DNA from: Phenylobacterium sp.
GTDB lineage: Bacteria; Pseudomonadota; Alphaproteobacteria; Caulobacterales; Caulobacteraceae
Length of the DNA: 64,000 nucleotides
Direction: 5' to 3'
Assembly: GCF_016124325.1 (NCBI RefSeq)
Contig: NZ_WGNY01000028.1
Span: forward strand, 1 to 64,000
Shown: positions 1-64,000 of the stretch, piece by piece
Layout: the number at the start of each line of letters is the position of its first letter
Position numbering within the stretch: position 1 is the first letter of the stretch
Program-made: the position numbers and the translations under genes
Notes under the pieces: model-generated
The model's input: only the letters and a program-made list of their open reading frames with translations
Told to the model about the DNA's origin: nothing
Databases searched by the model: none

Positions 1-322
1 CCGCTCGGAGAGCTTCGAGGAGGCCGTCGCCCTGCCGTCCGCCCACCAGTACGGCAACGGCGTGGCGATCTTCACCCGCAACGGCCGCGCGGCCAGGGAG
101 TTCGCCCAGCAGGTCAACGTCGGCATGGTGGGCATCAACGTGCCGATCCCCGTGCCGGTGGCCTACCACTCCTTCGGCGGCTGGAAGCGCTCGGCTTTCG
201 GCGACGCCAACCAGCACGGCATGGAGGGCGTCCGCTTCTGGACCAAGGTCAAGACCGTCACCGCCCGCTGGCCCGAGGGCGCCGTCGAGGACTCCGCTTT
301 CGTCATCCCGACGATGAAGTGA
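1..322 (+). CDS. mmsA: Methylmalonate-semialdehyde dehydrogenase (CoA-acylating), C-terminal fragment
   Basis: This is the 3' end of a gene that begins before the window. The visible ~106 residues contain FTRNGRAAREF, then QVNVGMVGINVPIPVPVAY and FGGWKRSAFGD, and end KTVTARWP. That is the usual C-terminus of MmsA, the aldehyde dehydrogenase that turns methylmalonate or malonate semialdehyde into propionyl-CoA or acetyl-CoA using NAD and CoA. The catalytic cysteine lies outside the window. It is convergent with the C45 hydrolase gene at 737-1828. Family assignment is firm; exact substrate is known only by family. Confidence 0.9.
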   Translation, partial: RSESFEEAVALPSAHQYGNGVAIFTRNGRAAREFAQQVNVGMVGINVPIPVPVAYHSFGGWKRSAFGDANQHGMEGVRFWTKVKTVTARWPEGAVEDSAFVIPTMK

Positions 323-736
323 TCGCCATGCCGAAGGCCTATGGTCTGATCACGGAGCGGTTGCTTCAGCTGCGCGTGGGCTGCTCCTGCGTTGTGAATA
401 CTCAGCGCCGCATCGACTACACGACGGCTCGGAAGCATGCGCCGGAACGTGAATGGGTGGCAGAGGCTCGAGAGGGCGGCTGGGTGGTGACGCGGACGCG
501 ATAGAGGCCAACATGTCGGCGAGTGGCGCCATCGCCGTTCAAGGTGACTGTCGGCTTCGACCGCGACGCTGAATGTCGCCTGCCGACCCCAAGGCGACGT
601 TCGGAACGTCCGCCAGTTGGCGCCGGGTCCAGCGGCCTCCGCCACAGCCGTAGCCGTCATCGTCGCCATCCGGGAGCAGGAATAGCGTCGATGGCGCGAT
701 GCTGCTTGAGGGGCGCATCAAGGGCTGTCGGGACCC
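323..736. other. Intergenic stretch, no supported gene
   Basis: About 410 bases between two convergent genes. Short open frames exist here on both strands (for example 319-504 plus), but none has a convincing ribosome site or a recognisable product, and their composition looks like random GC-rich frames. I see no strong terminator hairpin. The stretch could hold decayed coding sequence, which I cannot confirm by eye. Confidence 0.5.
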
Positions 737-1828
737 TCAGGTCAGGGTCATTTCGACGCGCTGGTAGCCTCCACGGCTCGGCGGACCCGCGCTGACCCAA
801 GATTCGATGCCCGACCGGAGGGGCCGCAGCAGGGAGATCATGGACCCGGTCGTGAAATTGATGAGCCCGTCGGCGCGCCGCTCACGGCAGACCGGGTGGC
901 GCGGGTCATCGAACGCCGCAAACGCCGCCTGCAGGTCGGCCAGGTTCGGGCGGCCCGAGGCGAGACGGCGCGTCAGCGAGGCCAGGCGCGCCGCCGAATT
1001 CTCCCGAGCGGATTCGCTCTCGGGGACGCCCTGCTCGTCGGTGAGCGGGTGGTTCGTGTGCAACACGCGATCCGCTTGCGGCGGGTGAAATTCCGTGACG
1101 CCGGCCGCGGAGGCCTCGAACGACCGGACCGCGCCGGCCTCGGCGATCAGGTAGTGCTGGTTCGTGGCGTGCGGGAGGAGCTGCACGAGCTGCACGGCCT
1201 CGGCGAGGCTGCTCGCCTGCAACAGACGGCGGACCATGAACGCGACCGGCACGCCGACCGCCGCCGACGGCAGCTGCGGCAAGGAATTGACGCAAACAGC
1301 GACCCCAACGGCGTTGACGCCCATCAGTCCGATCATTCCGGCCGTCGAGAAGACCAGCGCCCCGGGACGGCCCTGGTCGGGCGCAATGCGCAGCAGCACC
1401 TGGTGTCCGTCGGTGTAGCCGCCCAGGTCCATGTTCTGCCCGATCCAGGTCGAACCGTCCGGGTTCACCACCGCAGCGCTGCTGCACTTCTGGAGCTGGT
1501 TGGCCAGGCTCCGCCTGCGCGCGCGATAGGCCCACTCCTCGTCCAGCAGCTGGAGGGCGAACATCAGCGGTCTCGGCTGGTCCGCGCCATCCGCGATCCC
1601 GTCCGCCTCCGCCACGAGGTCGGGCATGTGCTCGCGGACCGCACCATGGAAGTCGGTGTCGCGCAGCATGTCGGCGACATAGGTCCGCGCGTCGCCCAGG
1701 CCCGCTCCTTCGAGGCTGGACAGCCAAGCGTCCACATGGCCGGCGATACGGGCCGCCAGGGCGCGGCCGAGGGCCAGGCCGCGATCATGCGCGGATCCGG
1801 CGATGTCGATTGCGTCGATGATCATCAC
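737..1828 (-). CDS. C45-family Ntn-hydrolase / acyltransferase
   Basis: A 363-residue protein of the C45 / acyl-CoA:6-aminopenicillanate acyltransferase group in the Ntn-hydrolase fold. These enzymes self-cleave to expose an N-terminal cysteine and then break or make amide bonds. The likely autoprocessing site is QKCSSAAVV, with Cys115 as the new N-terminus, followed by the typical GSTWIGQNMDL stretch. An N-terminal ~114-residue propeptide is normal for the family. There is no clear signal peptide. Start: two ATGs at 1828 and 1825, preceded by AGGGACGACGGTG. It is the last gene of a minus-strand operon, 14 bases after the PLP enzyme, and so probably acts on a compound tied to that pathway. 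The real substrate is unknown; N-acyl amino alcohols or amides are possible. Confidence 0.85.
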   Translation of the reverse strand: MMIIDAIDIAGSAHDRGLALGRALAARIAGHVDAWLSSLEGAGLGDARTYVADMLRDTDFHGAVREHMPDLVAEADGIADGADQPRPLMFALQLLDEEWAYRARRRSLANQLQKCSSAAVVNPDGSTWIGQNMDLGGYTDGHQVLLRIAPDQGRPGALVFSTAGMIGLMGVNAVGVAVCVNSLPQLPSAAVGVPVAFMVRRLLQASSLAEAVQLVQLLPHATNQHYLIAEAGAVRSFEASAAGVTEFHPPQADRVLHTNHPLTDEQGVPESESARENSAARLASLTRRLASGRPNLADLQAAFAAFDDPRHPVCRERRADGLINFTTGSMISLLRPLRSGIESWVSAGPPSRGGYQRVEMTLT

Positions 1829-1842
1829 CGTCGTCCCTGTCG

Positions 1843-3147
1843 TCAGACCCCGTCGAGGGCCGATTCCAGGGCCTCCATCAGCAGGTTGACATGCTCCGAC
1901 GCGAACACGAGCGGCGGACGTATCTTCAGCACGTTGCCGGCGGGTCCGGTGGCGCTGATCAGCACGCCCGAGTCGCGAAGGCGGTTGACCAGAGCAACCG
2001 CGGCGCCAGCCGCGGGCGCGCCATCCGAACTGACCACGTCGACGCCAACGAAGAGCCCGGCGCCGCGGACTTCGCCCAGCTGTGGCCGCCGCTCGGCCAG
2101 CGCCCGGATCCGGTCGCGCAACAGGCGGCCCATGGTTTCGCTGTTGGAGGCCAGCCGCTCGCGCCGGATCACGTCCCAGACGGCCTGCGCCGCTGCGACC
2201 GCCACCGGACTTCCGCCGAACGTATTGAAATATCGAACCTTCTTTCCGAAGGCTTCCAAGTGTTCGGGACGAGCCACGACGCCCGCGACGGGATAGCCGT
2301 TGCCCATCGGCTTGCCCATCGTCACGAGGTCCGGGGCGACGCCGTGTCGCGCGAAACCCCAGATGGATTCGCCGGTGCGTCCGAATCCGGCCTGCACCTC
2401 ATCGGCGATGAACAGGCCGCCCGCCGCCCGCACCTGCGCGATCGCCGCGGCCAGGAAACCGGCCGGTTCGGCCAGCACCCCGTCGCTGGAGAAGATCGTG
2501 TCCACCAGGAGCGCGGCGGGTCGAACGCCCCTTCGCTTCATGTCGGCCAGGGCGGCCTCGACTCCGGCGGCGAAGGCTGGGCCGATCTCGCCCTGCGCCG
2601 AAGCGCCGGCCGGCGCCGGCACGGCCCAGACATTCGGGCCGAGCGGATTGTCAGGTCCAAGCGACGGCGAGGCCGCGGCGATCGCGGCGGTCACGCCATG
2701 ATAGGCCGTCGCGGTGACGATCAGCCCGACGCCTCCGGTGGCGGCCTGGGCGATACGCAGAGCCAGGTCGTTGGCCTCACTGCCCGTGCAGGTGAACATC
2801 AGGCAGCCCAACTCCCGCGGAAAGCTCTGCAGCAGCGCCTCGGCGTAGGCGACCGGCGCCTCGTGCAGGTAGCGGGTGTGGGTGTTGAGCAGGGCGGACT
2901 GGGCGGAGATCGCCTCGACGACCTCGCGGCGGCAATGCCCGACCGAGGCCACGTTGTTGTAGGCGTCCAGATAGCGGCGGCCGTCGCGGTCCCAGAGCCA
3001 GACGCCTTCGCCGCGGACGATGTGCAAGGGGGTCTCGTAGAACAGCCTGTAGGCCGGGCCCAGCACCTTCTCGCGCCGGGCCAGCAACGTCCGGTCGTCC
3101 GCCGAAAGCCCCGCCTGGCCGCCCGCGAATGCATTGATCATGGTCAT
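1843..3147 (-). CDS. Class III PLP enzyme, AGXT2L-like phospho-lyase candidate
   Basis: A 434-residue fold-type I PLP enzyme annotated by family as class III aminotransferase. YLDAYNNVASVGHC (about 59-72), LLNTHTRYLH (87-96), the TGSEAND phosphate-binding loop (121-127), FIADEVQAGFGRTG with Asp249, and MGKPMGNGYPVA with Lys279 closely follow the vertebrate AGXT2L1/AGXT2L2 pattern. Those enzymes are ethanolamine-phosphate and phosphohydroxylysine phospho-lyases rather than transaminases. The start ATG at 3147 overlaps the stop of the upstream kinase gene (ATGA). A longer open frame runs upstream but is shadow. Together with the kinase, a phosphorylate-then-eliminate pathway for an amino alcohol is the best reading. 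An ordinary omega-aminotransferase role is not excluded. Confidence 0.85.
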   Translation of the reverse strand: MTMINAFAGGQAGLSADDRTLLARREKVLGPAYRLFYETPLHIVRGEGVWLWDRDGRRYLDAYNNVASVGHCRREVVEAISAQSALLNTHTRYLHEAPVAYAEALLQSFPRELGCLMFTCTGSEANDLALRIAQAATGGVGLIVTATAYHGVTAAIAAASPSLGPDNPLGPNVWAVPAPAGASAQGEIGPAFAAGVEAALADMKRRGVRPAALLVDTIFSSDGVLAEPAGFLAAAIAQVRAAGGLFIADEVQAGFGRTGESIWGFARHGVAPDLVTMGKPMGNGYPVAGVVARPEHLEAFGKKVRYFNTFGGSPVAVAAAQAVWDVIRRERLASNSETMGRLLRDRIRALAERRPQLGEVRGAGLFVGVDVVSSDGAPAAGAAVALVNRLRDSGVLISATGPAGNVLKIRPPLVFASEHVNLLMEALESALDGV

Positions 3148-4190
3148 GAGCCGGGGTCCTCGAGCGCCGCCCACAGCCGCTCGGCGATCATGTCGTCGGC
3201 GAGAGGGAGAAGTCGCCGCAGGCCAAGCACAGCGGCGGGAAGGTTGCGCAGGATGTATGTGCGGTTGTCCGGATGCCTGCGAGCCCGCCAGGTGCTGATC
3301 GTGGCGCTCATCGCGAGACGGCCCAGGATCAGAGGGCCCATCACCTCGATCTCCTGCTCGGTCAGCGGAAGGACACGATGATAGCCGCGCATGAGATGCG
3401 CCACCCGGCACAGCGGGTCGTCGCTCAGATCGACGTGGTAGGCCGCGGCCACCGCCAGGTCGTCGACCAGGGGCGCGCGCACCGCGTCGCCCAGATCCAG
3501 CACGCCTGTAATCGACGGTGTTCCGTTCTCGGCCACCAGCACGTTGTGCGGGTTCAGGTCGTTGTGGATGAACTGCGCGCGCAGACCCGGCAGCCGCGGC
3601 GCAGCCTTCTCGGCGAACGCCGCGAGGCCGGCGATCGCCAACCGCTGCACGTCTGGATCATCGATTTCGGAGGTCAGCGGCCGTAACCGGCCGGCATGCT
3701 GCACGTCCCACAGCAGGTCGTGGTTCTCGGCCGGGTGACGGAAGTCGCGCAGCGCGAGGTCCACCCGCGCAAGCGCGCCGCCGAGCGCCGTCAGCAGGTC
3801 CGGCGAGACCGCGGCCCTGTAGAGCGGCGCGCCCTGCAGATAGCTGAAGAGGCGCACCACGGAACGCCGCCCGTCGGCTCCGGTCCATGAATGCTGCGGC
3901 TCCCCGTTGCGCGCGGGCTGCAGCCGCGGCGTCGGCAGATCCGGGTCGACCGCGTGCATATGCAGGAGCGCCCGCGTCTGCAGATCGGTGACCGCCGGGG
4001 GTTCCGCCGAGTTGCTGATCTTCAGCAGATAGTCGACGCCGTCGCTCGTCCGCAGCCTGAAGTTCTGGTCGCGTTCGCCCGCCAGGCGCTGGACGCGACC
4101 CAGCAGCCCGAAGCCTTCCTCGGCGAGACGTTCGGCCTCGCGGGGCGCGAGCCGCACATCGATCTGTTCGAGGACGTCGTCCTGCGCCAT
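3144..4190 (-). CDS. APH-family small-molecule kinase (hydroxylysine kinase-like)
   Basis: A 348-residue aminoglycoside-phosphotransferase/choline-kinase fold protein. GERDQNFRL (about 38-46) forms the nucleotide loop and LLKISN contributes Lys57. The catalytic loop is FIHNDLNPHN with Asp211 and Asn216, and the metal-binding motif is LDLGD (231-235). Proteins of this kind next to an AGXT2L-type PLP enzyme resemble the vertebrate hydroxylysine kinase, which makes the phosphorylated substrate for its phospho-lyase partner. The gene starts 15 bases after the tetR stop and its stop overlaps the PLP gene start, so the two are translationally coupled. It is cytosolic. The substrate is inferred only as an amino alcohol; it is unlikely to be an antibiotic-resistance gene given the context. 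Confidence 0.88.
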   Translation of the reverse strand: MAQDDVLEQIDVRLAPREAERLAEEGFGLLGRVQRLAGERDQNFRLRTSDGVDYLLKISNSAEPPAVTDLQTRALLHMHAVDPDLPTPRLQPARNGEPQHSWTGADGRRSVVRLFSYLQGAPLYRAAVSPDLLTALGGALARVDLALRDFRHPAENHDLLWDVQHAGRLRPLTSEIDDPDVQRLAIAGLAAFAEKAAPRLPGLRAQFIHNDLNPHNVLVAENGTPSITGVLDLGDAVRAPLVDDLAVAAAYHVDLSDDPLCRVAHLMRGYHRVLPLTEQEIEVMGPLILGRLAMSATISTWRARRHPDNRTYILRNLPAAVLGLRRLLPLADDMIAERLWAALEDPGS

Positions 4191-4205
4191 GCCTCGCCCT
4201 TGAAG

Positions 4206-4841
4206 CTACTGCGGCGCGGACAGCAGGGCGCGGTCCACGAACGCCACCAGCCGCACGCTCAGCGTGTCGACGTTGATCTCGCCCTCGCGATGGAACCAGT
4301 GCGGGATCCAGTTCATCGCCCCGAAGATGAACATCGAGGTCAGCATGATGTCGTCGCAGACGATGGTCCCGTCGCGGGCGCCCTCCTCGAGGATGCCGCG
4401 CAGCATGCCGTCGATCTGCCGGCGGCCGCCCACCACCTCGGCGCGGTTCTCGGGACCCAGCGCATTGGCGCCCGTCATCACCAGGCAAGTCCCGAAATCG
4501 TCGACCACCATCCGGACATAGCGCCTCAGGAACTCATGGAGCCGCTCGCGCGCCGTGCCTTCGCCCGGCGGCGGCATCGGCGTCTCGCCGTCGGTGATGG
4601 CCTCGATGCCCAGCCGGTGGCACTCGAAGAGGATCTCGTCCTTGCTCCTGAAGTAGTAGTAGAGCGTCGGCTTGGAGATGTTCAGAGCTTCGGCGATGTC
4701 GGTGAGCGTCGTCTCGTGGAACCCGCGCTGGGTGTAGATGCGCGCGGCTGTCCGAAGAACCACCTGACGCTTCAGTTCGTACTGTTCGCCGCGGTCCTGG
4801 ATGCCCTCGCCCCACGGCCGCTTCGGCGTCGCCTTCGCCAT
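4206..4841 (-). CDS. TetR-family transcriptional regulator
   Basis: A 211-residue TetR repressor-type protein with an N-terminal helix-turn-helix: TAARIYTQRGFHETTLTDIAEALNISKPTLYYYFRSKDEILF. The rest is an all-helical ligand-binding domain. I chose the ATG at 4841 because GGGAGCGGGG lies just before it. An ATG at 4877 would add 12 residues; a TATTAT sequence at 4884-4889 (minus strand) sits where a leaderless start at 4877 would need its -10 box, so that form is possible. It heads the kinase/phospho-lyase/C45 operon and diverges from the sigma-factor gene. A palindrome at 4944-4961 is its likely operator. Ligand unknown. Confidence 0.9.
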   Translation of the reverse strand: MAKATPKRPWGEGIQDRGEQYELKRQVVLRTAARIYTQRGFHETTLTDIAEALNISKPTLYYYFRSKDEILFECHRLGIEAITDGETPMPPPGEGTARERLHEFLRRYVRMVVDDFGTCLVMTGANALGPENRAEVVGGRRQIDGMLRGILEEGARDGTIVCDDIMLTSMFIFGAMNWIPHWFHREGEINVDTLSVRLVAFVDRALLSAPQ

Positions 4842-4943
4842 CCCCGCTCCCAAATCCGCAGCGCCTCCGGGCGCCATCGCCAGATAATACCCATTGACAG
4901 CCGTTCGACTAGAGGGATGACATATCGACCCTGAGGTTGGTTG

Positions 4944-4961
4944 TTCGACCCGTGGGTCGAA
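4944..4961. promoter_or_regulatory. Perfect-arm palindrome, probable TetR operator
   Basis: TTCGACCC (4944-4951), two bases, then GGGTCGAA (4954-4961): 8-bp perfect arms between the divergent tetR and ECF sigma genes. Further partial copies of the half-site lie close by (TCGACCC at 4925-4931, TTCGAC at 4904-4909). A TTGACA hexamer occurs at 4894-4899 on the plus strand. Size and place fit a TetR dimer site controlling both directions. Binding itself is inferred. Confidence 0.7.
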
Positions 4962-4992
4962 TCGCGATAGTCGCAGCGCGAGGGAGGCGCTC

Positions 4993-5580
4993 TTGGGGAC
5001 GGTGGCGGGTGACTTCGGGCGGGGCGCGGCGAGCGGGTCGCAGCGGCTTCTCGCCGAGCTTTATCGAAACGAGATCGACGGGTTGCGTGGCTATCTAACC
5101 CGGCTTCTCAAGACGCCCGCGGACGCGGAGGATGTCGCGCAGGAGGCTTTCATGCGCCTGTGCCGGCGGCACGACCTGGCGGCCTACGAGCACCCTCGCG
5201 CTGTGCTCTTCAAGACCGCCTACCGGCTCGCCCTCAACCGCCTGCGGAGCCGCCGTTCGAACGCCATAGACCGCGCCCATCCCCTCTTCGCCGAGACGCC
5301 GCTGCCGGCCGCGGACGCGCCGTCGGCCGAGGAGGTCCTGATCTCCCGCGAGCAGGAGCGCGCCTATGCGGACGCGCTCGCCAGCCTCCCGCCACGCTGC
5401 CGGGAGGTGATCGAACTGCGCACCGTGCAGGAGCTGTCCTACAAGCAGATGTCCGATAGCCTCGGGATATCGGTGAGCACGCTCGAGAAGCACCTGGTGC
5501 GGGGCAAGCGTGTCTGCGCCGAAGCCTTGGCCGGGTGGGCGTCGGGCCGCAGCTTCACGCCCGACGCCGTCGCGGCCTGA
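4993..5580 (+). CDS. ECF-type sigma-70 family factor
   Basis: A 195-residue sigma factor with only regions 2 and 4. Region 2 is about 22-60 (YRNEIDGLRGYLTRLL then DAEDVAQEAFMRL), and region 4 is about 130-175 (LASLPPRCREVIELRTV, then the helix-turn-helix QMSDSLGISVSTLEKHLVRGK). The pattern resembles the FecI-like/ECF group. I chose TTG at 4993 because GGGAGG ends five bases before it; a GTG at 5002 is a weaker alternative. No anti-sigma factor or FecR-like gene is adjacent. It lies 20 bases before the acyl-CoA ligase gene and diverges from tetR, which suggests it directs transcription of catabolic genes nearby. Confidence 0.9.
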   Translation: MGTVAGDFGRGAASGSQRLLAELYRNEIDGLRGYLTRLLKTPADAEDVAQEAFMRLCRRHDLAAYEHPRAVLFKTAYRLALNRLRSRRSNAIDRAHPLFAETPLPAADAPSAEEVLISREQERAYADALASLPPRCREVIELRTVQELSYKQMSDSLGISVSTLEKHLVRGKRVCAEALAGWASGRSFTPDAVAA

Positions 5581-5600
5581 CCGATCGTGGAGGAACGGCG

Positions 5601-7235
5601 ATGACAGATGCGCTGCAGGCGGCCAAGACCCCGCCGATCGCCTGGTTTCCGGAGATCCGCACCCTGGGCGATGCGCCGCGCTTCCATGGCCGCACGCGGG
5701 GCCGGGCGCCGGCGTTCTACTTCGAAGGCGAGAGCCTCACCTACGCCGAGTTCGACCGGCGCACGGCGAGGGTGGCCAACGGCCTGCTGGCCGAAGGCGT
5801 GCGCCACGGTTCGCGCATCGCCTATCTGGGCAAGAATTCCACCGGCTACTTCGAGCTGCTGTTCGGGGCGGCGCGGATCGGCGTCGTGCTGACGCCGGTC
5901 AACTGGCGGCTGGCCGAGCCCGAGGTCGTCTACATCACACGCGACGCCGACGCCGAACTGCTGTTCGCGGACGGGTCCTGCATGGCGCTGGCGGCGCAGG
6001 CCGCGGCCCAGGCGCCCGCGATCCGCAAGGTCATCGCCATGGAAGACGATGCGCCCGGATGTGAAGGTTTCGCCGCGTGGCGTGACCGCCAGGACGACGG
6101 CGACCAGCAGGCGCAGGTCGCTCCCGACGACGTAGCGATCCAGCTCTATACCTCCGGGACGACCGGCCGGCCCAAGGGCGTCCAGCTCTCCCACCGCGCG
6201 TTCTTCGCGTTCAACGCCTATGCCGGCGACAACCCCGGAGCATTCGGGGACGACATGGATTGGAACAGGTGGAACGCCGAGGACGTGAGCCTCGTGGCGA
6301 TGCCGGTGTTCCACATCAGCGGTTCCGGCTGGGGCGTCGTGGGCGTCTACGCAGGCGCCTTCACGGTCGTGCTGCGCGAGTTCGACAATTCGGCGGTGAT
6401 CGAGGCCATTCGCAGCTTCCGCGTCTCCAAGACCGTGCTGGTGCCGACCACGATCCAGATGATGCTGGATCATCCGGGCGTGAGCCGCGCGGACTTCGCG
6501 TCGATGACCGACTTCCTCTACGGGGCCTCGCCGATCCCGCTGGACCTGCTGCAGCGGGCCGTGGAGGCCTTCGGCTGCGGCTTCATCCAGCTCTACGGCA
6601 TGACCGAGACCTGTGGCGCCGTCACGTATCTTCCGGCGGCGGACCACAGGGCCGGGAACCCGCGTATGCGCTCGGCCGGAAAGCCGATCCCGGGCGCCGA
6701 GATTCGGATCCTGGATCCCGAGAGCGACGCGGAGCGTCCGACCGGCGAGGTGGGTGAGATCTGCATCCGCGCGCCCACGACCATGCGCGGCTACTGGAAG
6801 CAGTCAGAGGAGACCGCGCGGGTCATCCGCGACGGAGGCTGGGTGCGCAGCGGCGACGCCGGCTACCTGGACGCCGACGGCTACCTCTTCATCCGCGATC
6901 GCGTGAAGGACATGATCGTGTCCGGCGGCGAGAACGTCTATCCGGCGGAGGTGGAGAACGCCATCTATGGCCATCCCGCCGTGGCCGAGGTCGCGGTGAT
7001 CGGGGTGCCCGATCCGAAATGGGGCGAGGCGGTGAAGGCCGTCGTGGCGCTCAAGCCCGGGCAGACCGCCGACCCGGGCGGAATCATCGGCTGGGCGCGC
7101 GAGCGGATCGCCGGCTACAAGGTCCCGAAGAGCGTCGACTTCGTCGCGGCGCTGCCGCGCAACGCCTCGGGGAAGGTGCTGAAGCGTGACCTGCGCGAGC
7201 CCTATTGGGCCGGCCACGAGCGCCGGGTGAACTGA
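5601..7235 (+). CDS. Acyl-CoA ligase (class I adenylate-forming)
   Basis: A 544-residue ANL-family enzyme that activates a carboxylic acid as acyl-AMP and passes it to CoA. Motifs: YTSGTTGRPKG P-loop at about 183-193, YGMTETCG, the hinge YLFIRDRVKDMIVSGGENVYPAEVE, and the C-terminal lysine motif PRNASGKVLKRDL. Start ATG at 5601 follows GGAGGAA. It is the first enzyme gene after the sigma factor, and the NTF2-like gene starts one base after its stop. Length and motif set fit medium/long-chain or aryl-acid CoA ligases. The acid is not identifiable from sequence alone. Confidence 0.93.
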   Translation: MTDALQAAKTPPIAWFPEIRTLGDAPRFHGRTRGRAPAFYFEGESLTYAEFDRRTARVANGLLAEGVRHGSRIAYLGKNSTGYFELLFGAARIGVVLTPVNWRLAEPEVVYITRDADAELLFADGSCMALAAQAAAQAPAIRKVIAMEDDAPGCEGFAAWRDRQDDGDQQAQVAPDDVAIQLYTSGTTGRPKGVQLSHRAFFAFNAYAGDNPGAFGDDMDWNRWNAEDVSLVAMPVFHISGSGWGVVGVYAGAFTVVLREFDNSAVIEAIRSFRVSKTVLVPTTIQMMLDHPGVSRADFASMTDFLYGASPIPLDLLQRAVEAFGCGFIQLYGMTETCGAVTYLPAADHRAGNPRMRSAGKPIPGAEIRILDPESDAERPTGEVGEICIRAPTTMRGYWKQSEETARVIRDGGWVRSGDAGYLDADGYLFIRDRVKDMIVSGGENVYPAEVENAIYGHPAVAEVAVIGVPDPKWGEAVKAVVALKPGQTADPGGIIGWARERIAGYKVPKSVDFVAALPRNASGKVLKRDLREPYWAGHERRVN

Positions 7236-7236
7236 G

Positions 7237-7680
7237 ATGACCGAGCTGGAGCGCATGCTGATCGAGCACGCCTGCCAGAAGCTGCAGATGCTCTATGCCG
7301 TTCACGCTGACCGCAGCGAGGTCGAGGCTTTCACCCAGCTGTTCGCACCGGACGGCTCGGTCGAAGTGCCCGAAGCGCCCGCTTTCGTGGGCCATGAGGC
7401 GATCCGGGCTTCGATGCAGGCCCTGGCCGACCAGGGCGTCACCATGCGCCACGTGATGACCAATCCGGTGGTGCATGCGATCGACGCCGATCGCGCCGCC
7501 GGTTCCTGCTACCTCACGGTCTACAACAGCGCCGCCGAGCCCGACGCGGCCGGCGTCCGCCCTGTCGCGCCGCCCGCCACGGTGGGAGAATATGCCGACA
7601 CGTTCCGGCGGACGCCCGACGGCTGGCGGTTCCAGTCACGCGTGCTGACCCGCGTCTTCCGGCCGCGTCCGGCGCCGTGA
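7237..7680 (+). CDS. NTF2-like / SnoaL-like protein
   Basis: A 147-residue single-domain protein. An N-terminal helical part (MLIEHACQKLQMLYAVHADRSEVEAFTQLFAPDGSVEVPEAP) is followed by the beta-rich C-terminal half (MRHVMTNPVVHAIDADRAAGSCYLTVYN), which is the NTF2/SnoaL cone-shaped fold. Family members are hydratases, isomerases or non-catalytic binders of small hydrophobic ligands. Its start is one base from the ligase stop, so it is in the same operon. A role in transforming a pathway intermediate is inference; no catalytic dyad can be named safely. Confidence 0.8.
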   Translation: MTELERMLIEHACQKLQMLYAVHADRSEVEAFTQLFAPDGSVEVPEAPAFVGHEAIRASMQALADQGVTMRHVMTNPVVHAIDADRAAGSCYLTVYNSAAEPDAAGVRPVAPPATVGEYADTFRRTPDGWRFQSRVLTRVFRPRPAP

Positions 7681-7776
7681 TCGCCGCCGCCGCCGGCCCG
7701 CGCTGGCGGATCGGGCGCGTCGGCGTGTCCTTACGATGAGAGAGGCGCGGGCGCGCCTCCGGGAGGTGGAGCTGCG

Positions 7777-8676
7777 ATGGAAATCCGGGACTGGAAGTCG
7801 ATGGCCGGCATGGCCGAGACCTATCGCCAGGCGCGCGAACTCGGGATCGAGACCAACATCGCCGAGCTGGAGACGTTCGGCTTTACGGTGATCGAGCCCG
7901 AAAAGACCGGGGCGGCGCCCGACTTTGCCGAGCGGTTGTTCGAGAAGGTCATGCAGATCGCCCGCGAAGAGGATGACCAGGCGGTCGAGCTGAACAAGCA
8001 CGCCGACGCCGAGAAGCCGGCCTTCGGACGCCAGCTCTTCCACCTGCTCGAGCGTGACCCGGTGTTCGTCGAGGCGGTCATGAACCCCGCCGTCCAGACG
8101 ATGGGCCGCTATCTGATGGGCCTGAGCTACCGCCTGTTCAGCATGGTGGCCTTCGTCAAGGAGGGCTCGGCGCGCTCCACCCCCATGCACTGCGACTCGG
8201 TCGGGGTGCCGACGCCGCTGCCGGCCTACGGCTCGGTCTGCAACGTCAGCTGGATTCTGACCGACTACACCGAGGAGAACGGGACCTTGGGCATGGTGCC
8301 CGGCAGCCACCGCTACTGCCGCCATCCCACCGAATACGAACAGCCGCGCTTCATCGGCGGGCCGATGGACGACGCGATGGTGACGCCCGTCAACGCCCGC
8401 CCCGGCTCGTTGGCCGTGTTCACCGGCAACACTTGGCACTGCACCTATCCGAAGACCTCCGCGGGCGTGCGGGCCCACATCGCCACCGCGTTCTGCCGCA
8501 ACTATGTGAACCCGGCCGAGGCCTACGAAGACATCGCCGACGAAATCATCGCGCCCTACGGTCCCGAGCTCGCGCGCCTCGTCGGGAAGAACGCCTGGCA
8601 GGGCTACCGGGCCGAGGGCCCCAAGCTCGAGAACATGGCGCTGGTGCGGCCCGCCTATCAGACGCAATACGGTTGA
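7777..8676 (+). CDS. Phytanoyl-CoA dioxygenase (PhyH)-family oxygenase
   Basis: A 299-residue Fe(II)/2-oxoglutarate dioxygenase. The iron triad is visible: MHCDS gives His138 and Asp140, and the distal His221 is in GNTWHCTYP. Arg232 (AGVRAH) is placed to bind the 2-oxoglutarate carboxylate. NGTLGMVPGSHRY is the usual core strand. Start ATG at 7777 follows GGGAGGTGGAGC. Members hydroxylate alpha or other carbons of acyl-CoAs or small molecules. It lies between the NTF2-like gene and an unknown gene in a CoA-pathway operon, so hydroxylation of the imported substrate is likely. Exact substrate unknown. Confidence 0.88.
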   Translation: MEIRDWKSMAGMAETYRQARELGIETNIAELETFGFTVIEPEKTGAAPDFAERLFEKVMQIAREEDDQAVELNKHADAEKPAFGRQLFHLLERDPVFVEAVMNPAVQTMGRYLMGLSYRLFSMVAFVKEGSARSTPMHCDSVGVPTPLPAYGSVCNVSWILTDYTEENGTLGMVPGSHRYCRHPTEYEQPRFIGGPMDDAMVTPVNARPGSLAVFTGNTWHCTYPKTSAGVRAHIATAFCRNYVNPAEAYEDIADEIIAPYGPELARLVGKNAWQGYRAEGPKLENMALVRPAYQTQYG

Positions 8677-8683
8677 GGATCCG

Positions 8684-9106
8684 ATGGCCAAGGTCGAATT
8701 CGCCAGTCCCGAGTGGCTGGCCGCGCTGAAGTCGATGCTCGACCGGTACGCCGCCGCGGCGGGACCGGGAGTCACGCTCAGCATCTGCGAGGTGTTTACG
8801 GGCGTTCCGTCGCACCTGGACGCGAAGGGCGACGGACGCATCGCCTGGCACTGCCGCATCGAGAATGGCCGTTTGACGACCTTCGCGGAGGGCGAGATCG
8901 ACGCCGCCGACATCAAGACCGTCGCCGACTACGACTTCATCCTGCCCTTCGCGCGGATGAAGCTCGAACCGGGCGGCAACGACGAGTACCAGCGCCAGCA
9001 GGCCGAAGGCGCGCGCCTCGGAAAGGTCGCGCACTCCGGCGACCGTTCGAAGGTTCCCCCGGCCTTCTACGGCATGCACAATGAACTCGCCGAGATGACC
9101 GCCTGA
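8684..9106 (+). CDS. Conserved-looking protein of unknown function, SCP2-like at best
   Basis: A 140-residue soluble protein with no signal peptide or membrane segment. The middle (SICEVFTGVPSHLDAKGDGRIAWHCRIENGRLTTFAEGE, then AADIKTVADYDFILPFARM) has the strand pattern of sterol-carrier-like domains, but I cannot claim the family. Start ATG at 8684 is preceded by GAGGATCCG and lies seven bases after the dioxygenase stop; an enoyl-CoA hydratase follows. The operon position suggests a carrier or accessory protein for a lipid-like intermediate. That is inference from context only. Confidence 0.75.
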   Translation: MAKVEFASPEWLAALKSMLDRYAAAAGPGVTLSICEVFTGVPSHLDAKGDGRIAWHCRIENGRLTTFAEGEIDAADIKTVADYDFILPFARMKLEPGGNDEYQRQQAEGARLGKVAHSGDRSKVPPAFYGMHNELAEMTA

Positions 9107-9123
9107 GGCGGCAGGAGGAGCCC

Positions 9124-10008
9124 GTGACCTGGGACTACATGATCTATGAGAAGCCCGAGCCGGGCATCGCTCGCATCGTGATGAACCGGCCCGAGGCCGC
9201 CAACGCGCAGGACAGCCAGTTCCTCTACGAGCTCAACGCCGCCTTCGACCGCGCCGCGCGCGAGGACGATGTGAAGGTGATCATCCTGGCCGCGAACGGG
9301 AAGCACTTCTCGTCGGGCCACGACGTGCGCGAGACCGACCATCACGACAACCAGGAGCGCTACGCGCCCGTCACGCCCTTCCAGCAGCACCGTCGCGCGG
9401 GCGCCGAGGGGCGCATGGCCCGCGAGGAGGAGCTCTACACCGGCTTCTCGGAGCGGTGGCGCAACATCCCCAAGATCACGATCGCCGCAGTGCAGGGCAA
9501 GTGCGTCTCGGGCGGCCTGCTCCTCTGCTGGCCCTGTGACCTGATCGTCGCCAGCGACGATGCGCAGTTCCAGGAGGTCACGGTCGCCATGGGCGTGGCC
9601 GGCGTCGAGTGGTTCGCCCACCCGTGGGAGATGGGCCCGCGCAAGGCCAAGGAAATGCTGCTGACCGGCGAGCCGATCGGCGCCGAGGAGGCCCGCCAGC
9701 TTGGGATGGTCAACCGGGTCGTGCCGCGCGCCGACCTGGCGGAGGCCACGCTGGCGCTTGCCCGCAAGGTCGCCAGCCAGCCGACGATGGCGACCAAGAT
9801 GGTCAAGCAGGCGGTCAATGCGGCCGAGGACGCGCAGGGCCGCCACTCGGCCTTCCAGGTGGCCTTCGCCCTCCACCACCTCGCGCACAGTCACTGGATG
9901 GAAGTCTACGGCCTGCCCGTCGATCCCAGCGGCATCCACGGCAATATCAAGAAGAGTTACGCCGAGGGCGAGGAACCCTTCCGCGCGCCCAAGCCCGCCC
10001 GCGCCTGA
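9124..10008 (+). CDS. Enoyl-CoA hydratase/isomerase (crotonase family)
   Basis: A 294-residue crotonase. It has the oxyanion-hole segments KHFSSGHDVRE (about 60-70) and VQGKCVSGGLLLCWPCDLIVA (about 124-144), and the conserved helix following MGVAGVEWF. There is a longer than usual loop after the first motif (DHHDNQERYAPVTPFQQHRR) that may shape the active site. The start is GTG at 9124 behind a strong AGGAGGAG. It is the last gene before a terminator-like hairpin at 10032-10057. Likely role: hydration or isomerisation of an unsaturated acyl-CoA. Confidence 0.9.
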   Translation: MTWDYMIYEKPEPGIARIVMNRPEAANAQDSQFLYELNAAFDRAAREDDVKVIILAANGKHFSSGHDVRETDHHDNQERYAPVTPFQQHRRAGAEGRMAREEELYTGFSERWRNIPKITIAAVQGKCVSGGLLLCWPCDLIVASDDAQFQEVTVAMGVAGVEWFAHPWEMGPRKAKEMLLTGEPIGAEEARQLGMVNRVVPRADLAEATLALARKVASQPTMATKMVKQAVNAAEDAQGRHSAFQVAFALHHLAHSHWMEVYGLPVDPSGIHGNIKKSYAEGEEPFRAPKPARA

Positions 10009-10031
10009 CCGACGACATGACCTCAAGGCTG

Positions 10032-10057
10032 ACGGCCGCCGGTGTCGGCGGCCGTTT
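10032..10057 (+). terminator. Intrinsic terminator-like hairpin
   Basis: ACGGCCGCC (10032-10040), six-base loop, GGCGGCCGT (10047-10055), followed by a short T run (10055-10057). It lies 24 bases after the enoyl-CoA hydratase stop and before the TonB receptor gene, so it probably closes the sigma/ligase operon. Confidence 0.65.
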
Positions 10058-10144
10058 CGCATTCCGCATGGCGGGTTCCGCGGCGGGCCGTGTCCTTCGA
10101 AGTGGATGAGCCGCAAAGGCCATACCGAAGAGGGGGCGACGGAA

Positions 10145-12406
10145 ATGTCGGAACGGAACTCTTGTCCTGCATCCGCCAACGGCTTGGCGCGGGGCGCGTT
10201 GATGGCGGGCGGGGCGCTGGCGGCCATGCTGGCGGCGGCCCCGGCGCTGGCGCAGACGGCCGCGGGCGCGGACGACACCACGGTCGAGACCGTCGTCGTC
10301 ACGGCCCAGAAGCGGGTCGAGGAAAATCTCAAGGTGCCGGTCGCCGTCACCGCGGTCGGCGCGGCCGAGATTCAGAACATCAGCGGAAGCTTCATGACGG
10401 ACATCGCCGTCAAGGCGCCGAATGTGTCGATGACCCCCGGGACCAACTCGCCGGCGATCTCGATCCGCGGGGTCAGCTCGCAGAGCAACATCAACGCCGG
10501 CTTCCCGCCCGCCGTCGGCGTCTATGTCGACGAGGTCTATCAAGGCCGGGATCCGACCTTCAACACGATCCTCAATGACGTCGTCCGGGTGGAGGTGCTG
10601 CGCGGACCGCAAGGCACGCTCTATGGAAAGAACACCATCGGCGGCGCGATCAACATCGTTACGACCGAGCCTTCCAACACCTTCACCGCGTTCGGCGACG
10701 CCACCTACGGCAACTACGACTTCCTGCAGGGCCGCGCGACGGTGGGCGGGGCGATCGTCCCCGACCTGCTGATGGCCCGCCTCTCGGTGGTCCACCGCGA
10801 GCGCGGCGGCTATCTGAAGAACACCTTCACCGGCAAGACCCTGAACGACATCAACTCCGACGGCGCCCGGCTGGTGCTGGCGTCGAAGGTGTCCGACAGC
10901 CTGCGGCTGCGCTTCGGGGCGGACTATTTCACCGAAAGCGGCACCAGCGCCATCGAGACGGGACCCGTCATCTTCCCACCGCCGGTCCCCGCGGCGCTGG
11001 CGGCGATTCCGCCGCAGGATCCGGGCGACAACGTCGTGCAGCTCAACTCGCCCGAGGGGGCGCACCGCGAGCTCTGGGGCTACATGGGCCGCCTCGACTA
11101 CAGCTTCCCCGGCGCGGATTTCACCTCGATCACCGCGTGGCGCGGCTACGTCTCCAAGTTCACCGACGATTCCGACGGCTTGCCGATCGACGCCTTCGAC
11201 GTCGGCCGCGACGAGAAGGGCGACAACTTCAGCCAGGAATTCCGCCTCGCTTCGACGGGCGACGGCCCGTTCAGCTGGCTGGTCGGGGCCTACTACTACG
11301 ACGAAAACACCAAGAACATCCGCCACATCCACCTGGGCGCACAGGTGCCCCTGCTGCTGGTCGGCGGGCTGATTCCGGGCTTCAACGGCGAGCGGGCCGA
11401 GACCTATTCCACGATCGACGCCAAGAGCTACGCCGCCTTCGCTTCGGGGACCTGGCAGATCGCCGACAAGGTGCGGCTGGCCGCCGGCCTGCGCTGGACC
11501 CACGAGAAGAAGGATTTCTTCTACAGCCAGCTCTACACCCAGACCTTCGCCAACCTGCCCTCGGGCGTCCTGGTGTCGAACTTCGCCGTGAAAATCCCGG
11601 CCGTCCGCGAGACCTACAAGGACAGCCGCTGGACCGGCGACATCAGCCTCTCGTACGACTTCACCGACGAGCAGACCGCTTATGTGAAGTACAGCCGCGG
11701 CTTCAAGGCGGGCGGCTTCCAGACCGACGTCATCTCGCCGCCGTTCAACCCGACGGATCCGCTGGGCTTCGCGCCGGAGACGGTCAACAACTACGAGGCC
11801 GGCTACAAGTCGTACTTCTTCGACCGCCGCCTGAGCCTGAACGTCGCCGCCTTCTATCTGAAGTGGAATGACAAGCAGGAGCAGATCTTCACCGGCCTGT
11901 CGTTCCTGATCCGCAACGCGGCCACCGCGTCCAGCCGCGGCCTCGAGGTCGAACTGACCGCCCGTCCGATGCCGGGGCTGCTGATCGACGCGAACGGAGC
12001 CTATCTCAAGGCGAAGTACGACAGCTTCCCGACCAACCCGTCGCTGGCGGGCGAGGACTTCCAGTACACGCCGAATTACACGGGCAGCCTGGGCGCCCAG
12101 TACACGGCGCCGATCGGCGGCGGGATGGAGTTCTACATCCGCGGCGACCTGAACCACCGCAGCAGCAGCTACTTCCTGCCGAGCGCCGGGACCCGCCTGA
12201 CCATCGAGGCGGTCACCACGCTCAACGGCCGCCTTGGCGTGCAGTCGAAGGAGGGCGGTTGGGGCGCCTATCTCTGGGGCAAGAACCTCAACAACGACAA
12301 GGTGCTGGGGGCAGGTTCGAGTTTCCCGTTCCCGAAGGCGGTGATCACCACTCGGGTCGCGGGCTTCGGGCGCACCTACGGCATTGAGTTGCGCAAGTCG
12401 TTCTGA
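10145..12406 (+). CDS. TonB-dependent outer-membrane receptor
   Basis: A 753-residue receptor. A signal peptide (GGALAAMLAAAPALA-Q, cleavage near residue 37) is followed by the Ton-box-like stretch VETVVVTAQKR. Then come the plug domain with VEVLRGPQGTLYGKNTIGGAINIVT and a 22-strand barrel ending GIELRKSF with a terminal Phe. Start ATG at 10145 is chosen by the signal peptide; the longer frame upstream overlaps another gene and is shadow. It sits between two CoA-catabolism gene groups and is likely the uptake route for their substrate. The ligand cannot be read from sequence. Confidence 0.95.
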   Translation: MSERNSCPASANGLARGALMAGGALAAMLAAAPALAQTAAGADDTTVETVVVTAQKRVEENLKVPVAVTAVGAAEIQNISGSFMTDIAVKAPNVSMTPGTNSPAISIRGVSSQSNINAGFPPAVGVYVDEVYQGRDPTFNTILNDVVRVEVLRGPQGTLYGKNTIGGAINIVTTEPSNTFTAFGDATYGNYDFLQGRATVGGAIVPDLLMARLSVVHRERGGYLKNTFTGKTLNDINSDGARLVLASKVSDSLRLRFGADYFTESGTSAIETGPVIFPPPVPAALAAIPPQDPGDNVVQLNSPEGAHRELWGYMGRLDYSFPGADFTSITAWRGYVSKFTDDSDGLPIDAFDVGRDEKGDNFSQEFRLASTGDGPFSWLVGAYYYDENTKNIRHIHLGAQVPLLLVGGLIPGFNGERAETYSTIDAKSYAAFASGTWQIADKVRLAAGLRWTHEKKDFFYSQLYTQTFANLPSGVLVSNFAVKIPAVRETYKDSRWTGDISLSYDFTDEQTAYVKYSRGFKAGGFQTDVISPPFNPTDPLGFAPETVNNYEAGYKSYFFDRRLSLNVAAFYLKWNDKQEQIFTGLSFLIRNAATASSRGLEVELTARPMPGLLIDANGAYLKAKYDSFPTNPSLAGEDFQYTPNYTGSLGAQYTAPIGGGMEFYIRGDLNHRSSSYFLPSAGTRLTIEAVTTLNGRLGVQSKEGGWGAYLWGKNLNNDKVLGAGSSFPFPKAVITTRVAGFGRTYGIELRKSF

Positions 12407-12421
12407 GCGCAAAATCTCGGA

Positions 12422-12444
12422 CCGGGCCGCCGCCGGCGGCCCGG
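12422..12444 (+). terminator. GC-rich hairpin after the TonB receptor gene
   Basis: CCGGGCCGCC (12422-12431), loop GCC, GGCGGCCCGG (12435-12444): a perfect 10-bp stem between the receptor stop and the acyl-CoA dehydrogenase start. There is no T run behind it, so it may be a weak terminator or an mRNA 3'-end stabiliser that lowers expression of the downstream genes relative to the receptor. Confidence 0.55.
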
Positions 12445-12462
12445 ACAGGAAGCAAGTCCCGT

Positions 12463-13605
12463 ATGGTCGAGTCCCCCCACTACACGCCCGAGCACGAAAT
12501 CTTCCGGACCAACGTGCGGCGGTTCATCGAGAAGGAGTGCCTGCCCCACCGGGCAGCCTGGCAGAAGGCCTGCAAGTCGCCGCGCGAGATGTGGAGCCGG
12601 GCGGGCGAAGCCGGAATTCTCTGCCCCAAAGTTTCGCCGGAGTTCGGCGGCGGCGGCGGCGACCTGTGGCACGGCTTCATCATCATCGAAGAGCAGACGC
12701 GGGCCTGCTTCAACGAGCTGGCGTTCTATCTGCACTCCGACATCATCGCGCCCTACATCGAGCTCTACGGCACCGACGCGCAAAGAGCTCGTTTCCTGCC
12801 GAAGATGGCGACAGGCGAGATCGTCGCGGCTATCGCCATGACCGAGCCCGGCGCCGGGTCGGACCTGCAGGCGATCCGCACCCGCGCCCGCCGCGACGGC
12901 GATCATTACGTCCTCGACGGCGCCAAGACCTTCATCAGCAACGCCCAGAACGCCGAGCTGATCGTTGTCGCCGCCAAGACCGACGCCGAGGCCGGCGCGC
13001 GGGGCGTCAGCCTGCTTCTGGTCGAGACGCCAGGAGCCGAGGGCTTCACGCTGGGCCGCAACCTCAAGAAGGTCGGCAACAAGGTGCAGGACACCTCCGA
13101 ACTCTTCTTCGAGGGCGTTCGCGTTCCCGCCGAGAACCTGCTGGGCGGCGTCGAGGGCCGGGGCTTCTACCAGCTGATGCAGCGGCTGCCGGAAGAACGG
13201 CTGATCATGGCGATGTCAGCGGTGGTCCAGATGGAGTGCGCCGTGGACGAGACCGTGGCCTACGCGCGCGAGAGAGAGACGTTCGGCCGCCGGCTCGTCG
13301 ACCATCAGGCGGTCCGTCACAAGCTGGCCGAGTGCAGAACGGCGGCGACGGTCGCGCGGGCTTATCTCGAGCGCTGCATCGATCTCTTCATCGAAAATCG
13401 CTTCGACGCGCAGGCGGGCGCCATGGCGAAGTGGTGGACGACCGAAAGGTGCTGCGAGGTCATCGACGAATGCCTGCAGCTCCACGGCGGCTATGGCTAC
13501 ATGCGCGAGACGCCGATCGCACGCCGCTGGGCCGACGCCAGGCTGGGGCGGATCGCCGGCGGCACGAACGAGATCATGAAGGATCTCATCGGACGGGCGT
13601 TATGA
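12463..13605 (+). CDS. Acyl-CoA dehydrogenase (first of a tandem pair)
   Basis: A 380-residue FAD-dependent acyl-CoA dehydrogenase that introduces an alpha,beta double bond. Motifs: IAMTEPGAGSDLQAI (about 125-139) for FAD/substrate binding, DGAKTFISNAQNA, RETFGRRLVDHQAVRHKLAE, and the tail LQLHGGYGYMRETPIARRWADARLGRIAGGTNEIMKD. The tail has GGTNEI rather than the YEGT found in medium-chain enzymes, so the catalytic base is probably elsewhere, as in many FadE-type proteins. Its stop overlaps the start of the second dehydrogenase (ATGA). The two are paralogs in one operon and may form a mixed tetramer. Confidence 0.93.
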   Translation: MVESPHYTPEHEIFRTNVRRFIEKECLPHRAAWQKACKSPREMWSRAGEAGILCPKVSPEFGGGGGDLWHGFIIIEEQTRACFNELAFYLHSDIIAPYIELYGTDAQRARFLPKMATGEIVAAIAMTEPGAGSDLQAIRTRARRDGDHYVLDGAKTFISNAQNAELIVVAAKTDAEAGARGVSLLLVETPGAEGFTLGRNLKKVGNKVQDTSELFFEGVRVPAENLLGGVEGRGFYQLMQRLPEERLIMAMSAVVQMECAVDETVAYARERETFGRRLVDHQAVRHKLAECRTAATVARAYLERCIDLFIENRFDAQAGAMAKWWTTERCCEVIDECLQLHGGYGYMRETPIARRWADARLGRIAGGTNEIMKDLIGRAL

Positions 13606-14765
13606 CACGTCAGCAACCGCCCGCGGCGTTCGGCGTCTGGCCCGCCTCGCTCCCCTACCGGGACGACCACGAAATGCTGCGGGAAACGGCGCGGCGGTTC
13701 TTCACCGGCGAGTGCGCGCCGCACCGCGAGGCCTGGGAAGAGGCCGGAATGGTCCCGCGCGACATCTGGCGGCGCGCGGGCGAACTGGGCCTGCTGTGCC
13801 CGCGGATCGATCCCGAGTACGGCGGCTCGGGCGGCGACCTGCTGCATGCCGTCGTGCTCACCGAAGAGCAGGTCAGGGCCGGCGTCGTCGCGCCGGTGAT
13901 CTCGCTGCACAACGACGTCGTGGCGCCCTATCTCGCCGCCTACGGGACCGAGGCGCAGAAGGCCCGCGTGCTGCCCAGGATGGCGACCGGCGAGTGGATC
14001 GGGGCCATCGCCATGACCGAGCCTTCGGCTGGCAGCGACCTGCGCGCGATGAAGACCCGCGCCCGCCGAGAGGGCGACAGCTACGTCGTATCGGGCCAGA
14101 AGACCTTCATCAGCCACGGCGCCACGGCGGACATCGTCGTTCTCGCGGCCCAGGCGGACGCCGGCATCAGCCTGTTTCTCGTCGAGGTCGACGGCCTCGA
14201 AGGTTTCGCTCGCGGCGCACCGCTCGACAAGATGGGCCAGCTCTCGGCCGACACCGCCGAGCTGTTCTTCGACGAGGTGCGTCTGCCGGCCACGGCTCTG
14301 CTCGGCGGCGAGGAAGGCCGCGGCTTTATCCAACTCGGCGAACGCCTCGTCGAAGAGCGGCTGATGACGGGCGTGGTCGCCCAGGCCTTCATGGAGAGCG
14401 CCATCGACCACACCATCGCCTACACGCGCGAGCGCAAAGCGTTCGGCCAGCGGGTGATCGACTTCCAGAACAGCCGCTTCCGGCTGGCGGAGGCGCGGAC
14501 CGAAGCCGTGGTCTGTCGCACGTTCCTCGAGCGCTGCATCCGCAAGTTCATGGACGGCCGTCTCGACGCGACCGAGGCCGCGATGCTGAAGTGGTGGTCC
14601 ACCGAACAGCAGAACCGCATCATCGACGCCTGCGTGCAACTGCACGGCGGCTACGGCTACATGCTGGAATACCCGATCTCGCGGATGTGGCTCGATAGCC
14701 GGGTCGCCAAGATCTACGGCGGCGCGAACGAGATCATGAAAGACATCATCGGCAGGGCGCTATGA
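13602..14765 (+). CDS. Acyl-CoA dehydrogenase (second of a tandem pair)
   Basis: A 387-residue paralog of the preceding enzyme. IAMTEPSAGSDLRAM, SGQKTFISHGATADIVVLA, RKAFGQRVIDFQNSRFRLAE and LQLHGGYGYM-type/YGGANEIMKDIIGRAL segments are all present. It starts at ATG 13602 inside the stop of the first dehydrogenase, and its own stop overlaps the crotonase start (ATGA at 14762). Both paralogs keep the FAD-binding segments, so both could be active. Whether they act as two separate enzymes or as one heteromer is open. Confidence 0.93.
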   Translation: MTRQQPPAAFGVWPASLPYRDDHEMLRETARRFFTGECAPHREAWEEAGMVPRDIWRRAGELGLLCPRIDPEYGGSGGDLLHAVVLTEEQVRAGVVAPVISLHNDVVAPYLAAYGTEAQKARVLPRMATGEWIGAIAMTEPSAGSDLRAMKTRARREGDSYVVSGQKTFISHGATADIVVLAAQADAGISLFLVEVDGLEGFARGAPLDKMGQLSADTAELFFDEVRLPATALLGGEEGRGFIQLGERLVEERLMTGVVAQAFMESAIDHTIAYTRERKAFGQRVIDFQNSRFRLAEARTEAVVCRTFLERCIRKFMDGRLDATEAAMLKWWSTEQQNRIIDACVQLHGGYGYMLEYPISRMWLDSRVAKIYGGANEIMKDIIGRAL

Positions 14766-15574
14766 CCATGACCACCGAGGCCGTCGCCGCGGAAGCGCCC
14801 ATCCTGTTGCGCCGGGACGGCGGGGTCGCCGTCCTGACCCTCAACCGGCCGCAGGCCGCCAATTCCATAGATGCGCCCCTGGCCCGCGCGTTCCGGGACG
14901 CGATGGCCGGGCTGGCCGGCGACAAGTCCGTGCGCGCGCTGTTGCTGCAGGGCGTGGGCAGGATGTTCTGCGCCGGCGGCGACCTGGCCAGCTTCGCGCG
15001 CGAGGGGGGCGGGGCGGCGCGCTATGTCGAGGCCCTGATCGCCGACCTGCATGCCGGACTGGAGCAGCTGTTCGACTTTCACGCCCCGGTGGTCGCCGCC
15101 GTCCACGGCGCCGCAGCCGGCGCGGGCCTGGGCTTGGCGCTCGCCGCCGACATCGTCGTGGCCGGCGAGGGCGCGCGGTTCGTGATGGCCTATACGCGCT
15201 CCGGCCTCACGCCCGACGGCGGAACGAGCTGGGCCCTGCCTCGCGTGGTCGGCCTGCGGCGGGCCCTGGAACTCACCTTCCTCAATCCGACGCTGAGCGC
15301 CGCCGAGGCGCTGCGGGAGGGCCTGATCACCGAAGTCGTCGACGACAAGGCCGTCGCGGGCCGCGCCGCGAACCTGGCCCAGGAACTGGCCGCGGGCCCT
15401 ACCGGGGCCTACGCCGCCGCGCGGCGGCTGATGCGCGAGTCCATCCGCCCCGAATACGCCGCCCATCTCCGACGCGAGGCGGAGGGCATCGTCGCGGCGT
15501 TCTCCAGCCCGGACGGCCTGGAAGGGGTGCGCGCCTTCCAGGAACGGCGTCCGCCGGTGTTCCATGGCGCCTAG
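14762..15574 (+). CDS. Enoyl-CoA hydratase/isomerase (crotonase family)
   Basis: A 270-residue crotonase. GVGRMFCAGGDLASF (about 62-76) and VHGAAAGAGLGLALAADIVVAGEGARF (about 114-140) give the two oxyanion-hole peptides, and TRSGLTPDGGTSWALPRVVG is the usual following stretch. GLTPDGG, with Asp in the catalytic-loop area, resembles the PaaG-like isomerase/hydratase branch more than classical EchA. It overlaps the dehydrogenase upstream by four bases and the transporter downstream by eleven. Role: next beta-oxidation step after the two dehydrogenases. Confidence 0.9.
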   Translation: MTMTTEAVAAEAPILLRRDGGVAVLTLNRPQAANSIDAPLARAFRDAMAGLAGDKSVRALLLQGVGRMFCAGGDLASFAREGGGAARYVEALIADLHAGLEQLFDFHAPVVAAVHGAAAGAGLGLALAADIVVAGEGARFVMAYTRSGLTPDGGTSWALPRVVGLRRALELTFLNPTLSAAEALREGLITEVVDDKAVAGRAANLAQELAAGPTGAYAAARRLMRESIRPEYAAHLRREAEGIVAAFSSPDGLEGVRAFQERRPPVFHGA

Positions 15575-16985
15575 GGCCGAAACCCCAGGCATGTCCGTGT
15601 GGCGGCTGGCCGCCTATGCGCTGCCCGCCGTCCCCATGTCGTTCCTGTTCGTGCCGCTCACGGCGCTGTTGCCGGCGTTCTACGCCCAGGAACTGGGGCT
15701 CAGCCTGACAACGGTCGGCGGCTTCCTGCTGTTTTCGCGCCTGTTCGACATGGTGATCGATCCCTTCCTCGGCCGGCTGTCGGACGGCACGCGGTCGCGG
15801 TTCGGCCGTCGCAAGCCGTGGATCGCAGCCGGCGCGCCGATCTGCATGCTGGGCGCGATCCTCGTGTTCATGCCGCCCGAACACGTCGGCGGCTGGTGGC
15901 TGCTGGCCGCGACGGCGGTGATCTATTTCGGCGCTTCGATGCTCGGCCTGGCGCACGCCGCCTGGGGCGCGGAGATCGTGGAGAGCTACCACGGCCGATC
16001 CAAGGTCGCCGGCTTTCGCGAGAGCGCCAATGTCATAGGCATCGTGATCGCCTCGGCCGTCCCTGGCGTCACCGCCCTGATGGGCCATGGGATCGATCGG
16101 TTCACCATGGCGGTCATGGGCTGGACAGTCGTGCTCCTGACCCCGCTCACCGCCGGCGTCGCCCTCCGTTTCGTGCCGGAGCCCGCGGTGCGGCATGAGC
16201 CGCCGTCCCCCTGGCTCGCCACGCTCAAGACCCTGATGGCCAACCGGCCGTTCCGCCTGCTCTGCGCCGGCTACGTGGTGCTCAGCATCGGTGCGGGGGT
16301 CACCAATTCCACGTTGATCTTCTTCATCTCGCACTACCTGAAGCAGCCCGAGGTGATCGGCCCCACGCTGCTCGCCTCGTTCGGGTCCGTGCTGTTGGGG
16401 GTGCCGCTCTGGGTGCAGGTCAGCCGCCGGATCGGCAAGCATCGGGCGGCGGGGATTTCGCTGCTGATCGCCATTTCGCTGAGCGGCCTGCTCGCCACCC
16501 AACTCCAGCCGGGCGACGGCTGGTGGTTCGTGGCGCTGATGGCCTTGCTTGGCGCGACCAGCGCCGCGTTCCTCACCCTGCCGCTCGGCATCGTGGGCGA
16601 CGTCATCGACTACGACACCCTGAAGACCGGCGAGATGCGCGGCGGCCTGTTCTTCGGCGTCTGGGGCTTTTTTCAACAGGTCTCGCCGGCCATCGCCATC
16701 GGCGTCACCCTGCCCGCCCTCGAACTCCTGGGATTCCACGCCAAGGGCGCCAACACGCCGGAGGCCCTGGCCGCGCTGAAGTATGTCTACTGCCTGGCGC
16801 CCATCCCGTTCTTCGTGGCCGGGGCCTGGATGTTCCTGGCCTTCCCGCTCGACGCTCGGCGTCATGCGATCGTGCGCCGGCGCCTGGCGGGGCGCGCCGC
16901 ACGCCGCGCCGATCCGGCCGCCGAGACCCGGCCTCTTTCCAAATCCCTGGCCGTTCAGGCCGAAGTCGCTCCGGAGGCGCCGTGA
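15564..16985 (+). CDS. MFS transporter, GPH (glycoside-pentoside-hexuronide) type
   Basis: A 473-residue, 12-segment inner-membrane transporter. The loop between helices 2 and 3 reads DPFLGRLSDGTRSRFGRRKPWI, the signature of the GPH cation symporter family, and LPLGIVGDVIDYDTLKTGEMRGGLFFG is its second-half counterpart. The start at 15564 overlaps the crotonase end; a second ATG at 15591 (MSVWRL) is possible and no ribosome site is clear for either. Although the family name implies sugars, the setting between acyl-CoA genes and an amidase suggests another organic substrate. The stop overlaps the amidase start (GTGA). Confidence 0.88.
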   Translation: MAPRAETPGMSVWRLAAYALPAVPMSFLFVPLTALLPAFYAQELGLSLTTVGGFLLFSRLFDMVIDPFLGRLSDGTRSRFGRRKPWIAAGAPICMLGAILVFMPPEHVGGWWLLAATAVIYFGASMLGLAHAAWGAEIVESYHGRSKVAGFRESANVIGIVIASAVPGVTALMGHGIDRFTMAVMGWTVVLLTPLTAGVALRFVPEPAVRHEPPSPWLATLKTLMANRPFRLLCAGYVVLSIGAGVTNSTLIFFISHYLKQPEVIGPTLLASFGSVLLGVPLWVQVSRRIGKHRAAGISLLIAISLSGLLATQLQPGDGWWFVALMALLGATSAAFLTLPLGIVGDVIDYDTLKTGEMRGGLFFGVWGFFQQVSPAIAIGVTLPALELLGFHAKGANTPEALAALKYVYCLAPIPFFVAGAWMFLAFPLDARRHAIVRRRLAGRAARRADPAAETRPLSKSLAVQAEVAPEAP

Positions 16986-18403
16986 ACTTCGAAGATTTCC
17001 GAAACCACGACGCCGTCGGCCTGGCCGAGCTGGTCGCTCGCCGGGAGGTGAGCCCCGACGAGTTGCTGGACGCCACCTTGGCGCGCATGGACGCCGTCAA
17101 CGGCCGCCTCAACGCCGTGATCGCCACCTACGAGGCCGATGCGCGCGCCGCCATCAAGGCCGGGCTGCCGGATGGCCCCCTGAAGGGCGTGCCCTATCCG
17201 ATCAAGGACATCTCGGTGCACATGGCGGGCAAGCCCACCGGGGCCGGGTCGCGCATCTTCAAGGACCTTCCGGCGGAGGCCGACAGCGCCATCGTGCGGG
17301 CGTACCGCGAAGCTGGCCTCGTGCTCTTCGGCAAGACGAACACGCCGGAGTTCGGCATCGCCACCGTCACCGAGCCTGTGGCCAACGGCCCGACGCTCAA
17401 TCCCTGGAATGAAGGCGTGACGCCGGGCGGCTCATCGGGCGGGGCGGCGGCGGCCGTCGCGGCCGGCATCGTGCCTGCGGCTCACGGCAGCGATGGCGGC
17501 GGCTCGATCCGCACGCCGGCCTCGTGCTGCGGGCTCTTCGGTCTGAAGCCGTCGCGCGGGCGGGTGTCGCTGGCGCCCAGCGGCGAGGGCTGGGGCGGGC
17601 TCTCGGTCCAGCATGCGCTCACGCGCTCGGTGCGGGACAGCGCGACCCTCCTCGACATTGTCTGCCGGCCGCAGCCGGGCGACCCCTACTGGCTGGAGCC
17701 GCCAGCCCGGCCGTTTGCCGCGGAGGTGCGCCGCGATCCGGGCCGCCTGAGGATCGGCTTCACCACCGCCGCCCTGATCTGGGGCGAGCTCTTCCCCGAG
17801 AACGTCCAGGCCGTACGCGACGCGGCGAAACTCTGCGAAGGTCTGGGCCACGACGTCGAGGAGGCGAAGCCCGACGTCGATTTCCAGCAGATGGCGCTGC
17901 ACGCCAACACGGCGGTCTGTTCCGCCACCGCGGCGAACCTGGAGAACGAAGCCGCGCGGCGCGGCGCGCCCATTCGCCAGGACGAGGTCGAGACGCTCAC
18001 CTGGCAGCTCTACCAGGCGGGATTGGACTATACCGGCGTCCAGGTCGCCCAGGCGATCCAGCACCTGCACGCGCTGAGCCGGCGGCTCGCCGCATTCTTC
18101 GAGCGCTACGACGTTCTGCTGCTGGCGACCAACGGCAAGCCGCCCCAGCCCAAAGGCAGCATCGACATGAACGCCGCCGACCTCACTGACTACGCCGAGC
18201 GGCTCTACACCTTCATTCCGAACACACAGCCCTTCAACGTGGGGGGACAGCCGGCGATGAGCGTCCCGCTCGCCTGGACGGACGACGGCCTGCCTATCGG
18301 GGTCCAGTTCGTGGCGCGCGGGGGCGGCGAGGCCACGCTGCTTCGCCTCGCCGGTCAGATCGAGCGCGCGCAGCCCTGGTTCCACAAGGTTCCCGCGCTG
18401 TGA
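16982..18403 (+). CDS. Amidase-signature-family hydrolase
   Basis: A 473-residue amidase. The Ser-cisSer-Lys triad is visible: PYPIKDI with Lys75, GGSSGGAAAA with the cis-Ser at 151-152, and GSDGGGSIRTPASCCG with nucleophile Ser175. GTG start at 16982 sits in the stop of the transporter gene. Such enzymes hydrolyse amides of aryl, alkyl or amino-acid type; related proteins are annotated as 6-aminohexanoate cyclic dimer hydrolase or AtzF-like. Its stop overlaps the thiolase start (GTGA), so the two are coupled. It hints that the pathway substrate carries an amide bond. There is no signal peptide, so it acts in the cytosol. Confidence 0.92.
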   Translation: MNFEDFRNHDAVGLAELVARREVSPDELLDATLARMDAVNGRLNAVIATYEADARAAIKAGLPDGPLKGVPYPIKDISVHMAGKPTGAGSRIFKDLPAEADSAIVRAYREAGLVLFGKTNTPEFGIATVTEPVANGPTLNPWNEGVTPGGSSGGAAAAVAAGIVPAAHGSDGGGSIRTPASCCGLFGLKPSRGRVSLAPSGEGWGGLSVQHALTRSVRDSATLLDIVCRPQPGDPYWLEPPARPFAAEVRRDPGRLRIGFTTAALIWGELFPENVQAVRDAAKLCEGLGHDVEEAKPDVDFQQMALHANTAVCSATAANLENEAARRGAPIRQDEVETLTWQLYQAGLDYTGVQVAQAIQHLHALSRRLAAFFERYDVLLLATNGKPPQPKGSIDMNAADLTDYAERLYTFIPNTQPFNVGGQPAMSVPLAWTDDGLPIGVQFVARGGGEATLLRLAGQIERAQPWFHKVPAL

Positions 18404-19593
18404 GCGCCGCGGTCGTGGTCGGCGCAGGCATGACGGCCTTCACCACGCCCAAGCGGGCGAGGCCCTACACCGAGGCGGCGGCCGAGGCCGTGCGACAGGC
18501 GCTGCAGGATGCGGGCCTCGACTACGACGCCGTGCAGCAGGTGTACGCCGGCTACGTCTACGGCGACTCCACGAGCGGGCAGCGCGCCGCCTACGAGGTG
18601 GGCCTGACCGGCGTTCCCGTGATCAACGTCAACAACAACTGCGCGACAGGTTCGACAGCCCTGTTCCTGGCGCGACAGGCAGTGGAGGGGGGCGCGGCCG
18701 ACTGCGTGCTGGCGCTCGGATTCGAGCAGATGCCGCCCGGCGCCATCAGCGAGGCCTTCGCCGACAGGCCGAGCCCGCTTCAGCCCTTCCTTGAGGTGGC
18801 CGACCGCCGCCACGGCCCCAGCGGCGCCCCGCTCGCCCTGCGGCTCTTTGGTGGCGCAGGACGCGACTACGCCGAAACGTACGGGGTCGGGCCGGAGATG
18901 TTCGCACAGATCGCGGTAAAGGCCCGGGCCCATGCGGCGCAAAACCCTGCCGCCGTCTTCCGCGACGCGGTCACCACCGAGGAGGTGATGGCGAGCCCGA
19001 TGATGTTCGAGCCCGTGCTCACGCGCTTGCAGTGCTGCCCGCCCACCTGCGGGGCGGCGGCGGCCATCGTCGTTTCGGAGGCCTTTGCGCGGCGTCGGGG
19101 CCTGAACGCCGGCGTACGCATCCGCGCCCAGGCCATGACCACGGACTGCGTCTCCAGCTTCGATGGAGATATGACCGCCGCCGTCGGCGCCGATCTCACG
19201 CGCCGGGCCGCCGAGGCCGTGTTTGGGTCGAGCGGCGTGGAGCCCGCCGATGTGCCGGTCGTCGAGCTGCATGACTGCTTCACGGTCAACGAAGTGCTGT
19301 CCTACGAGGCGTTGGGCCTCGCGCCGCCCGGCGGCGCGGCGCGCATGATCGCCGACGGCGACAACACCTACGGCGGTCGTCATGTGGTCAATCCTTCAGG
19401 CGGGCTGCTGTCCAAGGGCCACCCGCTTGGCGCGACCGGCCTCGCACAATGCTTCGAGCTGGTGCGCCAGCTGCGTGGCCAGGTCGGCGCGCGGCAGGTC
19501 GACGGCGCACAGCTGGCGCTGCAGCACAATCTGGGCCTGGGCGGCGCCTGCGTCGTGACGCTCTACGAGTCCGCCGCCTCACGACGCACCTGA
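18400..19593 (+). CDS. Thiolase-superfamily protein, SCP2-thiolase / lipid-transfer type
   Basis: A 397-residue thiolase. Acyl-accepting Cys81 is in VNNNCATGS, the HDCFTVNE motif has the catalytic His, and GGLLSKGHPLGATG has the second His. The HDCF form and the overall pattern belong to the SCP-x/acetyl-CoA acetyltransferase group used for branched or sterol side chains, not to FadA-type thiolases. It is the last gene of the operon. Its 3' end overlaps the convergent araC gene by 31 bases. Likely role: thiolytic cleavage of a bulky 3-ketoacyl-CoA. Some members are carriers or aldolase partners instead. Confidence 0.9.
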   Translation: MSAAVVVGAGMTAFTTPKRARPYTEAAAEAVRQALQDAGLDYDAVQQVYAGYVYGDSTSGQRAAYEVGLTGVPVINVNNNCATGSTALFLARQAVEGGAADCVLALGFEQMPPGAISEAFADRPSPLQPFLEVADRRHGPSGAPLALRLFGGAGRDYAETYGVGPEMFAQIAVKARAHAAQNPAAVFRDAVTTEEVMASPMMFEPVLTRLQCCPPTCGAAAAIVVSEAFARRRGLNAGVRIRAQAMTTDCVSSFDGDMTAAVGADLTRRAAEAVFGSSGVEPADVPVVELHDCFTVNEVLSYEALGLAPPGGAARMIADGDNTYGGRHVVNPSGGLLSKGHPLGATGLAQCFELVRQLRGQVGARQVDGAQLALQHNLGLGGACVVTLYESAASRRT

Positions 19594-20651
19594 CGGAAGG
19601 TCCGTCCGGTCCAGCGTTTGACGGCGCGGCGGAAGTTGGCGGTGTCGCTGAACCCCACCTCCGCAGCGATGTCGTCCGCCGTCATGCCGCTCGTCTGCAG
19701 GTAGCGGAGCGAGAGCGTCCGGCGAACGTCGTCGGCGATGTCGGCGTAGCGGACATTTTCGTTCGCCAGCCGGCGTCGCAACGTCCGTTCACTCGATCCG
19801 AGTTCCTGCGCGATGTCCTCCATGGTGCGTGACGCGCGCGGCTCTCGCATCAGGCGCTGGTAGATTTCGCCGACCAGGCTCGGTGCGGGGCCCGTGCGCC
19901 CCATGAGCTCGTCACAGGTCTCCTCGAGCTGCGCATAGGTCAGGCGGTTGCCGAACTGCAGCGGCGCGTCCAGCAGGGAGAGCGGGTAGTGGAGTTCGTG
20001 CGCGGGCTGGTCGAACAGGCAGACGCATCCCAGGCGGCTCGCATCGCGGGGTGATCGGCTGGCGCCCGGCAGCGCGAATAGCGCGCGAAGCGGCGTCATA
20101 CGGGTCCCGGAGACGTCGCGCATGTGGGTGGCGGTCTGCATCATCTGCTGTCGGACGAGGAAGGCGCGCGCGGCGGGACTCATGGCGTCGCGATGGATCT
20201 CCACGAAACGCCAGATCAGGGCATCTGCGTCGCGACGCCACTCGAGGCGAAGCATCGGTGTCGCGAGCAGGTGGTACCGCACGGCGAAATCGAGGAAGTC
20301 CCGCATGGTAGGCGAACACATCAGGGCATAGCCGTACTCCCCGTAGGCCGTCAGGTGCAGCTTGGCCCCGGCGTCGAACGCGATATCCGGATCCGGCGAC
20401 GCCGCGAGGATGTTTTCGCAGGCGGCGATGTAGTCGCTGATCGATGTGCGCGTGTGCGGATCGCGGACCCGCGCCACGTCCAGTCCGGCGCCCGCGAGGA
20501 CCGTGTCCGACGAAACGCCGTGGTCCGCGGCCGCGTCCAGCAGAACCGCAAGCTTGTAGGGCGCGAAGATCTTCTGGTGCAGGAACGGAGACCCGGGCGG
20601 CCGCGTACGGCTTGGCGCCGCTTCCCGGTCAATCGACTTGGTGATCGTCAA
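19563..20651 (-). CDS. AraC-family regulator (arabinose-binding-like N-domain)
   Basis: A 362-residue regulator with an N-terminal ligand/dimerisation domain (LLDAAADHGVSSDTVLAGAGLD..., HLTAYGEYGYALMCSPTMRDFLDFAVRYHLL) and a C-terminal HTH_18 domain (MEDIAQELGSSERTLRRRLANE, then SLRYLQTSGMTADDIAAEVGFSDTANFRRAVKRWTG). No ATG exists at a sensible place. I chose TTG at 20651 because GCGAGG precedes it by five bases; the open frame further upstream is shadow of the divergent gene. It diverges from a second AraC gene around a three-fold 21-bp repeat, which is the likely shared binding region. Confidence 0.88.
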   Translation of the reverse strand: MTITKSIDREAAPSRTRPPGSPFLHQKIFAPYKLAVLLDAAADHGVSSDTVLAGAGLDVARVRDPHTRTSISDYIAACENILAASPDPDIAFDAGAKLHLTAYGEYGYALMCSPTMRDFLDFAVRYHLLATPMLRLEWRRDADALIWRFVEIHRDAMSPAARAFLVRQQMMQTATHMRDVSGTRMTPLRALFALPGASRSPRDASRLGCVCLFDQPAHELHYPLSLLDAPLQFGNRLTYAQLEETCDELMGRTGPAPSLVGEIYQRLMREPRASRTMEDIAQELGSSERTLRRRLANENVRYADIADDVRRTLSLRYLQTSGMTADDIAAEVGFSDTANFRRAVKRWTGRTFRQVRREAADS

Positions 20652-20670
20652 CGGCGCCTCGCGTTCACCG

Positions 20671-20733
20671 CTTGTCCGGCAAAGACATAAAGCTGTCCGG
20701 GGCGGATACTCAACTGGCCGGAAGGCGCTGCTA
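20671..20733. repeat. Three direct repeats phased at 21 bp between divergent araC genes
   Basis: TGTCCGG at 20673-20679, TGTCCGG at 20694-20700 and TGGCCGG at 20715-20721 begin exactly 21 bases apart, two helical turns. AraC-type proteins bind direct half-sites at this spacing. The array ends about 30 bases before the plus-strand araC start and begins about 20 bases upstream of the TTG start of the minus-strand araC. Likely operator for one or both regulators. Confidence 0.65.
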
Positions 20734-20765
20734 GGCTCCCCCGACGTGCGACGGTTGTCGCCCCG

Positions 20766-21914
20766 ATGGAGGAGTGCCCGGGCAAGATGCGCCGAGGCGA
20801 AGCCGCAACCCTTCATTTTCCGAGGGAGGACCGTGGGCCGGTCCTCTCGCGGCTCGACGGCGTTGCGGTGCGACAGTTGCTTCAAGGCGCGGCCCTGCGC
20901 GGTTACGATGCGCGCGAGATCCTTCGTCGCGCCGCCATAGATCCAGCGGTCTACGGCAACCCCGGCGCCGGGATCGACGGCCGCTCCCTGGTCCGGCTGG
21001 TCCGCAGAATCCAGCTGGAGCTGGATGACGTCTATCTCGGGTTCTTCGCGCAGGGCTGCCGGCTGGCGCTCGAAACGGAACGCCTGCTCTCCTTTCTTCA
21101 CTGCACGACGTTCGGAGAGGCGCTCCGGGTCAGCATCCGGTTCACCGATGCGATGCTGGCGGACGTCGGGCCGGGGATCACCGAAACCCGCGGGTCCGGC
21201 CTGCAGCACATCTGCAAGTACAACACCGTCCCGGGCGTCGAACGCGACATCCTGGTCTGGATCCGCTTCGTCTGGATCTACCACTTCTTCAGTTGGCTGA
21301 TCGGCCGGCCCCTGGTCCTGCGCGGCCTGTCGATCCGGGGTCCCAGGCCAGTGCAGCACAACGGCTTCGACAGGTTCGCGCTCTTCGGCTGCCCGGTGCG
21401 GTTCGACGCGCCGTTCGACGCGCTCTCCTACGGCTGGCAGGATCTCACCGCGCGCCTGGCGCACGGCTCGATCCGGGAATACGACGAGTACTACGCCAGC
21501 GAGCCCGACTGGTTCGCGGTACCCGACCGCGGCCCCAGCTGGCGGGCGCGGACGGAGCAGGTGCTCATCGAGTTCCAGCGGTCCGGGCTGTGGTCCGCGC
21601 CGATCGAAGCGGCCGCCGCGCGGCTGCAGACGCGCCCGCGGCGCCTGCGGCAAGACCTGGCGCTCGAGGGCGAAAGCTTCCAGGACGTCCGAACCCGTCT
21701 GCGTGGCGAGTGGGCGGCGGCCTATCTGCTCGCCAGCGACATGCCGATCACCGAGATCGGTTTCGCCCTCGGGTTCAGCGAGCCCGGAAGCTTCACCCGC
21801 CACTTCTGCGCCTGGGCGGGCATGACGCCTTCGGCCTATCGCGCGCGCCATGTCGCCGACGCCGCGAAGGTGGCGGCGGCGACGGCCATGCTGTCGGAAC
21901 GCAAGGGCTTCTGA
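20766..21914 (+). CDS. AraC-family regulator (OruR-like)
   Basis: A 382-residue AraC regulator. The N-terminal half has the arabinose-binding-like fold used by OruR/ArgR-type proteins (VRQLLQGAALRGYDAREILRRAAID, LLSFLHCTTFGEALRVSIRF). The C-terminal half has two helix-turn-helix units, the second reading DMPITEIGFALGFSEPGSFTRHFCAWAGMTPSAYR. Start ATG at 20766 lacks a visible ribosome site; an ATG at 20787 has GGAGGAG upstream but 12 bases away. It precedes a TonB receptor by 142 bases and probably controls the downstream receptor/acetoacetyl-CoA synthetase/transporter/esterase genes. Confidence 0.9.
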   Translation: MEECPGKMRRGEAATLHFPREDRGPVLSRLDGVAVRQLLQGAALRGYDAREILRRAAIDPAVYGNPGAGIDGRSLVRLVRRIQLELDDVYLGFFAQGCRLALETERLLSFLHCTTFGEALRVSIRFTDAMLADVGPGITETRGSGLQHICKYNTVPGVERDILVWIRFVWIYHFFSWLIGRPLVLRGLSIRGPRPVQHNGFDRFALFGCPVRFDAPFDALSYGWQDLTARLAHGSIREYDEYYASEPDWFAVPDRGPSWRARTEQVLIEFQRSGLWSAPIEAAAARLQTRPRRLRQDLALEGESFQDVRTRLRGEWAAAYLLASDMPITEIGFALGFSEPGSFTRHFCAWAGMTPSAYRARHVADAAKVAAATAMLSERKGF

Positions 21915-22056
21915 CCGGCCCCCCGGGGACCCTGTCACTTTCATCAAATGCGCCGGTCAGACCGGTCATTGAGCAAAGCCGGCCTGCTTCCATGATCCAG
22001 CGCCCGGAGCGCGAGACTCCGAGGGTCAGAAGACTCGAGTTGAGGGGGAAACGACC

Positions 22057-24324
22057 ATGAAGCGCAATGACCGCCGCGCGCGGCTGCTGATCGGGGCGAC
22101 GGCGCTGGCCGGCGGCTGCCTCGTGACCACGGCGAGTTGGGCGCAGAGCCCGTCCCGGGCGGGCGCCCGAAACCCCGCGTCCCAGAACCAGGTCGAAGAG
22201 GTGGTGGTGACCGCCGAAAAGCGCGCCGAGGGCCTGCAGAACGTCTCGAATGCGATCACCGCCGTGTCGGGCGCGACCCTCGAGCGTGCGTCCGTTCGCG
22301 AGGTCGGCGACCTCACTCAGCTGGCGCCCAGTCTTCAGTTCGGCACCCGCTCGACCAATGTGTTCATCGCGCTCCGCGGCATCGGACAGGCCGGGCAGGA
22401 CATCGGAAGCCAGTCGGGCGTCACCGTTTCGCTCGACGGCGTCCCGCTCCTCAACCACTTCATGATGAACCCCACGTTCCTGGACGTGGAGCGGGTCGAG
22501 GTCCTCCGAGGTCCCCAGGGCACGATTTCCGGCCGCAACGCCACCGGCGGCGCCATCAATGTCTACAGCACCGCACCGACCGGCAGGACCGAAGGCGGCG
22601 TCAGCCTCACGGCCGGGAACTACTCGCGCCTGGGCGTGAAGGGGTACCTCAACGGTCCGCTTTCCGAAGACCTTTCGGCCCGCCTCTCGTTCCAGCGTGA
22701 GGAAGCCGAAGGCTGGCTGAAGAACGGCTTCACCGGCAAGCGCAACGACGACACCGATATCACCCAGGTGCGCGGCCAGCTTCTGTACACGCCGACGGCG
22801 GCGCTGAGCCTCCGCGCCCTGGTCGACTACACACACGACCGCAGCGATCCGTCGTTCGCCCAGATCATCCGGCGCGCCGATCCGGCCCGGCCGACGGTGA
22901 CCGAGGTCCCCGGCTACGCCTACCCGCAGAACAGCCTCGAGAACCTCACCGTCTACCGCAACGAACCGAACCATCGCGATGCGAAGGACTTCCGCGCCAC
23001 GCTCATCGCCAGGTGGGACCTGAGCTCCGACGTCTCGCTGACGTCTACAAGCGGCTTCATCCAGCACGACATCGATCTGACGGACGTGGACGTGGACGCC
23101 ACGCCGGTCGCCTCCACGCGCTTCGATCTCATCGGCCTCTATGCCGAGCAGGAGACGCAGGAACTGACGCTTACGGCCAATCTGGGCGATCGGGCCGATC
23201 TTGTGGCCGGGCTCTTCTACATGCACGGCGACTCCAGCGAGCCGCTCTACCTGAGCCTCGCCGCGTTCAAGAACTACCTCGTCTACCTGCCTGAAGAGAC
23301 GCTCGACTCCTATGCGGGCTACGCCCAGGTCCGCTACAACCTGACGGACAAGCTGCGCGCCACGCTCGGCGGGCGCTACACCACCGACGTCAAGTCCTAC
23401 GAGGAGAAGTCGTCGGTCGCGGGAACGGCGCTGTTCCACGCGGACAAGGGCACCTTCAGGGCGTTCACGCCCCGCTTCGTGCTCGACTACACCCCGACCG
23501 ATGAGAGCCTGATCTACGCCAGCGTGTCTCGCGGCTTCAAGTCCGGCGGTTTCAACACCTTGGGCGATGTCACCCTGCCGGTGAACCGCTTCGATCCCGA
23601 GTACGTGTGGAACTACGAAGTCGGTCTCAAGGCGATGATGTTCGATCGCAGGCTGCGGATGAGCCTCACGGGCTTCTACGCCGACTACACGAACCTCCAG
23701 CAGACGATCTTCCGGCTGAACGAGGCGACCCAGGTGCGCTTCCCGCGGGTCGAGAACTCTTCAAGCGCGAAGATCAAGGGCGTGGAGCTCGAAGGGGAGG
23801 CGACCCCCGTGACCGGGCTTCGGCTGACCGGCGCGGTCACCTACCTCGACGCCCAGTTCGGCTTCTTCTGCAACAACAACCCGCTCTACCCGAACGTGCC
23901 GACGGCCCGCTCCTGCGCCGGCGTCATGCGCAACGGGGAAGCGTTGCCGCCGGGGGCGATCCAGCTGGAAGGCAACGCCCTGACCCAGGCGCCGCACTGG
24001 CAGTTCAACACCTCGGCGCAGTACGCCTTCCCGATCTCCAGCCGCCTCATCCTCACGACGCGGGTGGACTACAAGTGGCAGAGCCGCACCTATTTCGACA
24101 TCTACAACAACCCGCAGAACTCCCAGTCGGCCTATGGGCTCCTGAATGCGTCGGTGGACGTGGGGACGCCGGACGGGGCGTGGTCGCTGACGGGGTGGGT
24201 GCGCAATGCGGCCGACAAGCGCTACGTCAGCCAAGGCTCGGCCGGATCCGGCGCAACCCCGGCGATCACCGGATCCCTCGGGATGCCCCGGATGTACGGC
24301 CTGACGCTCAACCATCACTTCTGA
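22057..24324 (+). CDS. TonB-dependent outer-membrane receptor
   Basis: A 755-residue receptor. The signal peptide ends near ASWAQ (residues 26-30). The Ton-box-like VEEVVVTAEKRAEG comes next, then the plug motif VEVLRGPQGTISGRNATGGAINVYST, and the barrel ends YGLTLNHHF with a terminal Phe. AGGGGG lies about 10 bases before the ATG. It stands between an AraC regulator and the acetoacetyl-CoA synthetase gene, consistent with substrate-inducible uptake. It is a paralog of the 10145 receptor, with the same plug signature but a distinct barrel. Confidence 0.95.
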   Translation: MKRNDRRARLLIGATALAGGCLVTTASWAQSPSRAGARNPASQNQVEEVVVTAEKRAEGLQNVSNAITAVSGATLERASVREVGDLTQLAPSLQFGTRSTNVFIALRGIGQAGQDIGSQSGVTVSLDGVPLLNHFMMNPTFLDVERVEVLRGPQGTISGRNATGGAINVYSTAPTGRTEGGVSLTAGNYSRLGVKGYLNGPLSEDLSARLSFQREEAEGWLKNGFTGKRNDDTDITQVRGQLLYTPTAALSLRALVDYTHDRSDPSFAQIIRRADPARPTVTEVPGYAYPQNSLENLTVYRNEPNHRDAKDFRATLIARWDLSSDVSLTSTSGFIQHDIDLTDVDVDATPVASTRFDLIGLYAEQETQELTLTANLGDRADLVAGLFYMHGDSSEPLYLSLAAFKNYLVYLPEETLDSYAGYAQVRYNLTDKLRATLGGRYTTDVKSYEEKSSVAGTALFHADKGTFRAFTPRFVLDYTPTDESLIYASVSRGFKSGGFNTLGDVTLPVNRFDPEYVWNYEVGLKAMMFDRRLRMSLTGFYADYTNLQQTIFRLNEATQVRFPRVENSSSAKIKGVELEGEATPVTGLRLTGAVTYLDAQFGFFCNNNPLYPNVPTARSCAGVMRNGEALPPGAIQLEGNALTQAPHWQFNTSAQYAFPISSRLILTTRVDYKWQSRTYFDIYNNPQNSQSAYGLLNASVDVGTPDGAWSLTGWVRNAADKRYVSQGSAGSGATPAITGSLGMPRMYGLTLNHHF

Positions 24325-24413
24325 GCCGGCCGGGCGCCGCGACGCGACGCTCGGCTATGGTCCGACACGCGGACCGATCCTCCTGCCGTCACCAGACCAG
24401 AAGGCGATCCACG

Positions 24414-24449
24414 ATGCCTGTCCGCATTCCCCAGGGGCGGTGCGCATGA
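24414..24449 (+). other. Possible 11-codon leader ORF overlapping the next gene start
   Basis: ATG at 24414, preceded by AGAAGG, runs 11 codons (MPVRIPQGRCA) and its TGA overlaps the ATG of the acetoacetyl-CoA synthetase gene as ATGA. It could be a translationally coupled mini-ORF that aids initiation downstream. Such frames also arise by chance, so support is modest. Confidence 0.35.
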
Positions 24450-26506
24450 GCCGCCCGCAGGCGCGCGCGCCGCTCACGAGGCTCCAGGCGTACAGGGCGT
24501 GGCTGCGCCGGGAGGCAGGCCTGGACTTCGCCGACTATGCCGAACTCTGGTCTTGGTCGACGACGGACCTGGCGGCCTTCTGGGACAGCATCTGGGCCTA
24601 CTTCGAGCTCGAGTCTCCCACCCCGCACCGCCAGGTCCTCGACGGCGAGATGCCGGAGGCCGTCTGGTTCGAGGGGGCCCAGGTCAACTACGCGCTCCAG
24701 GTGTTGCGGCACGCCGAGCGGGCCGACGCCGCGGGCCAGCCGGCGATCGTCGCCGAGAACGAAGACGGCGCGGTCCAGGACCTGAGCTGGCGCGAACTCC
24801 GGCGCAGAACGGCCTCGCTCGCCCTCGAACTGCGGGCGGCGGGAGTCGGGCGCGGCGATCGGGTGGCGGCGTACCTGCCCAATATTCCGGACGCGGCGAT
24901 CGGGTTGCTGGCCTGCGCCAGCATCGGCGCGATCTGGACTCTCTGCTCGCCGGACATGGGCACGCCGGCGGTGCTCGATCGCTTCCGGCAAGTTGAGCCC
25001 AAGGCGCTGCTCGCGATCGACGGCGTGCGCTACGGCGGCAAGGGTCACGACCGGTCGCGCACCGTCGAGGACATCCGCCGCGGACTTCCGAGCCTGGCCG
25101 CGTCGTTCGTCCTGCGGTCCGGCTGGGGCGCGCGGGACGTGGCTGACGCGATCGATCTCGGGGCGGCGCAGAGCCGGGATGATCCGGACGTCTCCGATTT
25201 CGAGCCGGAATGGCTGCCGTTCGGGCATCCGCTGTGGATCCTCTACTCCAGCGGGACGACCGGCCTGCCGAAGGCGATCGTCCATGGTCACGGGGGCGTC
25301 ATCCTCGCGAGCTGCGCCGGAGCTCTCCACATGGACCTCGGCCCCAGCTATTCGCCGGACACCCTGGGCGAGCGGTTCCATTGGTACAGCGCGACCGGAT
25401 GGGTGATGTGGAACGTCCAGGTGGGCGGACTGCTGACCGGCACGACCATCTGCCTGTTCGACGGGTCGCCGAGAGGCGGTCTCGCCCAGCCGGACTGGGG
25501 GGTCCTGTGGGCCTTCGCGGCGCGGCGGCGCATCACCTGGTTCGGGGCCGGCGCGGCGTTCTACGTGAGCTGCCGCAAAGCTGGGCTGGAGCTCGCCGGC
25601 GCAGGGGACCTGAGCGCCGTTCGTGCGCTCGGCAGCACCGGATCACCCTTGCCGGCCGAGGTCCAGGCCTGGGGATCGGACCAGTTCCGCGGCCTGGGAA
25701 CGCCGGACATCTGGTGGTGCAATCTGTCGGGGGGCACAGATATCGCCGCGGCTTTCCTCTCCGGAAATCGCGACCTGCCCGCCACGCCGGGCCGGATTCA
25801 GTGCCGCCACCTGGGCGCGGCGGTGCAGGCCTGGGACGAGGCGGGACATCCGCTGACGGGCGCCGTGGGCGAACTGGTCTGCACCCGACCGTTTCCAAGC
25901 ATGCCGCTCTTCCTGTGGGGCGACGCGGACGGCGCCCGCTATCGCGCGACCTACTTCGAGACCTGGCCGAGCGTCTGGCGCCATGGCGACTGGCTGACCA
26001 TCCAGGCCGACGGCGGCTGCATCATCTCCGGCCGCAGCGACGCCACGATCAACCGCCACGGGCTGCGCATGGGGACGGCGGAGATCTACGCCGCCGTCGA
26101 GGATCTGCCGGACATTGTCGATTCCCTGGTGATCGACGTCGGGGACGGCGAGGGCGACAGCAAGCTCATCATGTTCGTCGCGCCGAAGGCCGGACGGACG
26201 CTGGATGACACACTCGTCCAGGCGATTGGCGGGGCGATCCGCGACGCCCTTTCGCCCCGCTTCGTGCCTGACGTCGTGCTGGCGGCGCCCGCGATCCCGC
26301 GCACGCTTTCGGGCAAGAAGCAGGAGCTGCCCATCAAGCGGCTGTTCCAGGGATGGCCGGCGGCGAAGGTTCTCGATCCCAACCTGATGCAACACCCCGA
26401 GGCGATCGACTGGTACGTCGAGGCGGCGGTCGCGTGGCGTCGGGGCGGCGAAATCTCCGCGCCCGGTTCGCGTCCCGGCCGCCAGGTTGCGGGGCGCAGA
26501 CCATGA
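24446..26506 (+). CDS. aacS: Acetoacetyl-CoA synthetase
   Basis: A 686-residue ANL enzyme. WSWSTTDLAAFWDSIW and PEAVWFEGAQVNYALQ at the N-terminus are hallmarks of the AacS/acetyl-CoA-synthetase branch. ILYSSGTTGLPKAIVHGHGG is the P-loop, FHWYSATGWVMWN follows, and GRSDATINRHGLRMGTAEIY is the hinge region. It converts acetoacetate (or a related 3-oxo acid), ATP and CoA into the acyl-CoA. Start ATG at 24446 follows AGGGGCGG; a GTG six bases earlier is possible. The end overlaps the transporter start (ATGA). In this locus it may activate a released short oxo-acid; paralogs with other substrates exist. Confidence 0.88.
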   Translation: MSRPQARAPLTRLQAYRAWLRREAGLDFADYAELWSWSTTDLAAFWDSIWAYFELESPTPHRQVLDGEMPEAVWFEGAQVNYALQVLRHAERADAAGQPAIVAENEDGAVQDLSWRELRRRTASLALELRAAGVGRGDRVAAYLPNIPDAAIGLLACASIGAIWTLCSPDMGTPAVLDRFRQVEPKALLAIDGVRYGGKGHDRSRTVEDIRRGLPSLAASFVLRSGWGARDVADAIDLGAAQSRDDPDVSDFEPEWLPFGHPLWILYSSGTTGLPKAIVHGHGGVILASCAGALHMDLGPSYSPDTLGERFHWYSATGWVMWNVQVGGLLTGTTICLFDGSPRGGLAQPDWGVLWAFAARRRITWFGAGAAFYVSCRKAGLELAGAGDLSAVRALGSTGSPLPAEVQAWGSDQFRGLGTPDIWWCNLSGGTDIAAAFLSGNRDLPATPGRIQCRHLGAAVQAWDEAGHPLTGAVGELVCTRPFPSMPLFLWGDADGARYRATYFETWPSVWRHGDWLTIQADGGCIISGRSDATINRHGLRMGTAEIYAAVEDLPDIVDSLVIDVGDGEGDSKLIMFVAPKAGRTLDDTLVQAIGGAIRDALSPRFVPDVVLAAPAIPRTLSGKKQELPIKRLFQGWPAAKVLDPNLMQHPEAIDWYVEAAVAWRRGGEISAPGSRPGRQVAGRRP

Positions 26507-27813
26507 GCGCCGCACAAAACCAGCGCGCCCCGTCCCTCTTCCGGGTCGCGCTCACCGCCGGCGCCGGAGCCACCATCGAGTGGTATGACTTCTTCGCGTA
26601 CGGCACGGCTGCGGCGCTGGTGTTCCCGAGAATCTTCTTCCCCGCCGACCTGCCTCCGCTCGTCGCGCAGCTCGCGGCGTTCAGCACCTTTGCGGTCGGG
26701 TTCATCGCGCGACCGCTCGGGGGCATGGTGTTCGGCCATTTCGGCGACCTGCTGGGACGCAAGCGTGCGCTGCTCACAGCCTTGCTGACGATGGGCCTCG
26801 CCACCTCGGCGATCGGCGTGCTGCCCACCTATGCGGCCGTCGGCGTGCTGAGTCCGTTGATGCTGGTCCTGCTGCGGTTTGCGCAGGGGATCGCCGTGGG
26901 CGGGCAGTGGGGCGGGGCGGCCTTGATGGCCATCGAGAGCGCGCCGTCCGGCAAGGCGGGCTTCTTCGGCAGCTTCGCGCAGATCGGCGTGCCGCTGGGC
27001 GTGGTGCTCGCCAACCTGGTGTTCTACGTCGTGGTCGCCGCCCTTCCACGTGCGAGCTTCGAGGCGTGGGGGTGGCGCATTCCGTTCCTCCTGAGCGTGG
27101 GCCTCGTGTTCATCGGCGTCTACATCCAGAGACGCCTGGACGAGTCGGTCGAATTCGCGCGCGCCGCCGAGGCGCGGAGCGACGCCCCAGCGGCCAGGAA
27201 GGCCTCTCCAGTTCTGCAGGTGCTGGCCGTCCACCCGAAGAGGGTCGCGCTCGCCGGCGGCGCGTTCATCGCCTCGAATGCCTGCTTCTATGTCGCAATC
27301 ACCTACGCCGTCTCCTACGGGGACACCGTCCTTCATCTGCCGAGGAGCCTGTTGCTGGGGTCGGTGGTCGCGGCGAGCGTCGTGATGGTCCCGAGCCTGC
27401 TGGCCTTCGGATCGCTCTCGGACCATTGGGGGCGCAAGACCCTCTTCATAGCGGGAGCGGCGCTTACCGGCCTCTGGTCGCTGGCGTTCTTTCCGCTGAT
27501 CCAAACGCTGTCGGCTCCGGCGATCCTGATCGCGCTGACCGCGCAGCTCGCGTGCCTCTCGGTCATGTACGGCCCGCAGGCCGCCCTGTTCGCCGAGCTC
27601 TTCCCCGTCGAGATCCGCTATTCGGGCGCGTCGCTCGGATACCAGCTGGGCGCCGTCATCGGGGGCGGCTTCGCGCCGATCGTGGCGACGGCGCTCTATG
27701 CGCGATATGCCTCGACCTGGCCGATCGCGGGCTTCCTGGTCCTCGTCTGCTGCGTATCGCTCCTGTGCACCTACTTCCTGACTCGAGACGCGCCTGCGTC
27801 GGAGACCCCGTGA
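26503..27813 (+). CDS. MFS transporter, metabolite:H+ symporter (MHS) family
   Basis: A 436-residue, 12-segment inner-membrane symporter. ATIEWYDFFAYGTAAALVFP in helix 1 and RPLGGMVFGHFGDLLGRKRAL between helices 2 and 3 are typical of MHS proteins (ShiA, KgtP, ProP relatives), and GQWGGAALMAIES follows. It overlaps the aacS stop (ATGA) and precedes the tannase-type gene by ten bases. Substrates of the family are organic acids, shikimate, aromatic acids and betaines. A close paralog is encoded at 29760-31100. Confidence 0.9.
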   Translation: MSAAQNQRAPSLFRVALTAGAGATIEWYDFFAYGTAAALVFPRIFFPADLPPLVAQLAAFSTFAVGFIARPLGGMVFGHFGDLLGRKRALLTALLTMGLATSAIGVLPTYAAVGVLSPLMLVLLRFAQGIAVGGQWGGAALMAIESAPSGKAGFFGSFAQIGVPLGVVLANLVFYVVVAALPRASFEAWGWRIPFLLSVGLVFIGVYIQRRLDESVEFARAAEARSDAPAARKASPVLQVLAVHPKRVALAGGAFIASNACFYVAITYAVSYGDTVLHLPRSLLLGSVVAASVVMVPSLLAFGSLSDHWGRKTLFIAGAALTGLWSLAFFPLIQTLSAPAILIALTAQLACLSVMYGPQAALFAELFPVEIRYSGASLGYQLGAVIGGGFAPIVATALYARYASTWPIAGFLVLVCCVSLLCTYFLTRDAPASETP

Positions 27814-27823
27814 GGCCACGCCG

Positions 27824-29458
27824 ATGAAAATCTCCGCCGCCCTGCGCCCGATCGCGACGATGATCGCGGTGTCGTCGTCCATGATGTTGTTCGCGGGCCA
27901 TCCCGCCCAGGCGGCGCCTGCGCGGACCGTCGCGTGTGAAGCCCTCACGCGGCTGAAGCTCGCGAATACGACGGTGACGGGCGCGACGGTGATCGACGAC
28001 AGCGGTCGCGCCGTGTTCGCGCCCTCGGGCGCGGCGGCCCTTCCCGCGTTCTGCCGCGTTACGGCGCAGGTGCGCGCGGCGCCGGATTCCGACATCGGCG
28101 TCGAGGTCTGGCTGCCGCTGAAGGGTTGGTCCGGCGTTTTCCACGGCAACGGAAACGGCGGCTTTGCCGGCGTCCTGACGTCCGGATACCCCGGCATGGC
28201 CGCCGGCCTTCGCCGCGGTTATGCGACGGCGACGACGGATATGGGCGCGGCGCCGGCGACCCCGCTCGACGGCGATGCGCTGATCGGCCATCCCCGCAAA
28301 TGGAAGGATTGGGGCCGTCTCTCCACGCATGAGATGACCGTCGCCGGCAAGGCGATCGCCCAAGCCTTCTATGGCCGCGGGGCGAGCCGCGCCTATTACA
28401 CGGGCTGTTCGACGGGAGGACAGCAGGGCCTGATCGAGGCGCTCTACTATCCCGGAGACTACGACGGCATTCTTGTCGGCGCGCCGGTCATCAACCGGAC
28501 CTGGGGCCATGCAGCCGTGCTTTGGGATTTCGCGGCCGCCCATCGCACGCCAGCGAGCCTGCTCTCCGACGAGAAGTTGCGCGTGTTGAACGCAGCAGCC
28601 ATCGCATCCTGCGTGCGCCAGGGCCGCGCTCTGCCCGGCGACCCCTTCGTCTCCGACCCTTTCGGATGCGCCTTCGATCCGCAGGAGATCGCGTGCCCCG
28701 ACGCCGCCGCCCCGGCGTGCCTCACGCCTGAGGAGGTCGCCACGGCCCGCGCGTTCTACGCAGGGCCGACCTCACGCGACGGGCGCCCGGCGTTTTTCGG
28801 TTGGCTGCCCGGCAGCGAGGCCCCGAGCCGGTTCGGCTGGTCCTTCCTGGAGAGCGCATCGAACGGGGAGCCCCAGTTCGGAAGCCTGTTCAAGTGGGTG
28901 TTCGGCGCCGACTGGACCTGGCGAAGCTTCGACCTGGACCGGGACATGCCGATCGTCGACGCCGCGCTCGGGCCGGACGTCAACGACGCCGCACGCGGCA
29001 GCTTGCAGGCGTTCGCGGCGCGCGGCGGAAAGCTCATCGTCTATCACGGCCTGGCCGACACGCTCGTGCCCCCGGGGCAGACGGTCGCCTTCTTCGAGCG
29101 GCAGGCGCAGGCCATGGGCGGCCCGGCGCGACTGGGGCAGGGGGCGCGGCTGTTCCTGGCGCCCGGCATGACCCACTGCGCCGGCGGCGCTGGCCCGGAT
29201 AGCTTCAACTCGGCCATCGGGGGCGCGGCGCCCCCCGCCGGTTCGGGCCCCGGTGAGGATCTCTTCCAGGCCCTGACCCGCTGGACCGACGGTGGGCCGG
29301 CGCCCGAGCGCGTGGTCGCCACCAAGTTCATCGAGGGAACGCGGGAAGTCGCGCTTCAGCGCCCGATCTGCGCGTTCCCGCGCAAGGCGGTCTATCGCGG
29401 CCGCGGGCCTCGACAGTCCGCCGCCAGCTTCGCCTGTGTCCGCTCGGGGACGCCATAA
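27824..29458 (+). CDS. Tannase / feruloyl esterase family hydrolase, exported
   Basis: A 544-residue secreted or periplasmic serine esterase. The signal peptide ends at AQAA near residue 31. The nucleophile motif is YYTGCSTGGQQG with Ser196; the acid/base side has HGLADTLVPPGQ and PGMTHCAGG with the catalytic His. The two cysteines that flank Ser and His and form the family disulfide are present. Tannase-family enzymes cleave esters of gallate, ferulate or similar phenolic acids, and some act on other esters. It ends the receptor-aacS-transporter operon, so hydrolysis of an ester before uptake is a sensible role. Confidence 0.9.
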   Translation: MKISAALRPIATMIAVSSSMMLFAGHPAQAAPARTVACEALTRLKLANTTVTGATVIDDSGRAVFAPSGAAALPAFCRVTAQVRAAPDSDIGVEVWLPLKGWSGVFHGNGNGGFAGVLTSGYPGMAAGLRRGYATATTDMGAAPATPLDGDALIGHPRKWKDWGRLSTHEMTVAGKAIAQAFYGRGASRAYYTGCSTGGQQGLIEALYYPGDYDGILVGAPVINRTWGHAAVLWDFAAAHRTPASLLSDEKLRVLNAAAIASCVRQGRALPGDPFVSDPFGCAFDPQEIACPDAAAPACLTPEEVATARAFYAGPTSRDGRPAFFGWLPGSEAPSRFGWSFLESASNGEPQFGSLFKWVFGADWTWRSFDLDRDMPIVDAALGPDVNDAARGSLQAFAARGGKLIVYHGLADTLVPPGQTVAFFERQAQAMGGPARLGQGARLFLAPGMTHCAGGAGPDSFNSAIGGAAPPAGSGPGEDLFQALTRWTDGGPAPERVVATKFIEGTREVALQRPICAFPRKAVYRGRGPRQSAASFACVRSGTP

Positions 29459-29759
29459 GGCGTCCCGCGATCCGGGCCCGGCCGGCGCAAAGAGCCCTGC
29501 GCCCGCGAAACCTCCCTCGGTCGCCGGGGCGTGTTGTTGTTCACTATAGCGAGAATTAATTGACACGCCGCGGCGCCGCGGCGATCGTCGCGCCCGAGAA
29601 ACCAGCAGTAGGGATGGAGGCCGCGACCGAGCGCCGGACCACGGCGTCGCCGCAGCTCCGACGTGCAGGAAACCGGCGCCGCTTCGCGGCCACCGACGTC
29701 CTCGTCCCGCTGATCGAACCAGGCGCGCGACGCAGCGAGGCTGCGGGAGGGAGACAGGC
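29459..29759. promoter_or_regulatory. Regulatory intergenic region before the second MHS gene
   Basis: About 300 bases. It holds the A/T-rich dyad at 29540-29559 and a TTGACA hexamer at 29560-29565. A 67-codon frame starting TTG at 29560 runs across it but lies on top of the promoter-like sequence and has no recognisable product, so I treat it as non-coding. The long leader up to GTG 29760 otherwise shows nothing I recognise. Confidence 0.5.
29540..29559. promoter_or_regulatory. TTCAC-type A/T-rich dyad
   Basis: TTCACTATAG followed by CGAGAATTAA in an otherwise very GC-rich region. The left half matches the half-site of the near-perfect palindrome at 34085-34106, and the CGAGA core matches the dyad at 38172-38189 read on the other strand. 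Probably an operator for the MHS/hydrolase unit downstream. Confidence 0.5.
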
Positions 29760-31100
29760 GTGAGTGAGGTCGAACACCGCGGGCGCGCCGAGCCGGCGGG
29801 CGCCGCCGGGATCTTCAAGGTCGCGCTGACCGCGTCGGCGGGCGCGACCATCGAGTGGTACGACTTCTTCATCTACGGCACGGCCGCGGCGCTCGTCTTT
29901 CCGACCCTGTTCTTCCCGGCCGACATCCCGCCGCTTGCGGCGCAGATGGCGGCGTTCAGCACCTTCGCCGTCGGCTTCATCGCGCGGCCGGTGGGCGGGG
30001 TGGTGTTCGGCCACCTGGGAGACTTGTTCGGGCGCAAGCGGGCGCTGGTGGCGGCGCTGGTGCTGATGGGGCTCTCGACGGCGGCGATCGGGCTCCTGCC
30101 GTCGTACGCCCTGGCCGGGGCCGCCGCACCGCTGTTGCTGGTCGTCCTGCGCTTCGCCCAGGGGCTCGCCGTCGGCGGTCAATGGGGCGGGGCGGCGCTG
30201 CTGGCGATCGAGAGCGCGCCGCCGTCACGGCGCGGCTTCTACGGCAGCTTCGTGCAGATCGGCGTGCCGCTGGGCGTGGTTCTCGCCAATGTCGTGTTCA
30301 TGATCGTGAACGCCGCCATCGCGCCCGACGCCTTCCTGGCCTGGGGCTGGCGGATTCCCTTCCTGGTCAGCCTCGCGCTGGTGGCGATCGGGATCTACGT
30401 CCAGTTCAACCTGGAGGAATCGTCCGATTTCCACGCGACGCAGACGCAGGCCCCGTCCGCGGCGGCGCCGCGGCGGCGTTCGCCCATCATCTCCGTCCTC
30501 CGGAGCCACCCCGCGGAGATCTTCCTGGCCGGCGGGGCCTTCGTCGCTAACAACACCTGCTTCTACGTCGCCATCACCTACGCCGTGGCCTACGGGACCT
30601 CGACGCTCCACCTGTCCCGCAACCTGATGCTGGGCAGCGTGATGATCGGCAGTGTGATCATGACGCCGGTTCTGATCGGTTGCGGCTGGATCTCCGACCA
30701 CTGGGGGCGCCGGCCGCCGTTCATCGCCGGGGCGGCCCTGACCGGCCTCTGGGCCTTCGCGTTCTTCCCGCTGCTGGAGAGCGGGGCGCCGTGGGCCGTC
30801 GTGACGGCCGTCACGGTGGAGCTTGCGCTGATCAGCCTGATGTACGGGCCGCAGGCGGCGTTGTTCGCCGAGCTGTTCCCCGTGGACGTCCGCTATTCGG
30901 GCGCTTCGCTGGGCTACCAACTCGGCTCGGTGGTGGGCGGGGGATTCGCACCGATCATCGCGACCGCCCTGTTCGCCCGCTTCGCCTCGAGCAGCGCCAT
31001 CTCGGTCTACCTGTTCCTCATGTGCGCGATTTCTCTGGCCTGCACGGTGGTGCTGAGCCTGCGGGCGAGGGCGGCGCGGCGCGCCGGGGCGGCGGCCTGA
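29760..31100 (+). CDS. MFS transporter, MHS family (paralog of 26503-27813)
   Basis: A 446-residue symporter almost colinear with the 26503 protein. ATIEWYDFFIYGTAAALVFP, RPVGGVVFGHLGDLFGRKRAL, RFAQGLAVGGQWGGAALLAIESAP and FAELFPVDVRYSGASLGYQLG are shared with few changes. GTG start at 29760 follows GGGAGGGAGACAG. The two copies, about 2 kb apart and flanking the tannase-type gene, look like a local duplication followed by divergence. It may import a related acid or a different part of the same substrate. Confidence 0.9.
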   Translation: MSEVEHRGRAEPAGAAGIFKVALTASAGATIEWYDFFIYGTAAALVFPTLFFPADIPPLAAQMAAFSTFAVGFIARPVGGVVFGHLGDLFGRKRALVAALVLMGLSTAAIGLLPSYALAGAAAPLLLVVLRFAQGLAVGGQWGGAALLAIESAPPSRRGFYGSFVQIGVPLGVVLANVVFMIVNAAIAPDAFLAWGWRIPFLVSLALVAIGIYVQFNLEESSDFHATQTQAPSAAAPRRRSPIISVLRSHPAEIFLAGGAFVANNTCFYVAITYAVAYGTSTLHLSRNLMLGSVMIGSVIMTPVLIGCGWISDHWGRRPPFIAGAALTGLWAFAFFPLLESGAPWAVVTAVTVELALISLMYGPQAALFAELFPVDVRYSGASLGYQLGSVVGGGFAPIIATALFARFASSSAISVYLFLMCAISLACTVVLSLRARAARRAGAAA

Positions 31101-31161
31101 TGATCCGGGAAGCTTGAAGACGGCGGCCGCGGACCGGCGGCGGCGACGTGGGGAGGAGACG

Positions 31162-32406
31162 ATGACGTTGGCGACGAACTTGTGGGCGATGGCCCGCGCG
31201 GTGGGCCGCGCGGCCCGGACAGCCGCCCCCGCCGTGGCCGCGACGGCGCTTGCGGTCGTCGCGCCGACGGGGGCTCTGGCGCAGGATCCGGCGGCCAGCG
31301 GCGCCGCGCCGGACTATGGGGCGGCGGGCCTATGGCTGTGCCGGCCGGACCTCGAGGACAATCGGTGCAAGGTCGACCTCGACGCGACCGTGATCGCGCC
31401 CAGCGGACGGATGACGATCGAGCGCTACCGGCCGGCTGAGGACCCGAAGATCGACTGCTTCTTCGTCTATCCGACGGTGTCGATGGATCCGGGCTGGCAG
31501 TCGGACTTCTCGCCCGACAAGATGGAGTGGGACGACGTGCGGCTGCAGTTCGCCCGCTTCGGCCAGGTCTGCCGGCAATTCGCTCCGCTCTACCGCCAGT
31601 TCACCCTGACCGCCCTGCGCGCCCCCAGCGGGGCCGGGCCGAAGCCCGTCGGCGAACGGCCGCCGCCCGGCGTCGGCGGCCTCGCCGATGTCGTCGCGGC
31701 GTGGAAATGGTATCTCGCCCACGAGAACCAGGGCCGCGGCGTCGTCCTGATCGGCCACAGCCAAGGCGGCGCGATGATCGCGCGCCTGATCGCACAGGAG
31801 ATCGAAGGCAAGCCGGCCCAGAAGCAGCTGGTCTCGGCCCTGATCCTCGGGGCCCCGGTCATGGTCCCGCCCGGTCGCGACGAGGGCGGCACCTTCAAGT
31901 CGATCCCGCTCTGCCGCCGGGACGACCAGACCGGCTGCATCGTCAGCTATTCGACCTTCCGCGACCGGCTTCCGCCGCCGGCGGATTCGCGCTTCGGCCG
32001 CGCCCGCGACGGAATGCGCGTGGCCTGCACCAACCCCGCCAGCCTTTCCGGGGGGACGGGGGTGGCCCACTCCTACTTTCTGACCAAGGGCTTCCTGAAC
32101 GGCTCGGGCGGCGACGCCCAGCCCGACTGGACCTATCCGGCCCGTCCGATCTCGACGCCGTTCGTGAAGACCCCGGGCCTGATTTCCACCACCTGCGTGT
32201 CGTCGGGCGACTTCGACTACCTGTCGCTGCACGTCAATGCGGACCCCAAGGACCCGCGGACCGACGAACTGGGCGGCCAGATCATTCGCGCCACCGGGGT
32301 CGATCCGTCCTGGGGGCTGCATCTGATCGACGTGGACCAGGCCATGGGGGACCTGCTTCGCATCGTCGCCGCGCAAGCCGCGGCCTATTCGGCGAAGGCC
32401 GGCTGA
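31162..32406 (+). CDS. DUF3089 alpha/beta-hydrolase-fold protein, exported
   Basis: A 414-residue protein with a long signal region ending at TGALAQ near residue 41. CFFVYPTVSMDPGWQSDFSP, LYRQFTLTALR and VVLIGHSQGGAMIARLIAQE (nucleophile Ser200) are the DUF3089 pattern, a lysophospholipase/esterase-like fold. Start ATG at 31162 is chosen by GGGGAGGAG; an upstream start at 31114 would put arginines before the signal peptide. It probably hydrolyses an ester in the periplasm. It lies between the MHS transporter and an M28-like protein in the same direction. Confidence 0.85.
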   Translation: MTLATNLWAMARAVGRAARTAAPAVAATALAVVAPTGALAQDPAASGAAPDYGAAGLWLCRPDLEDNRCKVDLDATVIAPSGRMTIERYRPAEDPKIDCFFVYPTVSMDPGWQSDFSPDKMEWDDVRLQFARFGQVCRQFAPLYRQFTLTALRAPSGAGPKPVGERPPPGVGGLADVVAAWKWYLAHENQGRGVVLIGHSQGGAMIARLIAQEIEGKPAQKQLVSALILGAPVMVPPGRDEGGTFKSIPLCRRDDQTGCIVSYSTFRDRLPPPADSRFGRARDGMRVACTNPASLSGGTGVAHSYFLTKGFLNGSGGDAQPDWTYPARPISTPFVKTPGLISTTCVSSGDFDYLSLHVNADPKDPRTDELGGQIIRATGVDPSWGLHLIDVDQAMGDLLRIVAAQAAAYSAKAG

Positions 32407-32426
32407 GGGACGAGGGGGAGGTCGCG

Positions 32427-34001
32427 ATGACCGTCACGCGCAAGGCAGTGCTGGCCGGCCTGGGCGCCGCGATCGTGGGCGGCCGCGCCGTCGGCGCCGC
32501 CAGGCCGGCCGGCCTGACGCGGATCGTCGACCCGTGGGTCGTCTCGGAGGCCGAAGCCGTCGCCTGGCACAAGGCCAAGGTCGAGAAGGGGCCCGCGCTC
32601 ACCGGCAACGTCTCCTGGCGCAATTTCCTGGACCTCCTGGAAGCCAAGCTGAAGGACTGCGGCTGCGTCGACGTCCATCGCTCGCCCTGGATGTTCAAGC
32701 GTCTCGAGACCAGCGTCTGGCCCGACGACTCCAAGTGGAGTCTGACGATCGGGGGCCGCCGCATTCCGCTGGCCAACTTCGGCGCCAACTGCGGGCTGAC
32801 CGGGCCGGAGGGCGTGACGGCCGAGCTGGTGCTGTGGGACCCCGCGGCGACACCCGACGTGGCCGGCAAGGTCGTGGTCTTCCGCCCCGTCGTGCGGCCC
32901 GACGTTCGCGCCGCATTCAGCGCCAGCGACTACGAGGCGATGACGCCCTTCGACAGCTGGCCAGTCGAGGGCGTGCCCGTGCCGCAGGCGCAGGACGCAA
33001 CCCATTCGATCGCGGCGCCGGTCTGGGACGAGATGACCCAGTCTTCGGCGTTCGTGCGTGACATCCAGGCGAGCAAGCCGGCGGGCGTGATCTTCGCCAT
33101 GAACCTGAACCGGGCGGCGACAGCGGGGCTCTACACCTTTCCGGTCCCGGAGCATTACGGCTTCCCGTCGGTCTACGTCGACCGCACCACGGGCGACGGG
33201 GTGATCGGTGAGATCGGAGATGGCCGGCAGGCGACGTTGCGGGTCGAGGGCCGCCACGTCGACAGCGAGGCCTATCAACTCGTGGCGTGTCTGCCCGGAC
33301 GCGCCTACGGAACGGCGGCGGACGAACAGATCCAGCTTCGGACCCACACGGACGGACCCTCGATCAGCCAGGATGACGGCGCCTTCGGTCTCCTGGGCGT
33401 CGTGAAATACCTGTCGCATGTTCCGCAGGCGGAGCGGCCGCGCACCTTGCTGATCGAACTCGACTGCCGCCACTTCATGCCGGGCGCGGAACGCGCCTGG
33501 GCCGCGCAGGACTACTTCGAAAAGCGTCCCCACGCCCGCGACAAGGTGGTCGCGATGATCGCCATGGAGCACCTGGGGCAGATCGACTACGTGGCCGATG
33601 GTGAGGACATCCGCCCCAGCGGTCGATCCCTGCCGACCTGGATCTACGCCACCGGCAACCCGGCGGTCATCGATGAGGCGGTCAAGGCGGCCAGGGACAA
33701 CCAGGTCCGCTCGGCGATCGTCCGCTCGCCAGGTCGCCCCGGCGTGCACGGCCGGTCGCAGGGTCCGTGGTACGGCATGGGCAGCGGGGCGCAGCGCTTG
33801 GGCATTCCCGGATACGGCGTGCAGGGCGATCTCGGCGCCTACTGGGCGCACTCGGCGGGAATCGAGCGGTTCGACGCCCGTTCCTTCCGCCGGCAGGTGG
33901 CGGCCTTCGCCCAGCTCACCGGATTCCTGATGACCTCGGATCTCTCGCGGTTGCAGGCGCCGAAGATCGACACGGCGCCGGGCGCGGCCCTGCGGCGCTG
34001 A
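32427..34001 (+). CDS. M28-like metallopeptidase-fold protein, exported
   Basis: A 524-residue protein with an N-terminal export signal (RKAVLAGLGAAIVGG). The middle (about 125-285) looks like a PA-type inserted domain. The C-terminal part has aminopeptidase-like elements: IQLRTHTDGPSISQDDGAFGLLG gives His307, Asp309 and Asp316/317, but the usual EE pair is replaced by IELDCRHF and the later Asp by MEHLG. The metal site may therefore be altered. Start ATG at 32427 follows GGGGGAGG. It is 20 bases after the DUF3089 gene. It could cleave an amide or peptide bond of the substrate; the altered ligands lower certainty on activity. Confidence 0.7.
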   Translation: MTVTRKAVLAGLGAAIVGGRAVGAARPAGLTRIVDPWVVSEAEAVAWHKAKVEKGPALTGNVSWRNFLDLLEAKLKDCGCVDVHRSPWMFKRLETSVWPDDSKWSLTIGGRRIPLANFGANCGLTGPEGVTAELVLWDPAATPDVAGKVVVFRPVVRPDVRAAFSASDYEAMTPFDSWPVEGVPVPQAQDATHSIAAPVWDEMTQSSAFVRDIQASKPAGVIFAMNLNRAATAGLYTFPVPEHYGFPSVYVDRTTGDGVIGEIGDGRQATLRVEGRHVDSEAYQLVACLPGRAYGTAADEQIQLRTHTDGPSISQDDGAFGLLGVVKYLSHVPQAERPRTLLIELDCRHFMPGAERAWAAQDYFEKRPHARDKVVAMIAMEHLGQIDYVADGEDIRPSGRSLPTWIYATGNPAVIDEAVKAARDNQVRSAIVRSPGRPGVHGRSQGPWYGMGSGAQRLGIPGYGVQGDLGAYWAHSAGIERFDARSFRRQVAAFAQLTGFLMTSDLSRLQAPKIDTAPGAALRR

Positions 34002-34084
34002 AGGGACCGGCGGTCGCGTCCGGCCCGCGCTCCGCGAAGGTCGCCGCGATCTCCTCCGCGGCAGCGAAATCCCCGGCTGCAGTT

Positions 34085-34106
34085 ATTCACTATTGTGCTA
34101 GTGAAT
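34085..34106. promoter_or_regulatory. Near-perfect palindromic operator before the SDR gene
   Basis: ATTCACTA (34085-34092), six-base spacer TTGTGC, TAGTGAAT (34099-34106): perfect 8-bp arms. It lies 29 bases before the SDR start and just before its ribosome site, where bound repressor would block transcription. It shares half-site sequence with the dyads at 29540 and 38172-38189. Confidence 0.65.
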
Positions 34107-34135
34107 ATATGAGTCAGCCAGGGGAGTGGACGATA

Positions 34136-35026
34136 ATGCTGGACGGTCGGATCGCGATCATCACGGGTGCGGGCGCAGGCTTGGGGCGCGCGCATGCCCG
34201 CTATCTCGCAGGGCAGGGCGCGAAGGTGGTGGTCAACGACCTCAGCCAGGCTACAGCGGAGGCCGTGGCGGACGAGATCGTCGCCGAGGGCGGGCAGGCG
34301 ATGGGCGTCGCAGCCTCGGTCACCGACGAGGCGGCCGTGGCGGCGATGGTCGAGCACGTTCTGGGCGTCTGGGGCCGCGTCGATATCCTGGTGAACAACG
34401 CCGGCATCCTGCGGGACAAGACCTTCGCCAAGATGTCGATGGACGACTTCCGCCTGGTGGTCGACGTGCACCTGATGGGCGCCGCGATCTGCTGCAAGGC
34501 GGTCTGGGAGCCGATGCGCGAGCAACGCCATGGCCGGATCGTGATGACCACGTCCTCGTCGGGCCTCTACGGCAACTTCGGCCAGGCGAACTACGGCGCG
34601 GCGAAGATGGCCCTTGTGGGGTTGATGCAGACGCTGGCCATCGAGGGGGAAAAGTACGGCGTTCGCGTCAACTGCCTGGCCCCCACGGCGGCCACCCAGA
34701 TGACCGAAGGCGTGCTGTCGGCCGAGAGCCTTGAGCAGCTCGACCCGGCCCTGGTCAGTCCCGGCCTGCTGGCGCTTGTGCAGGACGATGCGCCGAGCCG
34801 GGTGATCCTCTGCGCCGGCGCGGGGCATTTCGCGCGGGCCAGCGTCACGCTGTCGGAGGGCTGCTTCGTCGGAGCCGGCCCCCATGCCGGCGAGGCCGTG
34901 ATCCGGCGCCTCGACGAGGTGTGCGACCGCCGCGGCGAGATCGTCCCCGACTACGGCTTCATGCAGGCCGAGCGTGAACTCGCGAACGCGGGGCTGCAGC
35001 TCCCGGTCATGGCCGTCACGCGCTGA
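34136..35026 (+). CDS. Short-chain dehydrogenase/reductase (3-hydroxyacyl-CoA dehydrogenase-like)
   Basis: A 296-residue NAD(P)-dependent SDR. TGAGAGLGRAHA (10-21) is the nucleotide-binding glycine motif, NNAG (87-90) follows, and the active site is SSSGLYGNFGQANYGAAK with Ser about 140, Tyr153 and Lys157. The acidic residue after strand 2 (VVVNDLS) favours NAD. The GLYGNFGQANYGAAK form is typical of the peroxisomal multifunctional enzyme type 2 dehydrogenase domain, so a 3-hydroxyacyl-CoA is a good substrate guess. Start ATG at 34136 is supported by AGGGGAG; ATG 34109 is an alternative. A palindromic operator lies just upstream. Confidence 0.9.
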   Translation: MLDGRIAIITGAGAGLGRAHARYLAGQGAKVVVNDLSQATAEAVADEIVAEGGQAMGVAASVTDEAAVAAMVEHVLGVWGRVDILVNNAGILRDKTFAKMSMDDFRLVVDVHLMGAAICCKAVWEPMREQRHGRIVMTTSSSGLYGNFGQANYGAAKMALVGLMQTLAIEGEKYGVRVNCLAPTAATQMTEGVLSAESLEQLDPALVSPGLLALVQDDAPSRVILCAGAGHFARASVTLSEGCFVGAGPHAGEAVIRRLDEVCDRRGEIVPDYGFMQAERELANAGLQLPVMAVTR

Positions 35027-35052
35027 CGTCGGGACCGGGAGCTGAAAAGGGA

Positions 35053-35072
35053 CAGGCGGCCGAGGCCGCCTG
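35053..35072. terminator. Hairpin between convergent genes
   Basis: CAGGCGGCC (35053-35061), GA, GGCCGCCTG (35064-35072) lies in the 63-base gap between the SDR and the minus-strand TonB receptor, so it can serve both. An A run (AAAAGG) before it gives U-rich sequence on the minus-strand transcript. Confidence 0.6.
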
Positions 35073-35089
35073 CCCAGGCTTCGGAGGAA

Positions 35090-38000
35090 TTAGAAGGTCT
35101 TGCGGACGCCCACCTCGAAGGTGCGGCCGAGCGGGTTGGCCAGCCGCGGGTCGTAGCTGAACTCTTCCTGGGCCGGCGGCGGGTCGCGATCGAACAGATT
35201 GCCGACCGTCGCGGTCAGGGCCACGTCGTTGTCGAACTGGTAGCGATAGGTGAGATCGACGGTGATCCACTCCTGGCCGTTTTCGCCGTACTGCACGCCC
35301 GCCCGTTCGTCCTTGACCGCCGAGACATAGTTCACGCCCAGCCGTACATTCTGCCGGCCGAGCGCATAGTTGGCGCTGAAGTTGGCGCGCAGCTTCGGCG
35401 CGGCGGCCGCCACGGTGGCGAAGTTCAGGAACCCTAGCCGGTCGTCGCCGGTGGAGACCACGACCCCGTCGAGTTCGGTCGGTCCGGTGCGCAGCGCGGT
35501 GACGCGCGTGGCCGTGAGGCCCAGCGTCAGGTCCCCGGGCCCAATCGGCAGGCTGTAGGTCGCCTGCACGTCGATGCCATTCGTCGTTTGGCCCGGGCCG
35601 TTGCCGACCAGGGTGGTGATGGTCGAGAAGGCCCCCACCGCGCTCATGCCCACCGTACAGCCGTTGTTGAACGTCACCCGCTTGATGAGGGGCTGGACCG
35701 TGGGATCGCAGGTGGTGGTCGTGCCGCCTGCGCCGTTGAACACCAGGTTGGCGATCTGGTTCGGGTCGGCGATCTGACCGATCTCGTCCTCGGTGCGGAT
35801 ATCGAAATAGTCGACGATCAGGCGGAAGCGATGGTCGGGAGCCACGCCTTGGCTGTCCCAGATCAGGCCCACGTTCCAGGTCTTGGCCGTCTCCGGTTTC
35901 AGGCTGGAATCTGTGATGAATTGGGCGCCCAGCCAGTTGCTGCCGGCGATGGCGTAGTTGCGCGCCGTATTCACCACCTGTCCCGGGATCGTGCCGATCG
36001 GCGGCGCCTGGTAGTTGGTGCCGTACGACCCGCGCAGCGACAGCGGCCCCCACACCTGCCACTTGCCGGCGATCTTGTAGACGGTGGTCTTCAGGCCGCC
36101 CGAGAATTCCTCATGGCGCGCGGCCAGCTGGAGGTTGACGTTGTCGAGCACCGGGATCTGCAGCTCGCCGAAGAATGAGTACTGCTGCTGGTCGGAGTAG
36201 TCCGGCGGGTTGGTGGCGAAGAGCACGAACGGGCCCTGAGCGTCGGGGGTGCAGCCGCGGAACCGCGGATCGTTGGTGGGGTAGGGGTTGGCTTCCAGGT
36301 TTGGCGAGCCGGGACCATTGGCGCTGGTGAAGCCGTGGGGCCACGGGCAGGGCGTCTGGCCGTTGTAGAGGGGGTCGTCGACCCGTTCGCGAACCTCGAG
36401 GGCGCGCGCTTGGGCGCCGACGGCCCAGCTCACCTTGCCGCCCGGCAGCTCGATCCCCGACGCGCCGTTGAACACGAGGTCGAAGGTGAGATTGTTGTTG
36501 GTGACTTCCTGCGCCCGCGGGTCGAACAGCCAGCGGGTCAGCTCTTCGGAGTTCTCCGCGCCCTGGACGTAGTTGGGATTGGAAAGCCCGAGCATCGGCT
36601 GGCGAGCGAATGAACTTGAGAAGGGATTCCAGTAGCTGCAGCCATTCTTGCCTGCGGCCGCGGGGTTTTGGGTGCCGAAGCGGGCAGGATCGAGATCGAC
36701 CGCGTGGCAGTTCGGTCCGCCGAAGCCGTTCAAGGCCTCCTGCAGCCGGTAGCCGATGGTGTCCGGGTGCGTGTTGAAGGCGACGGATTGGTTATAGGTC
36801 AGCGCCATGTCGTACCGAACGTCCTTGGCGAAGCCGGCCCAGTCGCCCAATCGGCCCTTCAGGCCCGCGGAGATCCGCCAGACCTGGGTGTCGATCTTGT
36901 CCGGCACGCCGAAGCCGTCGCCCTCGCCCAGGTACATGTTCCCGCCGTGGGCGAGCAGGCGGTAGGTGATCGGCGTGAAGCCCGACGCGCCGGTGACCCC
37001 GTTCTTGGCTGCGAACGACGCGGCGTAGGGGTTCGTGATCGGCACGTAGAACTGGTAGGTCGCGCCGGTGGCGAGCGCCGGGCCCTGGATGATCGGCTGC
37101 GCTGGCGAGCCGAAGATCTTCGGCGTTTCCACCTCAGCAAACGAAGCGTCGGCGTGGAAGTCCATGTCGTCGGTGACCGACGCGTTGATCTGTGCGTAGA
37201 CCCTATAGATGTCGTTGTCTTCGACCAGGCTGTAGTAGTTGATGTAGTTGTAGGCGCAGGTGAAGGCGTTGTCGTAACGGCCGCCGACGGCCGCGCAGGT
37301 CGCGGGCGTGAAGTCGGAGACGATACCGGTCACGGGCGTGCCGAACTCGCCGTTCGCAGTCGCGCTGGGGACCGCCGGCAGGGGGCCGCGTCCGATCCAG
37401 CCCGCGAGATTCGTCAACGTCGACCAGGGCGCCGGATTGTAGCCCGGCTTGGTGGGGTCCAGGGCGTCCTTGGTGAAGTCGCGATCCAGAGCGCGCAACC
37501 GCGAGCGGTGCTCGTATTCGGCCGCCAGCATGAAGTTCACGCGGCCGCTGCCGACGCCGGCCAGCACGCCAAGGGAATAGTCGCCCTTGGAGCCGTCGAT
37601 ATACTTGTACTGGGCGTTCGCCTCCAGCCCAACGAAATGGTCGCGGGTGATGAAGTTGACCACGCCCCCGGTGGCGTCGGCGCCGTAGGTCACCGCCGCC
37701 CCGTCCTTCAGGATCTCCGTCCGCGCCAGGGCGATCGACGGAATGTTCGAGGTATTCTGGCTCATCCGCCGGCCGTTCAGCAGGATGAGGGTCTTGTCCG
37801 CGCCGATGCCGCGCAGGTTGTAGGTCACCGTACCGGGGGCCACGCCGCCGAAGTAGTAGGACTCCCCGGTGGTCGGCCCGGCGATCGTCAAGGTTTTGGC
37901 GAATTCCAGGGCCGTCGGCGAACCCTGCTTTTCCAGCTCCTTGGCCGAGTAGACCTCCACCGGCAACGCGGCGTCGACGGGCGTGCCCTGGATCAGTGAC

Positions 38001-38137
38001 CCGGTGACCACGACCTCTTCGATTGCGGCGGGCTCGGCGGAAGCCGGCTTGGTGACTTGCCCCCAGGCCGGCAGGGCCGCACCCGCGAGACAGACGACGA
38101 TGACGGCGCGCGAAGCGCCATGAAGCGCAGTCCTCAT
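35090..38137 (-). CDS. Large TonB-dependent outer-membrane receptor
   Basis: A 1015-residue receptor, about 250 residues longer than the other two in the window. A signal peptide (VIVVCLAGAALPAWG) is followed by EEVVVTGSLIQG, then a plug with LNGRRMSQNTSNIPSIALARTEILKDGAAVTYGADATGGVVNFIT. It ends FEVGVRKTF with a terminal Phe. The RRM..N....P..A..RIEVLKDGA pattern marks the large-receptor subfamily common in Caulobacter and Sphingomonas relatives. Start ATG 38137 is supported by AGGGGGAGGA; an ATG 21 bases earlier is weaker. It diverges from the acyl-CoA ligase across a dyad-rich 380-base region. Confidence 0.95.
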   Translation of the reverse strand: MRTALHGASRAVIVVCLAGAALPAWGQVTKPASAEPAAIEEVVVTGSLIQGTPVDAALPVEVYSAKELEKQGSPTALEFAKTLTIAGPTTGESYYFGGVAPGTVTYNLRGIGADKTLILLNGRRMSQNTSNIPSIALARTEILKDGAAVTYGADATGGVVNFITRDHFVGLEANAQYKYIDGSKGDYSLGVLAGVGSGRVNFMLAAEYEHRSRLRALDRDFTKDALDPTKPGYNPAPWSTLTNLAGWIGRGPLPAVPSATANGEFGTPVTGIVSDFTPATCAAVGGRYDNAFTCAYNYINYYSLVEDNDIYRVYAQINASVTDDMDFHADASFAEVETPKIFGSPAQPIIQGPALATGATYQFYVPITNPYAASFAAKNGVTGASGFTPITYRLLAHGGNMYLGEGDGFGVPDKIDTQVWRISAGLKGRLGDWAGFAKDVRYDMALTYNQSVAFNTHPDTIGYRLQEALNGFGGPNCHAVDLDPARFGTQNPAAAGKNGCSYWNPFSSSFARQPMLGLSNPNYVQGAENSEELTRWLFDPRAQEVTNNNLTFDLVFNGASGIELPGGKVSWAVGAQARALEVRERVDDPLYNGQTPCPWPHGFTSANGPGSPNLEANPYPTNDPRFRGCTPDAQGPFVLFATNPPDYSDQQQYSFFGELQIPVLDNVNLQLAARHEEFSGGLKTTVYKIAGKWQVWGPLSLRGSYGTNYQAPPIGTIPGQVVNTARNYAIAGSNWLGAQFITDSSLKPETAKTWNVGLIWDSQGVAPDHRFRLIVDYFDIRTEDEIGQIADPNQIANLVFNGAGGTTTTCDPTVQPLIKRVTFNNGCTVGMSAVGAFSTITTLVGNGPGQTTNGIDVQATYSLPIGPGDLTLGLTATRVTALRTGPTELDGVVVSTGDDRLGFLNFATVAAAAPKLRANFSANYALGRQNVRLGVNYVSAVKDERAGVQYGENGQEWITVDLTYRYQFDNDVALTATVGNLFDRDPPPAQEEFSYDPRLANPLGRTFEVGVRKTF

Positions 38138-38171
38138 ATGTCCTCCCCCTTCGAGCAAGCCATCTCAGTGC

Positions 38172-38189
38172 TCACTCTCGTTAGAGTGA
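38172..38189. promoter_or_regulatory. Palindromic dyad in the receptor promoter
   Basis: TCACTCT (38172-38178), CGTT, AGAGTGA (38183-38189): perfect 7-bp arms. Read on the minus strand it gives TTCACTCTAACGAGAGTGAG, close to the 29540 and 34085 sites. Confidence 0.6.
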
Positions 38190-38221
38190 AGGTTGCTGAA
38201 CGAACCGGCTTCGTCAAACGC

Positions 38222-38239
38222 TAATTCACGAAAGAATTA
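38222..38239. promoter_or_regulatory. A/T-rich dyad
   Basis: TAATTC (38222-38227), ACGAAA, GAATTA (38234-38239): perfect 6-bp arms. It contains TTCAC and shares GAATTAAT with the 29540 site. It may be a second, weaker operator or a promoter element for the receptor gene. Confidence 0.4.
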
Positions 38240-38304
38240 ATGACTGGCCGAGCCTCGGCGAGTCCTCCTCGCATCGCGCCGTGCGGCATTCCGCAGGATA
38301 TTCA

Positions 38305-38322
38305 TTCACGAGTTAGTCAGTG
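38305..38322. promoter_or_regulatory. Degenerate TTCAC dyad next to a TTGACA box
   Basis: TTCACGAGTTAGTCAGTG, immediately followed by TTGACA at 38323-38328 on the plus strand. The arrangement resembles 29540-29565, where a TTCAC dyad is also followed by TTGACA. Weak on its own; supported by the neighbouring copies. Confidence 0.35.
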
Positions 38323-38519
38323 TTGACAGGCGAAGCTTTCGTGGCCAGCTTCCACCGCTCGCCGCGGGGCGATGGCGCAAAAGGGGGAGGGATCGTTGAA
38401 ACGTCGCGCCTCCGCGTCGGCCGCGTACCATACGGCCGGCGTGCGCTCCGAGCGCCCTGGCCGCCACTGAGCGAGCGGTCGGCGATGAGCCCCGTCCCGC
38501 CAATTTCGACAAGGCGTGC

Positions 38520-40118
38520 ATGCAGTCCTACGCCCTCACCATAGACAAGCTGCTCGATCACGCGGCGAAGTGGTCCGGCGACCGTGAGGTCGTGTCGGCC
38601 GACGCTGGAGAGGCGACCGGCCGCGTCGGCTACGCCGAATTGCGTGCGCGCAGCAACCGCATGTCGGGGGCGTTGCAGACGCTGGGCATGGGGCCGGGCG
38701 ACCGGATCGGCACCCTGGCCTGGAACACACAGCATCACCTGGAACTCTACTACGCCGCCATGGGCGCCGGCATGGTCTGTCACACGTTGAATCCGCGCCT
38801 CACCGCCGAGCAAATCGCGGCGATGGTCAACGAGGCGGAAGACCGGGTGCTGGGCGTAGCGGCCAGTCTGGCCGGCCTCGCCGCCCAAGTGGCGCCGCTC
38901 TGCCCGACTCTGCAGCATATCGTGCTCTTGGACCAGGCCGCGCCGCCGCCCGCTTCAGCAGGCAAGACGATGTGGACCTACGAGGCGCTGCTGGACGCCC
39001 ACGGCGCGCCCGCGGTCTGGGGCGGGTTCGACGAAGAGACCCCCGCAGGGCTCTGCTACACCTCCGGCACCACCGGCCGGCCCAAGGGTGTGCTGTATAC
39101 CCATCGCTCCAACTACCTGCACACGCTGCGCGCCCTGCAGGCGGACGCCTTCGCCCTCACGGGCGGCGATTGCGTTCTGGTCGCCGTGCCGATGTTCCAC
39201 GCCAACGGATGGGGCTTGCCGTTCGCAGCGCCCGCGGTGGGGGCGAAGCTCGTGCTGCCCGGCCGCCATGCCGACGGGGCCAGCCTGGCGCGGCTGATGC
39301 GCGACGAGCGCGTGACGTTGGCGGCGGGCGTCCAGACCGTCTGGCTGGGCGTGCTTGACCACCTCGACGCGACCGGCGGCGAGCTGCCCGACCTCAAGCG
39401 CGTGACGATCGGCGGCTCGAGCTGTCCCGACGCGCTCATCCGGCGGATGGAACAACGGTTGGGCGCGACGGTGCAGACCAGCTGGGGCATGACGGAGCTG
39501 TCGCCGTTGGGCGCGGTGTCGTCGCCGGACGCGCTGCCGGAACCGACGCGCAGTTCGGGCCGGGTGCCGTTGGGCTTGGACCTCAAGCTCACCGACGCCG
39601 ACGGCGCGACCCTGCCGGAACAGCGCGGAACGGTCGGTCACCTGAAGGTGAAAGGCGCCAGCGTCGTCGACCGCTACTTCAAGGCCGAGGCCGACGCGTT
39701 GGACGCCGAGGGATATTTCGACACCGGCGACCTCGCCAGCCTGGACGACCGCGGCGAGCTCACGATCCGGGGACGCTCGAAGGATCTCATCAAGTCGGGC
39801 GGCGAGTGGATCAATCCGGCGGAGATGGAGGAGATTCTGGGCCAGGACCCGGCCGTGGCTCAGGTGGCGGTCATCGGTCGCGCCGACGCGAAGTGGGGGG
39901 AGCGGCCGGTGCTGGTCGTCGAGTTTCAGTCGGGTCGGGCGGCGGATCCGCAGGCGCTCCTGCGACGCCTGCGCGGCAAGGTGCCGGACTGGTGGCTGCC
40001 CGCGCAGTATGTGGCCCTGGAGGCGATGCCCCTGGCCGCGACCGGCAAGATCGACAAGCTGCGCCTGCGCGCCGACTACGCCGAGGGCAAAATCCGGGCA
40101 GACGATCTGACGCCCTGA
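38520..40118 (+). CDS. Acyl-CoA ligase (AlkK-like medium/long-chain type)
   Basis: A 532-residue ANL-family ligase. CYTSGTTGRPKGVLYTHRSNYLHTL is the P-loop and following segment, TSWGMTELSPLG is motif A5, and GRSKDLIKSGGEWINPAEMEEIL is the hinge. PLAATGKIDKLRLR carries the C-terminal lysine. The YTHRSNYLHTL and GEWI forms are typical of AlkK/medium-chain fatty acid:CoA ligases. Start ATG 38520 has only a weak AAGG before it. It is followed by a tetR gene 47 bases on and is probably controlled from the dyad region upstream. Chain length preference is not readable. Confidence 0.92.
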   Translation: MQSYALTIDKLLDHAAKWSGDREVVSADAGEATGRVGYAELRARSNRMSGALQTLGMGPGDRIGTLAWNTQHHLELYYAAMGAGMVCHTLNPRLTAEQIAAMVNEAEDRVLGVAASLAGLAAQVAPLCPTLQHIVLLDQAAPPPASAGKTMWTYEALLDAHGAPAVWGGFDEETPAGLCYTSGTTGRPKGVLYTHRSNYLHTLRALQADAFALTGGDCVLVAVPMFHANGWGLPFAAPAVGAKLVLPGRHADGASLARLMRDERVTLAAGVQTVWLGVLDHLDATGGELPDLKRVTIGGSSCPDALIRRMEQRLGATVQTSWGMTELSPLGAVSSPDALPEPTRSSGRVPLGLDLKLTDADGATLPEQRGTVGHLKVKGASVVDRYFKAEADALDAEGYFDTGDLASLDDRGELTIRGRSKDLIKSGGEWINPAEMEEILGQDPAVAQVAVIGRADAKWGERPVLVVEFQSGRAADPQALLRRLRGKVPDWWLPAQYVALEAMPLAATGKIDKLRLRADYAEGKIRADDLTP

Positions 40119-40165
40119 CGCTTCAGGCTGGGCCGTTCTCCGATGTCGATGCTAGATGTCGGTCG

Positions 40166-40873
40166 ATGGCCAAGAGTTCCACTGCAACACCCGCGCGGCG
40201 CAGCAAGGCCGAGAGGCGCTCCGAAACGATCGAGCAGATCCTCGACGCAGCTGAATACCTGTTCTCTCGACACGGCCTGCACGGCGTCACCCTGCGGCAC
40301 GTCGCCCAGCGTGTGGGCGTTCACACCACGCTGCTGCACTACTACTTCGACGACAAGCAGAGCCTGTTCGAGGCGGTGTTCGCCCGGCGCGCAGGCGTCA
40401 CTAGCGGACGTCGGATGGCGGCGCTGGAGCGCTACGAAGCCGAGTCCGGCGCGCAGCCTACGGTCGAAAGCGCGCTGCGCGCCTTCCTCGATACAGACTT
40501 GGATCTCTATTTCGAGGGTGGCGAGCAGTGGATGAACTACGCCGCTTTCTGCGCGCGGGTCAGCAACACGCCGGAGGGCGCCCAGCTGATGGACGTACAC
40601 TTCGACCCGGTTGTGCTGAAGCTGGTCTCGATCCTGAAGCGGGCTCTTCCGGATTACGCCGACGAGGACATCTTCTGGGGCTATCACTTCGTGACCGGCG
40701 CCTTGATGAACACGCTCGCGCGCACCGGGCGGATCGACCGCCTGTCGGGCGGCGCGTGTCACTCCGATGATTTCCCCGCCGTGAAGGCGCGGATCGCCAA
40801 GTTCATGGCGGCGGGTTTTCTGTCACTGGGTCCCGGGAGTCAGGACGGCGACCAGAGCAAGGACTTGCGCTGA
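40166..40873 (+). CDS. TetR-family transcriptional regulator
   Basis: A 235-residue TetR protein. The DNA-binding segment reads ILDAAEYLFSRHGLHGVTLRHVAQRVGVHTTLLHYYFDDKQSLFEAVF, and the C-terminal domain is helical with a WMNYAAFCARVSNTPEGAQLM segment common in a TetR_C subgroup found near fatty-acid genes. A basic N-terminal arm (ARRSKAERR) precedes the helix-turn-helix. It follows the acyl-CoA ligase in the same direction. It is the best candidate to bind the TTCAC-type dyads at 29540, 34085 and 38172, since no other regulator lies within 29-41 kb. That link is inference. Confidence 0.9.
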   Translation: MAKSSTATPARRSKAERRSETIEQILDAAEYLFSRHGLHGVTLRHVAQRVGVHTTLLHYYFDDKQSLFEAVFARRAGVTSGRRMAALERYEAESGAQPTVESALRAFLDTDLDLYFEGGEQWMNYAAFCARVSNTPEGAQLMDVHFDPVVLKLVSILKRALPDYADEDIFWGYHFVTGALMNTLARTGRIDRLSGGACHSDDFPAVKARIAKFMAAGFLSLGPGSQDGDQSKDLR

Positions 40874-41076
40874 ACGGAAGCCTGGAAGGTCCGCTGGCGG
40901 GTTTCCCAATGCGCGGCGATTGAGAAACCTTCCCATCTATTGAGCAGGTCGGCCCACCGAGGGAGAGGGGCTCCGTCCGCGGCAGTTCCTGAGATTCCGC
41001 GGCGACAAATCCAAAGGACAGGCCCACCGGATTCCGATTTCCGTTGACCGGCGATCGGCTTCGCATATTGTATGAA

Positions 41077-41088
41077 TGTATGCATACA
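41077..41088. promoter_or_regulatory. Perfect 12-bp palindrome over the gntR start
   Basis: TGTATGCATACA, with the ATG of the gntR gene (41080) inside it. TTGACC at 41044-41049 and TATTGT at 41066-41071 make a possible promoter whose start point would fall at or next to that ATG. Placement suggests GntR autorepression. Confidence 0.55.
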
Positions 41089-41487
41089 CAGGAGCAGGTG
41101 ATCGGCGGGATCCGGATCGAGGACACAGGCGTCCCGATCTATGTCCAGCTCCGCGAGCAGATCTTGCGGGCGATGGGCGCGGGCGTGCTGAAGCCTGGGG
41201 ACCAGATGCCGACCATGCGCCAGGTGGCGGTCGCCCTTCGGGTCGACCTCAACACCGTGCGCCGGGCCTATGACGAGCTGGAACGGCTGGGCACGCTTCG
41301 CCTCGAGCGAGGGCGCGGCAGCTTCGTCGCCCGCCCGCCGGCCCCGGCCTCGCCCAAGGTCCAGGACGCGGCGGCCGACAAGCTGGCCCGCCAGACCCTG
41401 GCCCAGGCGGCCGCCCTCGGCGTCGCCCCGGCCTTGCTGATCGAGAAGCTCGCGGCGTTCGCCGCCGAGAAGGAGACCAAGAGATGA
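41080..41487 (+). CDS. GntR-family regulator, YtrA type
   Basis: A 135-residue GntR regulator with the winged-helix domain (VPIYVQLREQILRAMGAGVLKPGDQMPTMRQVAVALRVDLNTVRRAYDELERLGTLRLERGRGSFV) and only a short helical tail, as in the YtrA subfamily. Start is uncertain. ATG 41080 has no ribosome site but would suit a leaderless mRNA from the promoter just upstream; GTG 41098 has AGGAG only three bases before it. The last four bases overlap the SPFH gene start (ATGA), so it most likely controls its own operon. Confidence 0.88.
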   Translation: MHTQEQVIGGIRIEDTGVPIYVQLREQILRAMGAGVLKPGDQMPTMRQVAVALRVDLNTVRRAYDELERLGTLRLERGRGSFVARPPAPASPKVQDAAADKLARQTLAQAAALGVAPALLIEKLAAFAAEKETKR

Positions 41488-42425
41488 GTGTCACCAGCAA
41501 CGCCGTTCGCGCGCTCATTTCGGAGACCGCCGTGCGGCCTCCGGGGCGCGTCAACGCCCCGGCTGCGCTGCTCGCGGCCCTGACCATCGCGGGCGGCGCC
41601 TGGGCCCTGGCGCTCGGGATCAAGGACGGCTCGGCGGCGGAAGCCTGGTTCGGGGCGATCGTGATCCTCGTGGGCGTCCTGATCCCCATGGCCCTGAAGA
41701 TGGCCAACCAGTGGGAGCGCGCGGTGGTGCTGCGCCTGGGGCGCCTGGAGCGGGTGGCCGGCCCTGGCCTCTTCTTCATCATCCCGGTGATCGACGATGT
41801 CGCCTACTGGATCGACCAGCGCATCCAGACGACCGAGTTCAACGCCCAGCAGGCGCTGTCGAAGGACACGGTGCCGGTGAACATCGACGCGGTGGTGTTC
41901 TGGCAGGTGCACGACGCCGAGCGCGCGGCCTTGGAGATCCACGACTACCGCCGGGCGATCTCGCAGGTTTCGGAGACCTCGTTGCGCGAGATGGTGGGTT
42001 CGTCGCTGCTGTCCAACCTGCTGGCGGAGCGGAAGAAGGGCGACGCCCAGCTGCGCGACGTGATCGGCCGCAAGACCGCCGACTGGGGCATCTCGGTGAT
42101 CTCGGTGGAGATCCGCGACATCGGCGTGCCGGCGGGGCTCCAGGACGCCATGAGCCGGCAGGCCCAGGCCGAGCGCGAGCGGCTGGCCCGCGTGGCGCTG
42201 GGACAGGCCGAACAGGAGGTGGCCATCAAGTTCGTGGAGGCCGCGGAGATCTACGGCCGCTCGCCGGCCGCGCTGCAGCTGCGCGCCATGAACATCATCT
42301 ACGAGACGACCAAGGAGGGCGGCGCCACCATCCTGCTGCCCACCGCCATGGTCGACGCGATGAACCCGGGCGGCGTCCTGGGCCTCGTCCAGGCCGCGCA
42401 GGGCGGCCAGGCGCCGCAGGCCTGA
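41484..42425 (+). CDS. SPFH/Band 7 membrane protein (slipin family)
   Basis: A 313-residue slipin. Two hydrophobic segments at the N-terminus (about 26-45 and 52-70) are followed by the SPFH domain (NQWERAVVLRLGRLERVAGPGLFFIIPVIDDVAYWIDQRIQT, VNIDAVVFWQVHDAERAALEIHDY). A coiled-coil-like helix (LQDAMSRQAQAERERLARVALGQAEQEVAIKF) then leads to a hydrophobic end. Slipins organise membrane microdomains and often pair with an NfeD-type protein; none is adjacent here. It is coupled to the gntR gene and precedes a hydrolase by ten bases. Function in this operon is unknown. Confidence 0.9.
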   Translation: MSVTSNAVRALISETAVRPPGRVNAPAALLAALTIAGGAWALALGIKDGSAAEAWFGAIVILVGVLIPMALKMANQWERAVVLRLGRLERVAGPGLFFIIPVIDDVAYWIDQRIQTTEFNAQQALSKDTVPVNIDAVVFWQVHDAERAALEIHDYRRAISQVSETSLREMVGSSLLSNLLAERKKGDAQLRDVIGRKTADWGISVISVEIRDIGVPAGLQDAMSRQAQAERERLARVALGQAEQEVAIKFVEAAEIYGRSPAALQLRAMNIIYETTKEGGATILLPTAMVDAMNPGGVLGLVQAAQGGQAPQA

Positions 42426-42435
42426 GGGGGCGGAG

Positions 42436-43833
42436 ATGCGAAACGCGATCAGTCGCTGGATCGTCGGGCTGGCGTTCGCGGCGGCGGCCATGGCGCTGCT
42501 GCTCGCCCAGGCGGCGCGGGCGCAGGAGGCGGCGGGCGCGTGGCATGGCGCGCTGAAGGCGGGTGGCGTCGAGCTGCGGCTCGACGTGATCATCACGCCT
42601 GACGCGAACGGCGGCCTTTCGGGCCGGATGATCAGCCTCGACCAGGGGGCCGTCTCGATCCCGCTCGCGGACGTTCGTGCCGGCGATGGCCAGCTCAGTT
42701 TCGCGGCGCCGAGCGTCCGCGGGCGCTTCGAGGGCCGCTGGGATGCGGAGCGGCAGGCCTGGGCGGGGACCTGGGTCCAGGGCGCGCCCCTGCCGCTGAC
42801 CCTGGCGCGGGGCCTGTCCGCGGCGATCAACCGCCCGCAGGTCCCGCAGAAGCCCTATCCGTATCGCGAGGCGGACGTGGCGTTCGACAGCGCGCCCGGC
42901 GTGAAGCTGGCCTGCACGCTGACCGAGCCGGATGGGAAGGGCCCCTTTCCAGCCGCCTACCTGATCACCGGGTCGGGCGCGCAGGATCGGGACGAGACCC
43001 TGCTGGGGCACAAGCCGTTCCTGGTGCTGGCGGATCACCTGACCCGTCACGGGATCGCGGTGCTGCGCTGCGACGACCGCGGCTTCGCCAGGTCGACGGG
43101 GGACTTCGCCGCCGCCGTCAGCGCCGACTTCGCCGTCGACGCCGAGGCGGCGGTCGGCTTCCTGCGCGCGCGGCCCGAGATCGACGCGGGCAAGGTGGGC
43201 CTGATCGGACACAGCGAGGGGGGGCTGATCGCCCCGATGGTCGCGGCGGGGGATCCGAAGGTCGCCTTCGTGGTGCTGCTGGCCGGCCCGGGCGTGCCGT
43301 CGCGCGAGCTGATGGCGGCCCAGCGCGAGGCGGTCGGCAAGGCGAGCGGCGCCCCGGCCGAAGCGCTGGCCCGGCACGAGGCGCTGATGGGCGAGATCGA
43401 CGGCATACTGGCCGACACCGCCGACTGGGAAGCCTCCAAGATCGAGGTGGTCAAGCTACTCGGCCGGGCAGCTGCGGCGTCCGGAGAGCCGGCGGATGCG
43501 GTGGTGATGCGCAGCCAGCTGCTGTTCACCCCCTGGTACCGCGACTTCATCCGCTACGATCCGCGGCCGGCGCTGGAGAAGCTGCGGATGCCGGTGCTGG
43601 CCCTGGGCGGGTCGAGCGACGTGCAGGTGGTGGCGAGCCAGAACCTGCCGGCGATCCGCGACGCCCTGAAGGACGACGCCGAGGCGACGGTGGAGGAACT
43701 GCCGGGCCTCAACCACCTGTTCCAGACCTCGGCCACGGGAAGTCCGATGGACTACGGCAAGATCGAGGAGACCTTCGCGCCCTCGGCCCTGAAGGTCATC
43801 TCGGACTGGATCGTCGCGCACACGCGCGGCTAG
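42436..43833 (+). CDS. Alpha/beta hydrolase, exported
   Basis: A 465-residue protein with a signal peptide (VGLAFAAAAMALLLAQAARA-Q). A beta-rich N-terminal domain (about 33-130) resembles those ahead of serine hydrolases of this type. The hydrolase domain has ITGSGAQDRDE for the oxyanion loop, GLIGHSEGGLIAPM with the nucleophile Ser, LALGGSSDVQV for the acid and GLNHLFQ for the His. It is third in the GntR-SPFH operon and its end overlaps the convergent J-domain gene by four bases. Likely a periplasmic esterase or peptidase; substrate unknown. Confidence 0.88.
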   Translation: MRNAISRWIVGLAFAAAAMALLLAQAARAQEAAGAWHGALKAGGVELRLDVIITPDANGGLSGRMISLDQGAVSIPLADVRAGDGQLSFAAPSVRGRFEGRWDAERQAWAGTWVQGAPLPLTLARGLSAAINRPQVPQKPYPYREADVAFDSAPGVKLACTLTEPDGKGPFPAAYLITGSGAQDRDETLLGHKPFLVLADHLTRHGIAVLRCDDRGFARSTGDFAAAVSADFAVDAEAAVGFLRARPEIDAGKVGLIGHSEGGLIAPMVAAGDPKVAFVVLLAGPGVPSRELMAAQREAVGKASGAPAEALARHEALMGEIDGILADTADWEASKIEVVKLLGRAAAASGEPADAVVMRSQLLFTPWYRDFIRYDPRPALEKLRMPVLALGGSSDVQVVASQNLPAIRDALKDDAEATVEELPGLNHLFQTSATGSPMDYGKIEETFAPSALKVISDWIVAHTRG

Positions 43834-44480
43834 ACCATCCCGACCTTGCGCAGCGTCTGATAGGCGCGGATCACCCGCTGCAAGCGGTGCTCGCCCGAAC
43901 GGTCGCCGTTGTTGGCGTCGGGGTGCAGGCGGCGCACCAGCTCGGTGTAGCGGGCGCGGATCTTCGGCCCGTCGGCGTCGTCGTCGAGGTCGAGATCGGC
44001 CAGGGCGTTGCGCTCGATCTTGCCCAGCCGGCGCGTCTCGGCCTCGGGCTTCTGCTGCGCGCCGCCGCCGCCGAACATGTTGAAGGGGTCGCGATAGCCC
44101 TGGCCCGTTCCGAACTTGGCGGTGAAGGCGGCGGCCTCGCGGCTCATGCGCCCGGCCTTCATCTGCCAGGTGGGCCGCCCGCCGGTCATCAGTTCCTCGT
44201 CCTGGCGGCGGCGGATCTCGGATTCGGAGAGGCCGGCGAAGAAGTTCCAGTTGCGATTGTATTCGGCCGCGTGCGGCTGACAGAACCAATAGTGCTCGTG
44301 CAGCATGTCGCGGCCCTTGGGCGCGCGCGCGGTCGCCGCGCGCAGGCACCCGGGGTGATCGCACTGGCGTTCGCCGGGCTTCAGCGCATGCACGTCGGCC
44401 TCGCGCTCGGCCTCGCCTTCGACGGGCGGCCGCACGCGGATATCGACGAACTTGGGCTTGTATTGAAACGCGCCGGACAT
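43830..44480 (-). CDS. J-domain (DnaJ-like) protein
   Basis: A 216-residue protein with a C-terminal J domain of reduced form: DGPKIRARYTELVRRLHPDANNGDRSGEHRLQRVIRAYQTLR, with the HPD motif that stimulates Hsp70. The N-terminal part (CDHPGCLRAATARAP, HYWFCQPHAAEYNRNWNFFAG) has conserved cysteines and histidines. I chose ATG 44480. CATACT and TTGTTC upstream on the minus strand (16-base spacing) would place transcription start at the ATG itself, so the mRNA may be leaderless. Head-to-head with bolA. Likely a DnaK co-chaperone with a dedicated client. Confidence 0.88.
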   Translation of the reverse strand: MSGAFQYKPKFVDIRVRPPVEGEAEREADVHALKPGERQCDHPGCLRAATARAPKGRDMLHEHYWFCQPHAAEYNRNWNFFAGLSESEIRRRQDEELMTGGRPTWQMKAGRMSREAAAFTAKFGTGQGYRDPFNMFGGGGAQQKPEAETRRLGKIERNALADLDLDDDADGPKIRARYTELVRRLHPDANNGDRSGEHRLQRVIRAYQTLRKVGMV

Positions 44481-44532
44481 GAGCCAAGTATGGGGGGAGG
44501 AAGTTTCCGAACAAGAATTGAAGATATCGCCG

Positions 44533-44805
44533 ATGGGCGCCATATTTGATGCCATTCGAGACAAGCTTGAGACGGCCTTCGAGCCCACGCGGCTGGAGAT
44601 CGTCGACGATTCCGCCCGTCACGCCGGCCATGCCGGAGCGCGGGACGGCGGGGAGAGCCATTTCAACGTGACGATAGAGTCTCCGGCGTTCGCGGGGACG
44701 CCCCGGGTCGCCCGCCAACGCATGGTCTACCGCGCATTGGCCGAGGAACTGGCCGGCCCGGTCCATGCGCTCTCGGTGAAGGCGCTGGCGCCCGGCGAGG
44801 GCTAG
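44533..44805 (+). CDS. bolA: BolA-family protein
   Basis: A 90-residue BolA protein (MGAIFDAIRDKLETAFEPTRLEIVDDSARHAGHAG..., SHFNVTIESPAFAGTPRVARQRMVYRALAEEL) with the conserved RHAGHAG histidines. It usually pairs with monothiol glutaredoxins in iron-sulfur cluster handling and affects cell shape and stress response. ATG 44533 gives the usual family N-terminus. An in-frame ATG at 44479 would add 18 residues and would overlap the J-domain start codon on the other strand. A repeat element follows the stop. Confidence 0.92.
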   Translation: MGAIFDAIRDKLETAFEPTRLEIVDDSARHAGHAGARDGGESHFNVTIESPAFAGTPRVARQRMVYRALAEELAGPVHALSVKALAPGEG

Positions 44806-44815
44806 GATTTTTCGT

Positions 44816-44943
44816 CCGCTCGTCCCGGCGAAGGCCGGGACCCAGATCGGATGACGCAGGGCCGGATGGAAATAGCGTGGCGCGGATCGAACCCCGCATC
44901 TGGATCTTTCCATCTGGATCCCGGCCTTCGCCGGGATGAGCGG
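44816..44943. repeat. Two facing 32-bp palindromic repeat units (REP-like)
   Basis: 44816-44847 and 44912-44943 are inverted copies that match at 30 of 32 positions. Each contains the core CCCGGCGAAGGCCGGG (or its complement), itself a short hairpin. The 64 bases between hold no gene. The CCCGGCCTTCGCCGGGAT core is a widespread intergenic repeat in Caulobacterales and related genomes. The pair could fold into one long stem between bolA and the molybdenum hydroxylase operon and may limit read-through. Confidence 0.8.
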
Positions 44944-44963
44944 TTTAAGGGAGGGACAAAGGC

Positions 44964-45470
44964 GTGCGGACGACGATCACCGTCAACGGCGAGGCGCGGG
45001 CGCTCGATATCGACCCGCGCACCACGCTGCTCGACGCCCTGCGCGAGCACCTGAAGCTCACGGGCGCCAAGAAGGGCTGCGACCACGGCCAGTGCGGCGC
45101 CTGCACGGTGCTGGTGAACGGAACGCGGATCAACGCGTGCCTGTCGTTGGCGGTCATGCACGACGGCGACGAGGTGACCACCATCGAGGGCCTCGGGACG
45201 CCGGAGAAGCTGCATCCGATGCAGCAGGCGTTCCTGAGCGAGGACGCCTACCAGTGCGGCTACTGCACGCCGGGCCAGATCTGTTCGGCGGTGGGGATGC
45301 TGGCCGAGGTCGAGGCCGGCCTGCCCAGCCACGCGACGGCCGATGTCGCCCAGCCGGCGGCGGTGGACGGGGCGGAGATCCGTGAGCGCATGAGCGGGAA
45401 CATCTGCCGCTGCTCGGCCTATCCGCAGATCGTCGCGGCCATCGAGGCCGTCGCCGGAGGCAAGGCATGA
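44964..45470 (+). CDS. Molybdenum hydroxylase small subunit, 2x[2Fe-2S]
   Basis: A 168-residue electron-transfer subunit of a xanthine-oxidase-family enzyme (PaoA/YagT, CoxS-like). Plant-ferredoxin-type cluster ligands are Cys39, 44, 47 and 59 ([18 protein letters not shown]...NACL). The second cluster uses Cys98, 101, 148 and 150 (QCGYCTPGQ ... NICRC). GTG start at 44964 lies behind GGGAGGGACAAAG. No Tat signal is seen at this start, unlike E. coli PaoA, so a cytosolic enzyme is likely. The end overlaps the medium-subunit start (ATGA). Confidence 0.93.
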
Positions 45471-46414
45471 AGCCCTTCACCTACGAGCGCGCCGCCGATG
45501 CGCGGGCGGCGGTGAAGGCCGCCGCCGAGACGCCCGGCGCGCGGTTCATCGCCGGGGGCACCAACCTGCTCGACCTGATGAAGCTGGAGATCGAGGCGCC
45601 GCAGCATCTCATCGACGTCAGCCGCCTGCCGATGGCGGCGATCGAGGCCGAGGGCGAGGGCCTGCGCATCGGCGCCATGGCCACCAACAGCCAGGTCGCG
45701 GGCCACGCCGAGGTGCGTCGCCGCTATCCGGTGCTGACCCAGGCCATCGTCTCGGGGGCCTCGGGGCAGCTGCGCAACAGGGCCACGACCGGCGGCAACC
45801 TGATGCAGCGCACCCGCTGCCCGTACTTCTACGACGCCTCCAAGCCCTGCAATAAGCGCGAGCCGGGCGCCGGCTGCGCGGCCCTGGAGGGCGTCAGCCG
45901 CGAGACGGCGATCCTGGGCGCCAGCCACGCCTGCGTGGCGGTCCATCCCTCGGACATGGCGGTGGCGCTGGTGGCGCTGGACGCCGAGGTCGAGACCCTG
46001 ACGCCGTCGGGCGAGGCCCGCCGCTTCCCGCTGATGGAGCTGCACCGCCTGCCCGGCGAGACGCCGCACCTGGAGACACACCTGATCCCCGGCGAGCTGA
46101 TCACCGCGGTGGTCCTGCCGCCGCCGCCCGAGGGCGGACAGCGCTACCGCAAGGCGCGCGACCGGGCCTCTTACGCTACCGCCCACGCCAGCATCGCAGT
46201 AGCCGGCGGCAAGGTCGCCCTGGGCGGGGTTGCCCACAAGCCGTGGCGCGCCGTCACAGCCGAAGCCGCCCTGGCCGCCGGGGCCTCGCCCGACGAGGCG
46301 ATGACCGCCGAACTGGCCGAGGCGCAGGCCATTGGCGAGAACGCCTTCAAGCTGCCGCTCACCGCCCGCCTCGGCGCGGCGACGATCCGCGAAGCCCGGG
46401 GAGAGACGCCATGA
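45467..46414 (+). CDS. Molybdenum hydroxylase medium subunit, FAD (and likely [4Fe-4S])
   Basis: A 315-residue CoxM/PaoB-like flavoprotein. [13 protein letters not shown] (27-39) and [18 protein letters not shown] (97-114) bind [27 protein letters not shown], plus [10 protein letters not shown], adds Cys118, 128, 137 and 156, the pattern that holds a [4Fe-4S] cluster in PaoB and the 4-hydroxybenzoyl-CoA reductase beta subunit. It overlaps both neighbours by four bases, so the three subunits are made together. It passes electrons from the iron-sulfur subunit to its acceptor. Confidence 0.92.
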
Positions 46415-48675
46415 GTTCCGTCAACGACTGGGCCGGCCCCAATCCGGTCAAGGACAACCGCTCGGGCCTGATCGGCAAGGGCGTCGATCGCTACGAGGGC
46501 CCGCTCAAGGTCACCGGGACGGCGCCCTACGCCTACGAGGTCCAGCCGCCGTCGCCGCCGGCCTATGGCGTGATGGTGGGCGCGACCGTCGCGACGGGCC
46601 GCATCACGGGCGTCGACATCGCCGAGGCCGAGGCGGCGCCGGGCGTGCTGCTGGTTTGGACGCACCGCAACGTCCCGGCCCAGCCGGCGAAGGGCACGCG
46701 CAAGCATCCGCGCAGCACGGCCGGCTCGAAGCCCGCCCTGGAGAGCGACCGCGTCGCCTATTTCGGCCAGCCGGTGGCGCTGGTGGTGGCCGACACCCTG
46801 GAGAACGCCACGGCGGCCGCGCGCCTGGTGCGCCTGACCTACGACGCGGCTTCGCCCGACGTGGATTTCGCCGCCCGCAAGGCCGGCGCGGGTCAGCCGC
46901 CGGGCGAGGAGGACGTCGAGATCGGGAACTTCGGCGAGGGTTTCGCCGCCTCGGCCGTCCAGCTCGACGAGACGTGGACCACGCCGATCCAGAACCACTG
47001 CCAGATGGAGCCCTGCGCTTCATTGGCCTGGTGGGAAGGCGACCGCTGCATCGCCCACACCTCGATCCAGATGGTGAAGCCCGCCCAGCACGGCCTGGCG
47101 GAAACCCTGGGGATCGATCGCGACGACGTGCGCCTGATGACCCGCTACATCGGCGGCGGCTTCGGCGGGAAGGGCCAGACCTACGACGACCTGACGCTGG
47201 CGGCGCTGGCCGCCCGCGCGCTGGGCCGGCCGGTGAAGGTGGCCTTCACGCGCCAGCAGATGATGCACGGGACGATCCATCGACCGGCCACGGTGCAGCG
47301 TGTGCGGCTGGGCGCCGACAGGGACGGCCGGCTGAACGCGTTCTCCCTGATGACCTGGACGCACTGCCACCGCGACGGGGCGTTCACCGAGCACGCCTCG
47401 AACTTCGCCCGCACGCTCTACGCCGCGCCCAACCGCCTGACGGGGCACCGGCTGGTGAAGCTGGACCTGCCGGGCGCGGGGCCGATGCGCGCGCCGGGCG
47501 AGGCCTCGGGCACGCTCAGCCTGGAGTGCGCCATGGACGAGCTGGCCGAAAGGCTGGGCCTCGATCCCGTCGAACTGCGCATCCGCAACGAGCCGCCGGT
47601 CGATCCCGAGAACGGCCGCCCGTTCTCGCAGCGCCAGCTCGTGCGCTGCCTGAAGGAGGGCGCCCAGCTCTTCGGCTGGGACCGGCGCCTGCCCACGCCG
47701 GGCCAGGTGCGCGACGGCCGCTGGCTGGTCGGCTACGGCATGGCCGCCGCGATCCGCGGCAACTTCCTGCTGCCGGCCAAGTGCAGCTTCTCGGTCGACG
47801 ACGACGGCGTCATCACCGTGCGCCAGGGCATGACGGACATCGGCACCGGCACCTACACGGTGCTGGCCCAGATCGCGGCCGAGACCCTGGGCGTGCCGCT
47901 GGGCCAGGTACGGGTCGAGATCGGAGATTCCGAGCTGCCGCCGGCGCCCGGGTCGGGCGGGCAGTTCGGCGCGGCGACCGCCGGCTCGGCGGCGCTGATG
48001 GCCGGCATGAACCTGCGCAAGGCCATCGCCGAGCTGGCGACGGGCGATGCGGAATCACCCCTGCACGGGGGCGATCCCGCCAAGATCGTCTTCCAGGACG
48101 GCGTGGTGGGGATCGAGAACCGTTCGGAGACGCTGGCCGGGCTCATCCGCCGCGCCGCGCCGGGCGGCCTGACGGTCGAGGGCGAGATCCGCCCCGCGTC
48201 CGACATGCGCGAATGGAGCCAGCAGACCTATGGCGCCCATTTCTGCGAGGTGGGCGTGGATCCTGTGACGGGCGAGGTGAGGGTGCGACGCATGCTGGGC
48301 GTCTTCGCGGCCGGCCGCATCATCAACGCCAAGACCGCCCGCAGCCAGCTCACCGGCGGGATGATCTGGGGGGCGGCCTCGGCCCTGACCGAGGGCAATC
48401 CGGTTGACCCCCGCTACGGCTCGCTGCTGGGCCAGGATCTGGCGCAGTACCTGGTGCCCGTGCAGGCCGACATCGGCGAGGTCGAGGCCATCATGCTGGA
48501 CGAGGTGGACGACAAGGCCAATCCCATGGGGATCAAGGGCGTGGGCGAGCTGGGCAACTCCGGCTCGGGCGCGGCGGTGGCCAACGCCATTTACAACGCC
48601 TGCGGCGTGCGGGTGCGCGAGTATCCGATCACGCCCGACAAGCTGCTCGCCGGCCTGATCGCCCGGGGGCTGTGA
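46411..48675 (+). CDS. Molybdenum hydroxylase large subunit, Mo-cofactor-binding
   Basis: A 754-residue CoxL/PaoC-like catalytic subunit. The N-terminal aldehyde-oxidase a/b-hammerhead domain ([18 protein letters not shown]...) is followed by cofactor-binding segments [37 protein letters not shown] and [12 protein letters not shown]. The catalytic glutamate is in [12 protein letters not shown] (Glu713). The family hydroxylates aldehydes to acids or N-heterocycles; the PaoABC-like layout and the [4Fe-4S] medium subunit favour an aldehyde oxidoreductase. No maturation chaperone (PaoD/XdhC type) is next to it in this window. Confidence 0.92.
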
Positions 48676-48801
48676 CGGCTCCGCGCCGGCTTTGATGCCG
48701 GATGCGCATAACAGTTCTGCGGAAACGGTCGTGGCGGATGCGACCGCCTGATCCTATCTAAGCCTCGCCCGGCGATGACGCCGGTTCGAGGAGAAAAGAC
48801 C

Positions 48802-48891
48802 GTGAAGATCCTGCTCAGTGTGGCGGCTCTGGTCGGTTCGCTGAGCCTGGTGTTCAGCGACTGGTCGGCGCAAGCCTTCCCCTATCTCTAG
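48802..48891 (+). CDS. 29-residue small membrane or secreted peptide
   Basis: GTG at 48802, preceded by GAGGAG at an 8-base spacing, opens a 29-codon frame ending TAG at 48891. The product has a Lys near the N-terminus, a hydrophobic run (ILLSVAALVGSLSLVF) and the tail SDWSAQAFPYL, which looks like a signal peptide with a short mature end or a single-span small protein. It ends four bases before the convergent response-regulator gene. No family is recognised. The strong ribosome site and clean hydrophobic pattern are the support. Confidence 0.6.
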   Translation: MKILLSVAALVGSLSLVFSDWSAQAFPYL

Positions 48892-48894
48892 GCG

Positions 48895-49269
48895 CTAGCT
48901 CCTGGGGCGCAGCTGCCCCAGCACGCGCGCCAAATCGCCCTCCCGGAACGGCTTCTGGAGAACCGGGGAGCCACGATCGACATCCCGCAATCCGGCATCG
49001 CCGTATCCGGTGGCGAAGGCGAAGGGCGCACCCCTCTGCCGAAGGAGATCGGCCACCGGGAAGATCGGCTGTCCGCCGAGGTTCACGTCCAGGACAGCGC
49101 AGTCGAGCTCGGCCTTGTTGGCTAGGTCGATCGCCTCTTCCAGGCGCGAGGCGGGTCCGATGATCGTGCAGCCGAGGTCGCTCAGCATGTCCTCGATCAG
49201 CATCGAGACCATCATTTCGTCTTCCACGACGAGGACACGCAGGCCCTCCAGCTTGGGCTCGCTGCTCAT
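48895..49269 (-). CDS. Single-domain response regulator (CheY-like receiver)
   Basis: A 124-residue receiver domain with no output domain. Acidic pocket residues Asp16 and Glu17, phospho-acceptor Asp61 (CAVLDVNL), Thr87 (FATGYG) and Lys106 (VLQKPF) are all in place. I chose ATG 49269, which has GGAG eight bases before it; an upstream start at 49311 would add 14 poorly conserved residues. No histidine kinase is adjacent, so it is probably a phosphorelay or signalling partner for a distant kinase. It is convergent with the 29-residue peptide gene. Confidence 0.9.
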   Translation of the reverse strand: MSSEPKLEGLRVLVVEDEMMVSMLIEDMLSDLGCTIIGPASRLEEAIDLANKAELDCAVLDVNLGGQPIFPVADLLRQRGAPFAFATGYGDAGLRDVDRGSPVLQKPFREGDLARVLGQLRPRS

Positions 49270-49398
49270 CAATAGGGCTCCAGCGCAGTTGTCGTTTAGG
49301 GGGTTCGGCAATCACGCTCCCCAAGGTCTAGAGCGAGCCGCGCGAAAGTGGAAACCGGATTTGCAACTCGCTGGTCCGCGCCCACGCCCCGACCGCGG

Positions 49399-49418
49399 TC
49401 TGTCGGGGCCCCGACAGA
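49399..49418. promoter_or_regulatory. Perfect 20-bp palindrome without spacer
   Basis: TCTGTCGGGGCCCCGACAGA lies in the 267-base gap between the divergent response-regulator and small-protein genes. A second short dyad, GGTTTC-G-GAAACC, is at 49485-49497. With no loop or T run, the 20-mer suits a dimeric regulator site better than a terminator. Confidence 0.45.
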
Positions 49419-49536
49419 ACGTCCCAAGCGTGACAGTGGTTCCCTGCGCGCACGCGCCGCACCGGGTGCGACAGGAAGCCTTCGGGTTTCGGAAACCATT
49501 GTTTGGAAGACTCGTGCGCGGTTGAGGAACAACGCC

Positions 49537-49746
49537 ATGTTCGACTTCACGGTGCGGGCCCGGAGCGGCCATTGGGTTCTGCAGGACGCCGAGTGCGGCG
49601 ACCTGGGCGCCTATGAGACGCGCGATGAAGCGCTGGCCGCGGCGGGCGACTGGGTCCGCCTGATCGATGCGCCCTGGCCGGTCCTGGTCTGTGACGCCGA
49701 CGGCGAATGGGACCAGACGGTCGTTGAGCCCACACGACTCCACTGA
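49537..49746 (+). CDS. Small hypothetical protein, DUF2188-like
   Basis: A 69-residue soluble protein. FDFTVRARSGHWVLQDAECGDLGAYETRDEALAAAGDWVRL has the strand-strand-helix outline of DUF2188-type small proteins, where a query-like beta hairpin (WxLxxxxxG) precedes a helix (S/TRDEALxxA). ATG 49537 follows TTGAGGAAC. It resembles in outline the 58-residue product at 52758-52934. Function unknown. Confidence 0.7.
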   Translation: MFDFTVRARSGHWVLQDAECGDLGAYETRDEALAAAGDWVRLIDAPWPVLVCDADGEWDQTVVEPTRLH

Positions 49747-49763
49747 CGCGGGACATTACGCGG

Positions 49764-49780
49764 CGTTTAAGTATTAAACG
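49764..49780. promoter_or_regulatory. A/T-rich inverted repeat before the UrcA gene
   Basis: CGTTTAA, GTA, TTAAACG: perfect 7-bp arms, 18 bases after the small-protein stop, inside an unusually A/T-rich stretch (49764-49800). It may be a regulator site or the terminator of the upstream gene. It does not fit the TTAA-N7-TTAA CtrA pattern. Confidence 0.4.
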
Positions 49781-49905
49781 TCTGTAATTATCTTAAATCT
49801 GCGTCATTACTCCGTATTCACGGGAGTTCCGACGAGCCTCGAAGTATTCGTTTCCCTGCCGGCGGACATCACCGCCGGAGCACAACCGCTTCGAGGGAAA
49901 CCGCC

Positions 49906-50223
49906 ATGATCAACGATATCGCCTCCCGCATCTCCGGCGCCGCCATGCTCGCCCTGGCCGCCCTGCCCATCGGCGCTCTGGCCACCGCGGCCCACGCCGA
50001 AACCCGCGTCGCCGTGGCCGACATCAACCTCCTGACCCCCGAGGGGGTGGCCACGTTCAACCAGCGCGCCGACGAGGCCGGCCGCAAGTACTGCATCACC
50101 GAGCGCAGCCTCGACCGCCACGCGGCCTGCGTCGCCGGTGTGAAGGCCGAACTGACCGAGAAGCTCGACGCGCTGCGCACCGCCCAGCTCGAGCAAGCTT
50201 CCCAGACCTTCGCCGCCCGCTAG
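49906..50223 (+). CDS. UrcA-family exported protein
   Basis: A 105-residue protein with a signal peptide (GAAMLALAALPIGALATAAHA-E). The mature part fits the UrcA family: VAVADINLLTPEGVATFNQRADEAGRKYC ... RHAACVAGVKAELTEKL, with the two conserved cysteines that likely form a disulfide. ATG 49906 follows CGAGGGAAACC. UrcA proteins are periplasmic, common in Caulobacterales and Sphingomonadales, and of unknown function. It stands alone, with an A/T-rich promoter region before it and a hairpin after it. Confidence 0.85.
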   Translation: MINDIASRISGAAMLALAALPIGALATAAHAETRVAVADINLLTPEGVATFNQRADEAGRKYCITERSLDRHAACVAGVKAELTEKLDALRTAQLEQASQTFAAR

Positions 50224-50253
50224 CTCTCCCTTCGAAGAGCGGACGTGCGAACG

Positions 50254-50280
50254 GGCCCGCGGCCGCCCCAGCCGCGGGCC
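50254..50280. terminator. Strong hairpin between convergent urcA-type and pirin genes
   Basis: GGCCCGCGGC (50254-50263), seven-base loop, GCCGCGGGCC (50271-50280). A perfect 10-bp stem in the gap between the two convergent genes, so it can stop both transcripts. It has no T run. Confidence 0.65.
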
Positions 50281-50302
50281 TAATCGCATCAGGACGGCAG
50301 GC

Positions 50303-51001
50303 TCAGGCCGCGTCCACCAGCACGACTTCGGCGTCTTCCAGCGCCGTAACCTTCAGGACCTCTTCGTCCTTCACCGCCACGCCGTCCCGGGCGTCCAGCC
50401 GGACCCCGTTGACCTCCACGGCGCCGCTCGCCGGCACCAGATAGGCGCGCCGGTCCTTGCCCAACCGGTACTCGGCGCTCTCGCCGGCCTTGAGCGTGGC
50501 GCCGGCCACCCGCGCGTCGGTGCGGATCTCCAGCGCGTCGTCGTCGCCCGCCACGCCGCTGGCCAGGGTGACGAACTTTCCGGCCCGGTCGCCCTTGGGG
50601 AAGGGCCTCGCCCCCCAGCGGGGCGCGCCGCCGCGCGAGGTGGGCTCGATCCAGATCTGGAAGATCCGGGTCGTTTCAGGCTCCAGATTGTATTCCGCGT
50701 GGCGGATGCCGGTTCCGGCGCTCATCACCTGCACGTCGCCGGCGGCGGTGCGGCCCATGTTGCCCAGGTTGTCCTGGTGGGTGATCGCGCCCTGCCGGAC
50801 GTAGGTGATGATCTCCATGTCGGCGTGCGGATGCGGCGGGAAGCCGGAGTCCGGAGCGATCTCGTCGTCGTTCCACACCCGGATCGGGCCCCAGCCCATG
50901 CGGGCCGGATCGTGATAGCCCGCGAACGAGAAGTGGTGGCGGGCCTTCAGCCAGCCGTGGTCGGCGCCGCCGAGGCGCGAGAAGGGTCTGCGTTCGATCA
51001 T
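50303..51001 (-). CDS. Pirin-family protein
   Basis: A 232-residue bicupin. FPPHPHADMEIITYVRQGAITHQDNLGN contains the metal-binding His-His...His pattern and GTGIRHAEYN supplies the last ligand region, as in YhhW-type quercetin 2,3-dioxygenases. The C-terminal cupin is degenerate, as usual. Start ATG 51001 follows GGGAG. Pirins act as iron-dependent dioxygenases or redox-linked co-regulators. It diverges from the crystallin-fold gene and shares a 205-base promoter region with it. Confidence 0.92.
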   Translation of the reverse strand: MIERRPFSRLGGADHGWLKARHHFSFAGYHDPARMGWGPIRVWNDDEIAPDSGFPPHPHADMEIITYVRQGAITHQDNLGNMGRTAAGDVQVMSAGTGIRHAEYNLEPETTRIFQIWIEPTSRGGAPRWGARPFPKGDRAGKFVTLASGVAGDDDALEIRTDARVAGATLKAGESAEYRLGKDRRAYLVPASGAVEVNGVRLDARDGVAVKDEEVLKVTALEDAEVVLVDAA

Positions 51002-51206
51002 CGGTCATCTCCCGGGGCGCGAACTGACGCGCCGCTTTCGAGATCCAAGATAGTCTCGCTTCGGCGGCGATAAACCGGGCGTCTCGCATAAGATTATCGC
51101 TCAACGGGAATCAATCCTCTCGCTGACCCGAACCTGTGATGGAGCTTCACCGCGGGTTCATGCAGCGCCGGCTCTTCTCGCCCTGCAACCGGCTGAGGAG
51201 GCGGAC

Positions 51207-51809
51207 ATGACGACCAAGACCCCGTGGATCGTGGCGGCGGCCCTGGCGCTCGCGGTGGCGGGCCAGGCCCAGGCCCAGCCGCGCGGCGCGCCGACCGCGA
51301 CGCTCTACGAGTTCCGCAACTTCCAGGGCCGGTCCATCACTATCACCCAGCCGACCGCCGACCTCGGCGACTGGCGGTTCAACGACCGCGCCCAGAGCGC
51401 GCGCTTCCAGGGCCGTTGGCGTATCTGCGAGCACGACGACTACAAGGGCCGCTGCCAGGAGGTGAGCGGCGACGTGGCCGACCTCACCACCTACGGCCTG
51501 ATGGGCCAGATCTCGTCGATCGAACCCGCCCTGCGCGGTCCCGGCGGCCCGGGCGGCTACTACCCCGATCGCCGACCGGATGGGCGCGGCGTGGAGGGGA
51601 CCCGCACGGTGTTCTTCCCGCGGCCGACGATCGGCGGGCTCGACGTGGCGGCGGGCGACCGCGGCGCCGACGTCTATTGCCGCCGCCAGGGCCTGGGCTC
51701 GGCCATCTGGTACGACTCGAGCGAGCGGGCCCGCCAGGCCGTGGGACCCGACGGCGAGCTCACCGGCCGGTCCACCGTGCTGCGCGACCTGCTCTGCCGT
51801 AGGTATTGA
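51207..51809 (+). CDS. Beta/gamma-crystallin-fold exported protein
   Basis: A 200-residue protein with a signal peptide (IVAAALALAVAGQAQA-Q). It carries two Greek-key motifs: ATLYEFRNFQGRSITITQPTADLG...SARF and WRICEHDDYKGRCQEVSGDVADLTTYGLMGQISSIEP. The Y/F...F.G and the DLxxxGLxxxISSI segments are the crystallin signature. A C-terminal ~65-residue extension with two cysteines (DVYCRRQGLG..., DLLCRRY) is extra. AGGAGG precedes the ATG. Microbial members bind calcium and sit in the envelope. Role unknown. Confidence 0.85.
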   Translation: MTTKTPWIVAAALALAVAGQAQAQPRGAPTATLYEFRNFQGRSITITQPTADLGDWRFNDRAQSARFQGRWRICEHDDYKGRCQEVSGDVADLTTYGLMGQISSIEPALRGPGGPGGYYPDRRPDGRGVEGTRTVFFPRPTIGGLDVAAGDRGADVYCRRQGLGSAIWYDSSERARQAVGPDGELTGRSTVLRDLLCRRY

Positions 51810-51862
51810 CGGCCGCGCGCCGCCTTGGCCCTGTCTGCGGGAACGGGCGGGCGGAGGCGCGG

Positions 51863-52672
51863 ATGCTTCGGACGACAGGTTTGGCGGCGGCGGCGATCCT
51901 GTTGGCGGCCGCCGCGCCCGCCTCCGGCGGCTGGCGGGCGCTGGACCCTGAGAACACCCTGGTGATCGACACCACCAAGGGCCGCATCGTCGTGGAGCTG
52001 CGGCCGGACTTCGCGCCGAAGGGCGTGGAGCGGATCAAGCTGCTGGCGCGGGAGGGCGTCTACGACGGCCTGCTGTTCCATCGCGTGATCGACGGCTTCG
52101 TCGACCAGACGGGCAACCCCGACAATCACGACGGCGGGGCCTCGACCCACCCCGACCTGCCGCCCGAGTTCACCTTCCGCATCCCGCCGGAGACCGCGGC
52201 CATCGTCGTCGAACGCAGCGACGCGCGCGAGGGCTTCGTGGGCGCGACGCCGTTCCAGGCGGTCTCGGCCGCGGAGCAGGCTCGGGCCTCGGATGGCCGT
52301 TTGCGCGGCTGGGGCGCCTATTGCGCAGGCGTCATGGGTATGGGCCGCCAGGCCGATCCGGGCAGCGCCAACAGCGAGATCTTCTTCATGCGGGAGCCGG
52401 CGCGCCGGCTCGACCACGACTACACGGTGACCGGCCGGGTCGTGGTGGGGCTGGAGGTTGCGCGCGCGGTGGCGATCGGGGAGCCGCCCGTCGCGGCCGA
52501 CCGCATGATCCGCGTCAGGGTCGCCGCCGACCTGCCCGAGGCCGAGCGCCCGGTCGTCGAGGTCGAGGATGAGAAGAGCGCAGGTTTCCGATCGAAGGTC
52601 GCGGCGCAGAAACAGGCAAAAGGCCCGGCCTTCTCGATCTGCGACGTGGAACTACGTTCTCGTATAAGGTGA
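51863..52672 (+). CDS. Cyclophilin-type peptidyl-prolyl isomerase, exported
   Basis: A 269-residue protein with a signal peptide (LAAAAILLAAAAPASG). The cyclophilin domain is TTKGRIVVELRPDFAPKGVERIKLLAREGVYDGLLFHRVIDGFVDQTGNP, then AGVMGMGRQADPGSANSEIFFM and HDYTVTGRVVVGLEVA. FHRV and SEIFFM keep the active-site pattern. A ~50-residue insert (PPEFTFRIPPETAAIVVERSDAREGFVGATPFQ) makes it longer than the minimal fold, a known variant. ATG 51863 is supported by GGAGG six bases away. Acts on periplasmic protein folding. Confidence 0.9.
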   Translation: MLRTTGLAAAAILLAAAAPASGGWRALDPENTLVIDTTKGRIVVELRPDFAPKGVERIKLLAREGVYDGLLFHRVIDGFVDQTGNPDNHDGGASTHPDLPPEFTFRIPPETAAIVVERSDAREGFVGATPFQAVSAAEQARASDGRLRGWGAYCAGVMGMGRQADPGSANSEIFFMREPARRLDHDYTVTGRVVVGLEVARAVAIGEPPVAADRMIRVRVAADLPEAERPVVEVEDEKSAGFRSKVAAQKQAKGPAFSICDVELRSRIR

Positions 52673-52757
52673 GCGTGCCTGCGACGATACGCGCAATTGT
52701 TGCATCGTCGAACCCCCGCTAACCAGCCAAAGTCGGGAAGACGGGGCCCCTAACTCC

Positions 52758-52934
52758 ATGCGTTACGAAGTCGTCGAAGAGCTTGGCGAGTGGATCGTCC
52801 GCAACGAAGGCGGCGAGCTGGCGCGCTACGAAGACCAGGATCACGCGTTGCAGGACGTCGCCGATCGCCTGCGGGACGCCGATACGGCGGAACCCGCGTC
52901 GCTCTCGGTCCGCTACAGCCGCAAGGCGGGCTGA
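52758..52934 (+). CDS. Small hypothetical protein, DUF2188-like
   Basis: A 58-residue frame (ATG 52758 to TGA 52934): YEVVEELGEWIVRNEGGELARYEDQDHALQDVADRLRDADT, then a short basic tail. The beta hairpin plus helix layout (W-I/V...GG...Y....D/H-AL) mirrors the 49537 product. Coding support: sensible amino-acid mix and GC-rich third positions. No clear ribosome site is seen in CCCCTAACTCC before the ATG, so the mRNA may be leaderless or the start may differ. Function unknown. Confidence 0.65.
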   Translation: MRYEVVEELGEWIVRNEGGELARYEDQDHALQDVADRLRDADTAEPASLSVRYSRKAG

Positions 52935-52948
52935 CCAAAGCGCTTGCT

Positions 52949-52995
52949 CCGCGGCTTGGCCGCGGGCCAGATCGCTCCGTGCAGCCACGGAGCGA
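52949..52995 (+). promoter_or_regulatory. Tandem hairpins in the symporter leader, second one covers the ribosome site
   Basis: First stem: CCGCGGC (52949-52955), TTG, GCCGCGG (52959-52965). Second stem: TCGCTCCGT (52972-52980), loop GCAGCC, ACGGAGCGA (52987-52995). The second stem is nine perfect pairs and contains the GGAG (52989-52992) that serves the TTG start at 53002. Translation would need this stem opened, so a control element is possible. Confidence 0.55.
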
Positions 52996-53001
52996 GCGAA
53001 G

Positions 53002-54264
53002 TTGAATTTCCTGAAATCCCTGAGCGTACAGGTGCTGATCGCGCTCGCGCTCAGCCTGGCCGTGGGCGCGTTCGCCGCGGCGTACGGCGGGGAGGGCGTG
53101 CGCCGGATCATCGAAGGCGTCGAGGCGTTGGGCGGGCTGTGGCTCAATGCGCTGCGCATGACCGTGGTGCCGCTGATCTTCGCGGTGCTCGTCACCGGCA
53201 TCGCCCAGGTCTCCGACGCGGCCGCCACGGGGCGGCTGGCGATGCGCGCGGTGGGCCTGTTCCTCGTGCTGCTGCTGGTGTCCGCGGTCACCGCCGTGCT
53301 GCTGGTCAACGGCGTGCTGGCGCTCTGGCCGGTCAGCGAGGCCGCGTCCACGGCCCTGCGCGCGGGCGCCCAGGCTCCGCCGGCGGGCGCGGCCACGGCT
53401 CCCGACTTCGCCGAGTGGGTCAAGACGCTCGCGCCCGCCAATCCGATCAAGGCGGCGGCGGACGACGCCGTGCTGCCCGTCGTGGTGTTCGCGGTCTTCG
53501 TGGGCTTTGCGCTCACCCGCCTGCCCGACGGCCGGGGACGGACCCTGATCGAGGTGTTCCAGGCGCTGGGCGACGCCATGATCATTATCGTGCGCTGGGT
53601 CCTGATGGTGGCGCCGGCGGGCGTCTTCGCGCTCGGCCTGGGCGTCGGCCTGCGCGCGGGCGCCGCCGCCGCGGGCGTGCTGGGCCACTACATCGCCGTC
53701 GCCTGCTCGGCCGGGATTGCGATCACCGTGATCGCCTATGTGCTGGCGGTGACCGTCGGGCGCGTGCCGCTTGGCCGCTGGGCCAGGGCCTCGTCGCCGG
53801 TCCTGGCGACCGCCTTCGCCACCCAGTCGTCCCTGGCCTGCCTGCCGGCGATGATCGAGCGCTCGCAGGACGAGCTGGGCGTGCCGGCCCGCATCGCCGA
53901 CCTCGTGCTGCCGCTGGCCGTGGCGGTCTTCCGCTTCACCAGCCCGGCGGTGAACCTCGCCGTCTGCATCTTCGTGGCGAAGGTCTACGGGATCGAGCCC
54001 ACGCTGCTGCAATACGCCGGTGGGGTAGCGGTGGCGCTTGCGGTCAGCGTGGGCTCTGTGGGCCTGCCGGGGCAGGTCTCCTTCATCGTCAGCGTCGCCC
54101 CGATCTGCTTTGCGCTGGGCCTGCCGATCGACCTTCTGCCGATCCTGCTGGCCGTCGAGGTGGCGCCGGACATCTTCCGCACCCTGGGCAACGTGGCCGG
54201 CGACATGGCTGTGACCGCGATCCTGGCGCGCGACGAGGGCGAGGACGCTCAGGCGGCGGCCTGA
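53002..54264 (+). CDS. Dicarboxylate/amino acid:cation symporter (DAACS family)
   Basis: A 420-residue inner-membrane transporter of the GltP/DctA type. WLNALRMTVVPLIFAVLVTGIAQ is the conserved helix 2 region, FATQSSLACLPAMIE corresponds to the first hairpin serine-rich loop, and VFRFTSPAVNLAVCIFVAK stands where the usual NMDG-type motif of helix 7 lies. Helix 7 here lacks the canonical NMDG, so substrate or ion coupling may differ. No ATG fits; TTG 53002 has GGAG nine bases before it, within a hairpin. Its 3' end overlaps the convergent PEP-CTERM gene by 16 bases. Confidence 0.85.
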   Translation: MNFLKSLSVQVLIALALSLAVGAFAAAYGGEGVRRIIEGVEALGGLWLNALRMTVVPLIFAVLVTGIAQVSDAAATGRLAMRAVGLFLVLLLVSAVTAVLLVNGVLALWPVSEAASTALRAGAQAPPAGAATAPDFAEWVKTLAPANPIKAAADDAVLPVVVFAVFVGFALTRLPDGRGRTLIEVFQALGDAMIIIVRWVLMVAPAGVFALGLGVGLRAGAAAAGVLGHYIAVACSAGIAITVIAYVLAVTVGRVPLGRWARASSPVLATAFATQSSLACLPAMIERSQDELGVPARIADLVLPLAVAVFRFTSPAVNLAVCIFVAKVYGIEPTLLQYAGGVAVALAVSVGSVGLPGQVSFIVSVAPICFALGLPIDLLPILLAVEVAPDIFRTLGNVAGDMAVTAILARDEGEDAQAAA

Positions 54265-54776
54265 CGCGCGCCCCGCCGCCGCGCCCGCAGGCAGGCGCCA
54301 GCCGCCCCGAAGCCCAGGAGCATCAGGGCCCAGGCGGCGGGTTCCGGAACGCCGCCGGTCACCTCGGTGATCCTCAGAATGGTGTCGCCGGCGTTGTTGG
54401 GGACGTAGGGCCTGAGCAGGAAGGCGCCGGTCTTGATCGTCGGGCTTGTCGTGCTTCCAAAGTACAGGTGGAGCCCGTAAGCCGCGAAGAGCGCGCTGCC
54501 ACCTGGCGCATTGTCCAATTCCAGCGCCCTGCTGTCGGTGAAGAAGGTCACGTTCGCCGACGGGCCTTCGGCGTCCTGGAACGTTCCCGGCACGCCGATC
54601 AGAGTGAAGGTGCTCCAGGTGGAGACGTCCGGCGTCGGATTGGAATCGATCAGGAAGGTGGCGGAATATCCGCCCGTGAGCGTGAACAGGAGCTGGGCCG
54701 CCTGCGCCTGAGCGCCGAAGGCCAGCGCGCCGGCGAAGGCCGCAGCCCCGACCGATCTGGATAACCACCCCATCAT
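54249..54776 (-). CDS. PEPxxWA-CTERM sorting-domain protein
   Basis: A 175-residue secreted protein with a signal peptide (VGAAAFAGALAFGAQAQA). The mature part is beta-rich with little sequence identity to known families (LLFTLTGGYSATFLIDSNPTPDVSTWSTFTL...). The C-terminus is VPEPAAWALMLLGFGAAGACLRARRR: a PEP motif, one hydrophobic span and a basic tail, the PEP-CTERM tag cut by exosortase/XrtA-type enzymes. Starts: adjacent ATGs at 54776 and 54773 behind AGGGGGTAGGA. No exosortase is in the window. Probably an envelope or matrix protein. Confidence 0.88.
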   Translation of the reverse strand: MMGWLSRSVGAAAFAGALAFGAQAQAAQLLFTLTGGYSATFLIDSNPTPDVSTWSTFTLIGVPGTFQDAEGPSANVTFFTDSRALELDNAPGGSALFAAYGLHLYFGSTTSPTIKTGAFLLRPYVPNNAGDTILRITEVTGGVPEPAAWALMLLGFGAAGACLRARRRGARQAAA

Positions 54777-54967
54777 CTGTCCTACCCCCTGAACGCGGCC
54801 CGATCGCACCCCGCGACCGTCCGCGACGTCGGAGAGACGATCCCACAGGCGCGCACGCCGAATCCCGGAGGACTCCCGATGGAATCCTGATGGCTCTCCC
54901 AAGTGGTTGATTGACCTGGCATTGACCAGCTCTGACGTGACCTTGGGACCGGGCTCATGCCACCCCA

Positions 54968-56611
54968 TTGATTACATTCGCCGTTCTGTCGAAGATCGGG
55001 TCGGTGGATGAGCGACGTGAAGAGATTTCGCCGGGCCGACGCCAAATCGCCGGCTTTCGGGTCGGCGCCTTCGAGGCGGAGCCGCAGCGCAACGAACTGA
55101 GGCTCGACGGCGAACGCCATCCCGTCGAGCCGCTGGTCATGGACGTGCTTTGCTACCTCGCCGACCGCGCCGGCGAGATCGCGACGCGCGACGAGCTGAT
55201 CGACCACGTCTGGTTCTTCAATCCCGCCGCCGACGAGAGCCTTACCCGCGCCATCTCGCTGCTGCGCCGCGTCTTCGCCCGCGACGCCGCCGGCGGGCCC
55301 TATATCCAGACGGTCTGGACGCGAGGCTATGTGCTGGTCGCGGAGGTCCATCGCCAGGGTGCGGCGCCGGCGGTCCGGACCTTCGCGGGGACGCCCGAAC
55401 TGGAGACCGGGTATTCGGTCGGGGTGCTCGGCTTCCACAGCAATTCACCAGCCCCCGATGACGCCTTCCTCGCCGACGGCATCACCCGCGACCTGACGAT
55501 GCTGCTCTCGCGCGTACCGCGACTGCGGGTGGCGGCCTACAGCTCGGCCGCGCGGGTCGACGAGCGGACGATGGGCCTCGACGAGATTTCCGCCCGCCTC
55601 GGCGCGCGCTACCTGGTCTCGGGCTCGATCAGCCGTCAGGGCTCGGATTTCCAGGTGCGCGCGGCGCTGATGGACGCAATGGACGACGCCCAGGTCTGGG
55701 CCCAGCGGATCGACGCGCCGCTCGAAGAGTTCTTCGCCGTTCAGGACCGGCTCATCCTCGATATCTCCACCTCGATCATCAGTGCGTTGCAGGTGTCGCT
55801 GAGCGCGGCGATGCGGGGGCGGCGGCCCTTCCAGCTCGGCGCCTACGAACTGGTCCAGCGCGCGGAGGCCCTGCGGCTCAACTACAATCGCCAGACCGCC
55901 CTGGAGATCGTCAGCCTCCTGGACCAGGCCCTGGAGATCGATCCGGCCGACGCCGCCGTTCACGCCGCGCTGGCCGTCCAGCACACCCAGAACATCGTCA
56001 GCAACTTCGCCGGTTCGGCGGCCGAGACGTTCCCCCTGGCCAAGCGCCACGTCGAGACCGCGCTGGGCCTCGCGCCGCGCGACCCTGACGTACTGGCCGC
56101 CGCGGGCATCGCGGCCGCGATGATGGGCAATGCGCGGCTCGCGGTCCGTCATCTGGAGCAGGCCGCCGACCTCGATCCCAACAATCCACACACGCTCGCC
56201 GTCCTGGGGTGGCAGCAGTGCTGGGTGGAGGGGACGCCGACCGGCCGCGAGCTGATCGAGACCGCCGAGCGACGCGCGCCGCATCATCCCCGTTTCGCGC
56301 TTTGGGCCCATTACCGCGGACATTGCGAGATACGGCTGGGCGATCCCGAAGCGGCGATCGCCGCCTATCGCGACTGCGTCGAGCGCAACCCGAACTACAG
56401 CCTCAACCTGGTCACCCTGGCGGCTGCTCTCGCGTTCGTCGGCGAGGCCGCAGAGGCGCGCAGGGTCATCGCGACGGTTCGCGAGATCGCGCCGCGCTAT
56501 CACTCGGACGACTACGAGCGGCTGGCGCGGCGCATGGTCTACTGGTTCGGGCCGGACCCGAGCCGCGACGCGATGATCGGCGCGCTGCGCAGCGCCTGGT
56601 CCGAGGCCTGA
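54968..56611 (+). CDS. Winged-helix (OmpR/CadC-type) regulator with TPR-like C-terminus
   Basis: A 547-residue protein. The N-terminal Trans_reg_C domain is about 30-125 (VGAFEAEPQRNELRLDGERHPVEPLVMDVLCYLADRAGEIATRDELIDHVW ... IQTVWTRGYVLVAEV). Next comes a domain of the kind found with adenylate-cyclase/TolB-like regulators (SVGVLGFHSN..., LGARYLVSGSISRQGSDFQVRAALMDA..VWAQRID). TPR-like helical repeats follow (about 290-520). No membrane span separates them, unlike CadC, so it is soluble. Start TTG 54968 or GTG 55004 is uncertain. It diverges from the PEP-CTERM gene and could control it. Confidence 0.87.
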   Translation: MITFAVLSKIGSVDERREEISPGRRQIAGFRVGAFEAEPQRNELRLDGERHPVEPLVMDVLCYLADRAGEIATRDELIDHVWFFNPAADESLTRAISLLRRVFARDAAGGPYIQTVWTRGYVLVAEVHRQGAAPAVRTFAGTPELETGYSVGVLGFHSNSPAPDDAFLADGITRDLTMLLSRVPRLRVAAYSSAARVDERTMGLDEISARLGARYLVSGSISRQGSDFQVRAALMDAMDDAQVWAQRIDAPLEEFFAVQDRLILDISTSIISALQVSLSAAMRGRRPFQLGAYELVQRAEALRLNYNRQTALEIVSLLDQALEIDPADAAVHAALAVQHTQNIVSNFAGSAAETFPLAKRHVETALGLAPRDPDVLAAAGIAAAMMGNARLAVRHLEQAADLDPNNPHTLAVLGWQQCWVEGTPTGRELIETAERRAPHHPRFALWAHYRGHCEIRLGDPEAAIAAYRDCVERNPNYSLNLVTLAAALAFVGEAAEARRVIATVREIAPRYHSDDYERLARRMVYWFGPDPSRDAMIGALRSAWSEA

Positions 56612-56658
56612 TCACGGCCGCTCGCCAAGCTTGAGCGGTTCGGGCATGTTCCCGCGCC

Positions 56659-57435
56659 ATGCCAAATGAACCCTTCTTTCGAAAAACGGACGGCCGTTTC
56701 CTGCCCACCCGCGCGGGCGTCGGCCCGTGGAACAAGGACTCGCTCCACGGCCGGCTGATCATCGGCCTGCTGGGCGCCGAGATCGAGCGCCAGTACCGTA
56801 CGCCCGAGTACATGCCCGCGCGGCTGACGGTCGACATGTACCGCCTGCCCGACCTGTCGCCGATCGAGGTCGTGACCCGCGTGGTCAAGGACGGCTATCG
56901 CATCAAGGTGGTCGACGCCGAGTTCATCTCCGGCGGCCAGAGCGCCGGGCGGGCCACCTGCCAACTCCTGCGCCGCACCGAGAACCCGCCGGGCAATGTC
57001 TGGACGCCGCCCGCCTGGGACGCGCCCAAGCCAGCCGACATCCCCGAGCCCCAGGACCGCCGCGCCGGCATGGGCGGCATGTGGGCCATGCGCCCGATCT
57101 CCGGCGCCTTCGGCTCGCTGGGCGTGCGCAAGACCTGGATGGCCGAGGTGCGCGAACTGGTCGAGGGCGAGCCGTTCACGCCCTTCGCCCGCGTGGCCAC
57201 CGCGGCCGACTTCGCCAGTCCCTTCGCCAACGCCGGCGACCAGGGCCTGGGCTACATCAACACCGACCTCACCCTCTACCTCCACCGCGAGCCGGTGACG
57301 GAGTGGGTGGGCTTCGAGGTGATCAACCATGGCGCCAGCGACGGCGTCGCGATCGGTGAGTGCTTGATCCACGACGAGCGGGGCCCCATCGGCTCGGCGA
57401 GCTGCACGGCCCTGGCGCAGAAGCGCAAGGTTTAG
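56659..57435 (+). CDS. Acyl-CoA thioesterase-like double-hotdog protein
   Basis: A 258-residue protein with two hotdog units. The first is PWNKDSLHGRLIIGLLGAEIERQY ... ARLTVDMYRLPDLSPIEVVTRVVKDGYRIKVVDAEFISGGQSAGRATCQLLR. The second ends NTDLTLYLHREPVTEWVGFEVINHGASDGVAIGECLIHDERGPIGSASCTALAQ. That is the TesB/4HBT_3-type arrangement, and the final DERGPIGSASCTAL is typical. It hydrolyses acyl-CoAs to free acid and CoA. No signal peptide. It lies 46 bases before the PhoPQ-related gene. Confidence 0.88.
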   Translation: MPNEPFFRKTDGRFLPTRAGVGPWNKDSLHGRLIIGLLGAEIERQYRTPEYMPARLTVDMYRLPDLSPIEVVTRVVKDGYRIKVVDAEFISGGQSAGRATCQLLRRTENPPGNVWTPPAWDAPKPADIPEPQDRRAGMGGMWAMRPISGAFGSLGVRKTWMAEVRELVEGEPFTPFARVATAADFASPFANAGDQGLGYINTDLTLYLHREPVTEWVGFEVINHGASDGVAIGECLIHDERGPIGSASCTALAQKRKV

Positions 57436-57481
57436 GTAGGCTCCCGCCCAAGGGCCGCCGACAGGCCCGAGGGAGGCGACG

Positions 57482-58885
57482 ATGAAGGTCCTGAAGCTGC
57501 TGGGCGGCGCGCTGGCCGCGCTCGCGCTCGGCGCCGCGCCCGCCGCGGCCAATCCGCCGAACGCGCTGGACGCCTATGTGGCGCGGCCCGACCCCAGCTT
57601 CGCCTGGCGCGTCGAGAAGACCTTCACCGGCCCCGGCTACCGCGGCGCGGTCCTGGAGCTGACCTCCCAGACCTGGCTGTCGCCCAAGGAGACCGATCGC
57701 TCGGTGTGGAAGCACTGGCTGGTGGTGACGATCCCGGACACGGTCGCCCACGACAAGGCGATGCTGTTCATCGACGGCGGCAACAACACCGACCCCGCGC
57801 CCAAGGGCCCGACCGGCTACCTCGCCAAGATGGCCACCGACACCAGCTCGGTGGTGGCCGAGCTGCGGCAGACGCCGAACCAGCCGATGCACCTGGCGGG
57901 CGACCCGTCCGGCAAGGCCCGGGTCGAGGACGAGATCATCGCCTACCAGTGGGCGCGCTACCTGAACGCCGGCAATCCCGACGCCCTGGTCCGCCTGCCG
58001 ATGGTCAAGGGCGCCTCGGCCGCCATGACCGCGGTCCAGCAGTATCTTCCGGGCGAGAAGCTGAAGGTCGACGGCTTCGTGGTGGCCGGGGCCTCCAAGC
58101 GCGGCTGGACGACGTGGCTCTCGGGCCTCCTCGACGAACGGGTGATCGGCATCGCGCCGCTGGTGATCAACACCCTCGACGTCGACGCTACGGCGATCCA
58201 TCACTGGCGCGCGCTGGGCTACTTTTCGCCGGCGCTGCAGGACTACGTCGACGAGCGCCTGATCCCCGACCAGATCGGCAAGCCGGTGCTGGAGGCCGTC
58301 AACGCGATCGAGGACCCGATCCGCTATCTCGACCGACCGCGAATGAAGATCCCGAAGTACGTGGTCAACGCCGTGGGCGACGAATACTTCCCGCCCGACA
58401 ACACGCGCTTCTCGTGGACGAAGTTGCCCGGGGACAAGCGCTTGCGGATGATCCCCAACGCCAACCACTCGCTGGCCTTAACCGATGTCACCGACAGCGT
58501 CACGGCTTGGTACGACGCCCTGATCAGCGGCCGGCCGATCCCCGAGCCCACCTGGACGGTGGCCAAGGACGGCACGGTGGTGGTCAGCGGCGCGCAGGGG
58601 GCTGAGGTGCGGCTCTGGCAGGCGACCAACCCCAAGGCCCGCGACTTCCGCGTCGCCACCCTGGGCCGGGCGTTCAAGGGCGAGGTGCTGGCGCCGCGGG
58701 CCGACGGGACCTACGCCGCGAAGGTCGCCGCGCCGGCCGAGGGCTTCACCGCCTGGTTTCTGGAGATGACCTATCCCAGTGGCGGCAAATACCCGTTCAA
58801 GTTCACCACCGAGGTCTATGTGACGCCCGACGTCTACCCCTACCGCTGGGAGGACGCGCGGCCGATCACCAAGCCCGACCGCTGA
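57482..58885 (+). CDS. PhoPQ-activated pathogenicity-related (PqaA-type) hydrolase, exported
   Basis: A 467-residue protein of the PhoPQ_related family. The signal peptide ends AAPAAA-N near residue 23. MLFIDGGNNTDP, VVAELRQTPNQPMHLAGDPSGKARVEDEIIAYQWARYL, and VDGFVVAGASKRGWTTWLSGLLDERV (nucleophile Ser205) are characteristic. KYVVNAVGDEYFPPDNTRFSW and MIPNANHSL supply the acid and His. GGGAGG precedes the ATG. The fold is an alpha/beta hydrolase; the family name comes from Salmonella regulation and does not imply virulence here. Its end lies 15 bases from the convergent DsrE gene. Confidence 0.9.
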   Translation: MKVLKLLGGALAALALGAAPAAANPPNALDAYVARPDPSFAWRVEKTFTGPGYRGAVLELTSQTWLSPKETDRSVWKHWLVVTIPDTVAHDKAMLFIDGGNNTDPAPKGPTGYLAKMATDTSSVVAELRQTPNQPMHLAGDPSGKARVEDEIIAYQWARYLNAGNPDALVRLPMVKGASAAMTAVQQYLPGEKLKVDGFVVAGASKRGWTTWLSGLLDERVIGIAPLVINTLDVDATAIHHWRALGYFSPALQDYVDERLIPDQIGKPVLEAVNAIEDPIRYLDRPRMKIPKYVVNAVGDEYFPPDNTRFSWTKLPGDKRLRMIPNANHSLALTDVTDSVTAWYDALISGRPIPEPTWTVAKDGTVVVSGAQGAEVRLWQATNPKARDFRVATLGRAFKGEVLAPRADGTYAAKVAAPAEGFTAWFLEMTYPSGGKYPFKFTTEVYVTPDVYPYRWEDARPITKPDR

Positions 58886-58900
58886 TCGCCGGACGGCCCG

Positions 58901-59446
58901 TCAGAACGGGTTGACCGTGTAGCCCTGCTGCTGGAGCAGGGCGAAGGCGGTCATGGCCGAGAGCGCCATCTTCACGCCGGGAAGCAGGTCGGCCTTGGTG
59001 ATGCCGCGGGCCGCCGCGGTCTGGCCGCAGAGGTAGATGTCGACGCCATGGGCGGTCAGGGCCGCGATCTCGGCCGCCGTGGCGTTGGTCTTGCCGTCCT
59101 TGCGCTGGGCGTAGGCCGCCGGGCCGAGCAGGTCGTCGGCCGCTGCGCCGTGGACCACGATCGCGATGTGGATGTTCTCCAGGGGCACGCCGGCCTCGAC
59201 GTTCATATTGATGAAGCGGGCCGCCGAATCGATGGCGCGGTTGACCTCGCCGGGCTTGGCCGCGTCGCTCACGTTGAAGGCCACCTTGAGCGTCGTCCCC
59301 GGCGGAATGGGCAGGTCGCTCTCGACGCTGGCGACGTCGCCGAACCCCTGGAAGACGGGGCCGCTGTGGAACCCTGCGCGCGGCGCCGCGACCGCCACGG
59401 CGGGCAGCAGGGCGAGGATGGCGAGGAGGGCGGGAAACCTGAACAT
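58901..59446 (-). CDS. DsrE-family protein, exported
   Basis: A 181-residue protein with a signal peptide (LLAILALLPAVAVA-A). The DsrE/F-like domain reads LKVAFNVSDAAKPGEVNRAIDSAARFINMNVEAGVPLENIHIAIVVHG, then AALTAHGVDIYLCGQTAAARGITKADLLPGVKMALSAMTAF, with the conserved Cys140 at the YLCGQT site used in sulfur-relay relatives. Export makes a cytosolic tRNA-thiolation role unlikely; periplasmic sulfur or redox handling is possible. Start ATG 59446 follows ACAGGA. It diverges from the aminotransferase gene. Confidence 0.88.
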   Translation of the reverse strand: MFRFPALLAILALLPAVAVAAPRAGFHSGPVFQGFGDVASVESDLPIPPGTTLKVAFNVSDAAKPGEVNRAIDSAARFINMNVEAGVPLENIHIAIVVHGAAADDLLGPAAYAQRKDGKTNATAAEIAALTAHGVDIYLCGQTAAARGITKADLLPGVKMALSAMTAFALLQQQGYTVNPF

Positions 59447-59602
59447 GGCGACGTCCTGTGCGGCTGAGCACTTGAAGGCTTAGCAAGACTTCGAGGCTCG
59501 ACCACGCCCTTATTCGGCCAGGCGCGGCCGCATCTCACAAAGACGCCTGGACTTGCTGCGCGCCATCTCCCGCGAAGCCGCGGAGATGAGTATGGATGCG
59601 CC

Positions 59603-60766
59603 ATGTTCGCGCCCACGCCGCGCCAAGCGGTGCAAGACCTCCGCCTGTCCAAGATCCGCGAGGTGGCGAACGCCGGCCTCGGGCGCGACGACATCCTGAC
59701 CTTCTGGTTCGGCGAGTCCGATCAGCCCACGCCCGAGTTCATCCGCCGCGCGGCCGCCGAGGCGCTGATGCAGGGGCGGACCTACTACACCCACAACCTG
59801 GGGCGAGCCGATCTGCGCCAGTCGCTGTCGGACTATCTGACCCGCCTGCATGGCGTACCGATCGGGCCCGATCGGCTGGCGGTCACCAGCGCCGGGGTCA
59901 ACGCCCTGATGCTGGCCGCCCAGCTCGTCGTTTCGCCGGGTGACCGCGCGGTGGTGGTGGGCCCGATCTGGCCGAATGTGGTGGAGATCCCGAAGATCCT
60001 GTCGGCCGAGGTTGAGGTGGTCCCGCTGGAGCCGGCGCAGGGCCGCTGGCGGCTCGACCTCGACCGGCTGATGGACGCGCTGACGCCCGATACGCGCCTG
60101 CTTGTCGTCAATTCGCCCAACAATCCCACCGGCTGGATGCTCTCCCCGGACGACCGCGCCGCCATACTCGAGCGCTGTCGCCGCAACGGGACGTGGCTGC
60201 TCTGCGACGACGTCTACGAGCGGCTCACCTTCGACCGGCCCACCGCGCCCTCGTTCCTGCCCCTGGCCACGCCGGAGGACCGGGTGATCGGGACCAACAG
60301 CTTCTCCAAGGCCTGGCGGATGACCGGCTGGCGGCTGGGCTGGATGGTCGTGCCGCCGCCGCTCCTGGACGGGCTGGGCGTGCTCATCGAATACAACACC
60401 TCCTGCGCGCCGGACTTCGTGCAGGAGGGGGCCAAGGCCGCCCTGGATCACGGCGACGCCTACGTCTCCGAGGTCCGCGCCGAACTGGCCGCCGCGCGCG
60501 ACCAGGTGCTGGGCGCGCTCAGGGCCATGCCGGGTGTCGAGGCGCCGCAGCCCGACGGCGGCTTCTACGCCTTCTTCAAGGTGGGGGGCTGTGCGGACTC
60601 CATGGCCCTGGCCAAGGACCTGATCCGCGAGGTGGGCCTGGGCCTGGCGCCCGGTTCGGCCTTCGGGCCCGAGGGTGAGGGGTGGTTGCGCTGGTGCTTC
60701 GCCGCGCGGCCCGAGAAGAACGCGGCGGGCCTGGAGCGGCTGGCCGACTATCTGAGCAGGCGGTAG
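59603..60766 (+). CDS. Class I/II PLP-dependent aminotransferase
   Basis: A 387-residue aspartate-aminotransferase-fold enzyme. YYTHNLGRADLRQSLSDYL near the N-terminus, VVNSPNNPTGWML (Asn174), LLCDDVYERL (Asp202, Tyr205), NSFSKAWRMTGWRLGW with PLP lysine Lys236, and the carboxylate-binding Arg in the C-terminal LRWCFA region are all present. No ribosome site is seen before ATG 59603, so the mRNA may be leaderless. The amino donor/acceptor is not identifiable; aromatic, aspartate or valine-pyruvate types are all possible. It overlaps the convergent DUF1294 gene by 19 bases. Confidence 0.9.
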   Translation: MFAPTPRQAVQDLRLSKIREVANAGLGRDDILTFWFGESDQPTPEFIRRAAAEALMQGRTYYTHNLGRADLRQSLSDYLTRLHGVPIGPDRLAVTSAGVNALMLAAQLVVSPGDRAVVVGPIWPNVVEIPKILSAEVEVVPLEPAQGRWRLDLDRLMDALTPDTRLLVVNSPNNPTGWMLSPDDRAAILERCRRNGTWLLCDDVYERLTFDRPTAPSFLPLATPEDRVIGTNSFSKAWRMTGWRLGWMVVPPPLLDGLGVLIEYNTSCAPDFVQEGAKAALDHGDAYVSEVRAELAAARDQVLGALRAMPGVEAPQPDGGFYAFFKVGGCADSMALAKDLIREVGLGLAPGSAFGPEGEGWLRWCFAARPEKNAAGLERLADYLSRR

Positions 60767-61023
60767 GCGACCCAGGCCAGCAGCACCGCCTGCACGCCGA
60801 AGATCACCCACAGCGACGTGCGGAACGGCTCTTTCCGCGTCTTGTGCCGCAGGATCTGCTGGCCCGCGATCGCGCCGGGCGTCCCCCCAAATGCGGCCAG
60901 CATCAGCAGGCGGCGCTCCAGCACGCGCCACTGCCGCCGCTCGGCGGCCCGCTTGTCGAGCGCGAAGGCGGCGAAGGTCACGCCGTTGATCGCCAACAGG
61001 TAGAGCGCGGCCAGCTCGAACAT
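60748..61023 (-). CDS. DUF1294 small membrane protein
   Basis: A 91-residue inner-membrane protein. YLLAINGVTFAAFALDKRAA, then LLMLAAFGGTPGAIAGQQILRHKTRKEPFRTSLWVIFGVQAVLLAW matches DUF1294, with the invariant GG.PGA..g....rHKT.K..F motif between membrane spans. Function is unknown; family members are sometimes fused to cold-shock domains. It follows the hypothetical gene at 61060 on the same strand by 36 bases. Confidence 0.85.
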   Translation of the reverse strand: MFELAALYLLAINGVTFAAFALDKRAAERRQWRVLERRLLMLAAFGGTPGAIAGQQILRHKTRKEPFRTSLWVIFGVQAVLLAWVAYRLLR

Positions 61024-61059
61024 CGCGCCGAGGCTGCGCCCGGGACGGTGAAGACCCCC

Positions 61060-61845
61060 TTACGCGCTCGGCGGTTCGGGCGGGGCGGGGGCGGGCGTCA
61101 CGTCGACCGTCGGCGCATCGAGCCCCGGGACGGTGTCGGTCGAAGGCGCTTCCGGCGGAGCGGTGTCGGTCGGCGCGCTGTCGGTGGGCGCGGCGTCGGC
61201 GGGCGTGGCTTCCGTCGCCGGGGTCTCCGTCGCTTCGGCTGGCGCGGCGTCATCCGACGCCTCGTTCACCCTGAATGTCGCGCCCATCAGCTTGGCGCGG
61301 GCTTCCAGATCGGACGCCACCCGTTCGCAGCGGGCGGGCAGGGCCCAGCTCATCCACTCCTGCGCCTTGCGCGCCTCGGTCACCTGGGGGCCGGTGTCCC
61401 AGATCTGGCGGCCCTGGCGCACGGCCTCGGCGCCGACCGCGTTGATCGGGCGCAGCGAGGCCTTCTCGGCGGCGGTGAGCGCCGTCTGGAACACCTTGAG
61501 CTGAGCCTGGCCGTCCTTCTGCATGTCGGCATAGACCTTCAGGTCGTCCTTCAGGCTCGATCCCGGCTTGCGGAACTGGCCCTCGATGCGGGTGACCTCG
61601 GGCATCACCTCGTCGTGCAGGTCGAGGTAGCCGCGCAGCGCGCCGTAGCACCAGGCCACGAACTGATAGTCGTCGCGCGGGGCGCCGGCGGGCAGGCGGT
61701 CTTCCTCCGCCTCGGCCGGTGGAGCAGCCTCAGGCTCGGCCGCCGCAGCTTCGGCCGGAGCCTCGGCGGGCGTCTCGGCCGGCGGCGGCTCGGCGGCCGG
61801 CGCATCCTGGACGAGGAGGGCGAGGGCGAAGGCGAGGGAGATCAT
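61060..61845 (-). CDS. Hypothetical exported protein with Pro/Ala/Glu-rich arms
   Basis: A 261-residue protein. A short hydrophobic N-terminus (MISLAFALALLVQDAPAA) may be a signal peptide. A low-complexity Pro/Ala/Glu segment (about 14-55) comes next, then a helical globular core (DDYQFVAWCYGALRGYLDLHDEVMPEVTRIEGQFRKPGSS ... WALPARCERVASDLEARAKLMG). The end is a second Pro/Ala/Thr-rich tail of about 70 residues. Two cysteines in the core could pair. ATG 61845 follows AAGG. I do not recognise the family; the layout suggests a periplasmic protein reaching through the cell wall. Confidence 0.75.
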   Translation of the reverse strand: MISLAFALALLVQDAPAAEPPPAETPAEAPAEAAAAEPEAAPPAEAEEDRLPAGAPRDDYQFVAWCYGALRGYLDLHDEVMPEVTRIEGQFRKPGSSLKDDLKVYADMQKDGQAQLKVFQTALTAAEKASLRPINAVGAEAVRQGRQIWDTGPQVTEARKAQEWMSWALPARCERVASDLEARAKLMGATFRVNEASDDAAPAEATETPATEATPADAAPTDSAPTDTAPPEAPSTDTVPGLDAPTVDVTPAPAPPEPPSA

Positions 61846-61891
61846 CGAAGGCCTTGTGGTGGCGAATTCTGGCAGCTTTGCGCCCGGCGGC

Positions 61892-64000
61892 TCAGTCCGC
61901 CGGACCGAACCCGCCGCCCCCGGGGGTCTCGATCTCGATGGCGTCGCCAGGCTGGACCGTAACGGAGAAACAGCCGGACAGTTCACTAGCCGCGCCCGAG
62001 GCCGCGATCAAACGCTGGCGGCCGGGGCGGCCGTCGCCGCCGCCCGCCAACCCCGGCGGCGCGTGATCGCGGCGCGAGGAAAGCAGGGCCGCCTCCATCG
62101 GGGCGAGGAACCGGATGCGCCGCCGCACGCCGTCGCCGCCGCGGTGCGCGCCATCGCCGCCCGAACCCTGGCGCACGCCGAACGTCTCCACCCGCACGGG
62201 GAAACGCCGCTCCAGGATCTCCGGATCGGTCAGCCGCGAGTTGGTCATATGGGTGTGGACCGCGCTGGCCCCGTCCGCGGTCGCCGTGGCGCCCGCGCCG
62301 CCGCAGATGGTCTCGTAGTACTGCCGCTGGTCGTCGCCGAAGGTGAAGTTGTTCATCGTGCCCTGGGCCGCGGCCATCACGCCCAGCGCCGCGTAGAGCG
62401 CGTCGACCACGTGCTGGCTGGTCTCGACGTTTCCGGCGACCACGGCGGCCGGCGGGCGCGGGTCCAGCATCGAGCCCTCGCGCGTGAGGATCTTCAGCGG
62501 CTCCAGGCAGCCGGCGTTCAGCGGGATATCGTCGTCCACCAGGGTGCGGAAGACATAGAGCGCCGCAGCGTCCACGATCGCCGACGGGGCGTTGAAGTTG
62601 GAGCCGAGCTGGTCGGCCGAGCCGGTGAAGTCCAGCACCGCCTCGCGGGCCGCCGCGTCGACGGTCGTACGCACCGCGATCTCGCCGCCGCCGTCCATGG
62701 GCATGCGCGCCGCGCCGTCCGACAGCCGCCCCACCGCGCGCCGCACCGCCTCGGCCGCGTTCTCCTGCACGAAGCCCATGTAGCGGGCCACGGCGTCGGC
62801 CCCGTAGGCGCGGATCATCTCCGATACGGCGCCGGCGCCGGCCTGGCAGGCGGCGACCTGGGCCTTGAGGTCGGCGATGTTGCGGTCGGGGGCCCGCGCC
62901 GGCCACTGGCCCGACGCCAGGGCCGCGCGGGTCTCGGCGTCGAGGAAGCGGCCGTCGCGCATGATCGGCAGGGCGTCCAGCAGCACGCCTTCCTCGTCGA
63001 TGGTGTGCGAGAACGGCGGCATGGAGCCGGGCTGAATCCCGCCCACGTCGGCGTGGTGGCCGCGGGCGGCGACGTAGAACGCCGGTTGCTCCTCCCCTGA
63101 AGGGGACACTTCGGGGGAGGTGGCGCGTAGCGCCGGAGGGGGCGTTTGGCGGCTTTGCGCCCCCTCCGTCTCGCGGCTAGCGCCGCGATCCACCTCCCCC
63201 GTCGTCTTCGCGACAGGGGAGGAGCTGGCCATGAACACCGGCATCACCACGGTGATGTCGGGCAGGTGGGTGCCGCCGGCGTAGGGGTTGTTCAGCGCGA
63301 AGGCCTGGCCCGGCTTCAGGTCGGGATGCCGGTCGCGCACCGCCCGGACGCTGGCGCCCATCGAGCCCAGGTGCACCGGCATGTGCGGGGCGTTGGCCAC
63401 CAGCCCGCCATCGGCGTCGAAAAGCGCGCAGGAGAAGTCGAGCCGTTCCTTGATGTTCACCGAGTGCGCCGTGCGCTCCAGCGCCGCGCCCATGGCCTCG
63501 GCCACGCCCATGAAGCGGCGGTTGAACAGCTCCAGGGTCACCGGGTCGGGCCGGTCGAGGGCGATCGCCTTGCGCGTCTCGCCGCCCACACGTGAGAGGC
63601 GGATCAGGCCGTCGGCGTCGGCGCGGGCCCGCCAGCCGGGCAGCACCGCGATCTGGGTGTCGGCGCGCACGACCAGCGCCGGGCCGTCGACGCGCGCGAG
63701 CGCGTCCGCCGCCACGATGGGCGCATCATGCCAGGCGCTGGCGGCGAACATCCTCACCTGCTCGTCCCGACCGAGGCCGAGGGCGTCGGTGGCCCCTGGA
63801 TCGGATGCGACCCGGTCTTCGCCCTGGTCGGTCGCGCGGGCGACCGCCTCGGCCTCCACGGCCGCGATCAGGATCGTGCGTTCGGGCTCGACGAAGCCGA
63901 ACAGCCGCTGGTGGGCCGCCTCGAAGTCGGCCTTGGCGCGGCCCGTGTCGGCCAGGACGACAGGCAATTCGGCGTCGGCCCCATCGTAGCGGAGCCGCAG
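61892..64000 (-). CDS. 5-Oxoprolinase / hydantoinase HyuA-HyuB fusion, C-terminal part
   Basis: The frame is open to the window edge, so the 5' end is missing. The visible ~700 residues begin with the end of the HyuA-type ATPase half ([31 protein letters not shown]). The complete HyuB half follows: [83 protein letters not shown], and a C-terminus in [15 protein letters not shown]. The fusion is normal for ATP-dependent 5-oxoprolinases, which open pyroglutamate or hydantoin rings. The odd point is a 46-codon insert between VVMPVFMA and [11 protein letters not shown], encoded by the palindromic element at 63088-63225. Confidence 0.92.
63088..63225. repeat. 138-bp nested palindromic element inside a coding region
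   Basis: Outer arms GCTCCTCCCCTG (63088-63099) and CAGGGGAGGAGC (63214-63225); middle arms CGGGGGAGGTGG (63112-63123) and CCACCTCCCCCG (63190-63201); inner arms GGAGGGGGCG (63135-63144) and CGCCCCCTCC (63158-63167) around a 13-base loop. All are perfect pairs. Two small hairpins lie between (GGCGC-GTA-GCGCC and GCGGC-TAGC-GCCGC). Elements of this kind are common between genes in Caulobacteraceae. 138 is a multiple of three and no stop arises in the oxoprolinase frame. Confidence 0.85.

Follow-up and report, generated by a model that had tools for sequence, protein, structure and literature searches.

The window, by which we mean the whole 64-kb stretch of DNA analysed, ends inside a fused HyuA-HyuB gene read on the minus strand. 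The open frame of this gene comprises 1235 aa without stops, extends past the window edge and encodes a product with Hydant_A_N, Hydantoinase_A and Hydantoinase_B domains. The initial annotation had called it a 5-oxoprolinase gene, and the domains support its assignment to the hydantoinase/oxoprolinase family. At the level of substrate, however, no NCBIfam model reached its cut-off with the HyuA-HyuB protein, the best being that of caprolactamase alpha (332.9 bits vs 1000), so that "5-oxoprolinase" should be read as a family label and not as an established activity. A loop of the HyuB part (loop 1) holds a palindromic element, and a linker (loop 2) joins HyuA and HyuB:

61892..64000, minus strand: HyuB part of the fused HyuA-HyuB gene (stop codon 61892-61894)
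63074..63232, minus strand: loop 1 of HyuB, 53 aa here, holding the element
63088..63225, no strand assigned: palindromic element of 138 bp (46 codons), two half-units tail to tail
63088..63120, no strand assigned: left terminal hairpin GCTCCTCCCC...GGGGGAGG, from arm pairing
63134..63168, no strand assigned: inner hairpin CGGAGGGGGCG/CGCCCCCTCCG, from arm pairing
63193..63225, no strand assigned: right terminal hairpin, whose 29-mer is 63193-63221 of the minus strand
63755..63844, minus strand: HyuA-HyuB linker (loop 2), 30 aa here

The outer arms of the element (63088-63099 and 63214-63225) and its middle arms (63112-63123 and 63190-63201) are perfectly complementary over 12 bp each, as first described; the inner arms (63134-63144 and 63158-63168) pair perfectly over 11 bp, and not over the 10 bp originally given. 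Complementarity between the two 46-nt halves is 76%. Folded as single-stranded DNA, the element reached -56.1 kcal/mol vs -32.6 (sd 2.9) for 200 dinucleotide shuffles, none of which (0/200) folded as low (z = -8.0). In the gene it is in frame on the minus strand, reading 45 residues plus boundary residues, and three of its six reading frames are stop-free. Arm pairing, folding and reading frame thus confirmed the earlier description of a nested, in-frame palindrome of 138 bp. Its termini are GCTCC...GGAGC, and the 138 bp contain no GANTC site. The 64-kb window holds no further hairpin of this type, and a comparison of four loci with Rfam at the gathering score gave no match; below threshold, two microRNA-type matches were found around the element in the window. 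In the loop sequences of this gene and of the genus no target-site duplication was recognised at the element, and what is left of loop 1 once the element is subtracted measures 7 aa against 11 in near relatives, a shortfall of about 4 aa, so that the insertion is not textbook-clean.

The proposal that the element is a dispersed repeat, and not unique to this gene, held in the genome from which the window derives (G000; 4.9 Mb in 58 contigs), where dozens of related copies were present. At E <= 0.01 the element matched 52 times, a number in which some sites count more than once, through their two strands or through fragments, and the pattern CTCCCCN{2,24}GGGGAGSTGN had 57 matches (30 and 27 per strand) vs 3 for the reversed control. 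The stretches around the pattern matches yielded 47 hairpin sites, a few of which are other palindromes (those at C6:136467 and C11:8791 resemble family 2 of the linker, described below). Most sites show half-units, made of a terminal hairpin and an inner arm ending in GGAGGGGG or TGAGGGGG, and these occur alone, tail to tail, as in the HyuB copy, or head to head. In type A, of about 110 bp, a GAGCTGTC...GACTGAGGGGG half is paired with a GAGGTGG...CGGAGGGGG half, and the type B subtype, to which the HyuB copy belongs, carries GAGGTGG/GGAGGGGGCG. The 29-mer of the right hairpin is repeated exactly at two other sites of the genome (C4:56152 and C22:5500) and, at 0-1 mismatch, was detected in 17 of 101 genomes of the genus, G000 included, with none for the reversed control. 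The search of this genome and its relatives recovered copies of the repeat, among them these exact 29-mers and the intragenic, in-frame copies described below.

Named relatives point to Phenylobacterium or close Caulobacteraceae as the group to which G000 belongs. Relatives of the HyuA-HyuB gene mostly show an empty site. The HyuB fragment matched in 91 of the 101 genomes sampled, which are mostly drafts, and loop 1 could be read in 87 loci, G062, G067, G087 and G117 being left out. The loop measures 9-16 aa in 77 of these loci and 18-55 aa in the other ten (G024 55, G000 53, G031 51, G085 50, G011 48, G121 30, G013 28, G082 24, G123 24 and G066 18). Together with two solved hydantoinase chains, in which 6 and 4 residues separate the aligned blocks vs about 50 in the G000 protein, these lengths bear out, for most of the homologues read, the earlier expectation that the 46 residues would be absent. 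All 87 loops, the ten long ones included, keep the frame and are free of stops, and the long loops differ from one another in sequence. An exact CTCCCC...GGGGAG hairpin occurs in 7/10 long loops and in 0/77 short ones; the long loops of G066, G121 and G123, which have no exact hairpin, contain by eye diverged or partial palindromes. A GANTC site occurs in the long loops of G011, G024 and G085. In the alignment of the 87 frames every rare insertion of at least 13 aa falls in loop 1, in two neighbouring runs, except for the frameshifted end of G011; this filter does not flag the linker, which is too commonly variable, and the start of HyuA is covered by only about 31 rows.

The ten carriers are scattered over the gene tree, a quick IQ-TREE protein tree from which most of loop 1 was excluded, in which the linker columns were kept and the frameshifted G011 was cut to its matching part. 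They required ten changes, at least six of them forced by starred branches, and because shuffled carrier labels need 9.6 changes on average, the scatter is at the level of chance. Constraining the carriers to one clade cost 750 log-likelihood units (p-AU 8.6e-11). The ten changes and the rejection of a single clade indicate that loop 1 was struck repeatedly. The single insertion first noted thus stands, yet its scope had been understated, since the same loop was struck in other species and other genes carry copies as well.

Among 80 named loci of distant homologues, from many phyla, loop 1 measured 8-18 aa in 62 of the 68 that could be read and at least 22 aa in the remaining six (L068 38, L078 64, L082 22, L102 31, L105 28 and L127 34 aa). 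The long loops belong to cyanobacteria, a Thiosymbion MAG, relatives of Methanosarcina, a euryarchaeal MAG and Ramlibacter, and some are repeat-like (SPSPRLPVSPSPHLP, CPMAHAQCPMP), which suggests that in distant taxa this loop may collect other types of repeat. Long loops of unrelated DNA in distant genera had been named as evidence against an insertion; they do exist, in a minority of 6/68, and they point to a loop that is permissive across the family and do not refute the insertion. Such permissiveness agrees with an insertion on which selection for tolerance then acted.

Four more copies of the element were found in frame within G000 genes, each with a spanning open frame, a coding GC pattern on both sides (by eye) and domain matches:

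C4:56112: in-frame copy in a ligase-associated DEXH (Lhr-type) helicase
C37:54330: in-frame copy in an asparagine synthase
C40:28195: in-frame copy in the error-prone polymerase DnaE2
contig ends C20 and C22, counted once: in-frame copy in PDH-E2, in the linker between the lipoyl and E3-binding domains

The peptides encoded by copies in different genes use different frames of the element. The two PDH-E2 contig ends (L030, C20:1-1997, and C22:63816-65805) carry a near-identical E2-like sequence with the same linker palindrome; they may stem from paralogous lipoyl proteins or from an assembly that broke at the repeat.

DnaE2 was matched in 54 of 60 genomes and its insert in G000 alone; elsewhere the flanks adjoin, by eye at most about 20 nt apart among the pairs listed. 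In a solved DnaE chain this place is occupied by 6 residues, compared with 63 in the G000 protein, although the second aligned block is weak (E 0.13). The Lhr-type helicase was matched in 57/60 genomes, in 12 of them through the insert and in a 13th (G032) in part, the own genome counted. By eye, 12 of the 13 inserts read are palindromes (of type A, type B or a family-3-like kind) and that of G015 is of other make-up, with CTCCGCG repeats instead of a CTCCCC palindrome in the same helicase loop (L286). Between the aligned blocks, positions 219 to 336 of the query stood against 245 to 353 of the PDB chain. In G073 the Lhr-type gene (L294 and L309, at the starts of C18 and C28) seems to be divided over two contig ends close to the loop that takes the insert, the pattern that would result if a repeat had broken the assembly. 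For asparagine synthase, with matches in 55/60 genomes, the alignment ran through the insert in 18, the own genome counted; the 15 inserts read (those of G011, G013 and G064 were left out) include by eye type B, family 2, family 4 and family 5-like palindromes, some of them decayed. Because a query bearing the insert favours similar, in-frame ones, inserts that are short, different or frame-breaking may be absent from these counts. Inserts in the helicase and in asparagine synthase did not co-occur significantly (odds ratio 4.1, Fisher p = 0.076, 51 genomes).

The linker between HyuA and HyuB is a second place of this kind. Including about 13 conserved residues, the segment measures 35-70 aa in 82 untruncated rows, and a recognised palindrome family was assigned, with regular expressions written post hoc, in 43 of 84 readable loci of the genus; 41 were scored as none, and three more rows are cut off or have unknown bases. 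Family 4, with peptides like HPREGGDPG...LGPRLRGDE, was the most frequent (17 loci), followed by family 1 (CCTTCTCCC...GATGAGGGG, 9 loci), family 2 (CCCTCCCC...GGGTGGGGA, 8 loci), family 3 (CTCTCCCC...GGGTGAGGGG, 7 loci) and family 5 (2 loci). Some labels are to be read with care: G004 was scored as family 1 and by eye belongs to family 3, and of the truncated rows G112 and G033 the former was scored as family 2 and by eye belongs to family 5. The long linkers of G023, G029, G063 and G095 (L049, L047, L154 and L171), counted as none, include some with further inverted repeats. Outside the HyuA-HyuB gene, family-2-type palindromes (CCCTCCCC...GGGGAGGG, with inner arms GGGTGGGG) lie at C6:136467 and C11:8791 of G000. 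The linker of the G000 gene itself, a row scored as none, is perhaps a decayed family-4 remnant, judging from GGGACGAGC at 63760-63768.

On the tree the linker family label required 27 changes, and carrier against none 17. When labelled rows only were considered there were 12 changes vs 23.1 in shuffles, which implies that the linker families are clustered and that some copies are old. G024 carries family 4 and its nearest rows, G108 and G109 (first tree, starred), carry family 3, which suggests a turnover of families at one linker site.

We consider it very probable that the HyuB insert derives from a palindromic repeat, dispersed and non-autonomous, one copy of which entered a permissive loop of this hydantoinase/oxoprolinase-family enzyme in frame and was kept as translated, tolerated sequence. 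The element is GC-rich and stop-poor, with half of its frames open, so that copies with a length divisible by three can be translated through. A repeat copy would enter the loop in frame, the loop would tolerate the extra hydrophilic residues, and the insert would then be carried along in the protein. Selection would purge insertions that break the frame or are otherwise disruptive, and the survivors would accumulate at a small number of recurring loops and linkers. Such insertion would have happened many times across the genus, by related and by unrelated palindrome families, and the surviving copies would mark loops where it does little harm. The insert is presumably translated and neutral or nearly so, being maintained by tolerance rather than benefit. 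Its movement might depend on a factor acting in trans or on a hairpin-dependent copying event. A RAYT as the mover is not supported in G000: the Y1_Tnp domain (PF01797) had no match in 9 of the 13 genomes searched, this one included; it was matched in G013, G031, G065 and G121, and G013, G031 and G121 are three of the ten loop carriers.

It is improbable that the insert is instead adaptive and provides a useful new enzyme surface that might serve, for instance, assembly or regulation. The same loop was reused, and the clustering of the linker families means that some copies persisted; yet the sequences, lengths and families vary between species, for which tolerance is the simpler explanation.

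Quite improbable, too, is one ancestral insertion in the genus, followed by loss from the majority of species and by divergence or gene conversion of the copies that remain. The inserts of G024 and G085 share subtype and frame, and that pair could have one origin. Moreover, parsimony is blind to gain vs loss, so that three changes on the tree may represent one gain and two losses. A single gain demands, however, many precise, frame-keeping losses, and it conflicts with as many changes as carriers, six or more of them forced, and with the rejection of one carrier clade on the quick tree.

The byp hairpins of yeast mitochondria offer a model for a hairpin that is not translated, either through ribosome bypass or through RNA processing. 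The strong fold of the HyuB element within coding sequence would suit such a model, which we regard as very unlikely here: bypass or excision needs no kept frame, yet each of the 87 HyuB loops is in frame and stop-free, and the inserts read in the Lhr-type helicase and asparagine synthase also keep the frame, even if the searches for these favour in-frame cases. As for a hypervariable, low-complexity protein loop resembling a repeat by chance, the six long distant loops with other sequences speak for it, and it is contradicted, to the point of being negligible, by a DNA that is a structured palindrome with copies elsewhere in the genome.

Beyond the tolerated insertion of a repeat copy, we tentatively raise a stronger proposal, which is possible and rather unlikely: that, across the genus, palindromes of multiple families keep entering particular, fixed protein loops and that one family can take the place of another, as in the linker of G024, hinting at hairpin-directed insertion or exchange beyond random insertion plus selection. 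If this were true, the loops would offer conserved enzymes a renewable supply of novel peptides for linkers and surfaces.

Several known systems resemble the one described here. The Rickettsia palindromic elements (RPEs) are described as palindromes of about 105-146 bp that fall into several families and sit in frame within conserved protein-coding genes of an alphaproteobacterium (PMC2229807, PMC10969869), and the HyuB element is likewise a palindrome placed in frame in protein genes. The likeness is one of description and not of compared sequences. In contrast to the RPEs, the hosts here are free-living and of the Caulobacteraceae type, and the same loop was struck independently in many species by several families. 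The initial annotation had cited Rickettsia as the precedent, which is correct as far as RPEs are coding palindromes; it omitted the intragenic GTAG/CGTC REPs, dispersed hairpin repeats that are reported inside ORFs of several other bacteria, including DnaE2 and repair genes, and at about the same site in recB of two Xanthomonas species (PMC3733652). The HyuB element lacks a GTAG or CGTC end tetranucleotide, a RAYT gene would be expected with GTAG-type REPs whereas G000 has no Y1_Tnp match, and the recurrence found here covers one genus and several enzymes.

The CcrM-associated intergenic repeats (CIRs) of Caulobacter, also found in other alphaproteobacteria, are described as having about 110 bp with two inverted-repeat arms and a linker (PMC2229807), and some G000 copies are similar in layout and length. 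CIRs are tied to GANTC, which the HyuB element lacks although three of the ten long loops contain it, and they are described as strictly intergenic (PMC10969869), whereas the HyuB copy is intragenic; as with the RPEs, the comparison is one of descriptions. The element also shares with MITEs its short length, dispersal, non-autonomous nature and terminal inverted repeats. Of the duplication and transposase associated with MITEs, no target-site duplication was recognised, and Y1_Tnp was the only transposase domain searched. Coding palindromes in nematomorph mitochondria represent another case (PMC6649704). Among the listed titles and opening parts of abstracts of openly licensed papers, none described palindromes inserted in frame in genes of Phenylobacterium or Caulobacteraceae.

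Protein-coding palindromes were thus already known from RPEs and intragenic REPs; what looks new is the scale, with several families and enzymes and the same loops within one free-living genus, and the recurrence and family turnover are the unusual part of the case. Such repeats may add new protein segments in free-living bacteria. Independent strikes on one loop, together with relatives that retain the empty site, constitute natural replicates that make it testable how a mobile palindrome enters genes, at which loops an additional 20-50 residues are tolerated and whether inserts ever become useful. For annotation, our results are a warning that a Ser/Pro/Gly-rich segment that looks out of place in a protein of the Phenylobacterium-type group can be repeat DNA.
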